Below are positions 1-64,000 of a DNA stretch of 64,000 bases, piece by piece; within the stretch, counting starts at the first letter, position 1; every line of letters begins with the position of its first letter. Source of the stretch: Halorhabdus sp. BNX81 (lineage in GTDB: Archaea > Halobacteriota > Halobacteria > Halobacteriales > Haloarculaceae); the NCBI RefSeq assembly GCF_029229925.1, contig NZ_CP107254.1, positions 744,001 through 808,000 on the forward strand. Direction: 5' to 3'. The position numbers were made by a program, and so were the translations under genes. The notes under the pieces were generated by a model. It was not told where the DNA came from and did no database searches. It saw only the letters and a list, made by a program, of their open reading frames with translations.

Positions 1-1605
1 GCCGGACGAGTCGGTCAATCGCGTCCCGGTGAACTCGTAGGTGATCCGTTCGCCCTCGGTCGTGAGCACGTCCGCTTCCACAACTGCCCTGCCAGTCGCA
101 AGCGCCTCGTCGATCGCGTCGGCGACGCGCTCGCGTTCTTCTGGTGGGAAAAAGTCGGTCGCCGCCATCGTCTCGATCTCCTCGTCGTCGTAGCCGGTCA
201 CCGCACCGAGGCGATCGTTCCAGCGACGGAGGCTGCCATCGGGATTGATCAGGTATAGCACATCTTCGAGGCTGTTGAGTGTTTCCTCGATGAACGCACG
301 CTCGGCTTCAAGTTTCGACTGTCGTTCCTTGCGCTGGGTAACATCTCTGGTTGCACCGACGAGTTCGACGACCGTGCCCGCCTCGACGACGGGTGCGAGT
401 TTCGTGTGAAACTGCCTGGGTTCGTCGTGGGGACCGACCGGCAACGCCACTTCGTATTCGATCGGTTCTTGCCGATCGACGCACTCGCGATACTGGGATT
501 CGATTTCGGTCCCGATGTCAGCGCCGTAGATGTCGGTGGGGCTTTTCCCTTCGATGTCCTCGGTCGAGTGGCCGGTCAGCGCCTCGTACGCCCGATTTAC
601 CCGCCGGATTCGAAACCGCTGCTCGGGGCTGACGTCGACCAGGAAGATCCCATCCTGGGCGTGTTCGAACACCGTCTCCGCCTGGCTCCGATAGCGTTTC
701 CGTTCCAGCAATTGCGTGAACCACCGGGCGAGCAGCTCGAAGAACGTCTTCTCGTCGTTGGTGAACGGTTCCTCACGCGGGTCGCTGCTGACGTAACACA
801 GTGTGCCGAACAACTCACTCTCCACGAGCAGTTTCCGGCCGATGTAACAGCCCAACTCGAAGTGCTGGTAGGCAGGATCGTCCTCCCAGCCAGCTCCTGG
901 GGCGTCGTGAACGTCGAAGATCGAGTCGGAGTCGATCGTTCGTCGACAGTACGTTTTCGAGAGGTCGGTTACTCCCTTCTGGACGATTTCGGACCCGGTC
1001 ACGCTGATCACTTCGTGTCGGTTCCGATCCTCGTCGATCTTGACGAGATGGCCGTTTTCAGCGCCGAGGCGCTCGCGGCCCAGTTCGAGCAACTGATGGG
1101 CTTTCTCGTCGGTTGTGGTGTCCGGATCGGCGGTGATATCCAGAAGTTCCCGCCGATACCGCTCGCTTTCGCGTTCCCGTTGGTCGTATCGGGCGACCGT
1201 GATCTCGGCTTCGCGGCGGGAGACGAGGTTTTCGATCCGGTTGGCAAGCACCGTGTACTGATCGGTCCCGCTTCCCTTCTGGAGGTACTCGCTCACCCCG
1301 GCCGAGATTGCCTCGCTGGCGATCGTCTCGCTTCCTTTGGCGGTGAATAGGACAAACGGGAGGTCGGGGTGGTCCTTGCGAACGGCTTTGAGAAATTCGA
1401 TCCCGTCTTGGCCCGGCATCTCGTAGTCCGAAACGATGCAGTCGTAGGCATTCTCCGTGAGGCGATCCAACCCATCCGCGGCACTCGTCGCAACGTCGAC
1501 CGTGAACCGCTCGTTTTTCCGCTGTAAAAATTCGGCCGTGATCTCGAGGAAGTCCGGTTCGTCATCGACGTGGAGGATACGGACCGGCTCGGTTGTCTCG
1601 CTCAT
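1..1605 (-). CDS. Response-regulator/GAF/PAS sensory protein, partial (3' end outside the window)
   Basis: This is probably a cytoplasmic two-component sensor; its output domain lies beyond the left edge. The visible 535 codons start at the ATG at 1605 and stay open to base 1. In order they hold a receiver domain (about 1-120; acidic pocket LHVDDEPD, phospho-acceptor D60 in IVSDYEMPG), a GAF domain (about 160-305), a PAS domain (about 315-430, opening with FEHAQDGIFLVD) and a second PAS domain cut by the edge. Haloarchaeal proteins of this layout usually end in a HisKA/HATPase pair, but that part is not visible. Its N-terminal layout resembles the complete protein at 34938-37637. The start follows from the receiver beginning directly at MSETTEPVRILHVDD. 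Confidence 0.85.
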   Translation of the reverse strand, partial: MSETTEPVRILHVDDEPDFLEITAEFLQRKNERFTVDVATSAADGLDRLTENAYDCIVSDYEMPGQDGIEFLKAVRKDHPDLPFVLFTAKGSETIASEAISAGVSEYLQKGSGTDQYTVLANRIENLVSRREAEITVARYDQRERESERYRRELLDITADPDTTTDEKAHQLLELGRERLGAENGHLVKIDEDRNRHEVISVTGSEIVQKGVTDLSKTYCRRTIDSDSIFDVHDAPGAGWEDDPAYQHFELGCYIGRKLLVESELFGTLCYVSSDPREEPFTNDEKTFFELLARWFTQLLERKRYRSQAETVFEHAQDGIFLVDVSPEQRFRIRRVNRAYEALTGHSTEDIEGKSPTDIYGADIGTEIESQYRECVDRQEPIEYEVALPVGPHDEPRQFHTKLAPVVEAGTVVELVGATRDVTQRKERQSKLEAERAFIEETLNSLEDVLYLINPDGSLRRWNDRLGAVTGYDDEEIETMAATDFFPPEERERVADAIDEALATGRAVVEADVLTTEGERITYEFTGTRLTDSSG

Positions 1606-1780
1606 GTTCGTTCCAATATGGGATGTTTTCACAATGCAAGGTAATAAGTTGTAGGCACGCCGGTACTTTTCAGTGGATGCTCGGGGCGGCCCTGAGCGGT
1701 TGTGACTGCGTGGAATTGATTGGCACTCACCGGACGCGACCGACGGGAGCGTCCGGCCTTTTTGGTCGAGCTTTTTGCGA

Positions 1781-1803
1781 GGAGGGTCGCCCTGCGACCC
1801 TCC
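1781..1803 (-). terminator. Perfect 10-bp hairpin after the PAPS-reductase-like gene
   Basis: GGAGGGTCGC and its exact reverse complement flank a 3-base loop, just past the stop of the gene ending at 1822. A second inverted repeat (GGACGC/GCGTCC type) lies at about 1731-1756. On the transcribed minus strand the hairpin is followed by A runs, not the U run expected of an archaeal terminator, so a transcript-end or stability role is only a guess. Confidence 0.35.
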
Positions 1804-1821
1804 GAAGTAAAAAGGTCGTCC

Positions 1822-2799
1822 TTACATGTAGCCGAGATCGCGCAGCCGTTCCATCAGGTCTTCCTTGTCCTGGGCGCGGCCGGCGCGCTCGGTCGTGTTG
1901 GCCATGTCCTGGAGCCAGGCGGGCTCTTCGGCGGATTTGTCCGTACTGACCTGGCTCCCGAGCGACCGGAAACCGGCGAAGTACTTGGGGCTGACCGGGA
2001 CGTCTTCCTTCTCGACGCCTTCCGGCAGATCGTCCTGGCCCTGCGGGACGTACCCATCGTCCGGAAACGCCTCGACCGTGTCCGGGACCGCGAAGTGCCA
2101 GAAGGCCTCCCAGACATCCGGTTCGGCGAACTGGAGGATCGGCTGGATTCGGTCGTGGGGCGGGTAGATGTCGGGGTCGTGGCGCGGGCTGAAGAACGTC
2201 TCGTCGGCGCGGGCCTCCTGTTCGTCCCAGCGGACGCCGCTGAGGATCCCATCGACGTCGTGCTCTTCGATGGCGTCGTTGAGCGCGACGGTCTTCAGCA
2301 GGTGGTTGCCCACGTAGGTATCCAGCAGGAACGGGAACGTGTCTTCCTCGTATTCGAGGATGTTCCGGATGTGGTGCTGGTTGTGCTCGCTCAGCGCATC
2401 GACGGGGATGTCGTCACCGGGTTCGAGCCCGTTCGCCTCGACGTACTCGCCGACGTCGGTGTTACGGGCCCAGATGACTTCGAGGTCCCATTCGTCGGCC
2501 CAGTGTTCGACGAAGTCGATGAGCTCGTCGAAGTGCTGGTAGTGGTCGATGAACACGACTGGGGGGACCTCGAGGTCGAAGCGGTCGGCGACCTCTTTGA
2601 CGAAGTAAAGCGTCAGCGTCGAGTCCTTGCCGCCGGTCCACATCACGACCGGGTTGTCGTACTGTTCGAGCCCTTCCTTCGTGACCTCGATGGCCTTCTC
2701 GATCTTGTGCTCGATGCTCGGATAATCCGCGGGGTCCTCGCCGTCGCCGTCCGAATAGTCGACGTCGAGATACGCGGGGAAGTCGGCTGCGCTCGTCAT
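1822..2799 (-). CDS. Phosphoadenosine phosphosulfate reductase family (PP-loop ATPase-type) protein
   Basis: This is a 325-residue PP-loop protein of the PAPS reductase/ATP sulfurylase small-subunit superfamily. The nucleotide-binding loop WTGGKDSTL sits near residues 53-61, followed by a Rossmann-like strand (PPVVFIDHYQHFDEL) in the usual place. Family members bind an adenylyl nucleotide and act in sulfate activation or reduction, tRNA thiolation or DNA phosphorothioation. The substrate here cannot be read from sequence. No sulfate-assimilation gene is adjacent: the upstream neighbour is an uncharacterised acidic protein and the downstream one a sensor. The first ATG (MTSAADFPAYLDV) is the only start before the PP-loop. 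An AT-rich palindrome lies directly upstream of it. Confidence 0.8.
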   Translation of the reverse strand: MTSAADFPAYLDVDYSDGDGEDPADYPSIEHKIEKAIEVTKEGLEQYDNPVVMWTGGKDSTLTLYFVKEVADRFDLEVPPVVFIDHYQHFDELIDFVEHWADEWDLEVIWARNTDVGEYVEANGLEPGDDIPVDALSEHNQHHIRNILEYEEDTFPFLLDTYVGNHLLKTVALNDAIEEHDVDGILSGVRWDEQEARADETFFSPRHDPDIYPPHDRIQPILQFAEPDVWEAFWHFAVPDTVEAFPDDGYVPQGQDDLPEGVEKEDVPVSPKYFAGFRSLGSQVSTDKSAEEPAWLQDMANTTERAGRAQDKEDLMERLRDLGYM

Positions 2800-2804
2800 G
2801 CGTG

Positions 2805-2820
2805 TAATTACATATAATTA
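2805..2820 (-). promoter_or_regulatory. TAATTA-CATA-TAATTA palindrome at the PAPS-reductase-like start
   Basis: Two TAATTA arms are separated by CATA and end 6 bases before the start codon at 2799. The box is AT-rich enough to be a TATA element. It is too close to the ATG for ordinary leaderless spacing, so it may instead be an operator. Confidence 0.4.
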
Positions 2821-2873
2821 GACTCCGCAAGAGTCTTTCGAAACGGACAACCCAGCCCGTCGGGAGCGTCGCC

Positions 2874-3452
2874 TCAGTGGATGAATTCGTTGTCGCGCCA
2901 GTCGACCCCGCCTTCTCCCTCGTCGTCGGCGGGGTCCTCGGTGACGGCGACGGAGGCTGGCGTTCGTTCGCCGTCGACGATCTGGACCGCCTGTAGTTCC
3001 TCGTCGACCGCCACGATCGCCGTGAGTGTCCCCTTCTCGGCAATCTCGGCGATGCCACACAGCACTTCGAACATCGGGAACTGCAGGGTCGTGTTCTGCA
3101 GTACCGTCTCGCGGTCCCCCTTGAAGCAGGCGTACTCGACGAGTTCGGATTCGATCTCCTCCTCTTCCTCTTCGAGTGCGCCCCACTGGCCGCCACCGCC
3201 GGTCCCGCGTGGGGGTTCGGGTTCTTCCTCGTAGACGCGATTTTCGGTCACGCTGGCCTTGAGCTGGGCGGTCGGCGTGTATTTGCTGATGCTCTCATCA
3301 GTGGCGACCGCGCTCAAAATCAGCGTGTTGTTCCGTCGCGTGATCTCAACGTCGTCGATCTCTTCGGGCAACTCGGGGTCGTCGAAGTGATCGTGGACGT
3401 CTTCGAGGGGCAGTTCGAGCGTCGAGTGGAGTCTGTATACGCGGCTCGTCAT
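2874..3452 (-). CDS. Conserved haloarchaeal protein of unknown function
   Basis: A 192-residue acidic soluble protein with no recognised catalytic motif. The N-terminal half (MTSRVYRLHSTLELPLEDVH, residues 1-20) is followed by an alternating beta-rich stretch. A Gly/Pro/Glu-rich linker (about residues 90-115, including a run of six Glu broken once) separates it from a C-terminal segment with a single Cys (YACFKGDRETV). There is no signal peptide or membrane helix. It is transcribed towards the PP-loop gene with about 75 bases between them. The regular amphipathic pattern and haloarchaeal composition support a real gene. A haloarchaeal DUF assignment is likely (I suspect DUF7110) but could not be checked. 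Confidence 0.7.
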   Translation of the reverse strand: MTSRVYRLHSTLELPLEDVHDHFDDPELPEEIDDVEITRRNNTLILSAVATDESISKYTPTAQLKASVTENRVYEEEPEPPRGTGGGGQWGALEEEEEEIESELVEYACFKGDRETVLQNTTLQFPMFEVLCGIAEIAEKGTLTAIVAVDEELQAVQIVDGERTPASVAVTEDPADDEGEGGVDWRDNEFIH

Positions 3453-3695
3453 GGTTTGAACAGGGAATATGGCCGTCTCGCGCGACGATTGTGTAACACC
3501 AATATTCGTGTGCTTATACGGGGCCCGGGCATATATGGCCTGCCCTTTCCACCACAGATCACCGACTCCATCTATCGCCCTTAGAGAGCCGTTGGCCCCG
3601 ATACGCTCTGGGAACCGGATTGGCGTGTGCCCGGAACATGGGGCCAGTAACTCGCCGTTCCAAACGGTTTTGTTCGCCCACGCCGGTCATTTTGT

Positions 3696-5096
3696 ATGAG
3701 CATTCACGTCGCAGTCGTTGGCGCATACGGAAGTGCCGGCGCGGCAGTCGCCGGTGATCTGGCCGACGATCCCGAGATCGAACTCACACTGATCGACGAC
3801 GGCGACCCCGGCGGTGGCCTGTGTATTCTCCGCGGATGTATGCCCTCAAAGGAAGTACTCTCGGCCGCCGAGCACCGATTTGCGGCCCGGAAGGACGAGC
3901 GACTCGTCGGTGAGGTGCCGGATGTCGATATCGATGCCGTCGTCGAGCGCAAGAACGAGCATACCTCGGGATTCGCACAGCATCGCCGCGACGCGATCGC
4001 CGAACTTGCCGAGCAGGACAACGTCGAGTTCATCCACGACACTGCTCGATTCGTCGATGATCGGGTTCTCGACGTCGACGGCCGTCGGATCGAGCCCGAC
4101 TACGTCGTGATCGCGACGGGATCGAACGTGGCCATTCCGCCGATCCCCGGCATTGAGGACGTCCCAGTCGGGACAAGTGCCGACGTCCTCGACCGCACCA
4201 AGTTCGGCGACTCCGCGATCGCGCTGGGACTCGGATACATCGGGCTGGAACTCGTCCCGTACCTGACCGAGGCCGCCGACATGGATCTGACTGTCGTCGA
4301 GGCGCTCCCCGACGTCCTCGAGGAGGCCGACGAGCCCTTCGGCGAGGAACTGCTCGACTACTACAAGGCGCACTTCGACGTCGACGTGCTGCTGGACGCC
4401 GAGGGCCAGCACGTCGAGCAGACAGCGGACGGCGGCGTCCGGATGACCGTCGACGCCGGTGGGGAAACGCACACGGTCGAAGCCGACGAACTGTTCGCTT
4501 TCACCGGCCGCGAGCCGGCACTCGATCGGCTCGGCATCGAGAACACGTCTCTCTCGCCAGGCGAGAGCTGGGTTGCCGACACGATGCAGGCCGCAGGCGA
4601 CGACCGGGTGTTCGTCGTCGGGGACGTCAATGGCCGCGAACCCATCCTCCACGTTGCCAAGGAGGAAGGGTTCACCGCCGCGGACAATATCCGCCATCAC
4701 CGTGACGGCGACACCCTCGAGGAGTACGAGAACGTCCACCACCATGTCATCTTCTCGGGGCTTGGCGTCCTCCCCTATGCCCGCGTCGGCCACTCGGTCG
4801 AGTCGGCCGAGGCTGCCGGCCTGGACTTTGTGACAGCTACCCGCGACGCCTCCAGCGACGGCGTGTTCAAGACGAAAGACGTTGCCGACGGACTCGCACG
4901 ACTCGTCGTCGGCACCGACGGCACGGTCCTGGGGTATCAAGGGCTACACTACCATGCCGACGTGATGGCCAAGACGATGCAACTCGCCGTCGAGATGGAA
5001 CTCGACGTCCGGGAGATCCCCGACCGGGCCTACCACCCGACGACGCCCGAAGTTCTCGACGGCCTCATCGGCGATACGGCGGCAAAACTCGACTGA
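3696..5096 (+). CDS. FAD-dependent pyridine nucleotide-disulfide oxidoreductase (dihydrolipoyl dehydrogenase family)
   Basis: A class I flavoprotein disulfide reductase of 466 residues, the usual family length. It has an N-terminal FAD-binding strand (VAVVGAYGSAG, residues 5-15), the redox-active pair C43 and C48 in GGLCILRGCMPSK, an NAD(P) fold near IALGLGYIGLELV, the second FAD motif VFVVGDVNG, and a C-terminal dimer region with YHPTTPEVLDGL replacing the HPTxxE of dihydrolipoyl dehydrogenase. Three N-terminal features are atypical: Tyr inside the glycine motif, the DDPEIEL insertion, and GGGL before the first Cys. No 2-oxoacid dehydrogenase genes flank it, so a stand-alone disulfide or quinone reductase is as likely as a lipoamide dehydrogenase. 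A weak CTCCA/TGGAG hairpin follows the stop. Confidence 0.85.
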   Translation: MSIHVAVVGAYGSAGAAVAGDLADDPEIELTLIDDGDPGGGLCILRGCMPSKEVLSAAEHRFAARKDERLVGEVPDVDIDAVVERKNEHTSGFAQHRRDAIAELAEQDNVEFIHDTARFVDDRVLDVDGRRIEPDYVVIATGSNVAIPPIPGIEDVPVGTSADVLDRTKFGDSAIALGLGYIGLELVPYLTEAADMDLTVVEALPDVLEEADEPFGEELLDYYKAHFDVDVLLDAEGQHVEQTADGGVRMTVDAGGETHTVEADELFAFTGREPALDRLGIENTSLSPGESWVADTMQAAGDDRVFVVGDVNGREPILHVAKEEGFTAADNIRHHRDGDTLEEYENVHHHVIFSGLGVLPYARVGHSVESAEAAGLDFVTATRDASSDGVFKTKDVADGLARLVVGTDGTVLGYQGLHYHADVMAKTMQLAVEMELDVREIPDRAYHPTTPEVLDGLIGDTAAKLD

Positions 5097-5334
5097 CCTC
5101 CATCCCGGTGGAGCCGGGGGTGGTGTATTCCATGACATGGGGCAGGATCGGCGTCGAAAAATGCGTTCGGCAGGTGAGTGAGCTGATTGTCGCTCAAAGA
5201 CGGTTCTCTTCCAGAACTGGTCGGACACCATGATGATCGTGCTTTCCGGATTGTTCTCACGTTCATCGTTGGTGATTGCGACGACGCAAAGGCATTCGTT
5301 AGACTGAAATATAGGCTATTGTACCATTTGGGAT

Positions 5335-6510
5335 ATGCCCTCCGTGACACGTCGTGGAGCCCTCGCCGTCCTCGGAAGCGTCGTTGGCGGCATCGCTGGC
5401 TGTGCCAGTCTCCGCGGGAAAGAATCGCCCCCGATTCAGCGCTCGTGGCATACGGGAATTCACGAGTGCTCATCCGTCGCCATGACCGCCACAGGCCATC
5501 TCCTTGCTGGCTGGCACGGTCCGTTCCGCGACCAGCCGATCGTCGCTGGCCTGGATCGCACCACCGGGGAAACCACGTGGACGGTGACAGTCGGGAAAGG
5601 CAAAAACTCACCCATTGGTGTCGATGGCGGCCAGGCCTATGCCATTTCGAAGGCCGAAACGATGATCGCCGTCGATGCAGCCGCTGGTGACACCATCTGG
5701 CAGCGCCCGCTTGCTCCGATCGACGATGCTGACCCCGGCGTCGTCGAGTTTGCCCCGATTCCCCTCGGCGACCGTCTTGTGGTCCCGATCTCCGGCACCG
5801 AAGATGACATCCCGGATCGGTTGGTCGTGGTCGACCGCGCCGACGGTGAGACGCGTTTCATCCACCCATTGCCCGCGTCGCTGTCGGGTGCTCCTGGCGC
5901 GACAGCAAATGGGGTGATTGCACCCCTCGTCGACGGCCGTGTTCTCTTCCTCGATCGGACTGGGGCGGTCGAATGGACTCGCGAGATTGGGGCGGCGCTC
6001 TCAGCCGTGAGTGCTGTTGATGGGGCTGCATATCTCGGTGCCGCCACGGAGGAACTACTGGCGATGGACGCCACGACTGGGAGCGTACTGTGGCGTGGCC
6101 AGTTGTCAAATACCGTGTTCACTCGTCCGCTAGTGGCCGATGACCGCGTGTACGTTGGTGGTGCCGACTACACTCTCCGGGCGTTCGACACGGTCTCGGG
6201 CCAGCAGCTGTGGCGCGATGACCTCGGGAACGCCGTGACGCACGGCCCACTGCCGGTCGGTGATCGCCTGGTGACGCTGGTCGGCGGGAACCACCGCATC
6301 CGTGGCTCAAGCGGCACTATCCCGTTCGACCCGACCGTTCTCTATGTCCACGAACAGGACGGGACACGTGTCCGGACAGTTCCGCTTGATGGGCGGCCCT
6401 TCGAGGACGGCGGCGGCGTGGAGTGGGCACAGGCAGCTGGCGAGACCGTCTATCTGGGACAAACGTTTGGTCTGACACGGCTCGCCCCGGAGGCGATTAC
6501 CGATGCGTGA
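5335..6510 (+). CDS. Tat-type lipoprotein with PQQ-like beta-propeller repeats
   Basis: A 391-residue predicted exported lipoprotein. The N-terminus has twin arginines (TRRGAL), a hydrophobic stretch and a lipobox ending at C23 (GIAGC). The body is built of propeller blades of the PQQ/BamB type, each with the 'G...W' signature (DRTTGETTWTV, AAAGDTIWQRPL, TTGSVLWRGQL, VSGQQLWRDDL). Haloarchaeal proteins of this kind sit outside the membrane and have no proven substrate; redox cofactor binding is not shown by the sequence. Its end overlaps the start of a second propeller lipoprotein by 8 bases, so the two are probably co-transcribed and may work together. Confidence 0.85.
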   Translation: MPSVTRRGALAVLGSVVGGIAGCASLRGKESPPIQRSWHTGIHECSSVAMTATGHLLAGWHGPFRDQPIVAGLDRTTGETTWTVTVGKGKNSPIGVDGGQAYAISKAETMIAVDAAAGDTIWQRPLAPIDDADPGVVEFAPIPLGDRLVVPISGTEDDIPDRLVVVDRADGETRFIHPLPASLSGAPGATANGVIAPLVDGRVLFLDRTGAVEWTREIGAALSAVSAVDGAAYLGAATEELLAMDATTGSVLWRGQLSNTVFTRPLVADDRVYVGGADYTLRAFDTVSGQQLWRDDLGNAVTHGPLPVGDRLVTLVGGNHRIRGSSGTIPFDPTVLYVHEQDGTRVRTVPLDGRPFEDGGGVEWAQAAGETVYLGQTFGLTRLAPEAITDA

Positions 6511-7831
6511 ACCCGACACCGCTGGCGATACACAGAACTCTCGACAGCCCGCAACCAAGCGAGAAGGCAGCCGGTACTACTCTCGCCGTCAGGCCCTCGT
6601 CTCGCTTACGTCGGTTGGGACGCTCGCGCTGGCCGGGTGCAATCTCCAGTCGGTGATGACAGGTGTGCAACCACTCTGGGAACGGGATTTCTCGTCTGCG
6701 ATGGCCGCGGGCCCGCCAGCCGCGACTGATGAACACGTTGTCGTCGGTGGACAGGATACGCAACTGCACGCGTTCAGTGCTGACGGGGAGCGAACCTTTC
6801 GCTTCGAAACCGGTGGCCCGATCGAGGCACGACCGGCTGTCCCTGCATCGGGTGGACCGGTACATGTCCACAGCACTGACGGTGACCTCTACACGGTCGG
6901 ACTGTCGGGGGCGAAGCTATGGCATGTGGAGGGCCAGGCACAGAACAGATGGCTCGATCGTCAGGGCCCGTTGCTGTTCGGCACCGCTCGGGACGGCCGT
7001 GGAGTCACCGGCTACGATGCGCGTGATGGTACACGTCGTTTCCAGCTGTCGGGCCAAGCCGATCCGTACCCTCCCTCTCCGTTCAGTAGGTCCCCCACGC
7101 TCAGTGGGTCGGTGTGCCTCCTTTCGGCTACGAACTCGGATGGAGACGAGAAGCTGGTGGCGCACGCTCCGAGGTCTGGTGAAGTGCTGTGGGAGTCGAA
7201 AGCTCGCGATGGGTCTCCCTCCGTCGTAGCTGCGGATGAGTGGGTCCTCACGGCGTATTGGCGGAGTGACTCATATTCTACCGTGTGCATGCGCCGGGCC
7301 AGCAATGGCCATATCCGATGGCAGACTGCGGTTGCTGGCGACGTCTCCAGTCATTTTGGATCGCCACTCTGGCTTGGCGAGCACGTCTATGTGCAAAGTA
7401 GCCGTGACGAACGTCCGGATGAACTCGTCGCCATCGACCGTGCGGATGGATCCATTCAGTGGCGTCGAAGCGTCGGATACGAACTCGAGAGGGTGACGCC
7501 GACTTCTGCGGGCGTCTTCGTTGCGAGCTCGGTCGTTGACCCCGACGGCGGTATCTTGGTTCGGCTGGACGCTTTTTCCCTCGATGGCACCCGGCGATGG
7601 CAGACGACGACTGATGTCCACATCGGCGGGACAGTTCAATCGCTGGGGCGTGTCGGTGGGGTTCTCTTTGTTGCCAGCGACAACGAAATCGCTGCCTATG
7701 ACCCTGACAGCGGTTCGCGTCGGTGGCAATACAACCCGGAATCCTCGCAGATTGGCGTGTCGGCGGCTGATGGTGCGCTGTACATTTCACACAGAGATAC
7801 CGGGGGCCTGGCGCGATTGCCAACGGATTGA
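6503..7831 (+). CDS. Second Tat-type beta-propeller lipoprotein
   Basis: A 442-residue lipoprotein whose ATG lies inside the last codons of the preceding gene. A 28-residue hydrophilic leader precedes the twin-arginine motif (SRRQAL), the hydrophobic segment and the lipobox LALAGC with C46. Propeller blades follow, recognisable by repeated GxxxW elements (PRSGEVLWESKA, ASNGHIRWQTAV, RADGSIQWRRSV, PDSGSRRWQYN). Length and architecture match its neighbour, which suggests a tandem duplication followed by divergence. An internal ATG would remove the acidic leader, but the Tat motif fits either choice. The base composition is slightly less GC-rich than that of core genes. Confidence 0.85.
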   Translation: MREPDTAGDTQNSRQPATKREGSRYYSRRQALVSLTSVGTLALAGCNLQSVMTGVQPLWERDFSSAMAAGPPAATDEHVVVGGQDTQLHAFSADGERTFRFETGGPIEARPAVPASGGPVHVHSTDGDLYTVGLSGAKLWHVEGQAQNRWLDRQGPLLFGTARDGRGVTGYDARDGTRRFQLSGQADPYPPSPFSRSPTLSGSVCLLSATNSDGDEKLVAHAPRSGEVLWESKARDGSPSVVAADEWVLTAYWRSDSYSTVCMRRASNGHIRWQTAVAGDVSSHFGSPLWLGEHVYVQSSRDERPDELVAIDRADGSIQWRRSVGYELERVTPTSAGVFVASSVVDPDGGILVRLDAFSLDGTRRWQTTTDVHIGGTVQSLGRVGGVLFVASDNEIAAYDPDSGSRRWQYNPESSQIGVSAADGALYISHRDTGGLARLPTD

Positions 7832-8004
7832 TCCAGGAGTACTCGATTATCTGGACCAGATTGTAAGTCGGACATCATCTACCAATGACGCGACGACGCC
7901 GAGCGTGCGCGATCCTGGTACGGCGAATTTCGAGAACTCGTCTAATGTGTGTGGTTCAATGGCGCGCTATCGTCCCCTACGTGCCCGACGCCGGAAGAAA
8001 TTCG

Positions 8005-8343
8005 TCAGTCGTCCGCGGCTGCTTCGTCGCCCGCACCCGCTTCGACGGCCGCCTCGGCTTCGATGCTCGGGGGATACTTGCCCCGATCGAGTTTGAGATC
8101 CGACTGCGGGCGGGCCATGCAGGTCAGCGCGTAGTTCTCTTTCTCTTCCTCGGTCAGTCCCCGGGCAGCCGGTTGGGTGACCTCGCCCTCGACGATCTTC
8201 GCCGAACAGGCGAGACACATGCCGACCCGGCAGGAGTACTCCTGGGCGATCCCTTCGTCGAGACACCGGCTCAGAATAGTGTCCGTGTCCTCGACCTGGA
8301 TGATTTCCCCGGTGCCCACAAACTCGACGGTGTATTCAGCCAT
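8005..8343 (-). CDS. 2Fe-2S ferredoxin (plant type)
   Basis: A 112-residue soluble electron carrier. The cluster ligands are C38, C43 and C46 (YSCRVGMCLACSAK) and C75 (ALTCMARP), giving the plant-type C-x4-C-x2-C...C pattern. The start MAEYTVEFVG is preferred over an upstream in-frame codon because the beta-grasp domain begins there and TATA-like DNA lies just upstream. A short acidic Ala/Glu/Asp tail after residue 95 is typical of halophilic ferredoxins. It lacks the long acidic N-terminal insertion of the main haloarchaeal ferredoxin, so it is probably an accessory one. The redox partner is unknown. Confidence 0.9.
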   Translation of the reverse strand: MAEYTVEFVGTGEIIQVEDTDTILSRCLDEGIAQEYSCRVGMCLACSAKIVEGEVTQPAARGLTEEEKENYALTCMARPQSDLKLDRGKYPPSIEAEAAVEAGAGDEAAADD

Positions 8344-8448
8344 AGGGTGGCGTACGCAAGTCCCCGACAAAACTCTTTATGGGATCGACGGGGGTGGCAT
8401 CTACGTTCAACCAAAAAAACATATGGTTTGACGAGAGAAATTCTTTAT

Positions 8449-8871
8449 ATGCCGCCTGAAATATCCCGGCGAGCGGTTCTCGGTCTCGGTGGTGCCGCAG
8501 TCGGTGCCGGGCTCTTGGGTGTGGGCCTGACGAGTGGATCCGAGACGGAATCGACGGTTCCGATATTCGTCGAAAACCGCGCCGACAGTGAGTATACAGT
8601 CGTTGTTATCATCGATCTTCTGGAAGAACTCGCTACGAAGACGGTCACTGTCGCTCCCGGGAAGCGCTCATTTGCACTCCGAGTCCCGGAGGGCGAGTTC
8701 GGACTCACAGCCGACTTGGCGAACGGCGAGAGTGGATTTGATTCCACGGTGCCATCGCCGGAGGAGGACTTTTATACGGAGACGGGATTCTTCGTCGTGG
8801 TGACGGAGGCGAACGGGCACGAGCGCCGATTGTGGATCGAAAACGCCAACGGCGACTGGCATTCGAACTGA
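8449..8871 (+). CDS. Small Tat-exported protein of unknown function
   Basis: A 140-residue protein beginning MPPEISRRAVLGLGGAAVG, a clear twin-arginine signal (SRRAVLG) with a long glycine/alanine hydrophobic core. There is no lipobox Cys, so the product is either released or membrane-anchored by the uncleaved signal. The mature part (about residues 35-140) looks like a small beta-sandwich: TVPIFVENRADSEYTVVV is followed by VTVAPGKRSFALRVPEGEF. No catalytic residues are recognised. This start gives a perfectly placed Tat signal, and the upstream in-frame extension crosses the ferredoxin promoter and is not coding-like. Confidence 0.75.
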   Translation: MPPEISRRAVLGLGGAAVGAGLLGVGLTSGSETESTVPIFVENRADSEYTVVVIIDLLEELATKTVTVAPGKRSFALRVPEGEFGLTADLANGESGFDSTVPSPEEDFYTETGFFVVVTEANGHERRLWIENANGDWHSN

Positions 8872-8986
8872 TAGCGGACAATCTCGGACGGCGATCACGG
8901 TCCTCGGTGATTAGATGTCTTCCACTATCGTCGTTTGGTCCTGTCTGGTGTTTCGGTAGTCATATCGGGAGTCGAGACCACCACAG

Positions 8987-9238
8987 ACAGCGTGAAAGCC
9001 CCGAGCCGTTCGAGTCGGGGGACCGCGACTGCGCTCCTCACTACGTTCCGGTGCTTATCGGGTCCGCCTTCCCCGAACGACTCGCCCCTTTCAGTCCCAC
9101 CCACGTCTCCTGGTTGAGAAGCCTATACGGGTGGGACTGAAAGGGGCCGGGCACTCGTCGAGCGAGAACCCGCAAGCACGCCGTAGGCGCGCGCAGCGCG
9201 GTTCGCAGCCGGCGAGTGCCCGGGGGCTTTCACGCTGT
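8987..9238. repeat. 252-bp nested palindromic element (possible non-autonomous transposon)
   Basis: The 460-base gap between genes holds a highly structured block. Its outer ends are perfect 16-bp inverted repeats (8987-9002 and 9223-9238, core GCGTGAAAGCCCC). Inside are an 18-bp perfect inverted repeat (9085-9102 and 9129-9146, core TTTCAGTCCCACC) around a 26-base loop, and a 10-bp pair (9148-9157 and 9213-9222, core GGGCACTCG). No ORF fits. Such nested palindromes are typical of MITE-like or IS200/IS605-derived elements; which of these applies is an inference. The flanks 8872-8986 and 9239-9331 hold nothing else recognised. Confidence 0.6.
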
Positions 9239-9331
9239 TTCCATTCACCATTCTAACTATCCAACGCGATATCACTCATGATCGCTGCCCAAGCGCAAAG
9301 AGTTAACCCCGTCCGGCGTTGACCGGAGTCC

Positions 9332-10699
9332 ATGACCACCGCCGAGTATGACGCTGTCGTCGTGGGAGCCGGCGTTTCCGGTTGCTACGCGGCGGCGACC
9401 ATGGCCGAGGAGGGCCTCGACGTGGTGATCGTCGAGCGCAAGTCCGAATCGGAGGCCGGCCACATCGCATGTGGGGACGCACTCAAGGGAGCTAGCAACT
9501 TCCCCGAGGCGATCCCACGCTCGCAGATCGAACCGTCGATCACCAACTCGGTCGTCGACCACGGCCACTTCGAACTACCGAGTGAGGGCACCGCCGTCGA
9601 CATCCCCGTCCCGGGTGAACTCGCCGTCATCGACCGCCTGCAGTTCGGCAAGTTACTCATCGAAGGGGCAGAAGACGCGGGCGTAACCTTCCACTACGAC
9701 ACCGTCGTCAACACGGTGCTCCAGGACGGCGCGCGCGTCACCGGGCTCGAGGCGATCCGCAAGGGCGATCCGGTCACCTACGAGGCCCCGGTCGTGATCG
9801 ACGCCGCCGGCGCGCTGTCGATCCTCCAGGACGAGGCCGATCTCGCCGACGCGACCTTCGACACCAACGTCACCTACTCACAGTTCAGCTCCGGGTATCG
9901 GGAGATCATAGAGGTCGAGGAACCCGTCGAGTGGCACGACGCGCTGGTGCTCAAACCCACCGAGCGATCGGCGGGCTATCTCTGGTACTTCCCGCGGACG
10001 GAGACGGAGATCAACGTCGGGCTGGGCTTTCAGATGGGCGAGGAACCGATGGAACTCGTCGACGCACTCCGCCGGGACATCGAGAACCGCGCGGAGTTCA
10101 AAAACGCCACTGTCAAGGACAAACTCGGCGCGGCGATCCCGACTCGGCGGCCCTACGACTCCGCGACGGCCCCCGGGTTCATGGCGATCGGGGACGCCGC
10201 AGCCCACGTCAACCCGACCACCGGCGGCGGGATCGCCGGCGCGGCCTACGCCGGGAAGTACGCTGCTGACCAGGCCATCGAGGCCGTCGAGGACGGCGAT
10301 CCCTCCGAGGCAACGCTGTGGCGGTACAACGAGCGCGTCATGGAGCACTTCGGCGGCCGCTACGCCGCCCTGGACGTTTTTTTCAAGCAGAAGACGGCAT
10401 ACGAGATCGACGACCTGACGGGCATGCTTGCGAGCCTCCCGATGACGAAACTCTCCGAGGCGCTGTACTCGGGCTCGGCCGACCTGAGCTGGTCGCTGAA
10501 GCTCAAGACGGCCCTCAAGAGTCGTGGCCACTGGGGCACGATTCTGGACCTCTATCGAACCAAACGCCACGCCGACGAACTCCTCGAGCACTACGAGGCA
10601 TATCCGGAGTCACCGAGTGGCTTCGAGGCCTGGCAGGATCGGCGTGACGACCTCATCCAGGACGTCTACGAGACGACCGGGGCCGAGGCGAAGTACTGA
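9332..10699 (+). CDS. Geranylgeranyl reductase family flavoprotein, containing an adapter-derived segment
   Basis: A 455-residue FAD enzyme of the geranylgeranyl/digeranylgeranylglycerophospholipid reductase family, which saturates isoprenoid chains of archaeal lipids. It has the dinucleotide fold VVVGAGVSGCYAA (residues 9-21), ERKSESEAG after the second strand, and the family signature FMAIGDAAAHVNPTTGGGI with a second FAD contact. Residues 350-359 (FFKQKTAYEI) are not native: they translate an exact sequencing-adapter sequence at 10377-10407. The frame is kept, so the true protein probably has about ten other residues here. Everything outside that patch reads normally. It could also be a halocarboxylate-type oxidoreductase of the same fold. 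Confidence 0.85.
   Translation: MTTAEYDAVVVGAGVSGCYAAATMAEEGLDVVIVERKSESEAGHIACGDALKGASNFPEAIPRSQIEPSITNSVVDHGHFELPSEGTAVDIPVPGELAVIDRLQFGKLLIEGAEDAGVTFHYDTVVNTVLQDGARVTGLEAIRKGDPVTYEAPVVIDAAGALSILQDEADLADATFDTNVTYSQFSSGYREIIEVEEPVEWHDALVLKPTERSAGYLWYFPRTETEINVGLGFQMGEEPMELVDALRRDIENRAEFKNATVKDKLGAAIPTRRPYDSATAPGFMAIGDAAAHVNPTTGGGIAGAAYAGKYAADQAIEAVEDGDPSEATLWRYNERVMEHFGGRYAALDVFFKQKTAYEIDDLTGMLASLPMTKLSEALYSGSADLSWSLKLKTALKSRGHWGTILDLYRTKRHADELLEHYEAYPESPSGFEAWQDRRDDLIQDVYETTGAEAKY
10377..10407 (+). other. Illumina P7 flow-cell oligonucleotide sequence (assembly artefact)
   Basis: Seven T residues are followed at 10384-10407 by all 24 bases of the Illumina P7 oligonucleotide (starting CAAGCAGAAG, ending ACGAGAT). 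The grafted flow-cell form of P7 carries a 5' T tail, which matches as well. The encoded FFKQKTAYEI peptide is a familiar adapter-contamination signature in protein databases. The native bases here are missing or replaced. Confidence 0.95.
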
Positions 10700-10751
10700 C
10701 TGCCGTCTGCGCACTTCTGGACAGCCGCCGGGTCCCGGCCCGTGGCGACTT

Positions 10752-12029
10752 TCAGGCCTTCTGCTCGCCGATCGCCAGGATCGCGTCGGTGAGGACGTCG
10801 ACGCCGATCCCGATCGACGTCTCGTCGACGTCGAACGTCGCCGTATGGTGACCTCCCGGGTGATCCGTCCCGATTCCGACGAAGGTCGCTTCGCCGCCGT
10901 GCTCCTGAACGCGACGCATGAGGTACGTGGCGTCCTCGCTGCCGCCGAGTTCACCCCGTTCGCGTCGGGACGCCACGCTGTCGACAGTACCTGCGACGTC
11001 ATAGACGAGCCGCCGAAGTTCCGGGTCGGGATCGGCGCTCGGGGCCTGGGCCCCCCAGTCGACGCTTCCCTCGCAATCGTGCATCTCCGCGGCCGATTCG
11101 ATGACCGTCTCGGCGCGTTCGCGCATGTACTCTCTCAGCTCGGTCGTTCCGCCGCGAACTTCGCCCTCGATGTACGCCGACTCGGGAATCACGTTCGAGG
11201 CCGATCCGCCGCCGACGTTCCCCGCGTTGACTCGCGTCGCGCCGTCGGTGTGTCGCGGGATCGCGTAGAGGTTCCCGACGGCCGTCGTCATCGCCTGGAC
11301 GGCGTTGCGGCCGTGATCCGGGTGACCGCCGGCGTGGGCCGATTCCCCCGCGAACTCCGCCCGGAAATTCGAAACGGCGAACATGCCCTCGATCCCGGCG
11401 ACCACCCCGCCGGTCGGGTAGTCCAGACCGATGTGGATCGCCAGCAGTGCGTCCACGTCGTCGAGGTGACCACTCCCGGCGATTGCCCGCCCGCCGCCGA
11501 TAACCTCCTCGGCGGGCTGGAAGATGAGTTTCAGCGTTCCCTCGAAATCGCTGTCGGCGATGGCTTCGAGGACGCCGACGCCGATGGTAGCGTGAGCATC
11601 GTGCCCACAGGCGTGCATCGCGTCGTCGTGATCGGGACGGAACCCTTCGGCGACGGGTGCGTGTTCGGGATCGCTCGATTCGGTTCGCGGGAGTGCGTCG
11701 ATGTCGACCCGCAACCCGACCGTCGGCCCGTCCCCCCGCCGGAGGACGGCGATCGCACCCGTCTGTCCGCTGTCGAGCCGGTCGAGGGTCGCCTCGTCGA
11801 CGCCTGCCTCGCTCGCGCGTTCCCGCCACCGGGCGAGTTCGTCGTGGTCCGGGACGCCGGCTCTGGCGGCAGTGTCGAGAGCCTCGGAGCCGACGAACAC
11901 CTCGTCGACACCGATCCGTTCGATCTCCTCGAGGATGCGGGCTGTCGTGTAAAACTCCCGCCAGGCCGGTTCTGGGTGCCGATGAAGATCACGTCGAAGT
12001 TGCTTGAGATGCTCTGGGGTTTCGGTCAT
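10752..12029 (-). CDS. M20 family amidohydrolase (AbgA/aminoacylase-like)
   Basis: A 425-residue metal-dependent amidohydrolase of peptidase family M20D, cytoplasmic. Metal-ligand motifs are visible in order: GLRVDIDALP (Asp), HACGHDAHATI (His/Asp), IFQPAEEVIGGG (catalytic Glu pair) and a C-terminal HHTATFD (His). The dimerisation/lid insertion spans about residues 210-330 (GESAHAGGHPDHGRNAV). The insertion ARWRERASEAGVDEATLDRL before the first metal motif matches the AbgA branch (p-aminobenzoyl-glutamate hydrolase subunit A) better than IAA-amino acid hydrolases, but no AbgB partner is present. The substrate is therefore left open. It converges with the flavoprotein gene, 52 bases apart. Confidence 0.85.
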   Translation of the reverse strand: MTETPEHLKQLRRDLHRHPEPAWREFYTTARILEEIERIGVDEVFVGSEALDTAARAGVPDHDELARWRERASEAGVDEATLDRLDSGQTGAIAVLRRGDGPTVGLRVDIDALPRTESSDPEHAPVAEGFRPDHDDAMHACGHDAHATIGVGVLEAIADSDFEGTLKLIFQPAEEVIGGGRAIAGSGHLDDVDALLAIHIGLDYPTGGVVAGIEGMFAVSNFRAEFAGESAHAGGHPDHGRNAVQAMTTAVGNLYAIPRHTDGATRVNAGNVGGGSASNVIPESAYIEGEVRGGTTELREYMRERAETVIESAAEMHDCEGSVDWGAQAPSADPDPELRRLVYDVAGTVDSVASRRERGELGGSEDATYLMRRVQEHGGEATFVGIGTDHPGGHHTATFDVDETSIGIGVDVLTDAILAIGEQKA

Positions 12030-12093
12030 ACGTCCGCAGAAACGTTTGTGCTATGTAAATCGCACGCGCTGTCGTCCCGTAATCGCCCCCTCT

Positions 12094-12420
12094 TCACCGA
12101 CCGGCACCGCGGCGCTGCTCGACCGACACCTCGATGTGGACGCGCTCGGGGAACTCCCACTCGGCGACATCGCGGGCGAACTCGTCGTGCCCGATGATCT
12201 CGACCGTCCGGGTGAACACTGTGTAGTGCCAGGGGTCGAGTCGGTTGCCGTCCGCACTGAGGTCCGCCGATTGGGGAACGCGAAGCTCCTGGGGGGCCTG
12301 GGGATGGGGGCCTTTCAGTTCCACGCCCTTCTGCTCGGCGGCCTCTTTGATCTCGGTCACTACGTCTTCGAGGACGTAGCGATCCCCGCTTTCGACTGTC
12401 AACGTCATGACGAACGGCAT
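12094..12420 (-). CDS. Ribosomal protein S10-like (uS10 family) haloarchaeal paralogue
   Basis: A 108-residue protein starting MPFVMTLTVESGD, resembling the uS10/mL48 fold: a beta strand, a helix (VLEDVVTEIKEAAEQKGV), a loop rich in Pro/His (KGPHPQAPQELRVPQ, matching the KGPxPLPT region of S10) and a final strand pair (HYTVFTRTVEI... RVHIEVSVEQ). The canonical archaeal S10 sits in the elongation-factor operon and begins differently, so this is a paralogue with an unknown role. The longer in-frame extension to 12507 is rejected because it has no family similarity and crosses the promoter. Confidence 0.65.
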   Translation of the reverse strand: MPFVMTLTVESGDRYVLEDVVTEIKEAAEQKGVELKGPHPQAPQELRVPQSADLSADGNRLDPWHYTVFTRTVEIIGHDEFARDVAEWEFPERVHIEVSVEQRRGAGR

Positions 12421-12585
12421 CTCGTCTTCTGGGTCCGCGGCCGACGGGGAAAAACCCATTCCTTTGGGGCGCTCAAGCGATCGATTTCGGCCTTCGTCTC
12501 CGGACAAATTCCTGTTATATACCCATCACTATTGGGTGTGCCGGGCGGTACTGTTTGCGTCTGTCGGTTCCTGGCTTCGATATGC

Positions 12586-12592
12586 TCTTAAG
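12586..12592 (+). promoter_or_regulatory. TATA box of the NUDIX gene
   Basis: TCTTAAG lies 24-30 bases before the ATG at 12616. The spacing implies a leaderless transcript and favours that ATG over the one at 12607. Confidence 0.5.
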
Positions 12593-12615
12593 TTCCGCAT
12601 GACTAGATGTCGGTA

Positions 12616-13038
12616 ATGATCGAGGCCACGAGCGCGGGAGCCATCCTCTTTCGCGATACGCGTGGCCAGCGGGAGTACCTGCTGCTCAAGAGCCGCCCGG
12701 GGGACTGGGAGTTTCCCAAAGGCGGCGTCGAGGGCGAGGAGGAACTCCAGCAAACCGCCATCCGCGAAGTGAAAGAGGAGGCCGGAATCGACGACTTCCG
12801 GCTCATCGACGGCTTCCGTGAGGAGTACGACTACGTGTTCGAGGCGAACGGCAACACCATTCACAAGACCGTTCACCTGTTCATCGCCAAATCCTTCGAG
12901 GCGAGTGCCGAACTCTCCACGGAGCACCACGACCACCAGTGGCGCGACTACGAACAGGCGAAAAACACCATCACCCAGGATGGCCCCCGGGAGATCTTCG
13001 AGGAGGCCCACGACTTCATCGACGAGAAAGACGTCTGA
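12616..13038 (+). CDS. NUDIX hydrolase (Ap4A-hydrolase-like)
   Basis: A 140-residue nucleoside-diphosphate-X hydrolase. The complete Nudix box GX5EX7REUXEEXGU is visible as GGVEGEEELQQTAIREVKEEAGI split across residues 36-58 (metal ligands in REVKEEAG). The preceding WEFPKG and the following FREEYDY match the asymmetric diadenosine tetraphosphatase type (NUDT2/MutT-like), which clears Ap4A or oxidised nucleotides. ATG 12607 is also possible and would add three residues; TATA spacing favours 12616. It stands alone, with a convergent small membrane-protein gene downstream. Confidence 0.9.
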   Translation: MIEATSAGAILFRDTRGQREYLLLKSRPGDWEFPKGGVEGEEELQQTAIREVKEEAGIDDFRLIDGFREEYDYVFEANGNTIHKTVHLFIAKSFEASAELSTEHHDHQWRDYEQAKNTITQDGPREIFEEAHDFIDEKDV

Positions 13039-13049
13039 AGCGGCCGGCG

Positions 13050-13379
13050 TCACCCCCGGAAGCGGGGCGACCTCGTCCGCGAGCGACGTCGCGTCGGTAG
13101 CTGCCGGCTCTCGATCTCATCGGCATCATCCTTGGTGGGATCGTCGTCCACTTCGCTCTCAAGGCGACGGAACGGTTCGAGCAGCAACGAGATCGCGACA
13201 TAGCCCAGACCGACGAGCATAATCACCAACAGTAGCAACGCCGGCGTCGGGTCCAGAGTGAACTCATAAAACATTGCATCCACCTGTAGCACGATGGCAG
13301 CCAGGAGTGTCGCGATGATGGCGAGCCAGCGCTTGACTCCACGGACGTGTCGGGCAAGCACTTCGATATCAGCGGGCAT
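13050..13379 (-). CDS. Small membrane protein with two transmembrane helices
   Basis: A 109-residue protein of unknown function. An amphipathic start (MPADIEVLARHVRGVKRW) leads into two hydrophobic helices (about residues 19-36 and 45-65, the second LLLLVIMLVGLGYVAISLL). A charged tail follows, acidic at first and then arginine-rich (RRRSRTRSPRFRG). It shares the RxVKRWL-helix opening with the next small membrane protein at 13526-13765, so the two look like paralogues. The + strand reading of the same DNA is of poor composition. Confidence 0.6.
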   Translation of the reverse strand: MPADIEVLARHVRGVKRWLAIIATLLAAIVLQVDAMFYEFTLDPTPALLLLVIMLVGLGYVAISLLLEPFRRLESEVDDDPTKDDADEIESRQLPTRRRSRTRSPRFRG

Positions 13380-13525
13380 ATGTCTCCGCTCGACTGGTTC
13401 GGTTTTATGAACAACGATATGCTATTTACGGCAACTCGCTGTCGGACTGCTCGTGATTGCAGGGGAACCGCTCACGATTTCTTTGCGGCGACTGCACTGA
13501 TGAGGACAGCCCAACCCGCCCCCGA

Positions 13526-13765
13526 TCAGGGGGACACTTCAGTATCTGGTGGCTCCCGGAACAAAGACACAATGAGATAGATCGGGCCGCCCAACAGCGT
13601 CCCGAAGACGGTCACCAGCAGCGGTGCGCCCAGCCACGTGGGTGCTGCATTGAGATCGGACAGCGTGCCCAGGGTCACGCCGGCCAGCAGGATCGCAACG
13701 ACGACGAGCCATCGTTTGATCGATCGCAACTCCCGGTGGACGGCATCTCGGTCGTCAGGGACCAT
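13526..13765 (-). CDS. Small membrane protein, paralogue of the 13050-13379 product
   Basis: A 79-residue protein starting MVPDDRDAVHRELRSIKRW, with two hydrophobic helices (about residues 18-35 and 42-66) and a short acidic tail. The RSIKRWLVVVAILLAGVTL stretch parallels RGVKRWLAIIATLLAAIVL in the neighbour, so a tandem duplication is likely. The upstream TTG that would add nine residues is not preferred. Function is unknown. The 147-base gap between the two genes shows no other gene. Confidence 0.55.
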   Translation of the reverse strand: MVPDDRDAVHRELRSIKRWLVVVAILLAGVTLGTLSDLNAAPTWLGAPLLVTVFGTLLGGPIYLIVSLFREPPDTEVSP

Positions 13766-13949
13766 ATTCCGGAAACCCACGTCAGTTGACAAAACCGTGA
13801 CGGTCTGGCTCTGTCCGCCGGAACCGTCCCGCCGCGCGAGGACGACAGCGGGTTCGTCCTCGGGATTTGTGTCTCTCTGTGAGTCAATCGCGCTTGGGTC
13901 CCCGACGATGAATGCAAGCGGTTGGTGGAATAGGGCCGATATCGACCGA

Positions 13950-14240
13950 TCAGTTGATCAGCGCCAGGATGACGAGGACAGCACCCATGGCCGAAATGAT
14001 GATCCCGAGAAGGATGACAGTTGTTGGGAACAATTCCCACATTCGGTTGTCGTTGGGCGGCTCGTACTGACTGAAATCAAACAGATACCCGGCTGCCACT
14101 ATGGCCATGCTGAGGGCGACCACGATTTGACCGGCGGTTAAGATGGTTGAGTCCGCCCGTAGCCAGGAGCCGAGAGCCAGCAGGGTGTTCCCGAGCGCGA
14201 TCCCACTGAACCCGACAATCAATCGCTGCTTGTCGTTCAT
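13950..14240 (-). CDS. Small membrane protein with three transmembrane helices
   Basis: A 96-residue hydrophobic protein: MNDKQRLIVGFSGIALGNT begins helix one, about residues 33-51 form helix two (TAGQIVVALSMAIVAAGYL), and 71-94 helix three (TVILLGIIISAMGAVLVIL). The loop YEPPNDNRMWEL is probably exposed. No family is recognised. It belongs to a local run of four small or medium membrane proteins (13050-15106), which may share a role, although their strands differ. Confidence 0.6.
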   Translation of the reverse strand: MNDKQRLIVGFSGIALGNTLLALGSWLRADSTILTAGQIVVALSMAIVAAGYLFDFSQYEPPNDNRMWELFPTTVILLGIIISAMGAVLVILALIN

Positions 14241-14416
14241 ATTGATAGCTTTACTCGTCCAATCAAATACGTTGTGCTGGGGCGGGTTCGTTTTCGGATC
14301 CGTTCCTGGTATTTCTCGACGGGACGCGCGGTTCAGCGGCTTTCTTTCTTCGATTCGTGTGACCTCCCATCCGAAAATCCGATAGTTTTATCAGCCATTA
14401 ATGAAATTCGATCTGT

Positions 14417-15106
14417 ATGACGGGGGAGGGGGACGAACTGTCTGATCGGTGGTGTCGGGTGCTCGAATACGGGTTTTTCCTGCTGTGGGTGCTGACGATC
14501 GCCGCCGGTGGCATTTTCAGCTACGTTTCGATGACCTCCACGGCGGCGAGTGGATTCGGCACGATCAACACGTCCGTGTTTCCCGAACCGATCGCCTCGA
14601 TCAGTGGCTGGCTGTTGATCGCCTTGCCGCTGTACGGCGTGCTGTATCACATCATCGCCGCGGTCGGGTTGTACGCCGACGCCAGCAAACTCCATGCAGC
14701 CGAGCTCGACTGGTATCCGTTTCCAATCCTCTATGCCGCCGGCGGACTTGCCCTTTCGGCGCTCGTCGTCCTGCCGTACCTCCGGAAGCGCTACGAGTAT
14801 CTCCCGCCGAATTCATCGTCCCGGCTCTGGTTCCCGATCGTCATGTTCTGTGTCAGTGGGGGGTTTTTGGCGCTGGTCGGCTTCGGGATCGGTGGCCTGG
14901 ACGTCACGGCGACACTCGTGTTGCTGGGGTTGGGTCCGCCACTGGCGTTGGCTGTGTATCACGATGCCAAACGCGTCAACGCGAGAACCGACTGGCAACC
15001 GAACCCGATCACGTACTTCATGTCCGTGCTGTTCACGACGGTCCTGTTGGTCGGCCCGTACCTGATCGGCGGACTCTACATTTATAAACGCCGACAGGTT
15101 GCGTGA
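14417..15106 (+). CDS. Polytopic membrane protein with an internal duplication
   Basis: A 229-residue protein with about six or seven hydrophobic helices. It contains two similar units. The first (about residues 85-135) reads YADASKLHAAELDWYPFPILY, then a helix, then PYLRKRYEYL. The second (about 177-226) reads YHDAKRVNARTDWQPNPITYF, then a helix, then PYLIGGLYIYKRRQ. The repeated element is Y-x-DA-x10-DW-x-P-x-P, a helix and a PYL...Y basic end. This layout is seen in haloarchaeal membrane proteins of unknown function. The start ATG follows a TATA-like TAGTTTTAT about 35 bases upstream. Confidence 0.65.
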   Translation: MTGEGDELSDRWCRVLEYGFFLLWVLTIAAGGIFSYVSMTSTAASGFGTINTSVFPEPIASISGWLLIALPLYGVLYHIIAAVGLYADASKLHAAELDWYPFPILYAAGGLALSALVVLPYLRKRYEYLPPNSSSRLWFPIVMFCVSGGFLALVGFGIGGLDVTATLVLLGLGPPLALAVYHDAKRVNARTDWQPNPITYFMSVLFTTVLLVGPYLIGGLYIYKRRQVA

Positions 15107-15171
15107 CTTGGGACCTCTCTTGTCCAGTGGGCATCGAAACGCCTTCGACAACGCCGTTCCTCGCTCGATCC

Positions 15172-16221
15172 GTGAGCGGCCAGGACTATCACGCCGAGTT
15201 CGACTTCGAACTGCGGGTCTGTCAGTGGGCCGAGCGTGCCTGGCCGCCGGGCGGCGACCGCGAGAACCCACTGGTCGTCGCCCGGCAACTCGGCACGAAA
15301 CGCCGCCGCTGGGACACGATCGTCTTCGAATGTGATCCTGACGGCCTCCGTCAGCGTGCCGAGTTCGGCGAACGCGCCCTCGACTCGGATCTACTCGACG
15401 TCATCCCGCATGCGCCCGCCGAGTGGACCTACTACCGCGATGCACTCCCCGATCCCGGCTATCCCTGGCGGTACGTCCGGGAGGCGATCCACCGGGCGGC
15501 CGACCGCGACATTTTGGACGTCCGAAAGAACGGCGGGAAGATCGAGATCCGCCGGAAGTCCGTGTATCCGTCATGGGTCGAGCGCGTGATCGCGATCGAG
15601 AACAAACCGGATCTCGACGCGAGTGCGGCGCGCCACCTCGCCCCCCAGATCGAACGCGACGTCGCGATGGGACTGGCCGACGAAGTGTGGGTCGCCACGG
15701 CCGAGACGGGCGAGCGGATCGAACCCGCGTTACTGGAGAACGTCCCGGTCGAGGCCGGCATCCTCGTCGTCGATCCATCGGCTGGCGATGCCGATGTCGC
15801 CTGGAACCCCCGGACGCTCGACCCGTCGAAACCTGGCGTCCGGATTCTCGACCGCCCCTCGGGTGGCGACCACGACGCCTCGGCTGCGCGTTTCGAGTAC
15901 GTCGACCCGGAGTGGAAGGCACAAAAACGCCGAGAGATCGCCGAACGCGCCTACGAACGCGGGTGGCGAAGTTACGTCGAGTCGATGCGGCCCGACTGTC
16001 GACACTTCGAGCTGAGTTGGGAAGAGCCCGGACCGACCCCGTTCTGTGCCGCCAAGGACCGACGGCAGACTGCCGCGGAGTGTCGTGGCTCGTGTAGTGA
16101 ATTCGAACCCGAACCGCCAGTCTGGCGGACGAAGGGATGGCCGATCGAGGGTGGGCCGGGTGCGGTGATCAAGCGACTGCTGGCACAACGGCGTCGGCGT
16201 CAGCGCCCTGGCATGAAGTAA
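15172..16221 (+). CDS. Predicted PD-(D/E)XK-type nuclease with cysteine cluster (DUF5787-like)
   Basis: A 349-residue protein from the GTG at 15172 (MSGQDYHAEFDFELRVCQW). Uncharacterised haloarchaeal family, probably DUF5787. The sequence shows a RecB/Cas4-like motif order: C17 near the N-terminus, D48 (KRRRWDTIVFE), E143 and K145 in a strand (RVIAIENKPDL), Q159 in the next helix (PQIERDVAMGLADEVWVATA), then four C-terminal cysteines (C276, C292, C304, C308). In Cas4 and AddB one N-terminal and three C-terminal cysteines hold a 4Fe-4S cluster around the same nuclease core. The assignment is inference from motifs. The in-frame ATG at 15103 adds 23 residues that overlap the preceding gene. Confidence 0.65.
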   Translation: MSGQDYHAEFDFELRVCQWAERAWPPGGDRENPLVVARQLGTKRRRWDTIVFECDPDGLRQRAEFGERALDSDLLDVIPHAPAEWTYYRDALPDPGYPWRYVREAIHRAADRDILDVRKNGGKIEIRRKSVYPSWVERVIAIENKPDLDASAARHLAPQIERDVAMGLADEVWVATAETGERIEPALLENVPVEAGILVVDPSAGDADVAWNPRTLDPSKPGVRILDRPSGGDHDASAARFEYVDPEWKAQKRREIAERAYERGWRSYVESMRPDCRHFELSWEEPGPTPFCAAKDRRQTAAECRGSCSEFEPEPPVWRTKGWPIEGGPGAVIKRLLAQRRRRQRPGMK

Positions 16222-16242
16222 GTCAGAAACGCAGCAGGGACT

Positions 16243-16731
16243 TTACTCGCGCTTTTCGACCGTGAGTTCGTCACGTTCGACAGCCAGTCGATAGGTCGGG
16301 ACAGTCGTGCGAATCCGTTCGAGAATCCCCTTGTCGGTCAGGCTGCCGAGTGCGCTTCGGACGTCGTCGACTGACGGATCTTCCCCGGCCTCACGAACGT
16401 CTTGCAGCACTGAAACGACGCTCTGGGGTTCCGCTTCGGGGCCGGCGATCACCTCCAGCACACGGCACTGTAACGCCGAGACGTGGACTGTCAAGTCGTC
16501 GTTTCCTCCCTCGACCAGTCCCTCGCGCTCGACGAGTTCGGCCGCCTCCGGCGTCGCACGGATCAGGCTGTCCTCGTCGCGATAATAGTACTCACCGAGG
16601 TCGGATTCGAGCACCTGGTGGACTTCACTGCCGCTCTCTAAGTCCCACTCCCCCTGGAGTTCGGCATTTTTCGTCGGCTGGAGGGCGACTACGTCAGCCA
16701 GGCGCTGTAGGGCCTCATCGGAGAGCGTCAT
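16243..16731 (-). CDS. DUF5797-like protein with C-terminal winged helix
   Basis: A 162-residue soluble protein starting MTLSDEALQRLADVVALQPT. The N-terminal half contains KNAELQGEWDLESGSEVHQ and YYYRDEDSLIRATPEA, a pattern I associate with haloarchaeal DUF5797. The C-terminal part (about residues 85-155) looks like a winged helix: a helix pair (VVSVLQDVREAG, VDDVRSALGSLTDKGIL) then a beta wing (RTTVPTYRLAVERD). A DNA-binding or regulatory role is inferred. The ATG at 16749 would add six residues. It sits between the nuclease-like gene and the Mut7-C gene and converges on the former with 21 bases between stops. Confidence 0.7.
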   Translation of the reverse strand: MTLSDEALQRLADVVALQPTKNAELQGEWDLESGSEVHQVLESDLGEYYYRDEDSLIRATPEAAELVEREGLVEGGNDDLTVHVSALQCRVLEVIAGPEAEPQSVVSVLQDVREAGEDPSVDDVRSALGSLTDKGILERIRTTVPTYRLAVERDELTVEKRE

Positions 16732-16806
16732 CGACGGTGATTCGCCCACACGGTATTACAGCCTTCTGGATTCGATCCGTCCCAGCGGTCTGTCTCGCGT
16801 AGCCAC

Positions 16807-17256
16807 TCACAACTCGGCGAGCGTCTGGGCGACGTCGTCCCAGTGGCTGCCCTGCCAGAAGTACTGGCTGCAGTCCCGACACTGCCAGACCGACTCGGCG
16901 TCCGGGCTGGGGACCGACGCCGGCGTCGGTTCGTCGGCCGTGACCGCATCGAGGTGACCGTTGCACGTCCCGCACCGTACGGGTGGCGTCGCGAGTGTCA
17001 GTTCGTATCCGGCGTCCTGCAACTCGCGCAACTGCTCGTTGACGTCGCGGGATACAAGCAACAGGCTGTCCGCTGCCCGCATCGCGAGCTGTCGCTCCCG
17101 GGTGAGCAGGGTGCGGTCTTCCGCGTCGGCAATCGCGAGCAACCGGTCGTCGGCTTCGACGCCGCGATCGAGTGCGTAGGCGGCGTCGTACCCGCACATC
17201 CGCAGGTACGTCGCGAGTTTCCCGAGCATCGCGTCCACCAACAGCCGATCGGCCAT
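16807..17256 (-). CDS. Mut7-C RNase domain protein with zinc ribbon
   Basis: A 149-residue protein of the Mut7-C family: a PIN-like ribonuclease fold plus a zinc ribbon. The start MADRLLVDAMLGKLATYLRM is the standard family opening, with the first catalytic Asp in LLVDAML; further acidic residues lie in GVEADDRLLAIADAEDRTLLTRE. The C-terminal half holds two CxxC pairs (RCGTCNG and WQCRDCSQ) for zinc, ending FWQGSHWDD. Family members are thought to act on RNA, but the substrate is unknown. The extension to 17304 lacks family similarity. Confidence 0.85.
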   Translation of the reverse strand: MADRLLVDAMLGKLATYLRMCGYDAAYALDRGVEADDRLLAIADAEDRTLLTRERQLAMRAADSLLLVSRDVNEQLRELQDAGYELTLATPPVRCGTCNGHLDAVTADEPTPASVPSPDAESVWQCRDCSQYFWQGSHWDDVAQTLAEL

Positions 17257-17390
17257 CTTCGCAGTGACTACGGACTCTGGCTGAAAAAGGCCCGCGGCCG
17301 TCACCGCCAGGGATACCGTCGCCCGCCCCCACCGCCGCGCACTCCCCCGATCAGTACAGTTTTGTGGCCGGGCGGTGATTGCCGGAGCAT

Positions 17391-19457
17391 ATGCCGCGGA
17401 ACCAATACGACGACTGCTGGCTCCGATACGACCGCGTCAGTGAGGACCAACGCGAGTCGTATCGCCGCCGTCTCAAACACGCCTACGTCGCCGAGGAATC
17501 CCCCGAGTGCAGTGCTGTTCGGGACGAACTCCGGGAGGCGATCCCCGGGCTGCTCGGCGAGGACGTCCACCTCTGGCAGCACCGCCCGGAGACGGTCGAT
17601 GGCTTTCTCGCAATCGGGACGCCCGGCGACATGGAAGTCATCGCCGAGTCGATCCCCGACGGCGCGGTCGACGACCTCGACGACGACGGCTATCTGATCC
17701 GATCCGTCGAGTACGAGGGCCAGGACTGCCTGGTCGTCACGAGCGGGGCCGATCAGGGCCTGGTCTATGGCACCTTCCACCTCCTTCGACTGCTGAACAT
17801 GGGCGAGGCCATCGACGAAATCGACGTCCGGGAGGAGCCGGCCTACGCCAACCGGGTGATCAACCACTGGGACTGCCCGTTCCGCCGGACGGTCGAACGG
17901 GGCTACGCCGGCGAGTCGATCTTCGACTTCGATCGCCTGCCCGATCTCCGCGATCGCTACGAGGACTACGCCCGCCTGCTGGCCTCCCTGGGCATCAACG
18001 GCGTCGTCCTCAACAACGTCAACACCGAGTACTACCCCCGGGGTAGCACGAACGAGGCGTCCCAGGAGTTCGACGGGTGGCGACTTCTCGAATCGCGGCG
18101 ACTCGAGGACCTCACCAGCCTCGCATCCGTCTTCCGGCGCTATGGCATCCAGATCTACCTCTCTGTCAACTTCGGCGCACCGAAGCGCATCGGCGACCTC
18201 GACACCTTCGATCCCCTCGACGAGGACGTTCGGCAATGGTGGCGCGAGAAGGCCGACGAGATTTACGATCTCATCCCGGACTTCGGTGGGTTCCTCGTCA
18301 AGGCCGACTCCGAGGGCCAGGACGGCCCCTACAACTACGACCGCGATCACGTCGAAGGGGCCAACGCCCTCGCGCAGGCTCTGGAACCCCACGGCGGGCG
18401 CGTCTGGTGGCGGGCGTTCGTCTACGGCTCCCACGAGGATCGCGCCATCCAGGCCTACGACACCTTCGAGCCGCTGGACGGCGATTTCGCCGAGAACGTC
18501 ACCGTCCAGGTCAAGAACGGCCCGATCGACTTCCAGCCCCGCGAACCCGTCTCGACGTTGTTCGGCGCAATGCCCGAAACCGACCTCGGCCTGGAACTCC
18601 AGATCACCGGCGAGTACACCGGCCAGGGCGTCCACGCGACCTCCCATCTCCCGATGTGGAAGGAGATCCTCGAGTTCGACACGCACGCGGACCGCCAGGA
18701 GTCCCGCGTCCAGGACTTCTTCCGCGGCGACGGCGAGGGCGTCGTCGGCGTCACGTCCATCGGCGAGGACCACACCTGGACCGGCCACTATCTCATGCAA
18801 TCGAACCTCTACGCCTTCGGACGGCTGATCTGGGATCCCGATCTCGACAGCGAGACGATCACCGACGAGTGGATCACCCAGACCTTCGGAGCCGACGAGG
18901 AAGTCATCGAGACCGTCCGGGAGATCCTGCTGGACTCCTGGGAGGCCTGCATCGACTACGAGACCGGCGGGCTCGGCCTGCTCCACATGATGCACAACGG
19001 CCAGGAGTACCTCGAAAACCACTACCTCCCCTCCCCCGGCGAGTGGCCGGGCTATCACGGGGCCACCGAGGAGGGCATCGGCTACGATCGGACCTCGACC
19101 GGCAGCGGCTACGCTCAGCAGTTCCGCGACCCCGTCGCCTCGCGCTTCGAGGACGTCGAGACCTGCCCCGAGAAGTACCTCCTGTTCTTCCATCACCTCC
19201 CGTGGGATCACGAACTCGAGGACGGCACCACGGTAATCCAGCGCCTCTACGACAACTTCTACGACGGCGTCGAAGAGGCCGAGCGCCTCCGTGACTTGTG
19301 GCTCTCCCTCGAAGGCAAGATCGACGACCGGCGCTTCGAGCACGTCGCGACGCGCTTCGACGAGCAGGTCCACCAGGCCGAGAAGTGGCGCGACGTCATC
19401 ACGGGGTACTTCTACGACTTCGCGGAGATCGAGGACGAACAGGGTCGCGTTCCCTGA
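17391..19457 (+). CDS. Alpha-glucuronidase, glycoside hydrolase family 67
   Basis: A 688-residue GH67 enzyme, the usual length, which removes 4-O-methyl-glucuronic acid from the non-reducing end of xylo-oligosaccharides. The general acid is E308 in KADSEGQDGP; the paired base candidates are D380 (VKNGPIDFQPREP) and E408 (ITGEYTGQG), spaced like those of characterised GH67 enzymes. The N-terminal domain (residues 1-130) and the C-terminal helical domain (about 450-688) are both present. There is no signal peptide, so it acts on imported oligosaccharides. The ATG at 17391 is preferred over the TTG at 17379. The neighbouring uxaC and uxuA genes would consume its product. Confidence 0.95.
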   Translation: MPRNQYDDCWLRYDRVSEDQRESYRRRLKHAYVAEESPECSAVRDELREAIPGLLGEDVHLWQHRPETVDGFLAIGTPGDMEVIAESIPDGAVDDLDDDGYLIRSVEYEGQDCLVVTSGADQGLVYGTFHLLRLLNMGEAIDEIDVREEPAYANRVINHWDCPFRRTVERGYAGESIFDFDRLPDLRDRYEDYARLLASLGINGVVLNNVNTEYYPRGSTNEASQEFDGWRLLESRRLEDLTSLASVFRRYGIQIYLSVNFGAPKRIGDLDTFDPLDEDVRQWWREKADEIYDLIPDFGGFLVKADSEGQDGPYNYDRDHVEGANALAQALEPHGGRVWWRAFVYGSHEDRAIQAYDTFEPLDGDFAENVTVQVKNGPIDFQPREPVSTLFGAMPETDLGLELQITGEYTGQGVHATSHLPMWKEILEFDTHADRQESRVQDFFRGDGEGVVGVTSIGEDHTWTGHYLMQSNLYAFGRLIWDPDLDSETITDEWITQTFGADEEVIETVREILLDSWEACIDYETGGLGLLHMMHNGQEYLENHYLPSPGEWPGYHGATEEGIGYDRTSTGSGYAQQFRDPVASRFEDVETCPEKYLLFFHHLPWDHELEDGTTVIQRLYDNFYDGVEEAERLRDLWLSLEGKIDDRRFEHVATRFDEQVHQAEKWRDVITGYFYDFAEIEDEQGRVP

Positions 19458-19624
19458 GGACTGCTGTCAATCAGTGATTGACCGACAGCACGACGGTTGG
19501 CCTACAGTGCGCTTGATTAGTATACATAGATCATCAGTGAGGGGTCGCTTCCTGTCGCACTGCCGCGAAACGCCTGCCTCAGTGCGCTTTTGATCACGAC
19601 AAAGCCGAGTGAGTACCGTCCAAA

Positions 19625-20080
19625 TCAACTCTGACAGCTGATTGCTTCGGGTGGATCGGAAAGATCTGCAACGAGGGTCACTGTCGTTCCGAACACGTCT
19701 TCGGATTTCTGCCAGATGAACGATGGAAGGACACACTCACCATCGAAGTCGTCTCTTCCAAGGTCGATTGTTCTCCGTTGGCCGTCTACACGACTGTGAA
19801 CGACGATGGTCTCGGACTTCTCGGGGAGATCGGGCACGATGGTTTCAGTGTTCGTTTGACCGTTGTCCGGTGCTGGCCCGATCTCGTGTGATTCCCAGTA
19901 TACCCTCTCGCCATCGGATTCGACGATCACATCGAACGCGACCGCTGTTGACGTTGTGTTCACCAGGGAGACGCCACCGAGCGTGACGTCAGGAGGTCCA
20001 CCGGGCAACGAACACCCGGTGAGGGCCCCGATAGAACCAGTACTGAGTGCCAAGAAACGACGCCTGGTTGGAGGGTTCAC
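19625..20080 (-). CDS. Small Tat lipoprotein of unknown function
   Basis: A 151-residue predicted lipoprotein from a GTG start: twin arginines (TRRRFLAL), a short hydrophobic region and the lipobox ALTGC with C23. The mature domain has beta-rich segments (DVTLGGVSLVNTTSTAVAF, ERVYWESHEIGP) and ends ISCQS with two further cysteines (C128-C149 region) that could form a disulfide. Haloarchaeal lipoproteins of this layout are common and uncharacterised. It lies between two glucuronate genes but nothing links it to them. The 167 bases downstream and 178 bases upstream hold no other gene. Confidence 0.7.
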   Translation of the reverse strand: MNPPTRRRFLALSTGSIGALTGCSLPGGPPDVTLGGVSLVNTTSTAVAFDVIVESDGERVYWESHEIGPAPDNGQTNTETIVPDLPEKSETIVVHSRVDGQRRTIDLGRDDFDGECVLPSFIWQKSEDVFGTTVTLVADLSDPPEAISCQS

Positions 20081-20258
20081 GGAAATGAGATTATCAGACC
20101 GGACTCATAATTTATTCGGTTGAATCGATGCTATAGATCAACTCAGGACGGCCGTGGCTGGCAGCCTGTTACCGACGCGTTCAATGAGACCATTCGGACT
20201 GTATATTGGGAATTTGCCGTCCGTGCAGCTGTTTCCCCGATAGGAATATCAGCGCGTC

Positions 20259-21626
20259 TCAGAACCCGTAGAGTTCCTTCGGCCGGTCGTACGCCAGGTG
20301 ATCGACGAGGTCCTTGCCGCGCTCCATCGACAGCTGGCCGCGATCGACCATCCGCCCGACGACGTTCGCGAGCGAGCGGCGGAACACCTCGAACCGAGAG
20401 TCATAGGAGACCACTTTCCGGGAGTCACTGACCATGCCGGCGTGGTTGGCAAGCAGGTCGATCGAGGCGACCTCCTCGAGTTGTTCCTCGATGCCCATCG
20501 GCGAGTCGTGGAACCACCACGCCGGCCCGATGGAGAGGTTCGGGTAGGCGCGGGCGACGACGGTCGCGCTGGGGTAGTGGGTCGGGTCGAGCGTGTAGAG
20601 GACGATCTCCATCTCGCCGTCGAAGGCATCGAGGAAGTAGTCGATGTCCTCGACGATATCGACGTCTTGGGTCGCGACGTCCCCGCCGGCGTTGATGCCG
20701 ACCTCGTCGAACAGCGACTCGCGGTAATTCCGGACGGCTCCGACGTGCAGCTGGGTGACCCAGCCCGCTTCGGCGTTCAACTCGCCGATGAACTCGAGCA
20801 TGAACGCCCAGAAGTCCTCGACCGCCGCTGGGTCGAGGTTCTCGCCACGCCGGGCGGCGTCGTAGATCTCCGCCGCCCGTTCCTCGCTGACGGGCTTGGA
20901 ATGTGGGTTCGTGCCAGTCCCGATGTCACACGCCTTGCAGCCGTGCTCGCGGAAGTAGTGGTGTTGCTCTTCGAACGCCGAGAGGAAGCCATCGAAGGTG
21001 GAAACGTCACTCTCCGTGACGGCGTCGAGTTCCTCGACGAAGGTCGACCACTCGGCGTTGTCGATCTTCATTCCTCGATCGGGCCGGAACGTCGGGTGGA
21101 GTTCGACGTCCTCGACCTCCTCGGCGAATCGCTCGTGCGCTTGGAGTCGGGAGGTCGGGTCGTCAGTACTGCAGATGATCTCGACGTCCATCTCCCGGAG
21201 GACTGCCTGGGGGCGCATGTCGTCAGTCTGAAGTTGGGCTTTGGTCTCCTCCCAGATCTCGTCAGCCGTCTCCGGGGTGACTTCCTTGTCGATGCCAAAG
21301 CGGCGCTTGAGGTCGAGATGGAGCCACTCGTAGGTGGGGTTGCCGGCCATCATCGGCAGCGTCTCGGCCAGGGCGTTCCACTTCTCACGATTGGTGGCGT
21401 CGCCGGTGATCTTTGCTTCCGGGACGCCGCGCTTGCGCATGAGTTGCCAGATATAGTGGTCGGTCGCGCCCTCGACCGCCCAGATGTCGTCCCAGGTATC
21501 GTTCGCGAGGATATCGTCCAGATCGATGTGGTTGTGGGGATCGACGATCGGTCGATCGGCGATGTGGTCGTACAGGTCGAGCGCCGCGTCGGTCTCCAGT
21601 AAATAGTCGTCGTCGAGGAACGCCAT
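20259..21626 (-). CDS. uxaC: Glucuronate isomerase
   Basis: Isomerises D-glucuronate to D-fructuronate (and galacturonate to tagaturonate), the first intracellular step of hexuronate use. At 455 residues it is the family length. The opening FLDDDYLLETDAALDLYDH and the metal-binding-like DPHNHID (about residues 29-35) are diagnostic, as are MAGNPTYEWLHLDLKRRFGI, IICSTDDPTS and KACDIGTGTNPHSK further on. Transcription runs opposite to the GH67 gene. The mannonate dehydratase gene lies 47 bases upstream on the same strand, so the two probably form an operon. Confidence 0.95.
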   Translation of the reverse strand: MAFLDDDYLLETDAALDLYDHIADRPIVDPHNHIDLDDILANDTWDDIWAVEGATDHYIWQLMRKRGVPEAKITGDATNREKWNALAETLPMMAGNPTYEWLHLDLKRRFGIDKEVTPETADEIWEETKAQLQTDDMRPQAVLREMDVEIICSTDDPTSRLQAHERFAEEVEDVELHPTFRPDRGMKIDNAEWSTFVEELDAVTESDVSTFDGFLSAFEEQHHYFREHGCKACDIGTGTNPHSKPVSEERAAEIYDAARRGENLDPAAVEDFWAFMLEFIGELNAEAGWVTQLHVGAVRNYRESLFDEVGINAGGDVATQDVDIVEDIDYFLDAFDGEMEIVLYTLDPTHYPSATVVARAYPNLSIGPAWWFHDSPMGIEEQLEEVASIDLLANHAGMVSDSRKVVSYDSRFEVFRRSLANVVGRMVDRGQLSMERGKDLVDHLAYDRPKELYGF

Positions 21627-21673
21627 GTCGTCACGTCCGACCCGCCAGCAGTAAGTAGTTACGAGATTCTCGC

Positions 21674-22633
21674 CTATTCCTCGACGGCCTCGAGCAGTCC
21701 CTTCATGTAGCCGACAGCGAACAGCCGGCCCATGTCGGTGTAGCCGGCCATCGTCTCCTCGCGGTCCTCCTCGCCGACCATCCGCGGGACGTGATCCGGC
21801 CGGATCGGCCCATCAAAGCCGACGTCGGCGTAGGTCTGCATGGTCGAGAGCATGTCCGTCGGCCCGTCGTCGTGCCAGGTCTCGGCGAAGGAGTCGGGCG
21901 TCCCCTCGACGTCCCGGAAGTGGACGAAGTGGATCTTCTCGGCGAGCGCCTCGATCGCCTCCTCGGTGTCGACTTCCATCGCCCCGAAGTTGCCCTGACA
22001 GAAGTTGACGCCGTGGTTCGGGCTGTCATAGAGGTCCAGAATGCGCTCGTAATCTTCGAGGGAGGTGACGATCCGTGGGACGCCACGGACCGGCGACAGC
22101 GGCGGGTCGTCCGGGTGCAGCGCCATCTTGACGCCGGCCTCCTCGGCGACGGGGACGACCTCGTTCAGGAAGTACTCCAGGTTGTCCCAGAGCTCTTCCT
22201 CGGTGATGCCGGCCTCGGGGTGGTCTTCGGCCTGCTCCATCCACTTGTGATCGTAGCCGATCCGCTTGGAGCCGCCGCGGCCGGGTAGCGAGTCGGAGGT
22301 TCGAATAACGCCCAGCGGGAGCTCCGTCCACACCCAGCTGTAGACGTCGATGTCGAGCCGGCCCATGTTCCGCAGCAGCTGCTTGACGGCCTCGATCTCC
22401 TCGTCGCGGCCCTCCTTACCCAAGACCGTCTTCTCCATCGGCGGGCGGTCCTCGACGACATCCAGCGAGAAGCCGTGGTCCTCGAAGCGGCTCTTGGTCT
22501 GCATCAGCGTGTCGTAGTCCCACCACTCGCCCTCGACGCCCCAGAAGCGCACGACGGCGGTGTCGACGCCGAGTTGCTTGGCGAAGGTCCAGCGCTCGTC
22601 GGGATGCGGCGGGAGCATCAGTGCTGTATCCAT
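21674..22633 (-). CDS. uxuA: Mannonate dehydratase
   Basis: Dehydrates D-mannonate to 2-keto-3-deoxy-D-gluconate (KDG). At 319 residues it belongs to the shorter UxuA type. Motifs include VRFWGVEGEWWDYD near the N-terminus, the metal/substrate region MALHPDDPPLSPVRGVPRI (about residues 172-190), NHGVNFCQGNFG, IHFVHFRDVEGTP and the C-terminal RPDHVPRM. Together with UxaC and the divergent SDR gene it completes the glucuronate-to-KDG route; KDG would then enter the haloarchaeal semi-phosphorylative Entner-Doudoroff pathway. Its 154-base upstream region is shared with the SDR gene. Confidence 0.95.
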   Translation of the reverse strand: MDTALMLPPHPDERWTFAKQLGVDTAVVRFWGVEGEWWDYDTLMQTKSRFEDHGFSLDVVEDRPPMEKTVLGKEGRDEEIEAVKQLLRNMGRLDIDVYSWVWTELPLGVIRTSDSLPGRGGSKRIGYDHKWMEQAEDHPEAGITEEELWDNLEYFLNEVVPVAEEAGVKMALHPDDPPLSPVRGVPRIVTSLEDYERILDLYDSPNHGVNFCQGNFGAMEVDTEEAIEALAEKIHFVHFRDVEGTPDSFAETWHDDGPTDMLSTMQTYADVGFDGPIRPDHVPRMVGEEDREETMAGYTDMGRLFAVGYMKGLLEAVEE

Positions 22634-22787
22634 GACCGCGACTTTCGAACGTGGACAATTCTTTCTTTCGTTGTGGCCGTCGGTCCCGTCATCGAACGAC
22701 GGCTCTCGGGACGGGCGAAATGCCAGCAGGGAGGCTGTATCGACGGCTTGAAGTGAGTAACTGGATTGCGATTAGACGAGGAAAACA

Positions 22788-23579
22788 ATGACAGATCAAT
22801 TTGAAGACAAGGCAGTTATCGTCACTGGCGCGTCCTCGGGGCTCGGGCGTGCGATCGCGAAACGCTTCGGGGAAGCCGGCGCGAACGTCACGAACGCGGA
22901 CATCCAGCCGGACCCCCAGACCGGGGGGACGCCGACCCACGAGGCTATCAACGAGGCCGACAACGACGGCGAGGCCAAGTACGTCGAGACCGACGTCTCC
23001 TCGAAGGAGGATGTCCAGGTCGCCGTCGACGCCACTGTCGAGGAATACGGCAGTCTCGACGTGATGGTTAACAATGCTGGCGTGACTAAGATCGCCCCCG
23101 CCGAGGAGATGGACTTAGACGACTGGCGGTGGGTCATCGACGTCAACCTCACGGGCGTGTTCATCGGCAGCCAGATCGCCGGCCAGCAGATGCTCGAACA
23201 GGAGGATGGCGGCTCGATCGTCAACATGGCGTCGATGATGGGCGAGATGGGGCTCCAGAAGCGCTCGCCGTACTGCGCGGCCAAGGGCGGGGTCATCAAC
23301 CTCACGCGGACGCTCGCCGTCGAGTGGGCAGCCGACGATATCTACGTGAACGCCCTCGCCCCGGGCTACATCTACACTGACATCACGGAACAGACCCAGG
23401 ACTCTGCCGATTACTCCAACGAGGACATCCGCCGACGGACGCCGGTCGGTCGCTACGGGACGCCCGAGGAGATGGCCGAGAACATCCTCTTCCTGGCCCG
23501 TGACGATCACTTCGTCACTGGCGAAGTTCTCCACGCTGACGGCGGCTGGAGTGCCGACGGCTGGGGCTACCGGGAGTAG
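22788..23579 (+). CDS. Short-chain dehydrogenase/reductase, probable fructuronate/mannonate oxidoreductase
   Basis: A 263-residue classical SDR with the NAD(P) motif TGASSGLG (residues 14-21), the NNAG motif (VMVNNAGV), the catalytic Ser region (SIVNMASMMGE) and YxxxK as YCAAK. The C-terminus GEVLHADGGWSADGW is standard. No UxuB-type enzyme is present, and this gene diverges from uxuA within a glucuronate cluster, so reduction of fructuronate to mannonate is the likely reaction; that is inference from context. TNADIQPD at the end of strand two has an acidic residue, which favours NAD over NADP. Confidence 0.85.
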   Translation: MTDQFEDKAVIVTGASSGLGRAIAKRFGEAGANVTNADIQPDPQTGGTPTHEAINEADNDGEAKYVETDVSSKEDVQVAVDATVEEYGSLDVMVNNAGVTKIAPAEEMDLDDWRWVIDVNLTGVFIGSQIAGQQMLEQEDGGSIVNMASMMGEMGLQKRSPYCAAKGGVINLTRTLAVEWAADDIYVNALAPGYIYTDITEQTQDSADYSNEDIRRRTPVGRYGTPEEMAENILFLARDDHFVTGEVLHADGGWSADGWGYRE

Positions 23580-23718
23580 CGGCCCGTTCGACCGCTTCGT
23601 ACCGGACTGGCGTCGCCTCGACGATCGATTCGATTTCTGTGTTCTGCTTGTGATTGCGTGGGTACACGTTCCGAAACGTTGAATGGTGCTACCCGAGCAC
23701 GAAGGGACGTTACTCTCC

Positions 23719-26070
23719 ATGACTGACTCCGATATCATTCAGGACTCGACGGCACCGACGGAACGCCGGATCGACGCGATACTCGCGGAGATGACCCTCG
23801 AAGAGAAGGCCGCCCAGTTGAGCGGGATTCCCCCGAAGCAGATCGGCGTGATCCCCGAGAAAGAGATGCTCGACGAGGACGGTGAGATCGACGATGACGT
23901 GGTCGAGGAGTATCTCGGAAACGGGATCGGCCACCTGACCCAGATCGCCAGTCAGGGACTGCTCGATCCCGAAGACGCGGCCGAGATGATCAACACCTTC
24001 CAGGAGTATCTCGTCGAGGAGACGCGGCTGGGCATCCCCGCGATCGAACACGAGGAGTGTCTGACCGGCTACCGGGGTCCTGGCGGAACCATTTTCCCGC
24101 AGTCGATCGGGCTGGCGAGTACGTGGTCGCCGGCGCTCGTCGAATCGATCACGGACTCGATCCGCAAACGACTTGCGGCAGTCGGCGCGGTCCAGGCGCT
24201 CTCGCCGGTGCTCGACGTCTCCCGGGACATGCGGTGGGGCCGCGTCGAGGAGACGTACGGTGAGGACCCACAGCTCGTCGGTGCGTTGGGTGCCGCTTAC
24301 GTCTCGGGGCTCCAGAACGACGGCGACGGGATCGACGCGACGCTGAAGCACTTCGCGGCCCACGGAAGCGGTGAAGGCGGCAAGAACCGCTCGTCGGTCC
24401 AGATCGGCGAGCGCGAATTGAGAGAGGTACATCTCTACCCCTTCGAGGTCGCGGTTCAGGAGGCCGACGCCAGGGCCGTGATGAACGCGTATCACGACAT
24501 CGACGGCGTCCCGTGTGCGAGTTCCGAGTGGCTGCTGACGGATGTCCTTCGCGGCGAGTGGGGCTTCGATGGCCACGTCGTCGCGGACTACTTCAGCGTG
24601 GACTTGCTCAAGACCGAGCACGGGATCGCCGACACCCAGCGCGAGGCCGGCGTTGCCGCACTGGAGGCAGGCCTCGATATCGAACTCCCGGCGACCGACT
24701 GCTACGGCGAGAACCTCGTCGAGGCCGTCGAGGCGGGCGAGTTGAGCGAGGCGACGGTCGACACCGCTGTCCGTCGAGTGCTCCGGGCGAAGATCGAATC
24801 CGGCGTCTTCGACGACCCGTACGTCGACCCGGAGGCTGCGTCCGAGCCGTTCGACACCGACGAGGGGACCGAGCTCGCCGCCCGGGCCGCCCGCGAGTCG
24901 ATGACGTTGCTCGAAAACGACGATCTCCTGCCGCTCTCGCCCGAGGAACTTGACTCGGTCGCGCTCGTCGGGCCGCAGGCCGACGACGGCCGGGGCCAGG
25001 TCGGCGATTACACCCACGCCGCCCGCTTCGACACCGAGGAAGACGGCGATTTCGAGAGTGTCACACCACGAGACGCCCTCGAAGCCAAAGGCGAGACGGC
25101 CGGCTTCGACGTCGAGTACGTCGAAGGAGCCACCACGACCGGCCCCTCGACCGAGGGGTTCGACGCGGCCGCCGATGCCGTCGAAAACGCCGACGTCGCC
25201 GTCGCGTGTGTCGGCGCACGCTCGGACATCGACTTCGCGGACCGTGAGAACCCCGCCGAACTGCCCGACGTCCCGACCAGCGGCGAGAACTGCGACGTCA
25301 CGGACCTCGAACTGCCGGGCGTCCAGGCGGAACTGATCGACCGTCTCGCCGAGACCGAGACGCCACTTATCGTCGTCCAGGTGAGCGGCAAACCCCACGC
25401 GATCCCGGAGATCGCCGAGACTGTCCCGGCCCTGCTGCACGCCTGGCTACCGGGCCAGGAAGGCGGCACCGCCATCGCGGACGTACTCTTCGGCGAGTAC
25501 AACCCGAGCGGGCATCTGCCGGTGTCGATCCCCAAATCAGTCGGGCAGCAACCGGTCTACTACAGCCGCAAGCCAAACTCGGCCAACGAGGAGCACGTCT
25601 ACATGGACGGCGAACCGCTGTACTCCTTTGGCTACGGGCTCTCCTACACCGACTTCGAGTACGGCGATCTCGAACTCGAGGAGGGAACGGTCGCGCCGAT
25701 GGGCAGCCTGTCGGCGAGCGTCACCATCACGAACGCCGGCGAGCGGGCAGGCGACGACGTCGTCCAGCTCTACCAGCACGCCGAGAACCCGAGCCAGGCC
25801 CGTCCCGTCCAGGAACTGCTCGGCTTCGAGCGTGTCCATCTCGAACCCGGCGAGTCAAAGCGGGTCACGTTCACCTTCGACGCGACGCAACTCGCCTACC
25901 ACGACTTCGATATGAACCTCGCTGTCGAGGAAGGTCCCTACGAACTCCGCGTCGGGGAATCCGCAGCCGAGATCGTCGACACTGCTGATTTCGAAGTTAC
26001 GGACACGAAGGTCGTCCCGCGGTCCGCTCGGACGTATCTTACGGAGACGAGCGTCGAGAGAGTAGAGTAA
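23719..26070 (+). CDS. Glycoside hydrolase family 3 beta-xylosidase/beta-glucosidase
   Basis: A 783-residue GH3 enzyme from the ATG at 23719 (MTDSDIIQD). The N-terminal (alpha/beta)8 domain contains DVSRDMRWGRVEETYGEDP, KHFAAHG and the nucleophile D290 in GHVVADYFSV (Tyr instead of the more common Trp). The alpha/beta sandwich follows from about residue 390 (RESMTLLENDDLLPL), and a fibronectin-III-like C-terminal domain runs from about 650. There is no signal peptide, so it cleaves oligosaccharides in the cytoplasm. Company with GH67 suggests xylosidase activity, but beta-glucosidase cannot be excluded. The last 54 bases before the unique tail recur at 27415-27468. Confidence 0.92.
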   Translation: MTDSDIIQDSTAPTERRIDAILAEMTLEEKAAQLSGIPPKQIGVIPEKEMLDEDGEIDDDVVEEYLGNGIGHLTQIASQGLLDPEDAAEMINTFQEYLVEETRLGIPAIEHEECLTGYRGPGGTIFPQSIGLASTWSPALVESITDSIRKRLAAVGAVQALSPVLDVSRDMRWGRVEETYGEDPQLVGALGAAYVSGLQNDGDGIDATLKHFAAHGSGEGGKNRSSVQIGERELREVHLYPFEVAVQEADARAVMNAYHDIDGVPCASSEWLLTDVLRGEWGFDGHVVADYFSVDLLKTEHGIADTQREAGVAALEAGLDIELPATDCYGENLVEAVEAGELSEATVDTAVRRVLRAKIESGVFDDPYVDPEAASEPFDTDEGTELAARAARESMTLLENDDLLPLSPEELDSVALVGPQADDGRGQVGDYTHAARFDTEEDGDFESVTPRDALEAKGETAGFDVEYVEGATTTGPSTEGFDAAADAVENADVAVACVGARSDIDFADRENPAELPDVPTSGENCDVTDLELPGVQAELIDRLAETETPLIVVQVSGKPHAIPEIAETVPALLHAWLPGQEGGTAIADVLFGEYNPSGHLPVSIPKSVGQQPVYYSRKPNSANEEHVYMDGEPLYSFGYGLSYTDFEYGDLELEEGTVAPMGSLSASVTITNAGERAGDDVVQLYQHAENPSQARPVQELLGFERVHLEPGESKRVTFTFDATQLAYHDFDMNLAVEEGPYELRVGESAAEIVDTADFEVTDTKVVPRSARTYLTETSVERVE

Positions 26071-26132
26071 ATCAGCCGCCCCGGTCGACGGAAGCTTCTC
26101 ATTTTCGACTGCGGTGAGCAGCCAGATCGCCA

Positions 26133-26622
26133 TCACTCACAGAGACACTCGAATCCCTGTGACGAACGACCGACGACGAAGGCGTGAATCTCGCTCGCGA
26201 GTGCGTACGTTTCGTCGGCTCGGTCCGCCGCTGCGAGCCCGTCCTGGTAGTAGGTTTTTTTCCCGATGGTCGCGCCAGAGATCCGCCAGATCCTCGGCTG
26301 TCGATTCGGCGACGATCCCGGCGGCCGCTGCCTCGCGGTACACACCCGGGTGTGTGCCCGGCAGATCGGTAGGCTGCAGTGTCCCCCGCTCCAGCAATCG
26401 AAACTCGATCGATCGCTCGATGGCCACGAAGGACGCCTCGATCACGAGCGTGAAGTAGCCATCACGACGAAGCGACTCGGCACCGGCGAGCAACCGGCAC
26501 GCTTTACGTAGCTGCAGGAGTGCAGCGTCTTCGACGTCGAGACCCTCTTCGATTTCCCGTGGTGGCCGATCGAACGCGGCTTGCACGTCGTCGATGAGCT
26601 GTTCGATACGGGTGCTACTCAT
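26133..26622 (-). pseudogene. HEPN-domain protein, frameshifted in a homopolymer
   Basis: Partner of the nucleotidyltransferase gene, whose stop it overlaps by 8 bases. From MSSTRIEQLIDDVQAAF the frame reads a helical HEPN-like protein through LADLWRDHREK (about residue 123). A run of seven T at 26255-26261 (A on the coding strand) shifts it out of frame. Removing one base restores KTYYQDGLAAADRADETYAL to a stop at 26133, giving about 162 residues. The 490-base length is 3n+1, as expected for a single insertion. It may be a real inactivation or a sequencing error. No classical Rx4-6H motif is evident. Confidence 0.7.
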
Positions 26623-27304
26623 CGGCGAACACCGCCTTGCGGATGGACTGCAGCCGATCGTCACCGTAGACAGTGAGGCCCTCTTCGAAGATATCCTGCA
26701 GTTTTTCTCCGGCCCGTTGGGCACTCGCGGCTGATTCGACGTACGGCTCGAAGTCGAATCGATCGCCGTGGAAACGCTCCTCACGGAGGGCAGCGACAAC
26801 ATCAGTCACTAGTCTTCTCGCCGTCGTTCGATCGCCTTCGATGACGACGAACAGATCGATATCACTCTGTCTGTCGGCGGTCCCCCGGGCGACACTCCCA
26901 AAGACGACGATCCCCACCAGGTCTTCGATGGCGTCGGCCCCCTCGACCGCCTCCCGGACTCGCTGGACGAACGTTCGCACCGGGGCGTGGAACCCGGGCT
27001 GTTCGATGGCGAGGATCGGGTCGTTTTTCCGGAGTCGCTCCGGGTCGATGGCGACGTAGTTCCGCTGTGGCGTTTCCCTGATGCGAACGACGCCGATGCT
27101 GTCGAGGAGATCGACAGCCCGCCAGACGGTCGATCGGGCGGCCCCGGTCACGTCGACGAGTTCGGCGATCGTGAATTCCGTCTCGTGAGCGTCCGCCAGG
27201 AGACGGAGTATCTGGTCAGCCGCCTCGATGCGGAAGACGTCGACATCGCTCTCTGGACGGACATCGATGCAGGCTTTTATCCCTTGTTTTGTATTCTCGG
27301 ACAC
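26615..27304 (-). CDS. Winged-helix MNT-type nucleotidyltransferase (HEPN/MNT antitoxin-like)
   Basis: A 229-residue protein from a GTG start. Residues 20-90 form a helix-turn-helix (FTIAELVDVTGAARSTVWRA) with a wing. The C-terminal half is a minimal nucleotidyltransferase with GSVARGTADRQSDIDLFVV: G136 and S137 plus metal-binding D148 and D150. In HEPN/MNT systems the MNT protein neutralises the HEPN RNase, in some cases by AMPylating it. The gene overlap and order match that arrangement. The winged helix suggests autoregulation. A TATA box at 27327-27338 is correctly placed for a leaderless transcript. The catalytic motif looks intact even though the partner is frameshifted. Confidence 0.85.
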   Translation of the reverse strand: MSENTKQGIKACIDVRPESDVDVFRIEAADQILRLLADAHETEFTIAELVDVTGAARSTVWRAVDLLDSIGVVRIRETPQRNYVAIDPERLRKNDPILAIEQPGFHAPVRTFVQRVREAVEGADAIEDLVGIVVFGSVARGTADRQSDIDLFVVIEGDRTTARRLVTDVVAALREERFHGDRFDFEPYVESAASAQRAGEKLQDIFEEGLTVYGDDRLQSIRKAVFADE

Positions 27305-27326
27305 TATCCGGATTTGTACAACGAGG

Positions 27327-27338
27327 TATAAATAAATA
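27327..27338 (-). promoter_or_regulatory. TATA box of the HEPN/MNT operon
   Basis: TATAAATAAATA on the + strand reads as TATTTATTTATA in the direction of transcription. It lies 23-34 bases before the GTG at 27304, so the transcript should be leaderless. Confidence 0.65.
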
Positions 27339-27414
27339 GCGGCTGTGAGGGGTCGAACCGGACATGAGGGCCAGTGAGGGGAAAAATACGACGGAGCACC
27401 AAGCGCTCTGGAGG

Positions 27415-27468
27415 TCCGCGGCCGAGATCGTCGACACTGCTGAGTTCAACGTTACGAACACGAAAGTC
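27415..27468 (+). repeat. Duplicated scrap of the GH3 gene 3' end
   Basis: These 54 bases match 25960-26013 with about seven mismatches by eye, in the same orientation. They encode SAAEIVDTAEFNVTNTKV against SAAEIVDTADFEVTDTKV in the GH3 enzyme. The surrounding frame is not otherwise coding-like. It is probably the remnant of a second GH3 gene or a duplication. Confidence 0.75.
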
Positions 27469-27480
27469 CTGCGTACTGTC

Positions 27481-27963
27481 CTATGGCGGGTTGCTCCCCG
27501 CGTTGAGAGGTTCGTATGCGTCGGTGTGGTAGGCCACACGCCAGAGTTTGAGGACGGCACGGGTGAGGAGTGCCTCCGAAGACTGTGTGATGCAGGAGTC
27601 CTGGACCTCGTCAGGATCGGAACTCGCATCCGGCGGTGGGTGATGGTGTTCGAGTCCATTGACCCGTTTATATTCACTCCCGTGGGGATGGCTCCCCCAG
27701 CGGACGTTCACCCCGTCCGTGTCCGTATAGTGGAACGCGTAGTCTCCCCGTGTCGTCCATCGGATATCGATCCGTGCGCTGTCTGCCTCACCGAGTCCGT
27801 CGTCGAGAGTGACTTCGACACGTGACGGATCGAGATAGTCGTCGAGTCGGGCTGTCGCGAGCGGTTCCATCTCCTCGACGATATCCCGAATGGTGAGTAG
27901 TGCCGGGCGATCTATTGCTCCTCGAAGGCTATGCTGTTCCGGCTGATCGGTCGGCCCCGTCAT
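27481..27963 (-). CDS. TumE/DUF6516-like toxin-family protein
   Basis: A 160-residue protein of the small family typified by TumE-like toxins. The core reads as paired strands (RIDIRWTTRGDYAFHYTDTD) followed by a histidine-rich segment: RWGSHPHG and NGLEHHHPPPDA (about residues 85-112). A C-terminal helix follows (TRAVLKLWRVAYH). The HPH...HHHPP pattern after a strand pair is the family mark; the biochemical activity is not firmly known to me. It begins 3 bases after the stop of a winged-helix gene, so the pair looks like a toxin-antitoxin operon. Its stop lies next to the GH3 scrap. Confidence 0.6.
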   Translation of the reverse strand: MTGPTDQPEQHSLRGAIDRPALLTIRDIVEEMEPLATARLDDYLDPSRVEVTLDDGLGEADSARIDIRWTTRGDYAFHYTDTDGVNVRWGSHPHGSEYKRVNGLEHHHPPPDASSDPDEVQDSCITQSSEALLTRAVLKLWRVAYHTDAYEPLNAGSNPP

Positions 27964-27966
27964 GTC

Positions 27967-28557
27967 TCAGGCGGGAATGCTCTCGTCAGTCGAGCGATCG
28001 TCCTCGCCGACGAACTGCTCGGCGGTCCCGATCGAGAGGGCAGCGTTCGCGAACGCGAGGTTTCGACGGAGCGTCTTCCAGTCACGGACCGTTTCCGGAT
28101 CGATCTCCTGCCCGGCGGAACCAGACTCGGACAGCGTTTGATTCGTCCGCTCGACGGCGAGTTCTTCCGGGGAATCGACGCCGTACTCGGTGCGGTACTC
28201 GTTGAGTCGCTCACGCATCTCGGTGACCCGCGTGACGAGTTCGTCAGTCGAGACGTGCTCGAGGATGTCCGCGGCCTGTTCGACGACGAGTGATTCCGGG
28301 GACCGGCAATACAGCGTGCCGCCATGCTCGCCTGGCGACGTCTCGACGAACCCCTCCTCGGCGAGCGTCTCGAGGTGTTTTCGCGCCGTCTTCGGGGTCG
28401 TTAGCGCGTCTTCGGCGACTGCATCGGCCGAGACCGGGGAGTACGCGTGGGCGACGACGTGCCGGATGCGTTCGTAGGGAGTCGTCTCGGCCTCCCATTC
28501 GTCTTCGACCACCTCGTTGACATCCGCGAACTCTTCCGGTTGACTTTGATCGTTCAT
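27967..28557 (-). CDS. Winged-helix protein, probable antitoxin partner
   Basis: A 196-residue protein from MNDQSQPEEFADVNEV. An acidic N-terminus leads to a winged helix (about residues 30-100: PVSADAVAEDALTTPKTARK, then LETLAEEGFVETSPGEHGG as wing). A helical region (about 110-170) follows, containing ERLNEYRTEYGV. This MarR/ArsR-like layout is common in haloarchaea (possibly DUF7342) and is regularly found upstream of TumE-like genes. Translation is probably coupled to the next gene 3 bases on. The longer in-frame start at 28584 gains only nine weak residues. Confidence 0.7.
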   Translation of the reverse strand: MNDQSQPEEFADVNEVVEDEWEAETTPYERIRHVVAHAYSPVSADAVAEDALTTPKTARKHLETLAEEGFVETSPGEHGGTLYCRSPESLVVEQAADILEHVSTDELVTRVTEMRERLNEYRTEYGVDSPEELAVERTNQTLSESGSAGQEIDPETVRDWKTLRRNLAFANAALSIGTAEQFVGEDDRSTDESIPA

Positions 28558-28662
28558 GTGGACAGCTACTGGTTGGAGTAACATAGTCCTTCGGTACGGT
28601 TCTATACTCCCTTCACTCTTCGTTCCGGCATTCCTTCCTTCGAGATCTCTGTCGCTGGCCAG

Positions 28663-29211
28663 TCAGCAGTCGTAGGTTCGCGTCCCCTTTTTGACAGGGA
28701 TTGACGTTGTGCTGTTGGCCACCGTCGAATTACCCGACAGCACGCTGATTTCAACCCCTGCCGTCTCGTTCACGGCGAGGGTTTCGTCGTCGTCCAGGAT
28801 CCAGAAGACGTCCGCCGTCACGGATCCCGTTCGCGCCAGCGTCTGCGTGGTCCGTTCGGCCGTGTGATCGAGACTCACTGCGAGTGTCAGTTGTGCGGTC
28901 TCGGCGTCGACTCGCGTTCTCTCGGCCGGGATCCGGACGGACACGTCACCGAGGACACTGATACTGTCGCCCGGTGTTCCGTATCCCATACACGTCTGCA
29001 CCGAGTCATTTTCCACGTCCGGGAATGTCACCTCGTCGTTCAATCGGACGGTGAGGTCGGTTGACTCGATGGTGACGTTCTCGGCCGTAGCTTCGTCAGT
29101 CACGCCGCCGAACAGCACGAGCGTCCCGACGCTGAATGCAGTCAGGACCACGAAGACAGCGATCGTACCGCGACTCGGGGGCCAATCGAGCAGCCACGGG
29201 AGCGAATTCAT
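28663..29211 (-). CDS. Membrane-anchored extracellular protein of unknown function
   Basis: A 182-residue protein with one N-terminal hydrophobic helix (about residues 16-36: IAVFVVLTAFSVGTLVLFG), then a Thr/Val/Asp-rich beta domain typical of haloarchaeal surface proteins. Two cysteines (C74 and the last residue C182) could pair. There is no lipobox. The helix may be a signal anchor, leaving the domain outside. No function can be assigned; it converges with nothing and faces the GH4 gene 104 bases downstream. Confidence 0.6.
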   Translation of the reverse strand: MNSLPWLLDWPPSRGTIAVFVVLTAFSVGTLVLFGGVTDEATAENVTIESTDLTVRLNDEVTFPDVENDSVQTCMGYGTPGDSISVLGDVSVRIPAERTRVDAETAQLTLAVSLDHTAERTTQTLARTGSVTADVFWILDDDETLAVNETAGVEISVLSGNSTVANSTTSIPVKKGTRTYDC

Positions 29212-29315
29212 GCGGGATTCGAATCATCGCGGACGGACGGCATAAATCGTGGCGACCTGCGCGTGGATCGTCGTGTCTTCGATCGGCGGTGTCGCTCGAA
29301 AACGAAGCGAACAGT

Positions 29316-30773
29316 TTAGGCGTCGTAGGCGTCGGCTTCGGCCAGTACGTCCGAGCCGTCCAGATCCCAGTCCTGGAGGTACTCCTCCTCGGCGGCGACG
29401 AGTTCGGCGAACATCTCTCGGGCTTCCTCGGTCTGGAGCGTCCGGACCTGCTGGTCGAGCAGGAAGCCGGCGAAGGCTGCATCGACGTCGCCGGTGCGAG
29501 AGGCCTCGATGATCGTCTCGATAGTGTCGACGTGGCCGTTGATCATCGACCGGACCGGGCGGGGGAACCCGCCGGCGGTGGTCGGCTTGATCTCGCCCTC
29601 GCGGATCACGGCGTTGGTCTCGACGACGGCTCCGTCCTCGATGTCAGTGACCTGGCCCTCGTTGGGCATGTTGACGTTCGCGACCATCGTGTCCTCGCCG
29701 CCGAGTGCCGCGACCATGTCGTCGAAAATCTCGTTCGAGTGGAACAGTTCGAACTCCCGATCGCCGTCCATCCAGGCCTCGACGTTGGTGGTCTGGTTGG
29801 ACTCGGCAGGGTTCCAGTGTTTGGCGCGGTAGTCGCTGGTGGTCCGCTTGACGCCCCAGCGGTTGAGTCCCTCCTTGCCGCCGACGAGGAACGACGTCGC
29901 GTACTCGACGAGGTGGCGGTCGCCCGCCGCCGGGAAGACGCCAAAGCGGCGGAACAGTTCCCAGGTCGCCTGCTGTTTGTCGGTGAACGGCGAGTCGTCT
30001 TCGAGATCTTCGGGCGTGAACTCGCGGTTCGCGCGGTCAGTATCGACCAGGTCTTCGAGCAGGGGCCAGAGGTCCCGGCCCTTGTACCGTGCTTCGTCGA
30101 TCCACGTGAAGTGGTTGATGCCCTTGACGTTGACCGAGATGTCCGACCGCTCGGCCTCCTCGCCGAGTTCTTCCTCGACGATCTTCGCCAGATGATGGCG
30201 CGTCCACAGAACCTCGTGACAGAAGCCGACGGCGTTGATGTCGGGGTACTCGTCGTACAGCGCCCGCGTGACGAAGTGGACGGGGTTGGTGAAGTTGAAC
30301 ACCCAGGCGTCGGGACACTGCTCGCGGATCGAGGCGGCGAACTCACGATACACTGGGATGGTCCGCATCGCCCGGAAGATCCCGCCCGGGCCGATCGTGG
30401 CGGCGACTGCGCCGTAGATACCGTGGTCCTTCGGGATGTCCAGATCGTGGACGAAGGTTTCGGCCGGGTTGTACTGCGTCGAAAGGACGACAGCGTCCGC
30501 GCCCGCGAGCGCTTCGTCGCGATCCGCGACGGCTTCGTACTCCCATTCGGCCTCGACCTCGTCGCGATCCTGGACCCAGTTGCCGAATTCGGCGTTGAGC
30601 TCTGCGCTCTCGTGGTCGATGTCGTGTAGTCGCACTTCCCCCGAGAGGTCCGAGAGCGCGAGGTCCCGGAAGAACTTCGGTGCCCATTCGCGGCTCCCGC
30701 CGCCGATGTAGGCGATCGTCACGTCGTCGGTATCGATACCCTTCGCCTGTACGCCGTGTACTGATTCCGTCAT
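29316..30773 (-). CDS. Glycoside hydrolase family 4 enzyme (NAD- and metal-dependent)
   Basis: A 485-residue GH4 enzyme. The Rossmann motif is IAYIGGGSREW (residues 20-30). The metal-site sequences NPVHFVTRAL, GFCHEVLW (Cys and His ligands) and KGINHFTW are all present. GH4 enzymes oxidise C3 of the sugar with bound NAD and cleave by elimination; specificities include alpha-glucoside, alpha-galactoside, alpha-glucuronide and alpha-galacturonide. In this cluster an alpha-glucuronidase or alpha-galacturonidase role is attractive but unproven. It is cytoplasmic. The gene is divergent from a solute-binding-domain gene across 210 bases that carry a palindrome. Confidence 0.9.
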   Translation of the reverse strand: MTESVHGVQAKGIDTDDVTIAYIGGGSREWAPKFFRDLALSDLSGEVRLHDIDHESAELNAEFGNWVQDRDEVEAEWEYEAVADRDEALAGADAVVLSTQYNPAETFVHDLDIPKDHGIYGAVAATIGPGGIFRAMRTIPVYREFAASIREQCPDAWVFNFTNPVHFVTRALYDEYPDINAVGFCHEVLWTRHHLAKIVEEELGEEAERSDISVNVKGINHFTWIDEARYKGRDLWPLLEDLVDTDRANREFTPEDLEDDSPFTDKQQATWELFRRFGVFPAAGDRHLVEYATSFLVGGKEGLNRWGVKRTTSDYRAKHWNPAESNQTTNVEAWMDGDREFELFHSNEIFDDMVAALGGEDTMVANVNMPNEGQVTDIEDGAVVETNAVIREGEIKPTTAGGFPRPVRSMINGHVDTIETIIEASRTGDVDAAFAGFLLDQQVRTLQTEEAREMFAELVAAEEEYLQDWDLDGSDVLAEADAYDA

Positions 30774-30815
30774 TGTATGTCGTCAGGGGCTCCGGGTAGC
30801 CGATGTCCATGTGAT

Positions 30816-30834
30816 CGTATAGTGTTTTCGAAAA
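30816..30834 (-). promoter_or_regulatory. TATA-like box and TTTTCGAAAA palindrome before the GH4 gene
   Basis: CTATACG on the minus strand (30816-30822) is the best TATA candidate, 43-49 bases from the start codon. It is immediately preceded, in transcription order, by the perfect palindrome TTTTCGAAAA (30825-30834). The position over the factor-B recognition region fits an operator or activator site. Confidence 0.4.
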
Positions 30835-30950
30835 TCGGAACCAATTGTTCGTAACGGTCACACGACCGGGGCCGAACCGGTGGGCGTCGCGCGTTCGGTC
30901 CCGGTAGTCCTGTCGGTGTGTTTCGACATTCAACAATCGGGACAGACGTA

Positions 30951-30958
30951 TACTTAAG
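30951..30958 (+). promoter_or_regulatory. TATA box of the solute-binding-domain gene
   Basis: TACTTAAG lies 26-33 bases before the ATG at 30984, giving a leaderless transcript and supporting that start. Confidence 0.5.
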
Positions 30959-30983
30959 AGGGTCGGCAAGCTACGTCCGGGAT

Positions 30984-32165
30984 ATGGCACAGACCCAGTC
31001 GACACAGCAGCGCTTCGAACTCTTACACCAGTTAGTGGGGGCTGAGTGGGGCGGGGCAGCGCTGAACGCGCTCGTTGACGGCTACGAGCGACGGACGTCC
31101 TACACTGTCGAGGAGACGACAACGTCGGCCGATGATCTCTCCATCCGGGTCAAGATACGGATTCTCCAGGAACGAGCCCCGGACGCCTGGATCGAATGGC
31201 CGGGCCAGCACGTCACGCCGTACATCGATTCCGGTGCAGTCCGGGACATCACCCACATCTGGGATGACAACGGCTTCGAGGAAGTCTTCACCGATGGGGC
31301 CAAAGAACAGGTCCGCTTCGACGGCACCTATCACGCGATCCCGCTGAACATCCACCGGATCAACAACCTGTTTTACAACGTCGAGATGATCGAGGAGGCT
31401 GGCGTCGATATCGACGCTAACTCGCCGCGGGCGTTTGTCGACGTCCTCGAACAGCTCGAGGGCGCACTCGATGTGACGCCCTTTTTGATGGCACTTCGCA
31501 ATCCCTGGGGAACCATCCACGTCTGGGAGACGATCCTGCTCGGGGAGACCGACGCCCGGACGTACCGCGATGTCGTCGACGGGAACCCGGGGCGCCATCG
31601 CGACGCGATCGAGACGACGCTTTCGGTGCTGGCGCGATATCTCGACTTTGCCAACGACGACGCCCAGTTCGCCTCGCTGCCGGATGCCAACGCCCACTTC
31701 GTCGACGACGAGGGCGCGCTGTTCCTGATGGGCGATTGGGCCGCGAGTGCCTATGACCAGGACGCCTACGGCGAGACCTGGGACGCGATCCCGTTCCCGG
31801 GGACCGAGGGCGACTACCCGCTCAACATGGACGCGCTCGTCCCGTCGAGTTCCGAGGCGGACACGACGGCCATCGACGAGTTCCTCGCCTACGCCGGGTC
31901 ACGGGAGGCACAGACCGCGTTCAACCGCCACAAGGGGTCGATGCCGCCGCGGACCGACACCGACCCGTCCGAGTTCACGCCGTTCCTGCAGGACCAGCGG
32001 GACGATTTCGACGCCGCCACCTCTCAACCGCCGTCGATCGCCCACGGGTTGGCGGTCCATCCCGAGACACTCATCGAGGTCAAATCACTGATGGCCGAGT
32101 TCGTCTCGGAGCCGGAGCCCGCGGCCACTGCCGATCGACTTGTCGACGCCCTCTCCGAAACGTAG
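30984..32165 (+). CDS. Sugar ABC-type solute-binding domain protein without signal peptide
   Basis: A 393-residue protein that is essentially the mature domain of a family 1 sugar-binding protein. FELLHQLVGAEWGGAALNAL matches the usual first strand and helix, then come DAWIEWPGQHVTPYIDSGAVRDI, YHAIPLNIHRINNLFYN and ALFLMGDWAAS, all typical of carbohydrate SBPs. The start MAQTQSTQQR leaves no Tat or Sec signal and no lipobox, and no permease or ATPase genes are adjacent. A cytoplasmic sugar sensor or an orphaned binding protein is therefore more likely than a transport component. The transketolase genes follow on the same strand. Confidence 0.85.
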   Translation: MAQTQSTQQRFELLHQLVGAEWGGAALNALVDGYERRTSYTVEETTTSADDLSIRVKIRILQERAPDAWIEWPGQHVTPYIDSGAVRDITHIWDDNGFEEVFTDGAKEQVRFDGTYHAIPLNIHRINNLFYNVEMIEEAGVDIDANSPRAFVDVLEQLEGALDVTPFLMALRNPWGTIHVWETILLGETDARTYRDVVDGNPGRHRDAIETTLSVLARYLDFANDDAQFASLPDANAHFVDDEGALFLMGDWAASAYDQDAYGETWDAIPFPGTEGDYPLNMDALVPSSSEADTTAIDEFLAYAGSREAQTAFNRHKGSMPPRTDTDPSEFTPFLQDQRDDFDAATSQPPSIAHGLAVHPETLIEVKSLMAEFVSEPEPAATADRLVDALSET

Positions 32166-32286
32166 CGGTAGCAGATGCGTCGTCGGCCGCCCCCGACTGC
32201 GACGCTTCGAACTCATCGATCAGACGTCAAAAGACGGCCACGATTCGACGGTGACTACGGCCGATAGGAAGCTTTTTACTGCCGAA

Positions 32287-33186
32287 ATGGGAAAATCTCG
32301 CCGGGTGAAAAGTTTGCCTGGAAATAGTACGTCAGATGGCGATCTGGACGATCGAATCGAGCAGTATCGCCAGACAGCACAGGAAGTCCGCAGAGACATC
32401 ATCGAGATGGTCTATGCGGCCCAGTCAGGGCATCCAGGCGGTTCGCTTTCGGCCGTCGAGTATTTGCTCTGGCTGTACAACGAGGAACTGAACGTCGATC
32501 CCGAGAACCCGGACGATCCGGACCGTGACCGTCTCATCTACAGCAAAGGTCACGCGTGTCCGGTTCTGTACGCGTTGCTCGCTCGATACGACTTCGTCGA
32601 CTGTGATCCCAACGAGGAGTTCCGCCGCCTCGGCGGCGAGCTTCCGGGCCACTCCTCGCCGAAGGTCCCGGGCGTCGAATTCCCCTCGGGATCGCTCGGC
32701 CAGGGGCTCTCGTACGCCAACGGGCAGGCGATGGGAGCCGACTTCGACGACCGTGACTACGATGTCTACGCCATCCTGGGCGATGGCGAGACCCAGGAAG
32801 GCAACATCTGGGAGGCCGCGATGTCCGCGGGCGAGAAGGGACTGGACGTCGTCGCGATCGTCGACCGCAACAAAAAACAGAACGACCTTCCCGTCGCCGA
32901 GACGATGGAAATCGACCCGCTCGACGAGAAGTTCGAATCCTTCGGCTGGGACGTCTGGGAGGTCGACGGCCACGACTTCGGTGAGATCGCCGACGCCTTC
33001 GATGAAATCAACGAGGCGGACGGTCCGCGACTGTTGATCGCAAACACCGTCAAGGGCTACCCGATCGACTTCATGGAAGCCCAGCCCAACGGCTATCACG
33101 CCGGCGCGATCACCGACGACGAACTTGCGGAGGCGATGGAAGAACTTGGGTTCGACCCCGACACTGTGGAGGTGACGACCAAATGA
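32287..33186 (+). CDS. Transketolase, N-terminal subunit
   Basis: The ThDP-binding half of a split transketolase, 299 residues from the ATG at 32287. It has SGHPGGSLSAVEYL, the substrate-contacting SKGHACPVLYA, the GSLGQGLSYANG stretch and the Mg-ThDP motif GDGETQEGNIWEAA. Transketolase moves two-carbon units between ketoses and aldoses. In archaea the enzyme is often encoded as two polypeptides, as here; the second gene overlaps this one by four bases (ATGA). A GTG at 32305 is an alternative start. With transaldolase next, this connects pentoses to glycolytic intermediates. Confidence 0.93.
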   Translation: MGKSRRVKSLPGNSTSDGDLDDRIEQYRQTAQEVRRDIIEMVYAAQSGHPGGSLSAVEYLLWLYNEELNVDPENPDDPDRDRLIYSKGHACPVLYALLARYDFVDCDPNEEFRRLGGELPGHSSPKVPGVEFPSGSLGQGLSYANGQAMGADFDDRDYDVYAILGDGETQEGNIWEAAMSAGEKGLDVVAIVDRNKKQNDLPVAETMEIDPLDEKFESFGWDVWEVDGHDFGEIADAFDEINEADGPRLLIANTVKGYPIDFMEAQPNGYHAGAITDDELAEAMEELGFDPDTVEVTTK

Positions 33187-34115
33187 GCGAGAAGATTTCG
33201 ACCCGGAACGGCTTCGGGAACGGACTGTTGCGCGAGGCTGAGGAACGCGAGGACTTCATCGTCATGGACGCCGACCTGGCGAAATCCACCCGCGGGGGCT
33301 GGTTCCGTGACGAGTACCCCGAGCGCTGGATCAACGTCGGCATCTCCGAGCAGGATCTGTTCGCGACGGCGGCCGGTATCGCCGAGACCGGTCGGCCGGT
33401 CTTCGCCAACACCTTCGCTATCTTCTCTCAGCGTGGCTTCGAACAGGTTCGCCAGCAGATCGCCCGCCCGAAGCGCAACGTGACCGTCGTCGGCAGTCAC
33501 GCCGGCGTCATCACGGGCGAGGACGGCCCCAGCGCCCAGACCGTCGAAGACATTTCCGCCTATCGCGGGATCCCGAACCTGCGTGTCATCTCGCCGGCCG
33601 ACGCCGTCGAGGCCAACGCGCTCGTGACTGCCCTCGCCGAGGACGACGATCCGGCCTACCTCCGACTGATCCGTGAGTCCGTGCCCGTCATCCACGACGA
33701 GGACGAGTACGAACCCGAGATCGGCACGGGTGAAGTCCTCCGTGACGGCTCGGATGTGACGCTGATCGCTCACGGTGCGATGGTCCACGTCGTCCAGGAA
33801 GCGGCCGAAGTCCTGGCCGACGATGGCATCGACGCCCGCGTGATCAACATGTCGACGATCAAGCCCCTCGACGAGGAGCTGGTCGTCGAATCCGCCGAGC
33901 AGACCGGCGCGATTCTCACAGCCGAGGACCACAACATCTACGGCGGCCTGGGCAGCGCCGTCGCCGAGGTCCTGGCCGAGCAGCGCCCGACCCCCATGAA
34001 ACGGATCGGCATCGAGGACGAGTTCGGCACCTCCGGCAACGGGCTGGATCTCTACGAGTACTACGGCTTCACCGGCGAGGACATCGCCGAGACGGCGAAA
34101 GACCTACTGGCCTGA
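33183..34115 (+). CDS. Transketolase, C-terminal subunit
   Basis: The 310-residue pyrimidine-binding and C-terminal part of transketolase. The catalytic Glu that activates ThDP lies in NVGISEQDLFATAAG. FANTFAIFSQRGFEQVR, DGPSAQTVEDIS and the C-terminal domain from about residue 190 (GSDVTLIAHGAMVH) are all standard. The overlap with the N-terminal subunit gene implies coupled translation and equal amounts of both subunits. Transaldolase follows after 22 bases, so the three genes form one operon. Confidence 0.93.
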   Translation: MSEKISTRNGFGNGLLREAEEREDFIVMDADLAKSTRGGWFRDEYPERWINVGISEQDLFATAAGIAETGRPVFANTFAIFSQRGFEQVRQQIARPKRNVTVVGSHAGVITGEDGPSAQTVEDISAYRGIPNLRVISPADAVEANALVTALAEDDDPAYLRLIRESVPVIHDEDEYEPEIGTGEVLRDGSDVTLIAHGAMVHVVQEAAEVLADDGIDARVINMSTIKPLDEELVVESAEQTGAILTAEDHNIYGGLGSAVAEVLAEQRPTPMKRIGIEDEFGTSGNGLDLYEYYGFTGEDIAETAKDLLA

Positions 34116-34137
34116 GCCGACTAGACTGATTGCAACC

Positions 34138-34794
34138 ATGAGAACATACATCGATTCAGCGGAAGTCGAAAACGTACGGGAAGCATACGACCTCGGACTT
34201 GTCGACGGGGTCACGACGAACCCGTCGCTGGTCGCCGGGACCGACCGGGAGTACCGGGACATCATCGACGAACTGACGGAGTTCGTCGACGGTCCGATCA
34301 GCGTCGAGGTCATCGCGACCGACTACGAGGAGATGCTCGAAGAGGCCCGGGAGTACGACACCTGGGGCGACAACATCGCGGTGAAGCTCCCGATGACTCG
34401 TGACGGTATGAAGGCCCTCCGGACCCTCTCCGATGAGGGTGTCCAGACCAACATCACGCTGATCTTCTCCGTCAACCAGGCGCTCATCGCCGCCAAGAAC
34501 GGCGCGACGATGGTCTCGCCGTTCATCGGTCGACTGGACGACAACGGCCACGACGGCGTCGAACTCATCGAGGACATCCGGACTGTCTACGACAACTACG
34601 ACTTCGAGACGGACATCCTCGCGGCGTCGATCCGCCACCCCTTCCACGTCCAGGAAGTCGCCAAAGCCGGTGCGGACATCGCGACCTTGCCGCCGGACGT
34701 GGCAGACTCGATGTTCGATCACCCGCGAACCGACAGCGGACTCGAAGCGTTCCTCGACGACTGGGGCGACCGCGAAAGTCCCGCACTGAAGTGA
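34138..34794 (+). CDS. Transaldolase (short, TalC/fructose-6-phosphate aldolase-like type)
   Basis: A 218-residue class I aldolase-fold enzyme that moves dihydroxyacetone units between sugar phosphates. The Schiff-base lysine is K83 in NIAVKLPMT. VDGVTTNPSLVAG near the N-terminus, NITLIFSVNQALIAA, and MVSPFIGRLDD complete the family pattern. The short form lacks the long insertions of classical transaldolase B and is either a transaldolase or a fructose-6-phosphate aldolase; the transketolase operon context favours transaldolase. Most haloarchaea lack this enzyme, so its presence is distinctive. Confidence 0.9.
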   Translation: MRTYIDSAEVENVREAYDLGLVDGVTTNPSLVAGTDREYRDIIDELTEFVDGPISVEVIATDYEEMLEEAREYDTWGDNIAVKLPMTRDGMKALRTLSDEGVQTNITLIFSVNQALIAAKNGATMVSPFIGRLDDNGHDGVELIEDIRTVYDNYDFETDILAASIRHPFHVQEVAKAGADIATLPPDVADSMFDHPRTDSGLEAFLDDWGDRESPALK

Positions 34795-34937
34795 CGCTGT
34801 CTCTCTAGGGATTCGCCGATCGCCCTGACGGAACATCCGTCGTTTCGCCGTCTTGTTTTGGACGGGTTCGTCACAGTCTCTGTTCTGAGAATTGCCACCG
34901 CAGCCTTTTGAATTAGGGGAGCGAACTGGTAGTATTG

Positions 34938-37637
34938 ATGACGGATGCATCGACGGGCATCAACGTCCTGCACGTTGACGACCAAGCGGACCTCGCGGCA
35001 GTCGTCGCTGAGATGCTCGAACGGGACGCGGACATCACGGTCGAAACAGCGACGAGCGCGACCGAGGCGCTTGAGCGGCTCTCTGGGGGGCAGTTTGACT
35101 GTCTGATCTCCGACTATGCGATGCCGGGAATGGACGGCATCGAGTTCCTCGAGGCAGTTCGGGCGGACGATCCCGACCTCCCGTTCATTCTATATACCGG
35201 CAAGGGGAGCGAAGAAGTCGCCAGCGAGGCCATCACTGCCGGGGCGACCGACTACCTCCAGAAGGGTGGCGGGACCGAACAGTACGAGCTACTCGAAAAC
35301 CGCATCCGGAACGCCGTTGCCCAGTATCGCTCCGGGCAGCGTGCGGCCAAACTCGATCGGATCCGGTCGCTCGCCAGCGACGTCAATCAGGTGTTAGTCC
35401 GGGCGGATTCCCGTGCGAAAGCGGAGGCTGCCGTCTGTGAACGTATCGTGGACACCGACCGCTACGAGTTCGCGTGGATCGGCACAGTCGATCCGGACAC
35501 GGACCGACTCGTTGTCCGGGAACGGGCCGGCGAGAGCGACGGGTATCTCGAGGAGATCACGGTCACGGCTGACGAGAGCCCGACGGGGAAAGGCCCAACC
35601 GGGACCGCGGCGCGGGAGCGACGTGTCGCCGTCTCCCAGAACATCGCCGAGGATCCCGACCTCGACCGGTGGGCGGACGCGGCGACCGCCCGTGGCTTCC
35701 AGTCGGTCGCGGCCGTCCCGCTCGAACACGAGGATACACTGTACGGCGTCCTCACGCTGTACGCGGACGAACCGCAGCCGTTCGACGGGGACGAACGCGA
35801 CTTACTTTCGGAACTCGGGGCTGATATCGGCCATGCGCTTCACTCCTTTGCCATCGACGAGAAGCGCCGCGAGGAGCGCGATCGTCGGGAGGCACTGTTC
35901 GCGAACGCGCCGACGCCTGTGGCAGCCTCACGTCCACGGGGTGAGGACCACAAGCAGTATATTACGGACGTCAACGAGTCCTTCGAGACTGTCTTCGGGT
36001 TCGAGCGCGATGCCATCGTCGGGGAGGAAGTGACGGATGTCCTCGTCCCTCCGGAGTATCACGACGAACATGTCCGATTCCGGAAGCGAACCGCGGACGG
36101 TGAGGCGATCACGGCAACCGTCGAGCGACTGACCCGCGACGGGATCCGGGAGTTCATCATGCATATCATTCCGCACGGACTCGACGACGGATCACCTGTC
36201 GGGAACTACGTCTGGTATACTGACGTCACCGATTGGGGGGAACGCGAACGGCAACTCCGGGCGTTCCGTGAGGTAGTCGAACACGCCGGTCACGCGGTGT
36301 ACTGGACGGATCCTGACGGGGTTATCGAGTACGTCAACCCGGCGTTCGAAACCCAGTCCGGGTATTCAGCCGAGGAGGCGATCGGCCACGATTCGGCGAT
36401 CATCAGCTCCGGCGAACACGACGAAGCGTTCTACGAGACCCTCTGGGAGACGATTCTCGACGGCGAGACCTGGGAGGGTGAGCTTGTCAACGAACGCAAA
36501 AGCGGCGAGCGGTACGTCGTCGAACAGACGATCACACCCGTCACGGACGAGGAGGGGGAGATCGAGCGGTTCGTCGCGATCAACGCCGACGTCACCGAGC
36601 GCGAGGAGCGCGAACGGAACCGCAAACAGATCAATACAGTCCTCCGGACGATCGTAGAGCACCTTCCGATGGGCGTTCTCGTCGAGGATGCCGATCGGGA
36701 CGTCTTGATGGTCAACGAGCGACTGGGGGCTGTCTTGGACGTCTCCGCCTCTGCCGAGGAGTTGATCGGCCGGGATTGTGCGCGCGCTGCCGAAGACCTC
36801 AAGGGGCTGTTCGCCGATCCCGATGGATTCATCGAGGGGATAGCACGACGGATAGACACGCGCGAACCCGTGAAAAACGAGCGACTCGAACTCGAGGATG
36901 GGCGCATTCTCGAACGTGATTACGTCCCCTACACGTTGCCGGACGGCGAGGCCAACCTCTGGCTGTATCGGGACGTCACCGATCGAACCCGGAACGAGCG
37001 ACGCCTGAAACACCAAAACCAGCGCCTCGAACAGTTTTCGAGCGTCGTCAGCCACGATCTCCGAAACCCGTTGAACGTCGCCACGAGCCGACTCGAACTC
37101 GCCGAAGAGACGTGTGACAGTACCCACCTCGAACACGCGCGGACGGCGGTCGAGCGAAGTCTCTCGCTGCTCGAAGACCTTCGAGCACTCGCCATCGAGG
37201 GGCGCACGGCCATCGAGACGGAACCGGTCGCGATCGCGGGGACGATCAAGGACTGCTGGCGGACGGTGCCAACGGGCGAGGACGCGACGCTTTCGGCCGA
37301 GACTGACCGACTGATCCGGGCCGACCCCGGCCGGCTGAAACAGTTGTTCGAGAACCTGGTTTCGAATGCCGTGACACACGGGGGCGACGGCGTAACCATC
37401 ACGGTCGGCTCACTCGCCGAGGGGTTCTACGTCGAAGACGACGGCCCGGGCATTCCCGAGGACAGCCGCGAGACGGTCTTCGAACTGGGTCACTCCACAG
37501 CCGACGAGGGGACGGGATTCGGGCTCGCCATCGTCAGGGCGATCGCCGACGCCCACGACTGGACGGTCACTGTCACGGAAAGCGAGACCGGCGGCGCACG
37601 CTTCGAGTTCACCGGCGTCGACGTCATCGAGGAGTGA
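34938..37637 (+). CDS. Hybrid receiver-GAF-PAS sensor histidine kinase
   Basis: An 899-residue soluble kinase. In order: receiver domain (about 8-120, phospho-acceptor D59 in ISDYAMPGMDG), GAF (about 150-300, with KGPTGTAARERRVAVSQNI), three PAS domains (about 310-430, 435-560, 565-690; the second has WTDPDGVIEYVNPAFE), HisKA with H706 in VVSHDLRNPLN, and HATPase (ENLVSNAVTHGG, EDDGPGIP, GTGFGLAIV). The ATG at 34938 is preferred to the TTG three bases earlier. No separate response regulator adjoins it. An N-terminal receiver fused to a kinase is a frequent haloarchaeal layout, probably part of a relay. Confidence 0.92.
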   Translation: MTDASTGINVLHVDDQADLAAVVAEMLERDADITVETATSATEALERLSGGQFDCLISDYAMPGMDGIEFLEAVRADDPDLPFILYTGKGSEEVASEAITAGATDYLQKGGGTEQYELLENRIRNAVAQYRSGQRAAKLDRIRSLASDVNQVLVRADSRAKAEAAVCERIVDTDRYEFAWIGTVDPDTDRLVVRERAGESDGYLEEITVTADESPTGKGPTGTAARERRVAVSQNIAEDPDLDRWADAATARGFQSVAAVPLEHEDTLYGVLTLYADEPQPFDGDERDLLSELGADIGHALHSFAIDEKRREERDRREALFANAPTPVAASRPRGEDHKQYITDVNESFETVFGFERDAIVGEEVTDVLVPPEYHDEHVRFRKRTADGEAITATVERLTRDGIREFIMHIIPHGLDDGSPVGNYVWYTDVTDWGERERQLRAFREVVEHAGHAVYWTDPDGVIEYVNPAFETQSGYSAEEAIGHDSAIISSGEHDEAFYETLWETILDGETWEGELVNERKSGERYVVEQTITPVTDEEGEIERFVAINADVTEREERERNRKQINTVLRTIVEHLPMGVLVEDADRDVLMVNERLGAVLDVSASAEELIGRDCARAAEDLKGLFADPDGFIEGIARRIDTREPVKNERLELEDGRILERDYVPYTLPDGEANLWLYRDVTDRTRNERRLKHQNQRLEQFSSVVSHDLRNPLNVATSRLELAEETCDSTHLEHARTAVERSLSLLEDLRALAIEGRTAIETEPVAIAGTIKDCWRTVPTGEDATLSAETDRLIRADPGRLKQLFENLVSNAVTHGGDGVTITVGSLAEGFYVEDDGPGIPEDSRETVFELGHSTADEGTGFGLAIVRAIADAHDWTVTVTESETGGARFEFTGVDVIEE

Positions 37638-37653
37638 GTCCGTTCGGCGACCG

Positions 37654-38493
37654 CTACTCCGCCATGCCCCAGACGTCGTCGTCCCACGACCGGGCGCGGT
37701 CGTCGTAGGACGGCTCGCCACGATCGAGCTCGTCGATGCGGGCGTGGTCTTCCGCTTCGAGTTCGAAGTCGAAGAGATCGAAGTTCTCCTCGATGTGACC
37801 TCGGGAGGTCGAGCGCGGAAGCACGACGATATCCTTCTCGACCGCCCACCGGAGGGCGACCTGAACGGGCGTCTTGTCGTATTTCTCGCCCAGTTCCTGC
37901 AGCGTCGGATCCGAGAGCACTTCGCCGCGAGCGATCGGCGCGGCGGCTTCGACGACGATGTCGTTGTCCTGGCAGTACTCGACCAGGTCGGTGCGCTGGA
38001 AGTAGGGATTGAACTCGATCTGATTGACCGCGATCGGCACGTCGGCGACGTGCTGGGCAGCACTCAGCTGGTAGCGGCTGAAGTTCGAGACGCCGACGTT
38101 CCGGACCAGCCCTTCCGCTTTGAGCGTCGCCATCGCGTCCATGGTTTCTCGCACGGAGATCGCCGGGTTCGGCCAGTGGATCAGATAGAGATCGAGATAG
38201 TCCGTCCCCAGGTCCGCCAGGGTTTGCTTGGCCGTCTCGATCACCGACTCGTAGTTGAGGTGCTTGGGCAGGACTTTCGAAGTCAGGAACAGGTCCTCGC
38301 GGTCGTGGTCGGCGAGGACCTCGCCCAGGGCGGCCTCGTTCATGTACCCCTCGGCGGTATCGATATGGGTGTACCCCGATTCGAGCGCGATCTCGACCGG
38401 TTCCTGGACGGTCTCGCCTTCGAGTTCGTAGGTGCCTTTACCGACGAGGGGCAGTTCGTCGCCACTCGGCAATGTCGTGGTTGGGACAGTCAT
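37654..38493 (-). CDS. Aldo/keto reductase
   Basis: A 279-residue (beta/alpha)8 NAD(P)H-dependent carbonyl reductase. The catalytic tetrad is D45 and Y50 (HIDTAEGYMNEAALG), K73 (LTSKVLP) and H106 (LYLIHWPN). NPYFQRTDLVEYCQ and the phosphate-binding VLPRSTSRGHIEENF near the C-terminus fit the family. The substrate is unknown. Its 3' end converges with the sensor kinase 16 bases away. Position next to sugar genes suggests an aldose or keto-acid substrate, but that is speculation. Confidence 0.92.
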   Translation of the reverse strand: MTVPTTTLPSGDELPLVGKGTYELEGETVQEPVEIALESGYTHIDTAEGYMNEAALGEVLADHDREDLFLTSKVLPKHLNYESVIETAKQTLADLGTDYLDLYLIHWPNPAISVRETMDAMATLKAEGLVRNVGVSNFSRYQLSAAQHVADVPIAVNQIEFNPYFQRTDLVEYCQDNDIVVEAAAPIARGEVLSDPTLQELGEKYDKTPVQVALRWAVEKDIVVLPRSTSRGHIEENFDLFDFELEAEDHARIDELDRGEPSYDDRARSWDDDVWGMAE

Positions 38494-38559
38494 GGTTCAC
38501 GTGGAAATTCACTCGCCCGATCCTTAACGTGACCGTTCCCGTCGTCCCGGGGCGCGGCG

Positions 38560-39246
38560 TCACCCGATCGACGCGACGACCTCGCCGATCGCTCGGAGTC
38601 GGCTTTCGGGAGCCGGCGCAGCCGCGATCGCCGAGGCCGCCCCCGTCGCGTCCACCCCGAGTTCGAACGCACGACGGACGTCTTCGGCGGTCGAGATTCC
38701 GCCGCCGACGCGGACCGGTGTCCCCGGTGCCACGTCGTCGCGCATGTCGAGAAACGCTCTGATGCGGTCGGGATGCGTCCGGGTGATCGCTCGGTCGGTC
38801 GCGATGTCGCCCGGCCGTTCGAAGAGCAACTGGTCCGGTTCGAACGCGGCGACTGCGCGCCCCATTTCGACGCTGTCGACACAGACGATCGCATCCAGCC
38901 CGACCGTCTGACAGCGCTCGATCTTGGTCTCGATGTCGGCAAGCGTATCCCGGTTTTCGGCGTGGTTGATGATCGCCCCGACCGCTCCCGCCTCGACCAG
39001 CGCTTCGGGGAGCAGCCTGCCCATCCCCCGACCCGGTTCGACTGGATCGACGGCCGGCGCGAAGACGGGCAGGTCGGTCTCGCGGGCGACCGATCGCAGG
39101 TCCGGGAGTTGGGGCGTCAGGACGAACGGCGCGCCGGTCTCCTCGCTTACCCGCTCGATCGTCCCCGCGAGCGCGAGTCCGTCTTCGCCCCACGTCCCCG
39201 GATACACTTTGAAGTTGATCTGGAAGTGTGGATACGGCAGACTCAT
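38560..39246 (-). CDS. Triosephosphate isomerase-like protein, divergent paralogue
   Basis: A 228-residue TIM-barrel protein of the archaeal triosephosphate isomerase branch. The three catalytic residues are kept: K13 (INFKVYPG), H95 (AIINHAENRD) and E143 (LLFERPGDI, where canonical enzymes have EPPELI). The phosphate-binding region VRVGGGIST is also present. Several positions differ from the usual haloarchaeal TpiA (NFKVYPG for NLKAYP, RPGD for PPEL), so it may isomerise a related triose or be a second TIM. Sixty-six bases separate it from the aldo/keto reductase gene downstream on the same strand. Confidence 0.8.
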   Translation of the reverse strand: MSLPYPHFQINFKVYPGTWGEDGLALAGTIERVSEETGAPFVLTPQLPDLRSVARETDLPVFAPAVDPVEPGRGMGRLLPEALVEAGAVGAIINHAENRDTLADIETKIERCQTVGLDAIVCVDSVEMGRAVAAFEPDQLLFERPGDIATDRAITRTHPDRIRAFLDMRDDVAPGTPVRVGGGISTAEDVRRAFELGVDATGAASAIAAAPAPESRLRAIGEVVASIG

Positions 39247-39323
39247 CGACGGGGGTTACTCTCGTGGCGCGCAAAAATCCCGCGCTGGATCGCCCCCGAT
39301 ATCCGGCGGTTCGGGCCAGCGAT

Positions 39324-40289
39324 TCACCGTTGGTCGAGAAACGCTCCACACTGCCTTCGACCGAGGTCCATCAACTCGGCGATGAACTCGGGATCGCGGT
39401 CGAGTTTGGTCGAGCAGTGGTAATCGCGGCCCATCTCGATGCGGTGGATCTCCGTCTGTGCGAACTCTTCGGTCGGGAGTGTTCCATCGGCGACCCACTC
39501 GTTGATCTGCCTGACGAACCCCAGTTCCTGATTCAGCGAGATGTTGCCCGACAGCTCGTTTCGTCGGTCGGCGATCTCCTCTAAGGTCGTCGGTTCGCCT
39601 TCCAATTCCTGGGGATTGATCTGGATGATCCAGAGTTCCTCGGGCTTGCGTTCGGGCGGTTGATGCATCATGTCCCGGACGGGCGGATTCTGAGAGAACA
39701 GGCCGTCCCAGTGGTAATGGCCGTGAATCTCGACGGCCTCGAAGACGTTCGGCACAGCCGCCGACGCGAGGACGGCCTCGACGGTGACGTCCTCGTCGAC
39801 GAAGGTTTCGAAGACGCCCGCGTTGACGTTGACCGTCCCGACGACCAACTCCGGCGTCTTGCTCCGACAGAACTCGGGGATCGTACCGAAGTCGATGTGG
39901 GTCTGTAAAACCTCTCGAATGCGTTCTTTACCCATCTCCTTGCCTGGGACCTGATAGGGGCTGAGCTGGGGGAGGGGCCAGCCGCTCTCGCCCAGCCGGT
40001 TGATGTTTGTCAGCCAGGAGTTGAGCATCCGATCGCCGTAGTCACTGGCCGCGAGATCATCCCAGATCGCGTTCAGGAGGTCAGCCGCCCGTTCGGGGCC
40101 ATCGGTTACGAGGCCATACCAGGTGGCGAGTGCGTTGAACGCCCCGCCGGAGGTCCCGCTGATCCCCACGAGTTCGAACTCATCCTCCCAGTCGCACTCA
40201 AGCAGCATCTCCTCGAGGACACCCGCTGTAAACGCCGTGTGGCTGCCGCCGCCCTGGCAGGCGATGGCCACGTTCGTTTGCTCACCCAT
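39324..40289 (-). CDS. Patatin-like phospholipase
   Basis: A 321-residue lipid acyl hydrolase with the patatin fold. It has the glycine-rich oxyanion loop CQGGGSHTAF (residues 11-20), the nucleophile elbow GISGTSGGAFN with S47, and the second catalytic residue D195 in HWDGLF (DG motif). There is no signal or membrane helix. Patatin-like proteins in archaea hydrolyse ester lipids, although archaeal membranes are ether-linked, so the target may be imported acylglycerols or polyhydroxyalkanoate. The long C-terminal region (about residues 215-321) is charged and conserved-looking. It stands alone. Confidence 0.9.
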   Translation of the reverse strand: MGEQTNVAIACQGGGSHTAFTAGVLEEMLLECDWEDEFELVGISGTSGGAFNALATWYGLVTDGPERAADLLNAIWDDLAASDYGDRMLNSWLTNINRLGESGWPLPQLSPYQVPGKEMGKERIREVLQTHIDFGTIPEFCRSKTPELVVGTVNVNAGVFETFVDEDVTVEAVLASAAVPNVFEAVEIHGHYHWDGLFSQNPPVRDMMHQPPERKPEELWIIQINPQELEGEPTTLEEIADRRNELSGNISLNQELGFVRQINEWVADGTLPTEEFAQTEIHRIEMGRDYHCSTKLDRDPEFIAELMDLGRRQCGAFLDQR

Positions 40290-40506
40290 CTGTGACTTGC
40301 TCTACACGCCACTCATTCATAGGTGGTAGTGTACACCCGCCGTCGAAGCAGAGGCCGCCGCCGTTGAGGGGCTGGCATGGCTGGAGAAGCCAAAGACGAA
40401 GCGGTTCGCGACCTCGGCGGGCGTCATCATCTTCCAGAAGAACCGGCTAGCAACCGCTGCAGCCCAGCAACACTAAAGTTTGAATACGACGTTTCCCTTC
40501 TACTGG

Positions 40507-40950
40507 ATGGCATATCGCACCACTCTTCGTGGGGTCCTGGCCGGGCTGGCGGGGATCGGGATTGTGCTGACATTCCTGTTTGCCCGGATTGGACTCGTGT
40601 CGCCCGAAGTAGTGGTCGGCTTTGCGGTCGCAACGCTGACCGCGCTATTCGCATCGGGTGGGCGGACGGCTTTCAGGCGATTGTTCGGGCGTACCCCACC
40701 GACCGATTCGCCGGCCGACGACGCAGATTGGTGGCTCGCCCGACTCGAACCGGCGCTCGAGCCGTCCTGGAATGGATGGTCGGATCTGGTCGTGACTGTT
40801 GGGCTGGCCGTGGTTGGCCTCGGCGCATTCGGACTCATCGTCACCGTCCGCACGGACGATCCGCCGATCGAACTCCTGCTCGTCGGCTTTTTCGGCCTCA
40901 CCGGCGCACTCATTTCGATCGGCTTTGCCATCAGCGGTGACGCCGGTTGA
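40507..40950 (+). CDS. Membrane protein with four transmembrane helices
   Basis: A 147-residue protein from MAYRTTLRGVLAGLAGIGIV. Helices lie at about 9-30, 34-51, 88-110 and 119-140, with a hydrophilic loop (residues 55-85, including FGRTPPTDSPADDADWW) between the second and third. The start chosen removes nine weak residues of a longer frame and puts the first helix at the N-terminus. No family is recognised. The 217-base gap upstream contains an open stretch ending at 40476 with plausible composition but no start codon, perhaps a gene remnant. Confidence 0.6.
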   Translation: MAYRTTLRGVLAGLAGIGIVLTFLFARIGLVSPEVVVGFAVATLTALFASGGRTAFRRLFGRTPPTDSPADDADWWLARLEPALEPSWNGWSDLVVTVGLAVVGLGAFGLIVTVRTDDPPIELLLVGFFGLTGALISIGFAISGDAG

Positions 40951-41170
40951 GGGTCTTTGAGTACGTCCGCGTTCCGTACGCTGCTTTGCTGGAGGACTCG
41001 AAAATACGATAGCTGATTCACACGCCCACGGGAAATGGGCGGTGTCGAAATGCACAGGGAGGCGGGATGTGACTTGGAGGGCCGAAGTGGGCAGGGACGA
41101 CATCCAGCAGGGTTACTCCACCCCCGCCATCCTGCGCAATCTCAGCTAAACCCGGGTAGTTTGTAGGTTC

Positions 41171-41248
41171 TATCGTGATACAATACTTACTACCGATAGT
41201 AACAATACTATCTTTACAATCGATACTACCTTCAAGACAGATAGTATC
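41171..41248. promoter_or_regulatory. AT-rich region with repeated GATAGT/ACTATC boxes
   Basis: The gap 40951-41308 is otherwise empty. This 78-base AT-rich block holds TATCGTGATA (41171-41180), GATAGT-AACAAT-ACTATC (41195-41212, a 6-bp hairpin), GATACTA (41222-41228) and GATAGTATC (41240-41248). It directly precedes a short ORF at 41258. The repetition suggests a multi-site operator. Confidence 0.5.
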
Positions 41249-41257
41249 TTTAACACC

Positions 41258-41326
41258 ATGACAATCGAAACAGCTCCGTCGGCCGAGAGAGCGTTTCTGT
41301 CGGGACAGTCAGCTGTCGTCCTGTAG
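41258..41326 (+). pseudogene. Truncated 22-codon ORF behind the GATAGT promoter region
   Basis: An ATG begins MTIETAPSAERAFLSGQ and ends after 22 codons at 41326, overlapping the last bases of the convergent CARF-like gene. The start has normal haloarchaeal codon use and a promoter-like region in front of it, but the product is too short for a known family. It is probably the 5' remnant of a gene whose body was lost, or a leader peptide. Confidence 0.35.
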
Positions 41327-42061
41327 TTTGTGCCGGAACGCGTGGAGGACGTTCCAGCCGGTTTCCGTGAGTTCGATCTGTTTCTGGCGACCGACTGTCT
41401 CGACCGCGATGTAGCCGTCGGATTCGAGCGGATCGACGATGTTGGCGTTCAACAGTGCAAACTTGGCCTTGTCGTTGGCCGGATCGGCCTCGGTCATGAA
41501 GGATAGTTCGGCGGACTCGGCGAACGCGATCAGGTCAGACTTCTTCGCCGTGTAGGCGTCGGTGTTCGTCTCGGCCAGGTAATCGAGGACGGCGACCTGA
41601 TCGTAGGAGACGGCTTCGATCGGATACGACGGGAGGACTTCGGCCTCGTCGAATCCCCGCGTTCGTGGATTCGATTCGAGATCCGGGACGTGCTCCTCGA
41701 CGTGGACGTAATAGGCGGTCGCGTCGGTCGCCATGCAGGCGATCGCGCTGCCGATAGCCGCGAGCTTTCCGCCGCTGGAGACGTTGACGCGGACGACATC
41801 CTTGGCATGTTCCGCAACGACAGTCGTCACGACCGCAAGCACGTCGTAGATGTCTGCGAGGTCGGCTTCTCGAAACGCAACCGTACGACTGTCCGCTTGG
41901 AGTTCCTCGACGAGCGCTTCCTGGTAGGGTGTCAGGTCGCGGTCGTGGTGATCTCTCGCGAGTAGATAGACACGGTCGGCGTCGTGTTCGCGAATCGGCG
42001 AGAGAATCCGGTCGTGCTCGTACCCCAGGGGCACGACGTGGACTTCCTCGATGGGTTGCAT
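41309..42061 (-). CDS. HFX_2341/DUF6293-like regulator: CARF-like sensor domain plus winged helix
   Basis: A 250-residue protein. The N-terminal Rossmann-like domain (about residues 1-160; EEVHVVPLGYEHDRIL, then VVRVNVSSGGKLAAIGSAI at 92-110) resembles the CARF-type domain of Csa3 regulators, which bind cyclic oligonucleotides. The C-terminal part (about 170-250) is a winged helix: SYDQVAVLDYLAETNTDAYT, a second helix, and a wing ending IELTETGWNVLHAF. The haloarchaeal family HFX_2341 has this layout. No CRISPR or CBASS genes are adjacent, so its signal is unknown; ligand binding is inferred. It faces the odd AT-rich region downstream. Confidence 0.75.
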   Translation of the reverse strand: MQPIEEVHVVPLGYEHDRILSPIREHDADRVYLLARDHHDRDLTPYQEALVEELQADSRTVAFREADLADIYDVLAVVTTVVAEHAKDVVRVNVSSGGKLAAIGSAIACMATDATAYYVHVEEHVPDLESNPRTRGFDEAEVLPSYPIEAVSYDQVAVLDYLAETNTDAYTAKKSDLIAFAESAELSFMTEADPANDKAKFALLNANIVDPLESDGYIAVETVGRQKQIELTETGWNVLHAFRHKLQDDS

Positions 42062-42333
42062 GTCACAGATACCAACGCCGATTGTCAGGAACGTTTCGGT
42101 CGTCGTCGAGTGGGCGCTACTGTGAGCGTGCCTTGATCTCCCAACCCATATCTAGTACAGACTCATTTCTCGGGACTCTCGGCGTGAAGATTCTATCGCC
42201 GTTTGCCACCACGGTCAATTCGGCCCAGCGTTGCGGTCCGGATCGCAGGCCACCCTCCATCCGGTTGTCACCGAATCGCCCACATGCTCGATCATTTTCC
42301 GTCTCCGCTTTCTCCCGGGATGGGACTGCTACA

Positions 42334-42711
42334 TCACTGAACCCGTAGTACCGCCGCCACAAGCGCCCGGAGGCGAACCTCGAGTGGCCCCACTGCGAGT
42401 CGGTCCGACAGCCGCCCGGGAACGGCGTCCGCCCCGGCGATCGCAATCACGGCACTGCCGACTCGTATCTCCGCGGTCAGGTCAGCCGCCGAGAGCACTC
42501 GCGTGAGGCGCGGTAACCGGCCGCGTTCACTCCATAGCAGACGGCACCCGGCCCACACCGACGGTACCTGGATGCGGATGCGATCCTCGACAGTACTGAT
42601 AGCGAGGTCGATGTCGTCGACGGTGACCGAAAGATTGGCGGTGACACTGAGGTCGGGGCCGCGACGAGCGAGTGTCTCAACCGTTGCGAGCAGGTCACCG
42701 CTCGCTGGCAC
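42334..42711 (-). CDS. Small conserved-looking protein, second gene of an orphan pair
   Basis: A 125-residue protein from a GTG two bases after the stop of the preceding gene. The sequence alternates short strands (LSVTANLSVTVDDIDLAIST, IRIQVPSVWAG, TAEIRVGSAVIAIAGADA) and has no acidic excess, which is unusual here. The C-terminus is Arg/Leu/Val-rich (VRLRALVAAVLRVQ) and could form an amphipathic helix. No domain is recognised. Tight spacing implies co-translation with the 75-residue partner. The 272 bases downstream, to 42062, hold no supportable gene. Confidence 0.5.
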   Translation of the reverse strand: MPASGDLLATVETLARRGPDLSVTANLSVTVDDIDLAISTVEDRIRIQVPSVWAGCRLLWSERGRLPRLTRVLSAADLTAEIRVGSAVIAIAGADAVPGRLSDRLAVGPLEVRLRALVAAVLRVQ

Positions 42712-42713
42712 AG

Positions 42714-42941
42714 TTACTCACGCTCGTTGGTCGTGACCCGGACCGTTCCGTCGACGTGCCAGTGGGCGTGGTCGGCATCCTCGCCGACTTTGCTCGGAAC
42801 GGCCACGTCCAAGTCCTCAAAGTCGTAGACGATTTCGGCTCCCCGACCCGTCAGTCGGTCGTACAGCCCGACCGCGAGCTCGGGCCAGTTGGTCGTCTCC
42901 TCGATGGTGTTCTCGGCTCCCGTGTCAGATTCACTCATCAT
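42714..42941 (-). CDS. Small acidic protein, first gene of an orphan pair
   Basis: A 75-residue protein from the first of two adjacent ATG codons (MMSESDTGAENT). A single domain follows: NWPELAVGLYDRLTGRGAEI, then YDFEDLDVAVPSKVG and AHWHVDGTVRV. A TATA-like AGTATATC lies about 27-34 bases upstream, consistent with a leaderless message. Function is not recognised. The pairing of a short acidic protein with a less acidic, strand-rich partner resembles toxin-antitoxin or chaperone-client pairs, but nothing proves it. Confidence 0.5.
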   Translation of the reverse strand: MMSESDTGAENTIEETTNWPELAVGLYDRLTGRGAEIVYDFEDLDVAVPSKVGEDADHAHWHVDGTVRVTTNERE

Positions 42942-43545
42942 CTTCAATTAAGGTTCAATACAGATATACTTGTGGCACGGGTTGAACGTGGCCCCAAAGC
43001 AGCCCTTTCCGGATTTTCGGGAATCGGGCGGGCGCAGAGCGGTCACGATCACTGAACCGAGCGGTCTCTTCGTCGTTACCAGTACCTCCGAATTGGGCGC
43101 ATAATTGCACGAGGTGAGATCATTACTCCTAGTTCTTTCCATTTGTTTACTAACACATCTCAGTCACTCCAGTCCAGCCGTTGTGTCAGAATGTTGAGTT
43201 AGTTCATCGGAAGTTCTTCCTGTTCGTAGAGGTTGTGATCGAGGTTGTTCACGTACTCTGCCGCAACCAGAAGTTGGAGTCGCTGGTGAACATACTGCCG
43301 CAAGCAATCGAGTTCCGCGGGGAATATGACAACGAGAGCGTCCAGGCATTCCGGAAGGCTCTCACAGCCTCCAGCGTTACCGCTCTTGGAGTCCCCTATC
43401 TCTTCGCCGAGGAGTGGCTTGAAGTGCTTTGGTTCTCGCTATTGATATTTACTTAACATCCCGATTAAGGACCAACTCAAGACCCATAACAGGTGTAGGA
43501 GAGACGCATATCTATTTATTTGTGAGGAAGTACAACCTATCCCTC
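42942..43545. other. 604-base AT-richer stretch without a supportable gene
   Basis: Open frames exist on both strands at 43181-43456 (+, 91 codons) and on the complementary minus frame (about 79 codons ending with ...NLYEQEELPMN, no start codon), but neither shows a family. The composition is lower in GC than the core genome, matching the sulfatase-like gene that follows. It probably contains remnants of accessory genes. Confidence 0.5.
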
Positions 43546-44877
43546 ATGCCTACCATCACAGGGCTCGCTACTCGTGCCCAGAATCTTGCCCCGATCGATC
43601 TCACGACTGTCTTTGGACCTCTCTACTATCGGTATCTCTCGATACAGGCGAACCGTGCCCACTCCCCCGAAGATTCGATCAATCCCGACCCAGACCCAAC
43701 GGCCCCAGATCATGTGCTGATTGTTGTGATTGATGCCCTCCGTCCTGATACCGCCCCGGATCTCCCGCTGGATTTCGACAGAGCGGTCGCCCCAGGGACA
43801 TGGACGTTTCCCTCAGTGACTTCAATGCAGACGGGACTTGAACCACATGAGCACGGCGCGGTCGCCCACACCCACCCCGACGATGACCACTACGCCATGC
43901 CTGCTCAATACGATGGTTCCTCAACCTTGCCACATGTAATTGAACAATCTGGGTACGACACTTATCTCGGTGCGGCGTTCATCATGCCTTTTCTCGCCCT
44001 CCAAGGCTGGTTCCAGTTCCACCGTGTCTACGGGGACGTGGACGCCGAGCGGGTTATCAACGACTACCGTGACTGGCGAGCAAACCGAAATCGTACGTAC
44101 GCGTCCCTCCAGTTGGGCGACCTTCACGCTCCGATCGAACCGCCAGAGACGTACATCAACGCCCGGAATGTTGACACAACCCTCAACGGTCTCCACTCCT
44201 TGGGAAAATACACCGACGACTACGACTCGGCCCCCGAAGACTGGCGTGAGCAGCGTCTCCGCCTTTATTGTGCCGCCCTAGATTATGTAAGCGACACGCT
44301 TCGACCGCTTATCGCTGACTGCCGTGAGGATACGCTGATCGTTGTCACCGGCGATCATGGCGAGGCCATGTGGGAACACCATGAACGCGACCGCCAGTTT
44401 ACCGACTCCCGTCCCAACTACGGCGTCGGACACGGCGGGACGCCCTACGACGAAGTGGCACGAGTCCCCATTGCTCTCGCTCATCCTGATCGAACCATCG
44501 ATTTCGCCGGTGGCTATCTTAGCGGTTGTGACCTCCCCCGAACGGTTTGTGCGGGACTGGGAATCGACGAACCCAGTTTTCCGGGCGAAAATTGGTTCTC
44601 AGGCGTCGCTTCTGATAGAGCGGCCCTGTGTGAGGCTACCCGTTATGGCACCGAACGTAAGGCCATCTATTGTGACGGTGAAAAGGTGATTCACTCCAAA
44701 ACTGACGGAATCACTCTCGGCGCAACTCTTGACAACGGGGAGACGTTCGGCACCCTCGACGACGACCGTACTACTACCCTCCGCGATCAACTCCCGAATG
44801 CCTGGGATGATTTTGGTACCCAGACCAAGACATCTGCGATGGTCCAGAATCGGCTCGAAGCACTTGGATACCGTTAA
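43546..44877 (+). CDS. Sulfatase/alkaline phosphatase superfamily protein
   Basis: A 443-residue soluble protein from MPTITGLATRAQN. Metal-site motifs of the superfamily are visible: LIVVIDALRPD with D63, TFPSVTSMQTGLEPHEHG carrying the Ser/Thr nucleophile region (residues 88-104), and VVTGDHGEAMWEHH with the second metal triad. No Cys/Ser-x-Pro-x-Arg sulfatase signature is seen, so a phosphatase, phosphodiesterase or phosphotransferase role is as likely. There is no signal peptide. Lower GC and isolated position suggest acquisition, possibly from a surface-polysaccharide cluster. The longer upstream extension is AT-rich and not conserved-looking. Confidence 0.8.
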   Translation: MPTITGLATRAQNLAPIDLTTVFGPLYYRYLSIQANRAHSPEDSINPDPDPTAPDHVLIVVIDALRPDTAPDLPLDFDRAVAPGTWTFPSVTSMQTGLEPHEHGAVAHTHPDDDHYAMPAQYDGSSTLPHVIEQSGYDTYLGAAFIMPFLALQGWFQFHRVYGDVDAERVINDYRDWRANRNRTYASLQLGDLHAPIEPPETYINARNVDTTLNGLHSLGKYTDDYDSAPEDWREQRLRLYCAALDYVSDTLRPLIADCREDTLIVVTGDHGEAMWEHHERDRQFTDSRPNYGVGHGGTPYDEVARVPIALAHPDRTIDFAGGYLSGCDLPRTVCAGLGIDEPSFPGENWFSGVASDRAALCEATRYGTERKAIYCDGEKVIHSKTDGITLGATLDNGETFGTLDDDRTTTLRDQLPNAWDDFGTQTKTSAMVQNRLEALGYR

Positions 44878-45099
44878 TATCAATACCCAAATGGACCTCT
44901 ACTATTCAATAATCTGAGTGAACTTATTTTAGGACAACGGCTGTGTCTTTCAGCAGAACTGCAAGACAACACGGCCACTAAATAGTGTGTTATTTGACTA
45001 ATATATTGAATTATATAGGGTTCCTGATATTTCTACGTAGTCCTGTCGTTGACGGGAACGAGCAAAACAGTGGATTTGCCGAGAACGATCCGTGAGTAT
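44878..45099. other. AT-rich intergenic stretch before a transposase region
   Basis: The gap from the sulfatase-like gene to the transposase is 385 bases; this part shows no gene. It contains AT-rich runs (such as 44996-45015) but no inverted repeat that I could match to the far side of the transposase. Confidence 0.5.
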
Positions 45100-45222
45100 A
45101 TGTGCCGCGTAGAATCGGTCGAGAATCCACACGACGGCTCCTGCCCCGAGCGTGGTCGAACGTTCACCAGTATCAGCTTCGCCCCGAATCGGCAGTGCGT
45201 GTTCTGTTCCGCAGAAGAGTGA
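45100..45222 (+). CDS. Possible 40-residue zinc-finger-like small protein
   Basis: An ATG at 45100 opens 40 codons: MCRVESVENPHDGSCPERG, then a short strand region, ending NRQCVFCSAEE. Four cysteines (C2, C15, C33, C36), the last two as CxxC, could bind zinc, as in the haloarchaeal micro zinc-finger proteins. It is too short to judge by codon use, and it lies just upstream of the transposase. Confidence 0.35.
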   Translation: MCRVESVENPHDGSCPERGRTFTSISFAPNRQCVFCSAEE

Positions 45223-45262
45223 CCGACATTTTAAAGACGGCCAACCATCATAATCCTGGGAA

Positions 45263-47019
45263 ATGACAGACGGCGACGATGATGGACTTCCTATCGCCGA
45301 CCCCTCCGACCTCAATCCTGATGTTCTCGGCGGTGTCTACGATGAAATCCACAACGGCGAACCCGCCACCATCGACGACTGGAAGGCCCGCGACGTAGAG
45401 AACCCACCCGTCGCGTGGATGAATCAGATCCTGAACGGCGGCCCGCTGGAGGACTTTGACCGCTTTGTTCTCACCGCCAACCTCGATCCAACCAGCGAAG
45501 ACGACGACCCGTACGCCGGTGACCACCGGAGTATCGACTTCTCGCCGGTCATCTGGTCGCTCTCGCTCAAGGAGGCACGCAACCTTCCGAGCGACGAGAA
45601 ACTGGAGTTCTACCTCAAAGGCCGAGAGGACGTCGCGCAGATGGCCGGGTTCGATAGCGTAGAGGACGTACCCCGAACCTCGACGTTCTGGCGCGCGTAC
45701 GCCGACACGGACAGCAACAACCCGCGCCTCGACGACGAGGCGATGGCCGCGCTGAAGACGGAAGCCCGAAAGCTGGTCAACCACGCCAAGTGGACTGGCT
45801 TCGAGCTCCCCGATGGGGCCGAAGAACACCTCTTCAAATTCGGTAAGCAGGACTACATGGAGATCGCCCACGGCCTGCTCGAAAAGACGCTTCCGCACAT
45901 CGCCTTTGGGCGTGATCCGACCCGGACAACGTACACGTCCCGTCCATCGTAAGCTTCCTCGCCCACCTTGCCCTGGAGGGCGCATTCCCCGAGAACGGCT
46001 CGGATACCTTCACCCACATGAACATCTACGAGTCCCGCGGGACCGGCGCGGACAACCTGTACCATTACGTCCGCAAGCGAAACGCCGAGGAGTGGTTTGA
46101 CCGCTTCCTCCGCGTGAACGCCGAACTCCTTGAAGAAGCGCGCTCGATGGGGCATTTCGAGAATGCGAGCGAGGTCGGCCTGGATACGACCGGTATTCCG
46201 TGGTTCGGCGATAAGTCGAACAACTTCGTAGACGGCACGAAGCCCTCACGCAATTACGCCCACTCATTTCATTTCACGACCATCGGCGTCGTCGGCAACG
46301 AAGCCAGCCTGAGCCTCGCAGCCCACCACCTGAAGAACCGCACCGACCAAGACCGTATCCTGCGGACGATTCTCCAGCGTGTGAAGGGAATCCACTACTT
46401 CTCCGACGACCAGCTGGACGTGGACATCGAGCGCGCGTATCTCGACAAGGGCTTCTACGGCGGAATGCACGTGACGGCACTCCGGGAGACAGACACCGAG
46501 TTCCTCATCAAATCGCGGAAAGTGAGCGCGGTGAAGAACGTAATCGACGGGCTGGAAGAGTGGGACGTAGACTGGGGCATCCTCGAAGACTACGAAATGG
46601 GCGATCTCAAGCAGGGGGCGAGCATCTTCATCCGCTCCTCGGAGAAGCGAGCGCCGCGATACGACGAGAACACCGACGAAGAGGACAGAAAGTACGGTCG
46701 CTGGGTGGCCTTCGTGACGGACATCGACCCGGTGACGGCGGACCGGGAGAAGCTGGCGCGGGAGTTCCGGAACCGCTGGGGTGTGGAGACCCAGTTCCGC
46801 CAGTTCAAGCACAAGTTCTACGCGCCGACGAAGTCACCAAAAGGACGCGTTCGGGCGTTCCACTTCAACCTCGCGCAGTTGTTCTACAACATCTGGGTGG
46901 TCGTGAACCTGGAGCTTCGTGACCGATACGGGCTCGTCGAGCGGCGGCCTGTCACCGCGGACGACGTACTCCACGCGATTCGAGACGAAGCCTTCGAACT
47001 GGACGACCTGACAGAATAG
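45263..47019 (+). pseudogene. DDE transposase, split by a -1 frameshift
   Basis: An IS4-like DDE transposase of about 585 residues. The N-terminal frame runs from MTDGDDDGLPIADPSD to about 45911. The second frame picks up as DPDNVHVPSIVSFLAHLALEG and runs to 47019. The shift lies within 45911-45931, where one base seems missing (probably a G of CCCGG). DDE residues are probably D in GLDTTGIPWFGDK, D in YLDKGFYGG and E in NRWGVETQFRQFKH. Both halves are otherwise intact. No terminal inverted repeats were identified. An error or a true inactivating deletion are both possible. Confidence 0.8.
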
Positions 47020-47269
47020 TTATATCTGTAAATGTAGATTCACGATGAAAGAATGGAAACCGCGGGGTGCCGCAGGGACGGGATTTATTTCATTGGTTCT
47101 CATGCAATTATCGAGTCCAATTCGGAGGTACTGTTACTGCATCTCTTTCGTGTATGGCCAGCGTTTCCTGACATCCCGTCCCCTCTCGGCACATCCGGTC
47201 GGTTACCTTCCTGTGACAGCCTTTCCCACCGGACTCTATTCGCTGTGGAGTGCCAGTTCGGCAAGCGAA

Positions 47270-47459
47270 ATGGTGCTCAGTGGCTGGCTGATACTCGGTC
47301 TCGGCCTCGTCGTCCTCGTTCACGGCACCGTCCTGCTGACGGATCTCGCCGACCGACTCGGGACGGCCAGCGGGCCGCTGATGATCGGCTACGCGGCGAT
47401 CGTGCTGCTCAACCAGGCGCTGCTGGCGTCCGGACTCGCCGGCGTCTTCGATCCGACCG
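47270..47459 (+). pseudogene. Truncated small membrane protein gene
   Basis: Two hydrophobic helices read MVLSGWLILGLGLVVLVHG and PLMIGYAAIVLLNQALLAS, a pattern known from haloarchaeal membrane proteins with HG...LTxLADRLG between helices. The frame becomes nonsense after GLAGVFDP at about 47455, where it meets a reverse-oriented gene fragment. The native 3' end is lost. The 250 bases between the transposase stop and this fragment hold no recognisable gene. Confidence 0.55.
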
Positions 47460-47639
47460 GATGTCTTCGAGGACATCCGTCACCAGGTCCGAGCCGTGGC
47501 GGGACTCGACGTCATCCCGGCGGTAGACGTCGCGATGGCGCGTCTCGTCGTAGATCACGATTGCCTGCAGGGTCTCGCCCGCGTGGGACTTGACAACGTC
47601 GAGACCCAGTCGGTCCGTGTTCGACGATGTCTTCGACAT
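47460..47639 (-). pseudogene. 5' fragment of a haloarchaeal conserved gene (DUF7522-like)
   Basis: From an ATG at 47639, MSKTSSNTDRLGLDVVKSHA and ETLQAIVIYDETRHRDVYRR read as the start of a common haloarchaeal protein. After TDVLEDIRSD (about residue 63) the frame runs into the reverse complement of the membrane-protein fragment and becomes arginine-rich nonsense. A GGATGTC/GACATCC palindrome (47459-47478) marks the junction. The upstream sequence to 47690 looks like its promoter. Confidence 0.6.
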
Positions 47640-47797
47640 CGGCAGGCACACCGGGGGTTTCAGCAGGACGTATCTTTTGCATTGGGGCTTCGACTGGTAC
47701 TTTCTCTCAGTCACGCCGCGGCTGAGTGTATCGTTCCCACGGACCTCGTAGTTGAATCTGTTGGTGATCTGGACTCCCCGTGCTTGCCCGGGACAGC

Positions 47798-47805
47798 TTA
47801 AATAT
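47798..47805 (+). promoter_or_regulatory. TATA box of the HxlR-like/oxidoreductase operon
   Basis: TTAAATAT lies 28-35 bases before the ATG at 47833 and gives near-leaderless spacing. Confidence 0.6.
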
Positions 47806-47832
47806 GTCTCCGGTATAACGTGTTGATAGATC

Positions 47833-48216
47833 ATGAGTTTCGACACGCAGACAGCAACGAGGGTTCTCGAACACGCGATGGCGAATCCGCCGCGCATTTT
47901 CGACCCCGGAGAGGCGTTCGATACGATTCAGGGGATCACTGGCCGGAAGTGGTACCTCCGAATCGTCTATCACTCCCTTTTGGATGGGCCGATAGGTTTC
48001 AGTGCGCTGAAGCACGCTCTCGACGGGGTGTCTTCGAAAATGTCATCGGAGAGTCCGTTCGCTCTGGAAGACCAACGTCTCGTCGCCCGTGAAATCGTCA
48101 GCGACCAACCCGTCCCCGTCGAGTACTCCGTGACCGATCGCGGCGAAGCGTTAGCACCCGCCGTCGCGGCACTCCTCCAGTGGGACGCCGCGTTCGACCG
48201 AGAGGAGGCCGACTGA
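47833..48216 (+). CDS. HxlR-like winged-helix transcriptional regulator
   Basis: A 127-residue winged-helix protein. GRKWYLRIVYHSLLDGPIGF, then SALKHALDGVSSKM and the wing PVPVEYSVTDRGEALAPA follow HxlR-family spacing (IGDKWxLLIL, FxELKRxLxGISxKM, VEYxLTxxG). The N-terminal Cys that senses thiol or aldehyde stress in several HxlR members is absent; residue FDPGEAFDTI takes its place. The oxidoreductase start follows its stop directly, so it probably regulates that gene. The segment SSESPFALEDQRLV departs from the usual LxxLxxxGLV and may reflect divergence. Confidence 0.75.
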   Translation: MSFDTQTATRVLEHAMANPPRIFDPGEAFDTIQGITGRKWYLRIVYHSLLDGPIGFSALKHALDGVSSKMSSESPFALEDQRLVAREIVSDQPVPVEYSVTDRGEALAPAVAALLQWDAAFDREEAD

Positions 48217-49584
48217 ATGGCTCACTACGACGTGCTGGTCATCGGTGGCGGGACGGGGAACAACGTCGCGGCGGCCGCGGCCGACGCCGGACTCGACACG
48301 GCCCTGGTCGAGAAGGGGCCACTGGGCGGGACCTGTCTGAACCGGGGGTGCAACCCCTCGAAGATGCTCATTCAGGCCGCAAACGCTGCCCAGGAAGTAC
48401 GGGAGGCTGACCGATTCTTCCTCGATGCCTCCTTGGATGATGTGGATTTCTCGGCCATCGTCTCCGACATGGACGAGACACTGTCCGGACTCGCCGAAGG
48501 CATGGAAGCCGACTACCGCGAGAAAGACGATCTCACGCTGTATCAGGACGAAGCCGTCTTCGTCGACGAGCGGACCATCCTGGTCGATGACGAGCACGTC
48601 AGTGGGGAGAACGTGGTCGTCGCGGCCGGGAGCCGCCCGTTCATTCCACCGATCGATGGCCTCGGAAACGTGGATTATCTCACGAGCCGCGAGGCGCTGT
48701 ATCTCGACGACCAACCCGAGAGCCTGGTGATCATCGGCGGTGGATACATCGCCGTGGAACTGGGCCACTTCTTCGAGACAGTGGGGACCGGCGTGACGAT
48801 CATCGAGAGCGGCGAGATGCTCCTCGGCCGTGTGGATCCCGAGGTGCGCGAGACGTTTACGGAAATCGCCAGAGAGCGTCACGATGTACACACGGGCTAT
48901 CGCGCCACAGCGATCGAGCCGCTCGGTGAGGGCGTCCGAGTCTTTGCCGAGTCCGGGGATGATGACGTCATCGAATGTTCCGGCGAGGACGTGCTCGTGG
49001 CTGCCGGTCGGCGGCCGAACACCGACTCGCTCGACGTCGCCTCGGCCGGCATCGAGACCGACAACCGGGGCTTTGTCGTGACGGATGAACGCCTCGAAAC
49101 TACCGCCGAAAACGTCTGGGCGCAGGGCGACATCGCCGGCAACGCGATGTTCAAACATTCCGGCGATTACGAGACCCGCGTGGTAATCGACAACGTGGTC
49201 CATGACACCGGCCGGGAGATCGACCTCTCTGCGCTGCCCCACGCTGTGTTCACCGAACCACAGATCGCCGGCGTCGGCGCGACGGAAGCCGAACTCAAGA
49301 CAGCTGATCACCCGTATGTCGTCGGTCGGCAGGCTCTGCCCGACACTCCCATGGGACGGGCGAAGAAACTGGAGGAAGGGTTCGTGAAGGTGCTCGCCAC
49401 TCCCGACGGCGAGATCCTGGGCTGTCACATGCTCGGCGAGGAAGTCTCGACGATGATCCACGAGGTGCTCGTGGCGATGCGGGCAGGGTCAGGACACGTC
49501 AGCGATATCACGGACACCATTCACGCACATCCGACGCTGAACAAGGCTGTCGAGTCCGCCTTCCGGGACGCGTTGGATACCTGA
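48217..49584 (+). CDS. FAD disulfide oxidoreductase (dihydrolipoyl dehydrogenase/mycothione reductase-like)
   Basis: A 455-residue class I disulfide reductase. FAD motif GGGTGNNVAAAAAD (residues 10-23), the active pair C40 and C45 (GGTCLNRGCNPSK), NAD(P) motif IIGGGYIAVELGHFF, FAD motif NVWAQGDIAG and the dimer-interface HAHPTLNKAVE at the C-terminus are all present. The region MFKHSGDYETRVVIDNVV resembles mycothione and bis-gamma-glutamylcystine reductases. Haloarchaea use gamma-glutamylcysteine, so its reductase is a real candidate along with lipoamide dehydrogenase. It follows the HxlR-like gene without a gap. Confidence 0.87.
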   Translation: MAHYDVLVIGGGTGNNVAAAAADAGLDTALVEKGPLGGTCLNRGCNPSKMLIQAANAAQEVREADRFFLDASLDDVDFSAIVSDMDETLSGLAEGMEADYREKDDLTLYQDEAVFVDERTILVDDEHVSGENVVVAAGSRPFIPPIDGLGNVDYLTSREALYLDDQPESLVIIGGGYIAVELGHFFETVGTGVTIIESGEMLLGRVDPEVRETFTEIARERHDVHTGYRATAIEPLGEGVRVFAESGDDDVIECSGEDVLVAAGRRPNTDSLDVASAGIETDNRGFVVTDERLETTAENVWAQGDIAGNAMFKHSGDYETRVVIDNVVHDTGREIDLSALPHAVFTEPQIAGVGATEAELKTADHPYVVGRQALPDTPMGRAKKLEEGFVKVLATPDGEILGCHMLGEEVSTMIHEVLVAMRAGSGHVSDITDTIHAHPTLNKAVESAFRDALDT

Positions 49585-49662
49585 CGGTGTGTAACTCCCA
49601 CCGTTCATCCGGGGCGAGCGAAGACCGAAGTGTCTTATTCACCTCTGACGAAGGAGGGATAC

Positions 49663-50505
49663 ATGATCACGGGGACGTCGACTGCCCAGCCCATCGCGAT
49701 GGAAGTCTCGAACATCCTTGGGGAGCCACTGGTCGATCTGGCCTTCGACGGGAGCGTCGAGGCGGCCGAGGACGTCACCGTCGGCGACGACGAGCGAGTC
49801 GTCATCGTCGGCTCGACGACGTCGAGTCAGGCCCACCTCGAACTCCTGGAACTCCAGGAGCGGGCCGTCCAGCGCGATCCCGACGAGATCGTTACGGTCA
49901 TCGGCTACATGGGCTATTCCCGCCAGGACAAGCTGTTCAACCCCGGCGAGGCGGTCTCGGTTCGGGCCATCGCGAAGGCCCTCAGCCCGAGCACGGATCG
50001 CGTCTACTCGGTCAACCCGCACAACGTCTCCGTACTGGATTACTTTGACGTTCCGGCCGAGCCGATCGACGCGGCCCCCCAACTCGCCGAGCCCCTGCCC
50101 GATGATCTCTCCGATCCCGTCTTCCTCGGCCCCGACGAGGACGCGGTCTGGCTCGCCGAGTCCGTCCAGGAGACATACGGCGAGGGACACGTCGACAACT
50201 TCGAGAAGATCCGCCATTCCGCGACCGAAGTCGAGATGAGCGCCGAGGACAAGGACTTCACCGACCGTGATGTCGTCCTCGTCGACGACATGATTGCGAC
50301 CGGCGGCACGATGAGCGAGGCCGTCCGGCTCATCAGCAAGCAGGACACCAACCACGTGTACGTCTCCTGTGTCCACCCGCTGCTGGTCGACAATGCCCTG
50401 AGCAAGCTCTCGCGAGCCGGCGTCAAGTCGCTGTACGCGACCGACACGATCGACCGTTCGATCAGCCGCGTCAGCGCCGCGCCGCCGATCGCCGACGTGC
50501 TGTAA
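49663..50505 (+). CDS. prs: Ribose-phosphate pyrophosphokinase (PRPP synthetase)
   Basis: A 280-residue archaeal PRPP synthetase, which makes 5-phosphoribosyl-1-diphosphate from ribose 5-phosphate and ATP for nucleotide and histidine synthesis. The start MITGTSTAQPIAMEVSNIL is the family opening; the longer frame to 49630 adds only weak residues. MGYSRQDKLFNPGEAVSVRA and the PRPP-binding VVLVDDMIATGGTM (about residues 205-218) are diagnostic. Rpe and RpiA lie close downstream, so this segment groups ribose 5-phosphate metabolism. Confidence 0.93.
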   Translation: MITGTSTAQPIAMEVSNILGEPLVDLAFDGSVEAAEDVTVGDDERVVIVGSTTSSQAHLELLELQERAVQRDPDEIVTVIGYMGYSRQDKLFNPGEAVSVRAIAKALSPSTDRVYSVNPHNVSVLDYFDVPAEPIDAAPQLAEPLPDDLSDPVFLGPDEDAVWLAESVQETYGEGHVDNFEKIRHSATEVEMSAEDKDFTDRDVVLVDDMIATGGTMSEAVRLISKQDTNHVYVSCVHPLLVDNALSKLSRAGVKSLYATDTIDRSISRVSAAPPIADVL

Positions 50506-50533
50506 GCTGTTGCTGTTTTCCCGACCGTTCCTG

Positions 50534-51184
50534 CTACTGCGACTTGGCCTCGATGCCGACGCTTTCTCTCAGATCCGCGAGCGCCCCTGCCACGTCCGAC
50601 TGGCCGAACAGCGACGACCCGATGACGAGCGTGTCCACCCCGCTCTCGACGCACTGGGGTCCCGTCTCACTGTTCACACCGCCATCGACCTCGATCTCGG
50701 GGGCCCCCATCGCGTCGAGTCGCTCGATCCGGTCGAGCGTCTCCGGCATGAACGACTGGCCGCCGAAGCCTGGCTGGACGCTCATCACGAGGACGACTTC
50801 GACGTCGTCGAGGTACGGCTCGACTGCCTCGACGTCGGTGTCGGGATTCAGTGCGATCCCGGCGTCCATGCCGTGGTCGTGGATCGACTCGATGACCGCT
50901 CCCGGATCGTCCTCGCTTTCGACGTGGACGGTAAGCCGGTCAGCACCGGCGTCCTGAAACGCTTCGACGTACTCACCCGGGTGCTCGATCATCAGATGAG
51001 TGTCGAAGTAGAGATCAGTCCGGTCCCGGAGCGAACTGATCACCGGCGGGCCAAAGGAGATGTTCGGCACGAAGTGGCCGTCCATGACATCGAGATGGAG
51101 GATCTCGGCCGACTCGACGTCGCTGACGTCGCCGTAGAGATCAGCGAAGTCCGCTGCGAGGATCGACGGTGCGATGCGACACAT
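50534..51184 (-). CDS. rpe: Ribulose-phosphate 3-epimerase
   Basis: A 216-residue TIM-barrel enzyme that interconverts ribulose 5-phosphate and xylulose 5-phosphate. APSILAADFADL, the metal-binding HLDVMDGHFVPN (His and Asp ligands), FDTHLMIEHP, MSVQPGFGGQSF and EVDGGVN are all present. The ATG at 51184 is chosen because the longer frame is arginine/serine-rich noise. It faces prs and ends 28 bases from it. With the RpiA and transketolase/transaldolase genes in this window it makes a complete non-oxidative pentose phosphate pathway. Confidence 0.95.
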   Translation of the reverse strand: MCRIAPSILAADFADLYGDVSDVESAEILHLDVMDGHFVPNISFGPPVISSLRDRTDLYFDTHLMIEHPGEYVEAFQDAGADRLTVHVESEDDPGAVIESIHDHGMDAGIALNPDTDVEAVEPYLDDVEVVLVMSVQPGFGGQSFMPETLDRIERLDAMGAPEIEVDGGVNSETGPQCVESGVDTLVIGSSLFGQSDVAGALADLRESVGIEAKSQ

Positions 51185-51242
51185 ACCGGTCAGTTCAGAA
51201 CGGAGTCGTATCAACTCGTCGCCTCGCCTCGGCGGACGAGCC

Positions 51243-53180
51243 CTATTCCATACGTCCACCGTCGGCCGGCCTATTCCGTTCGCCACCGCCATCGGGGACT
51301 TCGAAGTTCGATAGCAGTGCCTGGAGCCGAGCGGCGCGATCGCTGAGCGATTCGACGGTGGTGTTGATCTGGGACATCGACGCGGTCTGCTGTTGGGCCG
51401 CTGCCGAGGCACTTTCGCTTTCGGCCGCGACCGTCCGGCTGCCGTCGGCGACATCCTCGATCGCCGAGACGGCGGATTCGGTGCTCGTGGCCTGGTCGTC
51501 GGTCGTCGCGCTGATTTCCTGGATCCCCTCGTCGGTCTCCTCGGCGTTGGTCGCGACCTGTCCGAACGCCTCGGCCACTGTCTCGACGGCCTCGACCGCT
51601 TCGAGGACGTACTGTTCGGCCGTCCGCGCCTCCTCGACGGTCCGTTCGGTTTCTGTCTTGACTGCCGTGATGAGCGACTCGATGTCGCCCGCCGATGCCT
51701 GGGTCTGCTCGGCCAGACTCTTGACCTCGTCGGCAACCACGGCGAACCCGTCGCCGCTGTTCCCGTCGCCGGACGCCCGGGCTGCCTCTATGTTGGCGTT
51801 CAGCGCCAGCATGTTCGTCCGCTCGGCGATGTCGCCGATTAGTTCGACGATCTCCCCGATTTCGGCCATTCGATCGTCGAGGGATTCGACGTTCCGGACG
51901 GTAGAGTCGATCGCGTCCCGGGCCTGTCGGGCGTCCTCGATCGCCCCCTGGGCCGTCTGTTCGCCTTCGTCGGCGATGCGAGCCGTCTCGTGTGAGCGCT
52001 CGGCGACCGCTTCGGCCGAGGCTGCCACCTCCTCGACGCCCGCCGAGAGGTTCGACAGTTCCCCGGAGAGCGCGTCGAGCATCTCCCGCTGATCGGCCGT
52101 CGCGCTCGCGATCTCCGTGACTGCGTCGCTTACCTCCGCGCTCGCGCTCGCGGCTTCATCCGTCCCGGCGGTCGCGTCAGCGCTCGCCTCGGCGACGGCC
52201 TCGGCGAAGGACTGGAGTTCCGCCATCGCCGTGGCCGTCTCCGTCACCATCCCGTTGAACGCGGTGGCGATCTGGGCCATAGCCTCGTTCTCGACGTCGG
52301 TGTCGAGTCGGGCCGTGAGGTCGCCGTCGGCAGCCTGTCGAATCGTGGCGCTGTAGGCGTCGGCCGTCGCTTCGAGACGCTGGTTTGCTCGCTCGATTTC
52401 AGCCTGGCGGGCCTGGGCCTCGGCCTTCATCTCCTGGGCCTCTGCCCGTGCCTCCTCGATTTCGGCCTGTTTGGCTTCGAGATCCTCGATCTCCCGGCTC
52501 TTCTCCCGGGCTTCCCGAAGTTGTGCGCGGGCCTCCTCGCGGGAGCGCTCAGTCGAGTACCATTGAGACATCAGTGCGATGGCCAGCGCCAGAACGAAGA
52601 TCCCATGGATGAACCCCCACGCCCAGGGGTTGTTTATCGCGGCGGTATGGTTGTAGACGCGACTCGGGTTTATCATGCCGAAGACGCCGTGGGTAAGCAC
52701 GACGTACCCGATTCCAAGCCCGAACGGCAGCCAGTCCTCGTAGACCGCGACGACGGCCATCCCGACGAAGAAGTGAAAGTGCGCCTCGATGAACCCGCCG
52801 GAAAGGTGGACCAGCACGACCGATGTCGACAACAGTCCCGTCGTCGCCAGCGCGGTCCGTGCCCGCCGGGGGAGTCGTGGGATTGCCGCCGCCAGGGCGA
52901 GGGCGACCACGATCGCGAGTTCGGCCAGGACGTGTGTCACCGGGATCGCCGGGATCGTCGCGCCGGTCACGACCGATTCCGTCCCCTCGTACGTTCCAAG
53001 CAGAAACAGGAAGGGGACGTGTGCAAGTATCAGTACGACGATGTTCCGGTGTCGACGCCGCCAGGACGCCTGGGGTATCGACCGCCCGTTCGGCACGTAT
53101 CTCACCGCTTCCCGTATTCGGCGTGTCAACCCATCGAACCGGGAAAAATCGCCGGTATTGATCGGTTCGGTGCGTTCCAT
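51243..53180 (-). CDS. Methyl-accepting chemotaxis transducer with six-helix membrane sensor
   Basis: A 645-residue transducer. The N-terminal 200 residues have about six transmembrane helices, including the His-rich GGFIEAHFHFFVGMAVVAVY and DWLPFGLGIGYVVLTHG region seen in related membrane sensor domains. A long coiled coil (about 205-270), a HAMP-like segment (AADGDLTARLDTDVENE) and the signalling domain with the conserved hairpin EIVELIGDIAERTNMLALNA and NIEAARASGDGNSGDGFAVV follow. It signals to the archaellum motor through CheA/CheW, whose genes are not here. The ligand is unknown; no large extracellular domain exists, so intramembrane or membrane-potential sensing is likely. Confidence 0.93.
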   Translation of the reverse strand: MERTEPINTGDFSRFDGLTRRIREAVRYVPNGRSIPQASWRRRHRNIVVLILAHVPFLFLLGTYEGTESVVTGATIPAIPVTHVLAELAIVVALALAAAIPRLPRRARTALATTGLLSTSVVLVHLSGGFIEAHFHFFVGMAVVAVYEDWLPFGLGIGYVVLTHGVFGMINPSRVYNHTAAINNPWAWGFIHGIFVLALAIALMSQWYSTERSREEARAQLREAREKSREIEDLEAKQAEIEEARAEAQEMKAEAQARQAEIERANQRLEATADAYSATIRQAADGDLTARLDTDVENEAMAQIATAFNGMVTETATAMAELQSFAEAVAEASADATAGTDEAASASAEVSDAVTEIASATADQREMLDALSGELSNLSAGVEEVAASAEAVAERSHETARIADEGEQTAQGAIEDARQARDAIDSTVRNVESLDDRMAEIGEIVELIGDIAERTNMLALNANIEAARASGDGNSGDGFAVVADEVKSLAEQTQASAGDIESLITAVKTETERTVEEARTAEQYVLEAVEAVETVAEAFGQVATNAEETDEGIQEISATTDDQATSTESAVSAIEDVADGSRTVAAESESASAAAQQQTASMSQINTTVESLSDRAARLQALLSNFEVPDGGGERNRPADGGRME

Positions 53181-53328
53181 ACCAGTAGGCCTACGTACCC
53201 GGTGAAAAGCTCATCTTCCGAGATATCAAATTCTGAAATCGGGGGCCAAAACGAGCCTGTTTCGTCTCTTCCGAGGTGCCGCCAGCGGCGAACAGTAGCT
53301 ATTTGACGCGGAGTCCTCACGTACGGAT

Positions 53329-54015
53329 ATGGACGAGGAAACTCGCGATGCGGCCAAGCGACGGGCAAGCGAGAGTGCGGTCGAAGCCGTCAGCGATGGC
53401 GACGTCGTCGGCCTCGGCAGCGGTTCCACGGCCGAGCACGCCATCCGCATCCTCGGCGATCGAGTCGAGGAGGGGCTGGACATCGTCGGCGTGACGACCT
53501 CCTTTCAGGCTCGCGAGATCGCCATCGAGAAGGGGATCGACCTCACGACGCTGGACGAAACTGACGGCCACATCGACGTGACGATCGACGGCGCGGACCA
53601 GTTCGCCGGCCCGGATCTGATCAAGGGCGGCGGCGCGGCCCACGCCCGCGAGAAGATCGTCGCCAGCGCGACCGACAGCCTCCAGATCGTCGCCGATCCG
53701 ACCAAGGAGACCGACGTGCTGGACACCGTGGTCCCCGTCGAAGTCCTCCCCGACGCCCGGACGACGGTCGCGAATGCCATCCGCGAGATGGGCGGCGAAC
53801 CCGAACTCCGGTGGGCCAAGCGCAAGAGCGGCCCCGTGGTGACTGACAACGGGAATCTTCTCTTCGATGCTGACTTCGGCGCGATCGACGATCCCGAGGG
53901 ACTCGCGACGGAGATCGCGACGATCCCCAGCGTGGTCGAACACGGGATCTTCCCCGGCTACGCCGACGCCGTTCACATGGGGACTGAGGACGGTGTGACC
54001 GTCTTCGAGTACTGA
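53329..54015 (+). CDS. rpiA: Ribose-5-phosphate isomerase A
   Basis: A 228-residue isomerase interconverting ribose 5-phosphate and ribulose 5-phosphate. Motifs DVVGLGSGSTAEHAI (about residues 25-39), DVTIDGADQF and the catalytic-lysine/Glu region IKGGGAAHAREKI (about 95-110) are standard, as are KRKSGPVVTDNGN and the C-terminal SVVEHGIFPG. It diverges from the chemotaxis gene and is followed by a convergent ThuA-like gene. It completes the local pentose phosphate set. Confidence 0.95.
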   Translation: MDEETRDAAKRRASESAVEAVSDGDVVGLGSGSTAEHAIRILGDRVEEGLDIVGVTTSFQAREIAIEKGIDLTTLDETDGHIDVTIDGADQFAGPDLIKGGGAAHAREKIVASATDSLQIVADPTKETDVLDTVVPVEVLPDARTTVANAIREMGGEPELRWAKRKSGPVVTDNGNLLFDADFGAIDDPEGLATEIATIPSVVEHGIFPGYADAVHMGTEDGVTVFEY

Positions 54016-54026
54016 ACTGATTGATT

Positions 54027-54698
54027 TTACGCCCGGCCGCCGGCCCACCGCACGCCGGCCCCGAGCAGCGCCCGCGCCTCTCCTTCAAATGACGACCGGA
54101 AGTGCCCAAGCGCGGTGTAAAAGGACCGACCGTCGCCGTAGGATTGCACCCAGGCGACCGGCATGTCCCCCAGATCGGGGTGGTCCATCCGCGCGAGGAC
54201 GCGCACGTCGCCGGTGACGACCTCGTAGGGTTCGTCGTAAGCCTGGAAGTCCTCGCGGTTGATTGTGATCGGGTGGTGGGAGTCGACGATCCGGACGTCG
54301 AAGACCTCCGGCTCGGGATGCTGGATGAATCGCCCGCCGATGAGTGCCTCGAGTTCGGGGTTTGGCTCCTCGCGCTCCCCGACGACGTCGTCGGGGTCTG
54401 CGGGCACAGTGGTCTCAAGCGCCGCCGCGCCGTGGACGCCAGCGTACCCACCGCCGCTCTCGACGAACTCGAGCAACCCTGACAGCTGGGCGTCGGTCAT
54501 CTTGCTGTCGGTCGTGTAGTCGATCAGGATGTCGTAGTCGCTGTCGGGCAACGTTGCGAGTTCCTCGCGGTCGGTCGTGGTCTCGGCGTCGATGCCTTCG
54601 GCCGAAAGCGCCGACTCGATGTGCGGACCGAGTTCCTCGATGTCGTGGAACGGGAACGCCGTGCCGCCGAGGAGGAGTGCCTGCAGATTTTGGGTCAT
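54027..54698 (-). CDS. ThuA-like protein (trehalose utilisation family)
   Basis: A 223-residue protein of the ThuA family, which has a glutamine-amidotransferase-like fold without its catalytic triad. MTQNLQALLLGGTAFPFHD begins at 54698; SGLLEFVESGGGYAGVHGA, FIQHPEPEVFDVRIVDSHHP and the C-terminal SFYTALGHFRSSFEG are characteristic. ThuA proteins occur near sugar-degradation genes and some oxidise keto sugars, but the reaction is unclear. The extension to 54761 is dismissed because it lacks similarity. It converges with rpiA, 11 bases between stops. Confidence 0.85.
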   Translation of the reverse strand: MTQNLQALLLGGTAFPFHDIEELGPHIESALSAEGIDAETTTDREELATLPDSDYDILIDYTTDSKMTDAQLSGLLEFVESGGGYAGVHGAAALETTVPADPDDVVGEREEPNPELEALIGGRFIQHPEPEVFDVRIVDSHHPITINREDFQAYDEPYEVVTGDVRVLARMDHPDLGDMPVAWVQSYGDGRSFYTALGHFRSSFEGEARALLGAGVRWAGGRA

Positions 54699-54893
54699 TG
54701 CTCTGCCCCCGTGTGATCGTGTACAGTCATCGTCTGCCGGCCACGTTCGTTCGGCACGCACAAAGAAACGCCGGTCGTGTGGGGGTTGTGTTCATAGAAT
54801 GTATTGCAAGCTAACTATACCTACCTGTGTGTTGATAGTGTCTGACTGTAGGCTGCCATGTCAGCTACTCTTTGGCCAATCCGTCCGAGAAAG

Positions 54894-54917
54894 ATTTTTC
54901 ATTCCTACGTGCGTAGG
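54894..54917 (+). promoter_or_regulatory. TATA box and CCTACG-TG-CGTAGG operator of the PIN operon
   Basis: ATTTTTCA (54894-54901) lies 24-31 bases before the ATG at 54925. The perfect palindrome CCTACG-TG-CGTAGG (54904-54917) lies between the TATA box and the start codon, over the expected transcription start. That placement fits autorepression by the winged-helix product. Confidence 0.65.
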
Positions 54918-54924
54918 GTTGGAT

Positions 54925-55269
54925 ATGGGGAAACCAGGCCCGAATCCGGAAGTCGTCGCCGAGGACGTACTCGAAGTCTTCCGCGATCGTGCTGACGATA
55001 GCGAGCCGCTTACCGCCCCGGAGATTTCGGACGATCTCAACTGCTCGCGGCGGACAGTGCTCGACCGGCTCCACGAGCTGGCGGAGCGTGGCCACATCAC
55101 GAGCAAAAAGGTCGGTGGGCGGAGCCGTGTGTGGTGGATCCCGGACGACAATGCATCAGCGCACGATTTCCCGGCGGACGATCCGCTGTTCAGCGGCGAG
55201 CCATTGCTTTCTCCTGACGACCCGGTCGACGAGACCGAGATCGACGACGTTCTCTACAGCGAGGGCTGA
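54925..55269 (+). CDS. Winged-helix antitoxin-like regulator
   Basis: A 114-residue protein starting MGKPGPNPEVVAEDVLEVF. Residues 25-80 form a helix-turn-helix with wing (LTAPEISDDLNCSRRTVLDR, LHELAERGHITSKKVGGRS), followed by an acidic tail (DFPADDPLFSGEPLLSPDDP) of the type that could wrap a toxin. It lies 3 bases upstream of a PIN gene, the normal antitoxin position, but a MarR-like winged helix replaces the AbrB, RHH or Phd antitoxins usual for VapC. The operator palindrome at its promoter supports autoregulation. Confidence 0.75.
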   Translation: MGKPGPNPEVVAEDVLEVFRDRADDSEPLTAPEISDDLNCSRRTVLDRLHELAERGHITSKKVGGRSRVWWIPDDNASAHDFPADDPLFSGEPLLSPDDPVDETEIDDVLYSEG

Positions 55270-55272
55270 GAC

Positions 55273-55734
55273 GTGTCGCGGACTGTTGCTCCGGGCGCGA
55301 TACCGCTTTTCATCGACACCGGTGCGTTTTACGCCCGGTTCGTAGGGACAGCACAACGGCACGATCGTGCCACGGCGGTGTTCGAAGCGATCGGCACCGG
55401 GGAGGTTGCGTATCGGCCGCTGTATACGTCGACCTACGTCCTCGACGAACTGGCGACACTCATCCTCAGCCATCGGGACCACGACGCTGCGACCGCCGCG
55501 CTCGAGCGCGTTCGCGAGTCACCGACGACCGTCATCCAGCCGGGCCGGGCGGACTTCGACCGGGCCTGCGAGGAGTTCGCACGCTACGTCGATCACGAGA
55601 TCTCACTCACGGACCACATGAGCGGTGTGCTGGCTGCCGATCGAGATATCGAGCACGTGTTCACGTTCGATCCTGATCACTTCCGAACGCTTGACTTCAC
55701 GGCCGTTCCCGACGACACCGGCGAGGGACTGTGA
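55273..55734 (+). CDS. PIN domain ribonuclease (VapC-like toxin)
   Basis: A 153-residue PIN protein from a GTG start three bases after the regulator gene. Acidic active-site residues: D15 (LFIDTGAFYARF), E59 (YVLDELATLIL), D114 (ISLTDHMSGVLAA) and D133 (FTFDPDHFRTL). The length and the TDHMSGVLAADRDIEHVFTF block match VapC ribonucleases, which cut tRNA or rRNA. All four acidic positions are intact. GTG rather than ATG may lower its expression relative to the partner. Confidence 0.85.
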   Translation: MSRTVAPGAIPLFIDTGAFYARFVGTAQRHDRATAVFEAIGTGEVAYRPLYTSTYVLDELATLILSHRDHDAATAALERVRESPTTVIQPGRADFDRACEEFARYVDHEISLTDHMSGVLAADRDIEHVFTFDPDHFRTLDFTAVPDDTGEGL

Positions 55735-55760
55735 GCCATTCACCGGGAACCGACGCAAGC

Positions 55761-55768
55761 TTAAATAT
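55761..55768 (+). promoter_or_regulatory. TATA box of the HflX gene
   Basis: TTAAATAT lies 24-31 bases before the GTG at 55792, so the message should be leaderless and the GTG is supported as the start. Confidence 0.65.
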
Positions 55769-55791
55769 CGGTAGGCCGTAGCACGGAGTGA

Positions 55792-57111
55792 GTGACCGGA
55801 ACAGACCGACCTACCGACGGGGCGCTCGTCGTCAAGCGGGTCGACGAGGGGTCCGCCGACACGACCGAAATCAAGCGACTCGCCGACGCCGCGGGCTACG
55901 ATGTCCTGGCCACGCTCACCCAGACCCGGACCGAGGACCCCGCCTACCACGTGGGGGAGGGCAAGGCCGCCGAGATCGCCGAAGAGCTTCGCGCTCGCGA
56001 CGCAACAGTCGTCATCTTCGACAACCAGCTCGGGCCCTACCAGACGTACAACCTCGGCACCGAGTTCCCCGAGGGCGTCCAACTCCTGGATCGGTTTCGG
56101 CTGATCCTCGAAATCTTCGGCCAGCGCGCCCAGACCCGGAAGGCCCAGTTGCAGGTCGAACTCGCGGAACTCCGGTACGAACTCCCGCGGGCGGAGGCCA
56201 AGGCCAGCCTCGCCCGGCGCGAGGAGCATCCGGGGTTCATGGGGCTGGGGGAGTACGACGAGAGCCGCGAGCAGGACATCAAAAACCGGATCTCCCGGAT
56301 CCGCGACGAACTCGAGAAGATCGAGCGGACCGACGAACACCGTCGCGAACAGCGCCGGGAGTCGGGCTTCGATCTCGTGGCGCTTGCGGGCTACACCAAC
56401 GCGGGCAAGTCGACGCTGCTCCGCCGGCTGGCGGAAGATCTGGACGTCGACGAGAACGAGGGCGTCCATCCTGACCTCGACGAAACGGCCGCGTCAGAGG
56501 ATCGGCTGTTCACGACGCTGGGGACCACGACCCGCCGGGCCGACTTCGATCGCCGGGACGTGCTCGTGACCGACACGGTCGGGTTCATCTCCGACCTCCC
56601 ACACTGGCTGGTTGAGTCCTTCAAGTCCACGCTGGGTTCGGTCTATCAGGCCGACCTCGTGCTGCTGGTGGTCGACGTGGGCGAGTCCGTCGAGTCGATC
56701 CGCGAGAAACTGGTCACCGCCCACGACACGCTCTACGAGCGCAACGAGGCCCCGATCCTGACCGTCCTCAACAAGATCGACACCGTCGAGGCGGCGGAAC
56801 TCGACCGCAAGCGCGAGGCCCTCTCGGCGCTCGCGCCGAATCCCGTCGCCGTCAGTGCCAGGACCGGGGAGAACGTCGACGCGCTCCGCGAGCGGATCGA
56901 CGAATCATTGCCGGCCCTCGAACGCGAGCGCCTCGTCCTCCCGATGACTGACGACGCGATGAGCGTCGTCTCCTGGATCCACGACCACGCCCACGTCGAG
57001 GATGTCGACTACGGCGAGGAAGTCGTCGTCGAGTTCGAGGGTCGGCCCGCTGTCGTCGAACAGTCACGGGCGAAGGCGAGCGATCTCGTCCCCGCGGAGT
57101 CGGCGTCCTGA
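55792..57111 (+). CDS. hflX: HflX-type GTPase
   Basis: A 439-residue ribosome-associated GTPase. The N-terminal ND1 domain (about 1-110) includes EDPAYHVGEGKAAEIAEEL and VVIFDNQLGPYQTYNL; the helical coiled region RYELPRAEAKASLARREEHP follows. The G domain begins near residue 195: G1 GYTNAGKSTLL, G3 DTVGFISDLPHWLVESF, G4 NKID and G5 SARTGEN. HflX in bacteria splits stalled ribosomes under stress; the archaeal form is thought to bind the large subunit. A GTG start is used. It stands next to the PIN operon but has its own promoter. Confidence 0.93.
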   Translation: MTGTDRPTDGALVVKRVDEGSADTTEIKRLADAAGYDVLATLTQTRTEDPAYHVGEGKAAEIAEELRARDATVVIFDNQLGPYQTYNLGTEFPEGVQLLDRFRLILEIFGQRAQTRKAQLQVELAELRYELPRAEAKASLARREEHPGFMGLGEYDESREQDIKNRISRIRDELEKIERTDEHRREQRRESGFDLVALAGYTNAGKSTLLRRLAEDLDVDENEGVHPDLDETAASEDRLFTTLGTTTRRADFDRRDVLVTDTVGFISDLPHWLVESFKSTLGSVYQADLVLLVVDVGESVESIREKLVTAHDTLYERNEAPILTVLNKIDTVEAAELDRKREALSALAPNPVAVSARTGENVDALRERIDESLPALERERLVLPMTDDAMSVVSWIHDHAHVEDVDYGEEVVVEFEGRPAVVEQSRAKASDLVPAESAS

Positions 57112-57125
57112 GTTTGGTTTTCCGC

Positions 57126-57572
57126 TCAGCTGTCATCGCGCTCGCGTTCGAGCGCACGCTCGCGGAGTCGCCGGCAGCGGTCGCTGTCGACCGTCAGATC
57201 GGGAACCGACACGGGGGCCCCGTCCTCGTCGATGGCGACGAAGACGAACCGGGAGTTCGTCGTCGGCTCACGCTCACCCGTCCGGGGGTTCTCGCGGGCG
57301 GCGTCGAGCGCGACTTTGACGCTGGTTCGACCCGTCTCGTAGGCGTAGGATTCGATGATCACGGTCTCGCCGGTCGGGATCGGCCGGTGGAAGCTCATCT
57401 GATCGATCGAGGCCGTGACGCAGGGCTCGTTCGCGGCGCGCATCGCCGACATCGCGCCGAGTTCGTCCATCCACTTCATCACGTTGCCGCCGTGGACTGT
57501 CCCGTAATTGTTTGCGTGGTTGGGCTGGACGCGCCAGCGGTTCTCGAGGTAGGTGTCGCTGATCGTCGGCAT
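57126..57572 (-). CDS. Acyl-CoA thioesterase (hotdog fold)
   Basis: A 148-residue thioesterase of the YciA/BACH type, from MPTISDTYLENRWRVQPNHA. The hotdog helix carries YGTVHGGNVMKWMDELGAMS with the active-site Asp; SIDQMSFHRPIPTGETVII and TSVKVALDAARE follow. It cleaves acyl-CoA esters in the cytoplasm; chain-length preference cannot be read. The longer frame to 57872 has no family similarity. It converges with hflX 14 bases apart and diverges from the membrane-protein gene at 57743. Confidence 0.9.
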   Translation of the reverse strand: MPTISDTYLENRWRVQPNHANNYGTVHGGNVMKWMDELGAMSAMRAANEPCVTASIDQMSFHRPIPTGETVIIESYAYETGRTSVKVALDAARENPRTGEREPTTNSRFVFVAIDEDGAPVSVPDLTVDSDRCRRLRERALERERDDS

Positions 57573-57742
57573 GTTCAGGATATCGGAACCACTGGATGTG
57601 AGTGTACCGGCCGTCGATCCGCTCGGGGCGCAATTTGGTCCCACCTCCCCACTGTCTTTGGTCGATGGTATAACCGTCCGGCGTACGTACAACTGCTGTA
57701 TGTATCGCCAGCTACCCAGCGGGAAAACGCCGTCTTCCACCG

Positions 57743-58252
57743 ATGAGCGGTGATACCGCGTCATCCGCCAAACAGCAATCTTCAGACGGCGGCGAACGCT
57801 CGAAGCCGCTGGCAGACCGGTATACCCACGCGATGGGTCGGTTTGTTCATGGGATCGAACTCGCCGCCGCAACCGTTTTTGCTGTCCTCTTTGCGATCGG
57901 GGTCGCTGATCTCACACTCCAGATCTTCGGGGCTGTCGCCTCGGGAAGCATTACCGATCCACTCGTCGTCATCGGTTTCATCGATACGGGACTCCTCCTG
58001 TTGATCATCGTTGAGGTATACCAGACAGTGCTCGCGTACGTCGAAGAGAACGACATCCGGCGCATCGTCCAGCTCGTTATTTACACTGGCGTCATCGCGA
58101 TGGTCAGAAAAGTCATCCTCTTTCGAACGGGCGAGTATGCGACGATTCCTGACGCCCTGTTCGCCGCCGGGTCCTATGCGATCATCATCTTCGCGCTGGT
58201 TGGACTGCTCGTTGCCGAGGGGATCTACGGGAGTGAGCACGCGAATATATGA
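57743..58252 (+). CDS. PsiE-like membrane protein
   Basis: A 169-residue protein resembling the phosphate-starvation-inducible PsiE family. After a 35-residue hydrophilic N-terminus it has about four helices (near 36-60, 75-98, 108-127, 140-160). IDTGLLLLIIVEVYQTVLAY and the charged loop VEENDIRRIVQLVIYTGVIAM are the family core, together with VRKVILFRTGEYA. The function of PsiE is unknown. The region upstream (57573-57742) is shared with the thioesterase gene; downstream, to 58373, there is a 121-base gap without a gene. Confidence 0.75.
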   Translation: MSGDTASSAKQQSSDGGERSKPLADRYTHAMGRFVHGIELAAATVFAVLFAIGVADLTLQIFGAVASGSITDPLVVIGFIDTGLLLLIIVEVYQTVLAYVEENDIRRIVQLVIYTGVIAMVRKVILFRTGEYATIPDALFAAGSYAIIIFALVGLLVAEGIYGSEHANI

Positions 58253-58373
58253 CGGCTGATACTTATGTAGGGCTGCTGATTCTTGGGGATTTAGCCCTTG
58301 ATCCCGACCAGTAGCGACAGACTGTTACCCGAGCAAGGCTCGAATAGCGGGTTCGTGCGGGTGATTTTCGAGT

Positions 58374-59828
58374 TCATTCCGCGCGGTCACCCCACATCGC
58401 CGTCGGGACGCGTTCGAGCAAGTCCGTCGCGACGAGCCCGTATCCCCACTCCTCGACGACCAGATCGCCTGCCCGGCCGGTGACGTACGCGCCGAGTGAC
58501 GCCGCCGGATGCGGATCGAGCGTCGCCGCGAGCGCACCCGTGACGCCCGCGAGCACGTCGCCGGTCCCGCCAACGGTCATGCCGGGGTTGCCGGTCCGAC
58601 TGACTCGCGTCGATTTGCCGTCCGAGATGATATCCGCCGGTCCCTTCACGAGCAGCGTCGCCCCGATCTCGGCTGCCAACTCCGCCACGTTCTCGGCCCG
58701 CGTCTCCCAGTCGGCCGCGTCGTGGCCGCCCATGCGCTCGAACTCGCCCCGGTGGGGCGTACAGATCAGGGTCGCCTCGGTCTCAACGTCCGGCACGACC
58801 CGAAGGGCGTCGGCGTCGACGACTGCGGTTCCTTCAAAGTCCGCGAGGAACGCCTCGACGGCCGAAAGCGTCGCCTCGCCGGCACCCAGTCCGGGACCGA
58901 GGACCACGCTGTCGTGCTCGCTCGCCAGCTCGAGTAGCGGGTCGACGGCGGGTTCAGTGAGTTGGGTGCCGTCGAAGGGCCGGACGATCAGGTCCTCGCT
59001 GTAGCCCTGCACTTCGTCGGCGATGGCGGCCGGGACGGCGACCCGGACGAGGTCCGCGCCCGATCGAAGTGCCGACTGGGCCGCGAGTGCCGGCGCGCCG
59101 GTGTAGGGTCCGCCACCGATCACCAGCACCTCGCCGAAGTCGCCCTTGTGGCTGTCGGCCGGCCGGGAGAGTCGAAGGAGATCGCCCTGCTCGACGAAGA
59201 ACTCCGCGCCGGGCGGGACGCCGATGTCGGCCACCTCGAGTGGCGCGTCGAGATCGGCAAGTCCCGGCTTGGACTTGTGGAAGGTGACAATGCGGTCCGG
59301 TCGGACGGCACCCTCGGCGAGCGTCCCCTCGCTCGCGTCGAGTCCCGAGGGGACGTCGAGACTGACGACCGTCGCGTCGGCGGCGTTGATCGCGTCGGCG
59401 GCAGTGGCCACTGGCTCCCGGAGCGCACCCGAGATCCCCGTTCCAAGCATCGCGTCGACGATCACGTCCGGGTCCGAGAGATCGAACGCCGTCGAGTCGC
59501 TGATCGTCCGGGTTTCCACGGTCGAGCGCTCGAGAGCGTTCCAGTTCTCGCGGGCAATGTCGGTCCCGATGTCGTCGGGATCGCCCAGGAGTGTGACGCG
59601 ACAGTCGTACGCGCCGAGGAACCGTGCCGCGACGAGCGCGTCCCCGCCGTTGTTGCCACGGCCGGCCACGATCTCGATCCGATCGTCGGCGTCGGCGACA
59701 TCGCGGATCACTCCAGCGGCGGCGTTGCCGGCCGATTCCATGAGTTGTTTCCGGGTTACACCCAGCGCGGCGGCATTTGCGTCGACGATGGCGATCTCCC
59801 GGCCGGTGAGTTCGCTCCCGAAGGTCAT
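58374..59828 (-). CDS. Bifunctional NAD(P)H-hydrate epimerase/dehydratase
   Basis: A 484-residue fusion that repairs NADHX and NADPHX. The N-terminal YjeF_N epimerase domain (about 1-215) has GRGNNGGDALVAARFL and VDAMLGTGISGAL. The C-terminal ribokinase-like dehydratase domain (about 225-480) has VLVIGGGPYTGAPALAA, VVLGPGLGAGE, CTPHRGEFERM, LLVKGPADII and GTGDVLAGVTGAL with the catalytic Asp. The archaeal dehydratase uses ADP or ATP. The first ATG (MTFGSELTGREIAIVD) is the normal start. It is a housekeeping gene with no operon partner. Confidence 0.95.
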   Translation of the reverse strand: MTFGSELTGREIAIVDANAAALGVTRKQLMESAGNAAAGVIRDVADADDRIEIVAGRGNNGGDALVAARFLGAYDCRVTLLGDPDDIGTDIARENWNALERSTVETRTISDSTAFDLSDPDVIVDAMLGTGISGALREPVATAADAINAADATVVSLDVPSGLDASEGTLAEGAVRPDRIVTFHKSKPGLADLDAPLEVADIGVPPGAEFFVEQGDLLRLSRPADSHKGDFGEVLVIGGGPYTGAPALAAQSALRSGADLVRVAVPAAIADEVQGYSEDLIVRPFDGTQLTEPAVDPLLELASEHDSVVLGPGLGAGEATLSAVEAFLADFEGTAVVDADALRVVPDVETEATLICTPHRGEFERMGGHDAADWETRAENVAELAAEIGATLLVKGPADIISDGKSTRVSRTGNPGMTVGGTGDVLAGVTGALAATLDPHPAASLGAYVTGRAGDLVVEEWGYGLVATDLLERVPTAMWGDRAE

Positions 59829-59937
59829 GGCCGGGGGTTCGAACGCTCGGCGGTTAACAGTTCAGCATTATCAGCGATTGAAGGTGGATCCGGGTGCTTT
59901 TCGGCGTCGATGAGCAACTATGCCGTGCATGCCGCTG

Positions 59938-60090
59938 ATGTCAGATGACGACTTCTCCATCCACGACGACGACTGCGAGAAGCAAGAGAGCGGCTGGATG
60001 CCTGTCTCGGATCTGCCGGACGAGGTCACCTCCATGGACGACCTCGACTGTGCGTGCTGGGAGGAGTACGATTCGATCGCCGAGATTTGA
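59938..60090 (+). CDS. Small acidic cysteine-containing protein (50 residues)
   Basis: MSDDDFSIHDDDCEKQESG continues through WMPVSDLPDEVTSMDD and DLDCACWEEYD to a stop at 60088-60090. Acidic residues dominate, and three cysteines (C13 and the CxC pair near residues 39-41) could bind a metal. Haloarchaea encode many such micro-proteins. An upstream ATG at 59920 would add six residues. Codon use and the extreme acidity are right for this genome, but no family is recognised. Confidence 0.5.
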   Translation: MSDDDFSIHDDDCEKQESGWMPVSDLPDEVTSMDDLDCACWEEYDSIAEI

Positions 60091-60116
60091 TCGGTCGCCG
60101 GGCCGCCATTCGACGG

Positions 60117-60395
60117 TCACCGCCTGATCTCGAAGCCGTCCAGCCCCTGGGGTTCCTCGGACGTCACCTCGACTTCGTCCACCCGGGCCGCCGGACTGCC
60201 CTCGTGACAGAACTCGACCATCGCGTCGACCCCCTCCTCGTCCCCCTCGAAGACTGCCTCGACGCGGCCGTCGGACAGGTTCTTCACCCAGCCATCGACG
60301 CCGTGCTTCTCGGCTGTGTCGCGGGTCGTCGCCCGGAAGAAAACGCCCTGTACGTTGCCGGAGACGTGGACGTGTGCGCGAACTTGATCACTCAT
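60117..60395 (-). CDS. Acylphosphatase
   Basis: A 92-residue acylphosphatase that hydrolyses carboxyl-phosphate bonds. VSGNVQGVFFRATTRDTA carries the phosphate loop and catalytic Arg (R22), and VDGWVKNLSDGRVEAVFEG carries the catalytic Asn (N39). The full small alpha/beta fold is present and the start MSDQVRAHVHV is standard. The stop lies 26 bases beyond that of the small protein on the opposite strand. Confidence 0.95.
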   Translation of the reverse strand: MSDQVRAHVHVSGNVQGVFFRATTRDTAEKHGVDGWVKNLSDGRVEAVFEGDEEGVDAMVEFCHEGSPAARVDEVEVTSEEPQGLDGFEIRR

Positions 60396-60452
60396 GTGCT
60401 GCAGTTCGGACGCCGAGGCAAAAATGCCACTCCCGGGTGTCGTCTGTCGTCC

Positions 60453-61373
60453 TCACTCAGTCGACCCGCCGCCGTTACGGAGATGATGAAAGACGTACGT
60501 CTGGGCGTAGCCGGCGTACTGCCCGCCGAAGCGCTCCCGAATCGCCCGGGAGGTCTCGGCGTAGGAGCCCCGGTCACATTCAGGGTAATACTCCTCGATC
60601 GTCGACCGGATCCAGGTGTCAAGCGGGACCGCCTCGACGAATCCCAGCGAGAACAACAGCACGCAATCGGCCACCTTCTCGCCGACGCCGACGAACTGGG
60701 TGAGATACTCCCGGGCGTCTTCGTATGCCAGGTCCGTCGCCTCCTGGGGGTGGGCCGTCCCCTCGGCAACCATTTCGGCCGTCCGCTGAACGTACGGAGC
60801 GCGATAGCCCAGGCCGAGGTCCCGGAGGTCCCCTTCCGTCGCCTCGGCGAGTCGTCCGGGCGTCGGAAAGGCATGGTACTCCTCCCCGTCGAAGGTGATC
60901 GACTCGCCGAAGCGTTCCTCCAGCGCGCGCTGCATCTCGTGAATCCGGCCGATCCGCATCTGGGCCGAGCAGATGAACGCGATCAGCGTCGCGAAGGGAG
61001 GATCGCGGACAAGCCGCAGCCCCCAGTAGCGGTCGAAGGCGGCGTCGAGCAGTGGGTCCGCAGGTGTTGCGTCCCTGATCTCCGCGAGGTCGTCGTCCAG
61101 TCGGAGGCGTCGTCGGAGCGTTGCTTCCGCCTCGAAACTCGCTTCCCACTCCAGCCGATCGTCGACTTGCCGGACGCGAACGATGTCGTGGTCCCCTTCG
61201 CTCAAGCCCCCGTCATTGTCGATGACTGTCGCGTACCACGCGTCCCCACCGTACGCATTGCTGGTTTCGTACATCTGGCCGTCCAAACGCGTCCAGCGAA
61301 AGCTCTGGCCGCTCTCCACTGTCGACTGGAGATCGAACGCGACCGACGAAAGCGACAGCGTCCCGCGGTTCAT
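60453..61373 (-). CDS. 8-oxoguanine DNA glycosylase-type enzyme (HhH-GPD)
   Basis: A 306-residue DNA repair enzyme of the OGG1 group. The N-terminal domain opens LSLSSVAFDLQSTVESGQSF and RWTRL as in OGG1. The helix-hairpin-helix GPD motif LTQFVGVGEKVADCVLLFSL has catalytic lysine K233, and D252 sits in VPLDTWIRSTI. These enzymes remove 8-oxoguanine and nick the strand, useful under high light and salt. The C-terminal QYAGYAQTYVFHHL is typical. No repair operon surrounds it. Confidence 0.92.
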   Translation of the reverse strand: MNRGTLSLSSVAFDLQSTVESGQSFRWTRLDGQMYETSNAYGGDAWYATVIDNDGGLSEGDHDIVRVRQVDDRLEWEASFEAEATLRRRLRLDDDLAEIRDATPADPLLDAAFDRYWGLRLVRDPPFATLIAFICSAQMRIGRIHEMQRALEERFGESITFDGEEYHAFPTPGRLAEATEGDLRDLGLGYRAPYVQRTAEMVAEGTAHPQEATDLAYEDAREYLTQFVGVGEKVADCVLLFSLGFVEAVPLDTWIRSTIEEYYPECDRGSYAETSRAIRERFGGQYAGYAQTYVFHHLRNGGGSTE

Positions 61374-61457
61374 ACCACCGCTCCGGGCGAGTCACCTTTG
61401 TCCGTTTCGCGTTCGACCGGCCTAACCTTCTTATCAGAGGCGTGCAAAGTTGTTCAC

Positions 61458-61961
61458 ATGAACTGTCGAGTTGTCGTCGAAGCGGCTGTGCCCGTATACG
61501 ACGTCGAAACCGCAGACGAGGCCGTGCGTATCGCCATCTCGAAGACGGGGGAGATGCTCAATCCCGACCTCAACTACGTCGAGATAAACATGAGCGGGCG
61601 ACACTGTCCCCACTGTGGCGAGGAACTCGACCCCGCCTTCATCGCCGCCGACGAGAGCCTCGTCGCCCTCGAACTCGAGATGACGGTGTTCAACGTCGAG
61701 CGTGACGAACACGCCGCCCGTATCGCTCGCAAGGAGATCGGCCAGCGCCTCGAAAACATCCCGCTGGAGATCGTCGAGATCGAGGCGATCGAAGACGAAG
61801 CGGACGACACTGACGAGGACGGTTCTGACGAGAGCGAACCAGTCGAGGAAGCGTCGACGGTCGTCTCGGAGACTGCTGGGGACACTGATACCGATCCCGT
61901 GGCTGAGGACGACCGGGACGATGACGTCCTCCCGGAATTCGAGGAACTGATCGACGAATAA
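61458..61961 (+). CDS. DUF555/UPF0212 family protein
   Basis: A 167-residue archaeal protein: MNCRVVVEAAVPVYDVETAD begins the conserved 110-residue domain, with a CxxC pair (SGRHCPHCGEEL) that probably binds zinc and the core ALELEMTVFNVERDEHA. The C-terminal 50 residues are a variable, extremely acidic tail (repeats of Asp/Glu/Thr/Ser), probably a halophilic extension. DUF555 is widespread in Euryarchaeota and uncharacterised. The start chosen gives the exact family N-terminus; the longer open frame upstream is antisense to the glycosylase gene. Confidence 0.92.
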   Translation: MNCRVVVEAAVPVYDVETADEAVRIAISKTGEMLNPDLNYVEINMSGRHCPHCGEELDPAFIAADESLVALELEMTVFNVERDEHAARIARKEIGQRLENIPLEIVEIEAIEDEADDTDEDGSDESEPVEEASTVVSETAGDTDTDPVAEDDRDDDVLPEFEELIDE

Positions 61962-62108
61962 CCCGATCGGTACAGCTGACTCCGACGCAGCTTCCTCGAC
62001 AGTCACACGACGACTCGATTTTGCGGATGGCGACACGATTCACGATCAGCAACGCAGTCGCTGGCGAACGTGAGACGCCGAAAACTGTCGGGGCGCTTCC
62101 CAGCAGAG

Positions 62109-62348
62109 TCAGTCAGCAGTCGCGGAGACGCGCTCGGTGTCCGTCGTGGACTCCATTTCTCCGGTGATGCCCTCGGCGAGAGCGAACACGGCCGCCTTGT
62201 GGTCCGTCTTGGACTTGTGGATCGACGTCGGCTTCACGCCGAGTTCCGTGTATCGCTGGTGGTCGACTTTCGTGTCGAGTGTTTGTTCGTAGTGATCGCG
62301 TACCTGCGCAAGCAGCCCATGGAGATGGATGAGCTCCTGCTTTTTCAT
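62109..62348 (-). CDS. UPF0058 family protein
   Basis: A 79-residue protein starting MKKQELIHLHGLLAQVRDHY, the signature of archaeal UPF0058. Three histidines (H8, H10, and H19) plus YTELGVKPTSIHKSKTDHK may bind a metal. Function is unknown. An ATG two codons upstream is also in frame. A TATA-like ACTATAAC lies about 27 bases upstream on the minus strand. The 275-base gap to the aIF2-beta gene shows only short GC hairpins. Confidence 0.88.
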   Translation of the reverse strand: MKKQELIHLHGLLAQVRDHYEQTLDTKVDHQRYTELGVKPTSIHKSKTDHKAAVFALAEGITGEMESTTDTERVSATAD

Positions 62349-62593
62349 GGTCACTCAATCGTAACGACTGGAGGGTTATAGTAGTATCCTGAGTACTGTT
62401 ACCACACTTCTCTGGTAGCGAGGGCGTTCCTAACGGTTGTTTTCGATGGATCTGTGGAGACGACTGCACCCCGATCGGCGATTCGAGACGTATCAATTAT
62501 CATTATAATTCGGCAGCGGTCCAGTGGGGCGGTCAGTCGTCGGCTGACACGGCACGCCCCGTGCTGGGGAGCGTTTCGCACCGGTTTGAAAGA

Positions 62594-62601
62594 TTTTTAT
62601 T
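62594..62601 (+). promoter_or_regulatory. TATA box of the aIF2-beta gene
   Basis: TTTTTATT lies 23-30 bases before the ATG at 62624, so the message is probably leaderless. Confidence 0.6.
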
Positions 62602-62623
62602 CGATCGTAGACGACGTAGGGAT

Positions 62624-63028
62624 ATGGACTACGATGACATGCTCGATCGGGCGATCGAGGACACGCCGGACATCGAGTCGGGGGCCGACCGGTTCGACGT
62701 GCCCGATCCGGACGTTCGCCAGGAGGGGAACATGACGGTATACGAAAACTTCCAGGCGACGACCCGTCGGCTCGGCCGTGAGGACGAGCACGTGATGAAA
62801 TTCCTGCAGGACGAACTTGGGACCAGCGGTCACATCGACGAAAGCGGGCGCGCCCGGCTCACCGGCGAGTTCAAGCAGCGCCGGATTCAGGCGGCGCTCG
62901 ACGCCTATACTGAGGAGTTCGTCATCTGCTCGGAGTGTGGCCTTCCGGACACGCGGCTCATCCGCGAGCAGGGTGCAATTTTGCTCCGGTGTGAGGCCTG
63001 TGGTGCGCGGTCCGCCACCAGCGGGTAG
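62624..63028 (+). CDS. Translation initiation factor aIF2, beta subunit
   Basis: A 134-residue aIF2-beta/eIF5-type protein. MDYDDMLDRAIEDTPDIESG opens the family; the central alpha/beta domain contains MTVYENFQATTRRLGRED and EHVMKFLQDELGTSGHID, and the C-terminal zinc ribbon has CSECGLPDTR and RCEACGAR (four cysteines). aIF2 carries initiator tRNA to the small subunit, and the beta subunit modulates GTP and tRNA binding. A zinc-ribbon gene follows on the opposite strand. Confidence 0.95.
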   Translation: MDYDDMLDRAIEDTPDIESGADRFDVPDPDVRQEGNMTVYENFQATTRRLGREDEHVMKFLQDELGTSGHIDESGRARLTGEFKQRRIQAALDAYTEEFVICSECGLPDTRLIREQGAILLRCEACGARSATSG

Positions 63029-63073
63029 CTCCGATTTTCGAACGGACTGTTCCCGCCCGACACTGGACGGAAC

Positions 63074-63253
63074 TCAGCGAAGCTCTCGCAGCGTTTCGAG
63101 ATCGCGGTCGGTTCGCATGAACTCGGAGAGCCGGCGCTGTTCCGCACAGTCGGGGCACGTGAAGAGTTCCTCGGGGGCCGGAAGATCGCGCGGCGTCGAT
63201 TCCCACTCTTTGCGACACTCGGGACAGACGAGTCTGACGTACGCTTCCTCCAT
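63074..63253 (-). CDS. Small zinc-ribbon protein
   Basis: A 59-residue protein from MEEAYVRLVCPECRKEWEST. Two CxxC pairs (CPEC and CPDC, 25 residues apart) make a complete zinc ribbon; the C-terminus (RRLSEFMRTDRDLETLRELR) is helical and charged. It belongs to a family of short haloarchaeal zinc proteins (perhaps DUF7836) without known function. The longer start at 63274 adds seven weak residues. It sits between aIF2-beta and thioredoxin. Confidence 0.8.
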   Translation of the reverse strand: MEEAYVRLVCPECRKEWESTPRDLPAPEELFTCPDCAEQRRLSEFMRTDRDLETLRELR

Positions 63254-63341
63254 CGATGGGTGTGTATGACACACCTACGGAAATAAGGTTTGTTGCTCCC
63301 AACGGGGGAACCCGCGCCGACTGAAGATTGCTCGACGGTGA

Positions 63342-63752
63342 TCAGGCACCTGCGTGTCGGTCGATCAGGCTCCTGTAGTGACTCTGGTCGCGGACGCCGA
63401 CGACCTGTTCGGCGACCTCGCCGCCGGCGAAGACGACCACCGTCGGGACGCCCCGGACCTGGTACTGACTCGCCAATTCCTGGTGGGCGTCGACGTCGAC
63501 TTTGGCGACGGCCGCGTCGGTCTCGGCGGCGAGTTCCTCGACGATCGGCTCCAGCATCTTGCACGGTCCACACCAGTCCGCATAGAAATCCACCATGACG
63601 ACGTCGTGGGTCGCGACGACCTCGTCGAAGTCGTCGATGCTGTCGACGTGAATCGGTTCGTTCGGGGCTGTCGTCGGCGCTGAATCGTCCTGTTGCATGA
63701 GTTGCTCTTTCTTGCGTTGTTTGATCGTCTCGATATCGTCTCCGCCGGTCAT
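63342..63752 (-). CDS. Thioredoxin
   Basis: A 136-residue thioredoxin. The redox pair is in DFYADWCGPCKMLEPI (WCGPC) and the cis-proline loop in VRGVPTVVVFAGGE. The first 40 residues (MTGGDDIETIKQRKKEQLMQ, then a Ser/Ala/Pro linker) are an added hydrophilic extension, common in haloarchaea. MTGGDD at 63752 is the start. The thioredoxin reductase is not in the window. Upstream, to 64000, no gene was identified. Confidence 0.93.
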   Translation of the reverse strand: MTGGDDIETIKQRKKEQLMQQDDSAPTTAPNEPIHVDSIDDFDEVVATHDVVMVDFYADWCGPCKMLEPIVEELAAETDAAVAKVDVDAHQELASQYQVRGVPTVVVFAGGEVAEQVVGVRDQSHYRSLIDRHAGA

Positions 63753-63779
63753 AGCATCCGCCGATAGGCCCCACCGACG

Positions 63780-63787
63780 CTTAAGTG
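63780..63787 (-). promoter_or_regulatory. TATA box of the thioredoxin gene
   Basis: CACTTAAG, reading on the minus strand, lies 28-35 bases before the ATG at 63752. Confidence 0.5.
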
Positions 63788-64000
63788 TTGTGAATGGACC
63801 ATACAATACCGCTGTGAAGCTCGTTCCCCATCTAGCGGGTGATTTCCCCTCAGATACGTGCCTGCATTGGCCCGTAAAGATCTGTTACGTCTATGATGTG
63901 ACGGGTGGTCGGGCCCCGAAACCGCCTCCGTTGCAGTGTTAGAGTGATGCACAGCACTCACAACACTTTTGAACGCGCTTCGCCTAGACGGGGCTACGAA

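Follow-up and report, generated by a model that had tools for sequence, protein, structure and literature searches.

An exact Illumina P7 sequence in a haloarchaeal reductase gene, most probably a length-neutral mispriming artefact

Introduction

How does a complete Illumina flow-cell oligonucleotide come to lie inside an open haloarchaeal gene, and has it been added to that gene or has it taken the place of something? The question is raised by positions 10377-10407 of a 64,000-nucleotide stretch of the Halorhabdus sp. BNX81 genome (the window), which fall within a gene of the geranylgeranyl reductase family. Synthetic Illumina sequence in microbial assemblies has been described before, in the form of a 12-base piece of the TruSeq universal adapter that is concentrated at contig ends (Moeller et al., 2024; PMC11536531). 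Mispriming is also on record from library preparation, where an account of HITS-CLIP libraries is reported to describe a primer that settles on partly matching endogenous sequence and produces false read ends (PMC4858895). Here we compare the window with related genomes and with other public records carrying the same oligonucleotide, and weigh the explanations for its presence.

Results

The host gene and its P7 sequence

As published, with the artefact included, the gene at 9332-10699 on the forward strand is an open frame encoding 455 amino acids of a geranylgeranyl reductase family FAD-dependent oxidoreductase. The product scores 230.6 bits against the TIGR02032 profile, above the curated cutoff of 158.8 as members of the family do, and it matches FAD-binding Pfam families. 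Its score against NF041080, the equivalog profile for digeranylgeranylglycerophospholipid reductase, is 258.6 bits, below the cutoff of 580; the artefact is not the cause of this low score, because the clean relatives also fall below the cutoff, at 266.3 and 262.0 bits. A second reductase paralogue, 57% identical, is encoded in the same genome (G000:C1:1609276-1610640), and the same is true of several other haloarchaea. Just upstream of the gene, imperfect inverted repeats are clustered at 8987-9238 of the window (arms 9059-9102/9129-9172 and 9138-9170/9200-9232, with a perfect 16-mer at 8987-9002/9223-9238), and a comparison of this cluster with Rfam gave no match.

Read directly from the forward strand, positions 10377-10407 are TTTTTTTCAAGCAGAAGACGGCATACGAGAT, that is, seven T bases (10377-10383) followed by the complete P7 oligonucleotide, CAAGCAGAAGACGGCATACGAGAT, which matches at 24 of 24 bases (10384-10407). 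The initial annotation had placed exactly this sequence inside the reductase gene, and the string FFKQKTAYEI that it gave as the encoded peptide is a correct translation. When the window was searched for P7 with up to three mismatches, this was the one match, and none of 100 dinucleotide-preserving shuffles contained any. Across the whole genome, a single contig of 2,828,981 bases (~2.83 Mb), it is the sole copy at up to two mismatches, and at the same threshold P7 is absent from six other genomes of the genus.

Replacement of native bases

Homologues of the reductase were collected from named genomes and from a set of 97 genomes of the same and related groups, and 65 of these homologues cover the site. 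Their alignment across it contains no gaps. The two closest relatives, G006 (97% protein identity) and G004 (95%), both have 455 residues, as does the window's product, and the distance from flank to flank is 70 bases in all three. Where both relatives encode DVYNIFTTAYEIDDL, the window encodes DVFFKQKTAYEIDDL, such that YNIFT at residues 350-354 has become FFKQK; the Tyr and Asn at positions 350 and 351, present in 65 of 65 homologues, are both lost.

At the DNA level the site departs from the closest relatives by 10-11 mismatches in 18 bases. The rest of the gene has about 1-1.4 over the same length, and no other 18-base stretch exceeds 6. Comparison of DNA and protein marks out a certainly non-native tract at 10378-10392 on the forward strand, in which 11 positions differ from both relatives and which alters residues 350-354. 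Within the T-run, the bases at 10377 and 10379 are shared with the closest relatives, while 10378 and 10380-10383 are foreign. Base 10399, where the relatives have the codon GCC and the window has GCA, may be foreign as well.

The strain's own native sequence is estimated here from relatives at 91-94% DNA identity. By this comparison, the event is a same-length replacement of native bases with nothing inserted, and the artificial part of the protein is confined to five residues (350-354), TAYEI being native because both closest relatives encode it at that place. The reading frame was kept because each foreign base took the place of a native one, and not through a lucky insertion length. These results separate what was sound in the initial annotation from what was not. 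The sequencing-adapter origin and the assembly artefact that it proposed are borne out by the exact P7 match, by the lack of any counterpart of FFKQK among the 65 homologues and by the absence of P7 from the six congeneric genomes, and the alignment to homologues that it recommended reveals the difference at residues that are invariant elsewhere. The frame is intact as it stated, though through replacement and not in the setting of an insertion; the gene, unchanged in length against all 65 homologues, has gained no adapter bases, and the estimate of about ten artificial residues has to be halved.

A P7-like site in the relatives

The last 15 bases of P7 in the window (10393-10407, forward strand) overlie what appears, from the orthologous sequence of the relatives, to be a native P7-like priming site. 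The orthologous site reads GACGGCCTACGAGAT in G004, agreeing with the 3' end of P7 at 14 of 15 bases, and GACCGCCTACGAGAT in G006, agreeing at 13 of 15. In the G004 genome it is the only site within one mismatch of these 15 bases, the other 15 listed having two; in G006 it is among 17 sites that carry two mismatches, and the best P7-like site lies elsewhere. The window's own genome has no other site within one mismatch, and its other 14 sites at two mismatches retain their own sequence. Judging from the relatives, the strain's native site would by chance have shared 14 or 15 of its 15 bases with the 3' end of P7, and the artefact probably sits at what was the most P7-like site of the genome, as a priming event would.

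Occurrence in other records

A search of E. coli genomes, phages, plasmids and viral contigs for the 31-base string showed that P7 occurs there in two forms. In the common kind, P7 leads into an index and then into TruSeq or Nextera sequence (116 of 124 copies in one scan), mostly close to contig ends; in the rare kind, no such sequence accompanies P7, and the next base is already native DNA. Each copy of the rare kind with an alignable relative has identical length and a P7-like native site (7/7, including the window), in a set that is not random, having been chosen where relatives were likely to exist. Besides the window, six unrelated records have length-neutral P7: it was found in Vibrio phage D65 (compared with D68), in haloarchaeon G304 (L214) and in Klebsiella phage Marfa (L103), as well as in the katG gene of Shinella, a P2-like tail sheath gene of E. 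coli and a Klebsiella phage-plasmid, in which last three the native site matches P7 with small gaps. Records with such a replacement are NZ_CP157243.1 (L190), CP132317.1 (L205), OZ195765.1 (L206) together with ten further Vibrio phage records, and NZ_CP117742.1 (L211). For each native site, no more than 15 of 40,000 random 24-mers from T4 or MG1655 DNA attained its 3'-anchored gapped score; control 24-mers drawn from the window include the artefact itself, and the upper end of that control was disregarded.

Several of these length-neutral copies lie inside annotated genes, namely those for a tail sheath, KatG, a DUF1983 tail protein and a phage hypothetical protein, and the deposited proteins are probably wrong at the replaced positions. 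Among 391 haloarchaeal genomes, four contain P7: in the window's genome, G304 and G370 it has no index, and in G251 it comes with ordinary Nextera adapters. Proteus phage Saba (L236) and haloarchaeon G370 (L212) also have P7 without an index, and are kept outside the 7/7 count as having no usable DNA relative; three more records (L072, L078 and L123) have internal P7 without an index. All five probably belong to the same class as the window's P7. In addition, P7 is present in several Salmonella enterica plasmids of ~94 kb and ~59 kb (H50-H55, H64-H67, H71); its coordinate is often identical between them, which suggests a recurrent mispriming site.

Other candidates were rejected as parallels. 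In L191-L193, L195, L201-L204 and L237, P7 is followed by index-length sequence and TruSeq or Nextera sequence, intact or degraded; these are complete E. coli and phage genomes that have indexed adapters embedded at joins within the sequence, the flanks being duplicated in some of them. L194, in kdpA, has a partial P7 that shifts the frame and brings extra length.

Discussion

Origin of the P7 sequence

Directly after the GAGAT that ends P7, the native sequence of the gene resumes, with neither index nor read-primer sequence between them. Over the whole genome, the TruSeq 13-mer is absent, as are the Nextera mosaic end at up to two mismatches and P5 at up to three. Library-adapter read-through would leave an adjoining index with read primer, and an altered length or a duplicated segment where the sequences join; neither mark was found at the site. 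A P7-like native site without index or read primer points to mispriming by the P7 oligonucleotide combined with base-by-base replacement in the consensus. We therefore consider, with a probability of roughly 0.88, that this is an assembly artefact in which the flow-cell P7 oligonucleotide primed wrongly from a genomic site that resembled it by chance, and a short-read consensus or polishing step overwrote the contig.

What follows is our inferred course of the priming and consensus steps. During cluster generation, the grafted P7 oligonucleotide would anneal to the look-alike site within a genomic insert and be extended, and the new strand and its cluster would then carry P7 and, at the very end, the oligonucleotide's T linker in place of the true upstream DNA. 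Reads from such clusters would match perfectly downstream of the site and be wrong over some 15-25 bases, and a consensus from mapping or polishing would write those bases into the contig in place of the true ones, one position at a time, leaving the length equal and the frame intact. A letter-for-letter replacement is easily produced by polishing and hard to produce by joining contigs. The grafted flow-cell P7 oligonucleotide carries a T linker, and the seven T bases in the window are probably a remnant of this linker, which lies 5' of P7; T-runs of 8-11 at the equivalent place in the parallel cases fit the linker, the run of seven here being shorter. The initial annotation had supposed a read end or flow-cell chimera built into the contig, and a chimera does belong to the family of causes favoured here, whereas the arbitrary location and the inserted DNA that its version implied do not agree with the P7-like site and the unchanged length. 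The HITS-CLIP case concerns library preparation (PMC4858895), whereas here the primer was most likely the grafted flow-cell oligonucleotide and it is the consensus of a genome that was altered.

Ordinary adapter contamination, in which read-through into the library adapter is chained into a contig at a join and adapter DNA is inserted, a reading close to that of the initial annotation, is the form most frequently met in public records, as the scan described above illustrates; embedded insertions, with broken flanks, are known from E. coli and T4-like phage records, and adapter at contig ends has been described (PMC11536531). For this locus we regard it as improbable, since there is no index or read primer, native DNA continues at the next base and the length of the site is unchanged, and since it would leave the P7-like native site as an unexplained coincidence. 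A shade less probable again is mispriming in the tube, where a PCR primer with a P7 tail, or one made of P7 alone, would anneal wrongly while the library is amplified and would likewise yield P7 at a look-alike site. In indexing primers, P7 forms the 5' part and the index and read-primer sequence come after it, and the 3' end of a P7-tailed primer is accordingly not P7; the short P7-only primer of some re-amplification steps is without the T linker, although base calls past the end of the template could mimic one. That the 31 bases are truly present in the genome of the organism is very improbable indeed, for although the gene has an open frame and the assembly consists of one contig, a sequence that agrees at 24/24 bases with a synthetic oligonucleotide, together with its T-run, has no natural source, it removes two invariant residues, and P7 occurs in 0 of 6 other genomes of the genus.

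Implications for deposited genomes and for the reductase

The case described here has something in common with the contamination reported by Moeller et al. (2024; PMC11536531), in that both concern synthetic Illumina sequence within deposited microbial genomes, including those of isolates. The two differ in that the reported sequence is TruSeq and is concentrated at contig ends, whereas here only P7 is present; it is internal, leaves the length unchanged and occupies a site whose native sequence resembled it, in a genome where the TruSeq screen is negative. A partial search of the literature returned no description of the length-neutral P7 form, which is weak evidence of novelty, and within the same partial coverage neither the peptide signature nor the T-linker-plus-P7 sequence was found in papers. 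On balance, though with a good deal of reserve, we lean towards regarding length-neutral P7 mispriming as a distinct, recurrent and largely unlisted class of error in finished genomes, one that strikes the most P7-like sites, preserves reading frames and escapes screens directed at adapters on contig ends or at TruSeq and Nextera sequence.

An error that preserves both length and frame passes checks for frameshifts, completeness and contig ends, and yet alters invariant residues of deposited proteins. The comparison made here provides a screening rule that is usable in any collection, in which an internal P7 without an index is compared with a P7-like site in a relative, and the same rule suggests beforehand the likely positions of such errors in a genome.

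For the organism itself, the biological interest of 10377-10407 is low, the residues being a laboratory artefact. Where a YN(I/V)xx block is conserved, the published copy of this TIGR02032 reductase has FFKQK, and FFKQK should be taken neither as divergence nor as a new motif.
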